Origin: Clostridia bacterium
GTDB lineage: Bacteria; Bacillota; Clostridia; Oscillospirales; CAG-272
NCBI GenBank assembly: GCA_017559555.1
Contig: JAFYRH010000230.1
Span: 1 to 6,064 of the forward strand
DNA length: 6,064 nt
Reading direction: 5' to 3'
Notes under the pieces: generated by a model
What the model was told of the DNA's origin: nothing
Databases searched by the model: none
What the model saw: only the letters and a program-made list of their open reading frames with translations
Position numbers and translations under genes: made by a program
In this document: piece by piece, positions 1 through 6,064 of the stretch
How positions within the stretch are numbered: position 1 is the first letter of the stretch
Layout of the letters: each line of letters begins with the position of its first letter

Positions 1-152
1 CAAAGGTTGACCGTTCCGCTTGCTATGCGGCTCGTTACATTGCCAAGAACATCGTAAAAGCAGGCCTTGCCGACAAGTGCGAGGTTCAGGTTGCATACGC
101 TATCGGCGTTGCCCGCCCCGTATCTGTAATGATCGACACCTTCGGCACCGCT
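1..152 (+). pseudogene. metK: 3'-truncated second metK copy (fragment, enters from left edge)
   Basis: The frame starting at base 3 encodes 50 residues ([11 protein letters not shown] through IDTFGTA) that match residues 283-332 of the complete metK on the opposite strand. Only two residues differ (K320R and L324M). At DNA level 15 of 152 bases differ from the reverse complement of 407-558, and nearly all changes are synonymous. Homology stops after the GTA codons. The frame then reads about 44 unrelated codons, running antisense over the end of the other metK, to a TGA at 285-287. The last 65 residues, including the conserved DLRP, RPIY and AYGHMGRED segments, are missing, so a product ending this way should not be a working S-adenosylmethionine synthetase. 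The mostly silent divergence suggests the source gene was under selection. It could be a paralogue broken by rearrangement or a chimeric join between two strains; the sequence alone cannot decide. Confidence 0.75.
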
Positions 153-162
153 ATCGCGGTCC

Positions 163-203
163 CCCTTCCTCCCGGAGGAAGGCTTAAGATAGTTTACCTT
201 AAA
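163..203. repeat. Palindromic motifs at the metK/metK junction
   Basis: Bases 165-183 form a stem CCTTCCTCC / GGAGGAAGG around a single C. A second small palindrome lies beside it (CTTAAG at 183-188 against CTTAAA at 198-203). They lie exactly where homology of the + strand metK fragment ends and just downstream of the stop codon of the - strand metK. They could act as a weak terminator for metK, although no clear U-run follows, or be a remnant of a dispersed GC-rich hairpin repeat. Confidence 0.45.
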
Positions 204-208
204 CCGAT

Positions 209-1402
209 TTATTTCAAAAGTGTTTTGAGATCATCAACGAGGTCGCACTTTTCCCATGGGATATCGAGATCCTCTCTACCCATGTGACCGTAAGCGGCTA
301 CTTGACAGTAGATGGGGCGACGCAAATCGAATCTCTTAATGATTGCCGCAGGACGAAGGTCAACCAACTCAGCCGCCTTTGCTTCAATCAAAGCTTCGTC
401 AACGCGAGCAGTACCAAAGGTATCGATCAGAACAGATACCGGCTTTGCTACACCGATAGCGTATGCAACTTGAACCTCGCACTTGTCGGCAAGGCCTGCT
501 TTAACGATGTTCTTGGCAATGTAACGAGCCGCATAGCAAGCGGAACGGTCAACCTTTGTGGGGTCCTTGCCCGAGAATGCACCGCCGCCGTGACGTGCGT
601 ATCCACCGTAGGTGTCAACAATGATCTTACGACCGGTAAGACCCGTGTCACCTGCAGGGCCGCCTACAACAAAACGACCGGTGGGATTGATATAGATCTT
701 GGTAGCATCATCCATCATACCTTCGGGAATGATAGGCAGAATAACCTCGCGCTTGATATCCTCGCGGATTTGTTCGGTGGTGATTTGATCGCTGTGTTGC
801 GAGGAAATGACAACGGTATCAACGCGAACGGGCTTGCCGTTCTCGTCGTATTCAACGGTAACCTGTGTTTTGCCGTCGGGACGCAGATATTTGAGCGTAC
901 CGTTCTTGCGCACCTCGGTCAGGCGAAGCGCCAGCTTGTGCGAAAGAGAAATAGGAAGCGGCATTAGCTCGGGAGTCTCGTTGCAAGCGTAACCAAACAT
1001 CAAGCCTTGGTCGCCCGCACCGAGATCAAATTCGTCGGCTTCGCCGTTCTTTGCTTCAAAAGATTTGTCAACACCCATTGCAATGTCGGGGGATTGTGCG
1101 TGCAGAGAGATAATAACCGCACAGCTATCGCAGTCAAAACCGTATTTTGCGCGGTCGTAGCCGATCTCACGAACAGTTTCGCGTACAATTCTTTGTACGT
1201 CAACATCGGCACGGGTGGTAACTTCACCCATTACACAAACAAGACCGGTGGTGCAGAATGTTTCGCACGCTACGCGAGACATAGGGTCTTGTCTCAGCAT
1301 TTCGTCAAGGACAGCATCCGAAATCTTATCACTGATTTTGTCGGGATGTCCCTCGGTAACAGATTCACTTGTAAATAATTTCTTGTTCAACTTCTCACTC
1401 AT
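209..1402 (-). CDS. metK: S-adenosylmethionine synthetase (methionine adenosyltransferase)
   Basis: This cytosolic enzyme makes S-adenosylmethionine from methionine and ATP, releasing phosphate and pyrophosphate; the family works as a tetramer using Mg2+ and K+. The 397 residues are full length for bacterial MetK. Hallmarks visible are the N-terminal GHPDK motif (18-22, ATP phosphate binding), the GAGDQG signature (128-133), the glycine-rich GGGAFSGKD signature (272-280), and the C-terminal AYGHMGRED segment near residue 370. The ATG at 1400-1402 is preceded by AAGGAG at 1411-1416 with 8 bases between, which fixes the start. The gene is monocistronic as far as can be seen, and its leader carries a SAM riboswitch plus terminator, so the product represses its own synthesis. 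Residues 283-332 are duplicated in inverted orientation at the left window edge. Identification is essentially certain. Confidence 0.98.
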
Positions 1403-1410
1403 TTTCTTAA

Positions 1411-1416
1411 CTCCTT
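1411..1416 (-). promoter_or_regulatory. metK ribosome binding site
   Basis: On the minus strand AAGGAG stands 8 bases before the metK ATG. It lies downstream of the riboswitch terminator, so it is transcribed only when the terminator is not formed. Confidence 0.85.
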
Positions 1417-1455
1417 CAATATGTTTGTTTTCTAAAACATATCTCTTTTTGACAA

Positions 1456-1480
1456 CAAAAAAACTCCGCCAAGACGGAGC
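1456..1480 (-). terminator. Riboswitch-controlled intrinsic terminator before metK
   Basis: Read on the minus strand, GCTCCG and CGGAGT pair around a TCTTGG loop, followed by seven T. It lies directly after the SAM aptamer and before the metK ribosome binding site, the standard position for an S-box attenuator. An alternative pairing between GCCAA just after the aptamer and TTGGC inside the terminator is possible and could serve as part of an antiterminator; that part is inference. Confidence 0.9.
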
Positions 1481-1487
1481 ATTTGGC

Positions 1488-1572
1488 TCTCATCTAACAG
1501 GATTTAGCACCTTACCTCTCGGCAGGTTGCTGTAACATCATCGTGCCTGTCACTACGTTACTCTTGATAAGA
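1488..1572 (-). promoter_or_regulatory. SAM-I (S-box) riboswitch aptamer controlling metK
   Basis: On the minus strand the leader shows the S-box core in order. The 5' P1 strand TCTTATC (1566-1572) is followed by AAGAG, then a P2 stem (GTAAC with GTTAC) containing the kink-turn-like GATGA, the conserved GCAACC (1525-1530), and GGTGCTAAATCC (1500-1511). The closing P1 strand GATGAGA (1488-1494) pairs with TCTTATC over 7 base pairs with one G-U. In this RNA class, SAM binding stabilises P1 and lets the following terminator form, so metK transcription stops when SAM is plentiful. This is the expected regulator for a Bacillota metK. The call rests on motif recognition; an Infernal search with the Rfam SAM model (RF00162) would settle it. 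Confidence 0.92.
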
Positions 1573-1589
1573 TATATTTTATTACATAT

Positions 1590-1618
1590 AGTATAACATA
1601 AAAAAATCCCCTTTGCAA
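1590..1618 (-). promoter_or_regulatory. metK promoter (sigma-A type)
   Basis: On the minus strand TTGCAA (1613-1618) and TATACT (1590-1595) are separated by exactly 17 bases. Transcription would start near 1583, about 10 bases before the first riboswitch helix. Confidence 0.75.
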
Positions 1619-1707
1619 GAGGATTGAAAGATTTTTTTCATTTTTTGAGTTTTTTGTTAATGCAAAATTAAGATAACAAAAAAATTATAATCAAAGACAC
1701 TGTCAGC

Positions 1708-1958
1708 ATGTCATCCTGAGCGAAAAAATCGCGTGCGATTTTGTAGTCGAAGTTTTGTTGAGCGAATAGCGATACAAAACCAAGGCGCTAATGCGCCGCA
1801 GGGATCTCCTAACGAATTTGAGTGGCTTACTACAGCAAATGTTACATCCCCTCGGCAAGCCACCGAGACTCGTTACGAGATCCCGCAAACCGCTTTAGCG
1901 TTTTGCGCTTTTTCCTCGCTCCTCGCTCAGAAAAAGTTCGACAAGCTCAGGATGACAT
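1708..1958. repeat. 251-bp palindromic MITE-like element with 14-bp terminal inverted repeats
   Basis: The ends are perfect inverted copies: ATGTCATCCTGAGC at 1708-1721 and its reverse complement at 1945-1958. Inside is a second inverted repeat, 1801-1828 against 1857-1884, with GGGATCTC, TAACGA and GTGGCTT conserved on both arms. The arms also carry local hairpins: AAAATCGC/GCGATTTT (1725-1742), GTTTTGT/ACAAAAC (1752-1780), GGCGC/GCGCC (1784-1797), a 9-bp stem with one mismatch (1885-1906) and CTTTTTC/GAAAAAG (1908-1936). Short open frames through it look like by-products of the repeat and match nothing I recognise. It resembles a non-autonomous mobile element or a REP-type palindrome. I recall the TCATCCTGAGCG end as common in intergenic DNA of many bacterial genomes, but cannot check that here. 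Confidence 0.8.
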
Positions 1959-2035
1959 ACAGAAATTTTATTTTCGATTATCTTTTATTTTCCAAACTCA
2001 ACCGCAGGTTGCATCGCATTTCGAAAAACAAGTTA

Positions 2036-2069
2036 TTGTATTGACGGATTCAGTGTGATATAATAAAGT
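2036..2069 (+). promoter_or_regulatory. Promoter of the XRE regulator gene
   Basis: Two overlapping readings fit. TTGTAT (2036-2041) lies 17 bases before a perfect TATAAT (2059-2064). Alternatively the better -35 box TTGACG (2041-2046) lies 17 bases before TAAAGT (2064-2069). Either puts the start near 2071-2076, inside the operator-like palindrome. Confidence 0.6.
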
Positions 2070-2083
2070 CAGAATCCGGATTC
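2046..2083 (+). promoter_or_regulatory. Candidate XRE operator: 12-bp palindrome plus upstream half-site
   Basis: GAATCCGGATTC (2072-2083) is a perfect 12-bp palindrome at the expected transcription start. A further GGATTC half-site lies at 2046-2051, between the -35 and -10 boxes and 32 bases (about three helical turns) from the GGATTC half of the palindrome. This layout is typical of an autoregulated XRE repressor. Binding by the downstream protein is inferred. Confidence 0.5.
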
Positions 2084-2106
2084 AATCATTTTTGTGAGGT
2101 AAAATT

Positions 2107-2760
2107 ATGACCATTGGTGAAAGAATTAAAACATTACGCAAAAAGAATGACCTAACACAAGAAAAGCTTGCCGACTATCTTTGCGTTTCCTATCAAGCGG
2201 TTTCTAAATGGGAATGCGGTGTGTCAAATCCCGACATTACTCTGATTGCTCCGCTTGCAAAACTTTTTGGTGTCAGCGCAGATGAATTGTTGGGAATCAC
2301 AGAGTCGGACGATGACAAGACAAGAAAAAGATACGATGCGGCACTCAAAAAACACAGGAACGGGCAAGACCACAGTGGCAGTTATTGGTGGGCGAAGGAA
2401 GCATTTTTAGCATATCCGCAAAATTATCCCTACGTGGAATGGTTGGCAAATGCCGAATATCAGCTTGCCTTTGACGAAAGCCAAGCAGAAAACCCAAGTA
2501 GCGATTATTTTGAAGAATTGATTGAAAACTCCTTACGCCATTACGAAACGGTCATTGAGGATTGTACCGATACCGATATTTATGCAAAAGCCGTTTTGGG
2601 TAAAATTATGGTGTTACGTTTTTTAGACCGTACCCAAGAAGCGGATTGGAGCGCAGAATTTGAATATCCGGATGTAAACATTAAAACGGCATTTCAAGCA
2701 TTATCTTTGTGCGAAGAAGGACAAGCTTTGTTAAACTATTTGGAAAACGAAATGCAATAA
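2107..2760 (+). CDS. XRE-family transcriptional regulator with C-terminal helical domain
   Basis: Residues 5-61 are a Cro/C1-type helix-turn-helix: an IKTLRKKNDLTQEKLADYL first segment, a YQAVSKWECGVSNPD recognition region, and LAKLFGVSADELLG closing the five-helix fold. The SYQAVSKWE recognition stretch is typical of Clostridia regulators of this kind. Residues 70-217 are acidic, rich in Trp and Tyr, and look alpha-helical, perhaps degenerate TPR-like or a ligand- or partner-binding domain; no catalytic motif is visible. The ATG is supported by TGAGGT at 2095-2100, 6 bases upstream. The gene stands alone, with its own promoter, operator-like palindrome and strong terminator, between two blocks of palindromic repeats. 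The target is unknown; autoregulation is likely. The protein is soluble, with no membrane segment. No phage or toxin partner is next to it. Confidence 0.88.
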   Translation: MTIGERIKTLRKKNDLTQEKLADYLCVSYQAVSKWECGVSNPDITLIAPLAKLFGVSADELLGITESDDDKTRKRYDAALKKHRNGQDHSGSYWWAKEAFLAYPQNYPYVEWLANAEYQLAFDESQAENPSSDYFEELIENSLRHYETVIEDCTDTDIYAKAVLGKIMVLRFLDRTQEADWSAEFEYPDVNIKTAFQALSLCEEGQALLNYLENEMQ

Positions 2761-2766
2761 ACTCCT

Positions 2767-2789
2767 GCCCCGCTTTTGCGGGGCTTTTT
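2767..2789 (+). terminator. Intrinsic terminator of the XRE gene
   Basis: GCCCCGC and GCGGGGC form a perfect 7-bp stem with a TTTT loop, followed by five T, starting 7 bases after the stop codon. Confidence 0.93.
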
Positions 2790-2793
2790 CTTT

Positions 2794-2879
2794 CGCAAAA
2801 ACGGACGACCGATGGTCGCCCCTACGAGGTGATTTGAAATTTTGTTGTAGGGGCGATTCATGAATCGCCCGTTTTTACG
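2794..2879. repeat. Pair of inverted palindromic repeat units
   Basis: Two related units of 32-33 bases face each other: 2794-2825 and the reverse complement of 2847-2879. Both read CG(C/T)AAAAACGG(A/G)CGA, a variable centre, then TCGCCCCTAC. They are separated by 21 bases. Each centre is itself palindromic: CGACC/GGTCG in the left unit and the perfect 20-mer GGGCGATTCATGAATCGCCC (2851-2870) in the right one. No gene is seen here. The pair can fold into one long cruciform. Confidence 0.8.
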
Positions 2880-2898
2880 AACGATAAACGTTCATTTT

Positions 2899-2923
2899 CG
2901 GGAGCACCAAGGCACTCCCCTAC
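2899..2923 (+). repeat. Short repeat unit related to the 2794-2879 pair
   Basis: This unit starts CGGGAGCACC and ends CACTCCCCTAC. It shares the CCCCTAC end of the left unit at 2794-2825 and has a GGGAG/CTCCC stem, with a different centre. It looks like a third, diverged member of the same family in the same orientation as the left unit. Confidence 0.5.
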
Positions 2924-2959
2924 CGGTTGATTTTTTATGCTCTAAAATTTGTCTGTTTT

Positions 2960-3107
2960 CGGGGCGTCGAGGACGTAGCGAAGCGGCGCGAGCGGAATGA
3001 ATGACAGTCCGGTGGACTGTCAGAACGTGAGCGTGACCGAACCGCAGTAGACCGCCCCCTGCAAAATTTAGATCTGCCTTGTAGGGGGCGACGTCCTCGA
3101 CGCCCCG
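2960..3107. repeat. 148-bp palindromic element with 17-bp terminal inverted repeats
   Basis: The ends CGGGGCGTCGAGGACGT (2960-2976) and its perfect reverse complement (3091-3107) bound the element. Inside are a 9-bp hairpin TGACAGTCC/GGACTGTCA (3002-3022) and a 12-base inverted repeat with one mismatch (3053-3064 against 3079-3090). The right end begins GTAGGGGGCG and ends CGCCCCG, like the GTAGGGGCG...CGCCCG unit at 2847-2871, so the two families share an edge. No believable coding frame crosses it. Confidence 0.75.
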
Positions 3108-3123
3108 CATAAAAGCAAAACAA

Positions 3124-3191
3124 CTCTCTTAACGAGCAGGGTCTCGGTGGCACCTGCGAGTTAGCGAGAGCAAAAGCGAGGTTTACCTCGC
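3124..3191. repeat. Further inverted repeats in the 3108-3303 non-coding stretch
   Basis: An imperfect inverted repeat joins 3124-3140 and 3153-3170 (CTCTC, TAAC and GCAGG shared by both arms). A tight hairpin GCGAGGT/ACCTCGC with a 2-base gap follows at 3176-3191. The rest of 3108-3259 shows no gene, RNA or promoter that I recognise. Confidence 0.5.
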
Positions 3192-3259
3192 GCCGCCCGT
3201 TCATCCGTGGCTTTGGAGTTCCCTGTTGCTTTTTTTGTGCGAAAGTTCTTGAAGGGGGT

Positions 3260-3296
3260 GCAGGGGGAAACTTCTTCCAAGAAGTTTCCCCCCTGC
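3260..3296. repeat. Long near-perfect hairpin downstream of nahK
   Basis: GCAGGGGG plus AAACTTCTT pairs with AAGAAGTTT plus CCCCC(C)TGC, giving about 17 base pairs with one bulged C and CC at the tip. It begins 8 bases past the nahK stop codon (reading leftward) and could stall transcription or protect the 3' end, but no T-run follows on either strand, so it is not a standard intrinsic terminator. It looks like a dispersed intergenic hairpin; the GAAAGTTCTTGAAG just outside it echoes the stem. Confidence 0.7.
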
Positions 3297-3303
3297 ATTC
3301 TCT

Positions 3304-4371
3304 TTAAAACTTACTCACAATCTCCTGCATTTTGGGAAGCAGGTTCTCGATGTCGCAAACGAGCTTGAGCTGGGTGCGTGCGCGGTCGAGGTTGTGGTTT
3401 TCGCGATGGATGTGATAATAAACGTCACCGTTGATGTGATCGGCAAGGAAGCGTGTCGCTTGCTCGAGAGTGATGATCAGAGCCGAATAAGGAAGAAGCT
3501 CACGTTCTCTATCTGTCATGCTGTCGCCAAGCTCCTCGAGGAAAGCGGCGGTGAATGCTTCGAACTTTTCGAGGTTGAATTGCACCTTGTCGAGGTCGAT
3601 TTCATCCTCGGCACCCGTCGAGGCACCTGTACGCATTGCATCGCCAAAATCGTAAAGGAGCGAGCCGGGCATAACGGTGTCAAGGTCGATAACGCAAATG
3701 CCCTTGTGGGTCTTGGCATCGAGGAGCACGTTGTTGAGCTTGGTATCGTTGTGCGTTACGCGAAGCGGAACCGTTCCTTCGGCAATGCCGTCAACAATTA
3801 AGGATGCATACTTTTGGAACTTGCGACAGAGCGCGATCTCGGTTTCAACCGATGCAACACGTCCTGCACGATCGGCAGCAATCGCTTCTTCAAGCTGTGC
3901 AAAACGGTTGGGTGTATCGTGGAATCTTTCAATGGTTTCGTGCAACTGATCTGCGGGAAAATCGGAAAGCATACGTTGAAAACGACCGAACGTGTGTGCG
4001 ACTTCGGCAAAATCTGCAGGACTCTTGGCAACCTCAAGGCAAACCGTATCCTCTACAAAATAGCAGGCACGCCAAAAGTCACCGTCCACGGTTTGGTAGT
4101 AAGGCAGACCCTCTTTGGTGGTCAAAAAGGTCATGGTTTCTCTTGCAGGGTCTCCACTGTTTTCGGCAATTTTTTCGCGCAGATATGCGGTAACTGCCAT
4201 AATGTTCTCCATAACCTCTGCAGGCTTTTTGAAAATGCTTGTGTTGATGCGTTGCAGAATAACACGCGGATTGCTCTCTACCAAAAAAGTGTTGTTGATG
4301 TGGCCGTTGCCGTGCGGAACTGCCGCAGCATCAATGCCAAATTGCTCAAGTACGTTTACGATTGGATTCAT
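3304..4371 (-). CDS. nahK: N-acetylhexosamine 1-kinase (NahK-like, APH fold)
   Basis: This is a 355-residue cytosolic sugar kinase of the aminoglycoside phosphotransferase fold, close in length and motifs to bifidobacterial NahK (LnpB), which phosphorylates GlcNAc and GalNAc at C1 with ATP. Visible motifs are GNGHINNTFLV (21-31, nucleotide-binding strand region), VILQRINTSIF (37-47), FHDTPNRF (150-157, characteristic of NahK relatives), the catalytic loop LRVTHNDTKLNNVLLD (203-218, base D209), and the metal-binding VIDLDTVMPGSLLYDFGD (227-244). A weak AAGGA at 4382-4386 lies 10 bases before the ATG. The gene diverges from an AraC regulator and nagB, which supports an amino-sugar role over antibiotic resistance. 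Homoserine kinase and methylthioribose kinase share the fold but lack the HDTPNRF and MPGS contexts. The product would feed the lacto-N-biose/galacto-N-biose or UDP-HexNAc route; no phosphorylase or uridylyltransferase is in view, so the exact substrate is open. Confidence 0.87.
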   Translation of the reverse strand: MNPIVNVLEQFGIDAAAVPHGNGHINNTFLVESNPRVILQRINTSIFKKPAEVMENIMAVTAYLREKIAENSGDPARETMTFLTTKEGLPYYQTVDGDFWRACYFVEDTVCLEVAKSPADFAEVAHTFGRFQRMLSDFPADQLHETIERFHDTPNRFAQLEEAIAADRAGRVASVETEIALCRKFQKYASLIVDGIAEGTVPLRVTHNDTKLNNVLLDAKTHKGICVIDLDTVMPGSLLYDFGDAMRTGASTGAEDEIDLDKVQFNLEKFEAFTAAFLEELGDSMTDRERELLPYSALIITLEQATRFLADHINGDVYYHIHRENHNLDRARTQLKLVCDIENLLPKMQEIVSKF

Positions 4372-4434
4372 TTCTCTTGCATCCTTTCACGCTGAATTTT
4401 TGTGTAAAAATGTATGAAAATGGAACAAAACCTA

Positions 4435-4463
4435 TTGACTTTGCCCCCGTGTTGTGCTATGAT
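4435..4463 (+). promoter_or_regulatory. Promoter of the araC-nagB unit
   Basis: TTGACT (4435-4440) and TATGAT (4458-4463) are separated by exactly 17 bases, a near-consensus sigma-A promoter. Transcription would start near 4470, within an AT-only 14-bp palindrome TATATTATAATATA (4464-4477) that may be part of an operator. Confidence 0.8.
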
Positions 4464-4484
4464 TATATTATAATATATCCAAAT

Positions 4485-5393
4485 ATGAATAGATATATGG
4501 AAATGGACATAAAACCTTTGAAAACAGCCAAAAACTCTCCCCAAAATAACGTAGTACCACTCAACGATTGCGGCATTGCACGCAGCGCTGATATTCTGGC
4601 GTTTCATTGCTCGCTTGACCGTCATTTTGATTGCGACCACAATTTTAGCGGTGAATGTCACCCCTTTTATGAGTTGGTCTTTGTTAAGGAAGGAACAGTG
4701 GGTATTACCGCCGGCGAAGAGGTACTTACCCTCTCGGGTGGACAAATTCTTTTGCACAGTCCCAATGAATTCCACCGCATTTGGTCGGAGTTTGGAAGTG
4801 CGCCGCACGTGTTCAATCTTTCATTTTTTGCCGCCGCAGTTCCCTCTTTCGGCTCTCGCGTGGTACAACTGAACGATGCAGAACAAACCGAACTGACCGC
4901 CATTTGCGCCGCTGCCGCTCAAGGCATTACTTCCGGCGACCGCGCTCTCCTCAACGAGGCACGTGTGCGACTTGAGTTGTGGTTTTTGCAGGTTGCAAAA
5001 AAGGAAAACGACATCCCCGAAGAAACTCCGATTTTGCCATCTGCCCTGCGCTACGCAGAAATCGTTGGCATTTTGCACGCCAATTTGCACAAGCAGCTCT
5101 CTGCCGGTGAAATTGCGCAACTGTGCAACATTAGCCTTTCGGCTCTCAAAAAAATCTTTACGCGCTACGCAGGAATGGGCGTGTCGAGATATTTTACCGA
5201 AATGAAAATGCGCTACGCCGCCGAACAGTTGCAGACGGGCATGCGCGTGGGCGAGGTTGCCGCACTGCTCGGCTACTTCGACCAAAATTACTTTAGTACC
5301 GTCTTTCGCCGTGTGATGGGCTCCCCTCCGGGAACCTTTCGCGGCAGTGAAAAAAAGTGTGATACACGAATAGAAAGAAAGGAAAATACCAAA
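4485..5393 (+). CDS. AraC-family transcriptional regulator, reading in frame into nagB
   Basis: A likely sugar-responsive activator or repressor of the nahK/nagB locus. Residues about 45-120 form a cupin-like sensor domain (FYELVFVKEGTVGITAG, then GGQILLHSPNEFHRI). Residues about 190-287 are the AraC DNA-binding domain with two helix-turn-helix units: LSAGEIAQLCNISLSALKKIF (205-225) and the signature VGEVAALLGYFDQNYFSTVFRR (255-276) followed by SPPGTFR. The promoter at 4435-4463 excludes the in-frame ATG at 4410. Starts at 4485, 4497 or 4503 remain possible, none with a good Shine-Dalgarno site; 4485 would leave a leader of about 15 bases. AraC proteins normally end a few residues after PGTFR, but here no stop occurs: codons run through a 16-residue charged linker into NagB. 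A -1 shift at the A AAA AAG heptamer (5351-5357) would stop at TGA 5360-5362, giving a normal 292-residue AraC. Confidence 0.9.
5351..5362 (+). other. dnaX-like slippery heptamer A AAA AAG followed by -1-frame GTG TGA
   Basis: In the AraC zero frame the codons are GAA AAA AAG TGT GAT. The heptamer A AAA AAG (5351-5357) is in the correct register for tandem -1 slippage, and the -1 frame reads GTG TGA immediately after. A one-base insertion in the A7 run (5350-5356) gives the same stop; a one-base deletion gives a stop at TAG 5371-5373. The downstream structure is weak (GTGT GAT ACAC, 5357-5367) and no strong internal Shine-Dalgarno site precedes the heptamer, so programmed use is unproven. Confidence 0.5.
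5376..5385 (+). promoter_or_regulatory. nagB ribosome binding site inside the linker
   Basis: AGAAAGGAAA, with core AGGA at 5380-5383, lies 10 bases before the ATG at 5394-5396. Its presence suggests NagB can be translated on its own, as in a normal two-gene operon, whatever happens at the upstream A7 run. Confidence 0.6.
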
Positions 5394-6064
5394 ATGAAAT
5401 TCATCACCGTTCAAAATTACGATCAAATGAGCCGCACGGCTGCCAATATCATCTCCGCTCAGGTTATCATGAAGCCCCAAAGCGTACTCGGTCTTGCAAC
5501 CGGTTCCTCTCCCGTTGGCATCTATCGCCAGCTCATCGAGTGGTACAACAAGGGCGACCTCGATTTTGCAAACGTAATTTCCGTAAACCTTGACGAATAC
5601 ATCGGTCTTGATGAAAACCACGACCAAAGCTACCGTTACTTTATGCAAAAGAACCTCTTTGACCACATCAACATTCGTCGCGAGAACACCTACGTTCCCA
5701 ACGGATGCGCCGAAGACCTTGCAAAAGAGGGTGCTGAATACGACGCTCGCATCGAATCTTTCGGCGGCATTGACCTTCAACTCCTCGGCATCGGTCTTGA
5801 CGGTCATATCGGCTTCAACGAACCCGCTCCCATCTTTGAAAAAGCAACCCACGTAGTGGATCTGCACGAGTCTACCATTCAAGCAAACTCTCGCTTCTTC
5901 GAAAAAGAAAGCGACGTTCCGCGCCAAGCAATCACCATGGGTATGGGCTCTATTATGCAAGCAAAGAAAGTTCTGCTCATTGCTAACGGCAAGGCAAAGA
6001 AAGATATCGTACAACGTGCTTTCTTCGGCCCCATCACTCCCGAGGTACCTGCTTCTATCCTGCA
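5394..6064 (+). CDS. nagB: Glucosamine-6-phosphate deaminase (3' end beyond window)
   Basis: NagB converts glucosamine-6-phosphate to fructose-6-phosphate and ammonia, the step that sends amino sugars into glycolysis. The 223 residues seen cover most of the usual 240-270. Motifs align with the E. coli enzyme: the phosphate-binding loop LGLATGSSPVGIY (32-44), VNLDEYIGL with catalytic D67, and GIGLDGHIGFNEP with D136, H138 and E143 matching Asp141, His143 and Glu148. ITMGMGSIMQAKKVLLIANGKAK (180-202) matches the conserved C-terminal half. SugarP-isomerase relatives such as 6-phosphogluconolactonase lack the DGHIGFNEP context. The ATG at 5394 matches the usual NagB N-terminus and has AGGA upstream. 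The frame is continuous with the AraC gene upstream, so the protein could be fused to it or made separately. Neighbouring nahK and the regulator point to control by amino-sugar supply. Confidence 0.95.
   Translation, partial: MKFITVQNYDQMSRTAANIISAQVIMKPQSVLGLATGSSPVGIYRQLIEWYNKGDLDFANVISVNLDEYIGLDENHDQSYRYFMQKNLFDHINIRRENTYVPNGCAEDLAKEGAEYDARIESFGGIDLQLLGIGLDGHIGFNEPAPIFEKATHVVDLHESTIQANSRFFEKESDVPRQAITMGMGSIMQAKKVLLIANGKAKKDIVQRAFFGPITPEVPASIL

Follow-up and report, generated by a model that had tools for sequence, protein, structure and literature searches.

An uninterrupted AraC-NagB reading frame shared by related genomes of Clostridia, with a conserved in-frame candidate start for free NagB

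The window, i.e. the whole stretch of 6,064 nucleotides that was analysed, corresponds to a complete contig (C303, 6064 b) of a MAG of 384 contigs that is 69% complete and likely represents a gut bacterium. On its forward strand, the reading frame opening at ATG 4485 ran without a stop codon through position 6062, where the contig ends, and Pfam recognised AraC_binding (residues 43-124), HTH_18 (residues 211-286) and Glucosamine_iso (residues 315-524) in its single translation, all above their cut-offs. The original prediction had read an AraC regulator and a NagB enzyme in one uninterrupted frame, and the absence of stops between 4485 and 6062 together with the finding of both kinds of domains in one translation bears this out. 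The AraC half comprised an AraC-type ligand-binding domain (PF02311, 4611..4856) followed by an AraC-type helix-turn-helix DNA-binding domain (PF12833, 5115..5342). In the whole translation, PF12833 scored 61.7 bits, PF00165 55.4 bits and PF02311 36.6 bits, each above its own cut-off. With an AraC-type HTH and an N-terminal AraC_binding domain, both over the cut-off, this half is assigned to the AraC/XylS proteins and is predicted to bind DNA. A linker of 16 codons (approximately 5346..5393), predicted to be flexible from the pLDDT below 50 at residues 313-327 of the homologue P0003, connects it to the NagB (glucosamine-6-phosphate deaminase) half (5394..6062), which begins with an ATG of its own (5394-5396). 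This truncated half scored 271.3 bits against the curated TIGR00502 cut-off of 236.9 and is thereby a predicted deaminase. NagB had been described as extending to the window end; the frame indeed stays open to the end, but NagB is cut off there by the contig end, and in the complete relative P0003 (92% identical) it extends 13 residues further. At the junction of the halves, a run of A7G followed by TGA in the -1 frame (5350..5362, TGA at 5360-5362) forms a frameshift-like motif, which was not conserved.

The fusion probably starts neither at ATG 4485, as had been proposed, nor at the ATGs 4497 and 4503, none of which was shared among the loci compared. A TTG codon at 4518..4520 (forward strand), common to all 21 araC-nagB loci (12 fused and nine unfused), is the likely start, giving an AraC-NagB fusion ORF at 4518..6062, open to the contig end. 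In the fused loci, the anti-SD energy of this TTG start ranged from -3.0 to -7.2, and in all 12 the pairing was weaker here than at the NagB start, the two being nearly equal in L011. Upstream, a consensus scan located a sigma-70-like promoter on the forward strand (TTGACT-17-TATGAT, the second hexamer being preceded by TG; 4435..4463). The same scan of the stretch returned five sites where 1.1 were expected, and the fused relatives in the alignment have similar boxes at the corresponding position. Between the -10 box and the start, the alignment revealed a conserved element on the forward strand (4475..4496) with the core TATCCAAA then AATAGATAT. It was conserved in the eight fused loci of clade 1 and in the unfused L021/L022, and more weakly in L010-L013 and L023; it might represent a candidate autoregulatory operator or a leader element.

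On the opposite strand lies a divergent N-acetylhexosamine 1-kinase (NahK)-like gene (3304..4371), with PDB entries 4ocu (4.7e-94) and 4wh1 (1.4e-93) as matches. A divergent NahK-like homologue was detected in 15 of the 21 sequences (10 of 12 fused, five of nine unfused), and two of the six sequences without the kinase (L048 and L051) are contigs some 4 kb long. Beyond the kinase, ten proteins encoded near eight of the loci, a small part of the ORFs around them, were examined for an amino-sugar function: six had Pfam matches, none of that kind, and four had no match. The divergent arrangement suggests that the AraC half may control both the kinase gene and the fused gene.

We then considered how widely the fusion is spread. 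A stop-free fusion was present in 12 of the 35 genomes of the genus, that of the window included, and the other eleven were 63-94% identical to it. In nine genomes, araC and nagB adjoined each other but were separated by a stop, and in 14 no adjacent pair was seen. Ten of these 14 possessed a nagB above the TIGR00502 cut-off and four did not have any; nine of the ten nagB loci (all but that of G026) were inspected, together with up to 1.5 kb of flanking sequence. In the protein search, at least 64 fusion clusters (P0002-P0065), 59-92% identical, occurred among the best 120 of 5635 matches. Several of them hold tens to more than 100 member sequences, and P0006 is without part of the N-terminus. 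The best 120 of 2523 rows of a profile-based protein search contained one further fusion (P0122, 954 aa) and no AraC-NagB fusion outside the family of these fusions. In a sample of 395 genomes of the taxonomic family (cut-off 1e-60), all uninterrupted AraC-NagB proteins among the matches listed fell within this genus. A pair of araC and nagB homologues from a different genus stands side by side at G125:C9:27720-29231, 34% identical and with stops inside the match.

The uninterrupted AraC-NagB frame is thus real and no assembly error. The regulator-enzyme fusion which had been proposed from a single sequence recurs in 12 genomes and in at least 64 protein clusters among the matches listed, and the stop between the halves that was to be sought in relatives was absent from the two closest ones (94% and 90% identical) and from nine more fused genomes. 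The ordinary alternative offered at the outset, two genes with a lost stop, probably describes the history correctly, a single ancestral event being most likely; as a sequencing error, it is rejected because of those 12 genomes and at least 64 listed clusters.

As for the origin of the fusion, the tree of the 21 AraC halves placed the 12 fused ones on one side of a branch with an SH-aLRT of 100 (a quick tree with no bootstrap). In the NagB tree, the 12 fused sequences shared a starred branch (97) with two adjacent unfused ones, and the fused label there needs two changes, not one. Since nine other genomes keep the genes adjacent yet separate, the gene pair was most likely fused once, in an ancestor. 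One cluster, P0069, is AraC-only, 67% identical to the query, and ends soon after the AraC part, which hints at a secondary split of the fusion or at an error. Clade 1 comprises eight of the 12 fused loci, and in a second fused branch the AraC halves share just 51-54% identity with that of the window. Pairwise omega for nine clade-1 pairs was 0.05-0.16 for araC (estimable in eight of nine) and 0.03-0.08 for nagB (nine of nine), the ratios being rough because dS approaches or exceeds 1 in many cases. By these values both halves are under purifying selection, and neither looks decayed.

The NagB half has the features expected of an enzyme. Residues D72, D141, H143 and E148 of E. coli NagB, which we take to be catalytic, aligned with D395, D464, H466 and E471 of the fusion P0003; among 32 aligned fusions, D464 and E471 were invariant and D395 and H466 were conserved in at least 90%. 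Two of these 32 (P0026 and P0063) departed from the conserved catalytic motifs, with DGC in place of DGH and LHEY in place of LDEY; activity may thus be lost in a few NagB halves. The E. coli residues S151, S152, R158, K160 and T161, presumably those of the allosteric site for GlcNAc6P, are P, I, H, V and D in P0003, whose alignment stops at E. coli position 241 of 266, before the region of the C-terminal helix. The best three sequence matches of the NagB half were 2bkv and the S. mutans NagBs 2ri1 and 2ri0. The fold search ranked 2bkv first and 2ri0 fifth by E-value, with hexameric NagBs also close. We take 2bkv to be the B. subtilis NagB (its title contains 'monomeric'). With about 235 residues, no C-terminal helix and 2bkv/2ri0 as the nearest structures, the NagB half is nearest the monomeric, non-allosteric class, and its oligomeric state is a prediction made on this basis. 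Allostery of the hexameric E. coli type was rejected, all five site residues being replaced and the C-terminal helix absent. Gram-positive NagB is described as monomeric, without allostery and without the C-terminal helix in PMC9812318. The original prediction had held that NagB is allosteric and could pass a signal to the DNA-binding part. That view does not fit a sequence that is nearest to monomeric enzymes, has the five allosteric positions replaced and ends before the helix region. An allosteric signalling route via NagB is therefore unlikely, and a signal, if there is one, would have to arise from the binding of substrate. A monomeric NagB would also suit a dimer of the AraC type, as it avoids a clash between dimer and hexamer.

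An AlphaFold2 model of P0003, built with 32 fusions, had a mean pLDDT of 77.5 and a pTM of 0.47. Residues 1-62 and the linker (313-327) were below a pLDDT of 50, and the relative placement of the AraC and NagB halves was left unpredicted by the model. ToxT structures matched the AraC half, with a poor superposition of the whole chain (TM by target about 0.35-0.37).

We also examined whether the old start of nagB is retained within the fused frame. A Shine-Dalgarno-like stretch, AGAAAGGA (5376..5383, forward strand), precedes the NagB ATG with an anti-SD pairing of -5.6 kcal/mol. The ribosome binding site which the original prediction had placed before this ATG had its counterpart in all 12 fused DNA sequences: the anti-SD energy ranged from -5.3 to -8.4, the ATG was present in each, and the purine stretch was there in every locus with a differing codon phase. 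The free nagB starts of the nine unfused relatives gave comparable values of -4.6 to -8.4 (in L015, L016, L017 and L025 the start was placed by alignment, and the real one is probably one codon upstream). By comparison, 181 other in-frame ATGs of open frames had a mean of -1.8, with 22 of them at -5 or below. Another in-frame ATG equalled the NagB start in seven of the 12 loci and none did in five; at other codon positions of the same frames, an equal SD strength was reached in 4-26%. The NagB start region was less structured than 89-98% of ORF windows. At the protein level, Met occupied the NagB start in 64 of 64 fusion proteins among the matches listed, while residues -5/-4 varied across the fusions (KE, KD, RE, KG, GR, EE, EK, NR, DR and others). 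Still, K, E, R or G stood at -5 in 59 and at -4 in 61 of the 64 listed fusions, and purine-only codons suffice for these residues. None of the 12 fused genomes, whose completeness is 69-87%, had a nagB above the TIGR00502 cut-off other than the fused gene, and several of them held weaker nagB relatives below it.

Tests for selection on the nucleotides themselves gave a mixed picture. Among the clade-1 loci, the best of the windows that overlap the SD ranked 5, 4, 2, 1, 4 and 3 for synonymous conservation at six window sizes (302-452 windows). When all 12 fused loci were aligned, the top synonymous windows did not include the SD. Between the two closest loci, the 48-nt junction was unchanged, as were 16 of 497 overlapping windows, the junction included. 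Synonymous recoding often reached the observed SD strength (per-locus p of 0.015-0.61, below 0.05 in two of 12 loci). The nucleotide-level test is weak, since recoding under fixed amino acids often yields an equal SD, and support for the internal start therefore rests partly on the residues themselves. Given the conserved in-frame SD and start codon, with the nucleotide-level test weak when taken alone, we consider it quite probable that the internal NagB start is used.

The explanation which we favour, and hold to be somewhat better than an even bet, is that one continuous gene gives two products, a TTG-started AraC-NagB fusion and a free NagB initiated internally. With its weaker anti-SD pairing, the TTG start would yield a small amount of the fusion, while the old nagB start, kept in frame, would yield free NagB in a larger amount. 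The AraC half would bind the divergent region (4372-4517) and control the kinase gene as well as its own gene. Given its likeness to the monomeric class, the NagB half could be carried as a folded active domain, tethered by the flexible linker to each subunit of an AraC dimer. Such a tether would couple the level or state of the regulator to the flux of amino-sugar phosphates, and the tethered NagB may report the substrate level. We can speculate further that AraC activity at the promoter shared by NahK and AraC-NagB depends on whether substrate occupies the tethered NagB (open or closed lid), with free NagB competing for that substrate. A single gene would then encode a flux sensor together with its own competitor, although this more specific proposal seems unlikely.

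The fusion might also be neutral, the stop having been lost by drift and the fusion tolerated, with regulation the same as in the unfused relatives. This appears possible but on balance doubtful, and it would be compatible with the two-product explanation. The same gene order occurs in the nine unfused relatives, five of which also have the divergent kinase, so the pathway can do without the fusion; the possible re-split represented by P0069 points the same way. On the other hand, the fusion has persisted in a clade that includes the divergent second branch, and no stop was found in the 64 listed clusters.

Production of the fusion protein alone, as a strictly bifunctional transcription factor-enzyme, seems rather unlikely. 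The SD-like stretch would then be a relic, or a by-product of a linker rich in lysine and glutamate. The linkers are indeed K/E/R/N-rich and predicted to be disordered in the model, K/E codons alone produce purine runs, and the SD strength often survives synonymous recoding, as described above. Against this stand the invariance of the start Met in the 64 listed fusions, the persistence of SD strength despite residue changes, the position of the SD/ATG windows among the slowest synonymous sites of clade 1, and the consequence that the sole full-scoring nagB found would depend on a TTG start with a weaker SD.

Programmed -1 frameshifting at A_AAA_AAG, known from dnaX, could in principle give three products: mostly the fusion, with some ribosomes stopping at the -1 TGA (5360-5362) and freeing AraC. 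The heptamer is in the right register and the TGA begins five bases after the start of the AAG codon, yet the in-register A6G occurred in only five of the 12 fused loci and the AAA/AAG choice at both codons was conserved no more than expected, which makes frameshifting very improbable and led us to reject a dnaX-type frameshift as a conserved feature. That a misread or misassembled homopolymer run made two ordinary genes look like one, as the seven A at the junction and the fragmented, 69% complete source MAG might suggest, is ruled out for practical purposes by the eleven further fused MAGs, by the absence of the in-register A run from seven of the 12 loci and by at least 64 listed fused clusters, several with tens to more than 100 members.

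Returning to the explanation with two products, its closest counterparts are the unfused araC-nagB neighbours of the same genus (e.g. L014, L021 and L024), which have the same gene order, the same TTG start of araC and a related NagB; in L021-L023 the promoter region is homologous to that of the fused loci as well. In these unfused neighbours a stop codon lies between the genes, which hence encode separate proteins, whereas the fused loci encode a single protein. The monomeric NagBs of B. subtilis (2bkv) and S. mutans (2ri0) are 46-47% identical over the modelled NagB half, with TM-scores by target length of 0.94 and 0.89, respectively, and the helix region is absent from them too. Both are free enzymes without a DNA-binding part, while here NagB is joined to AraC. 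Regulators of the DeoR/SorC type join a DNA-binding domain to a sugar-phosphate-binding sensor of NagB-like fold. The fusion differs from them in that its NagB is a full-scoring member of the enzyme family, its HTH is of the AraC type and it has an additional AraC_binding domain. NadR, PutA, BirA and Ada are bifunctional regulator-enzymes with DNA-binding and catalytic parts in one polypeptide; they belong to other families, and what sets AraC-NagB apart is that the free enzyme likely has a start of its own inside the gene. Regulator-enzyme fusions and internal starts are thus already known kinds. In the open-access literature, outside which most subscription papers lie, we found no published AraC-NagB or AraC-enzyme fusion. 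N-terminal proteoforms arising from internal starts are the topic of PMC11005335. Genes of this kind make two proteins from one frame, as AraC-NagB would; the internal start of AraC-NagB, unlike theirs, seems to have belonged to a gene that formerly stood alone.

Within one genus, the two genes are found apart, adjacent, and fused with the old start kept, a series for the joining of a regulator and an enzyme. It may illustrate how the two become one protein, likely without loss of the free enzyme. If the tethered NagB senses GlcN6P for the regulator, the locus would represent a minimal metabolic-flux sensor in one gene. The three fusion clusters with source-given names are called only 'glucosamine-6-phosphate deaminase', a warning for annotation, as such a name hides the regulator and the likely second product.

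Other architectures involving NagB appeared among the matches listed. PRD was joined to NagB in P0091 and P0096, each represented by one cluster, and P0080, also one cluster, had a sensor-like N-terminus on NagB; P0072 is a NagB-containing protein with an internal duplication. Elsewhere in the window, 2107-2760 encodes an HTH_3 regulator (PF01381) whose C-terminal part is unrecognised by Pfam. Imperfect inverted repeats at 2948-3119 and 1693-1973 (arms 81% and 79% complementary, respectively) contain no recognised gene and are possibly dispersed repeat elements. A SAM riboswitch (RF00162, 67.4 bits) lies upstream of metK on the reverse strand (1487-1573). Finally, positions 1-152 of the window repeat part of metK (407-558) in inverted orientation with 90% complementarity, likely an assembly fold-back or a chimeric contig end.
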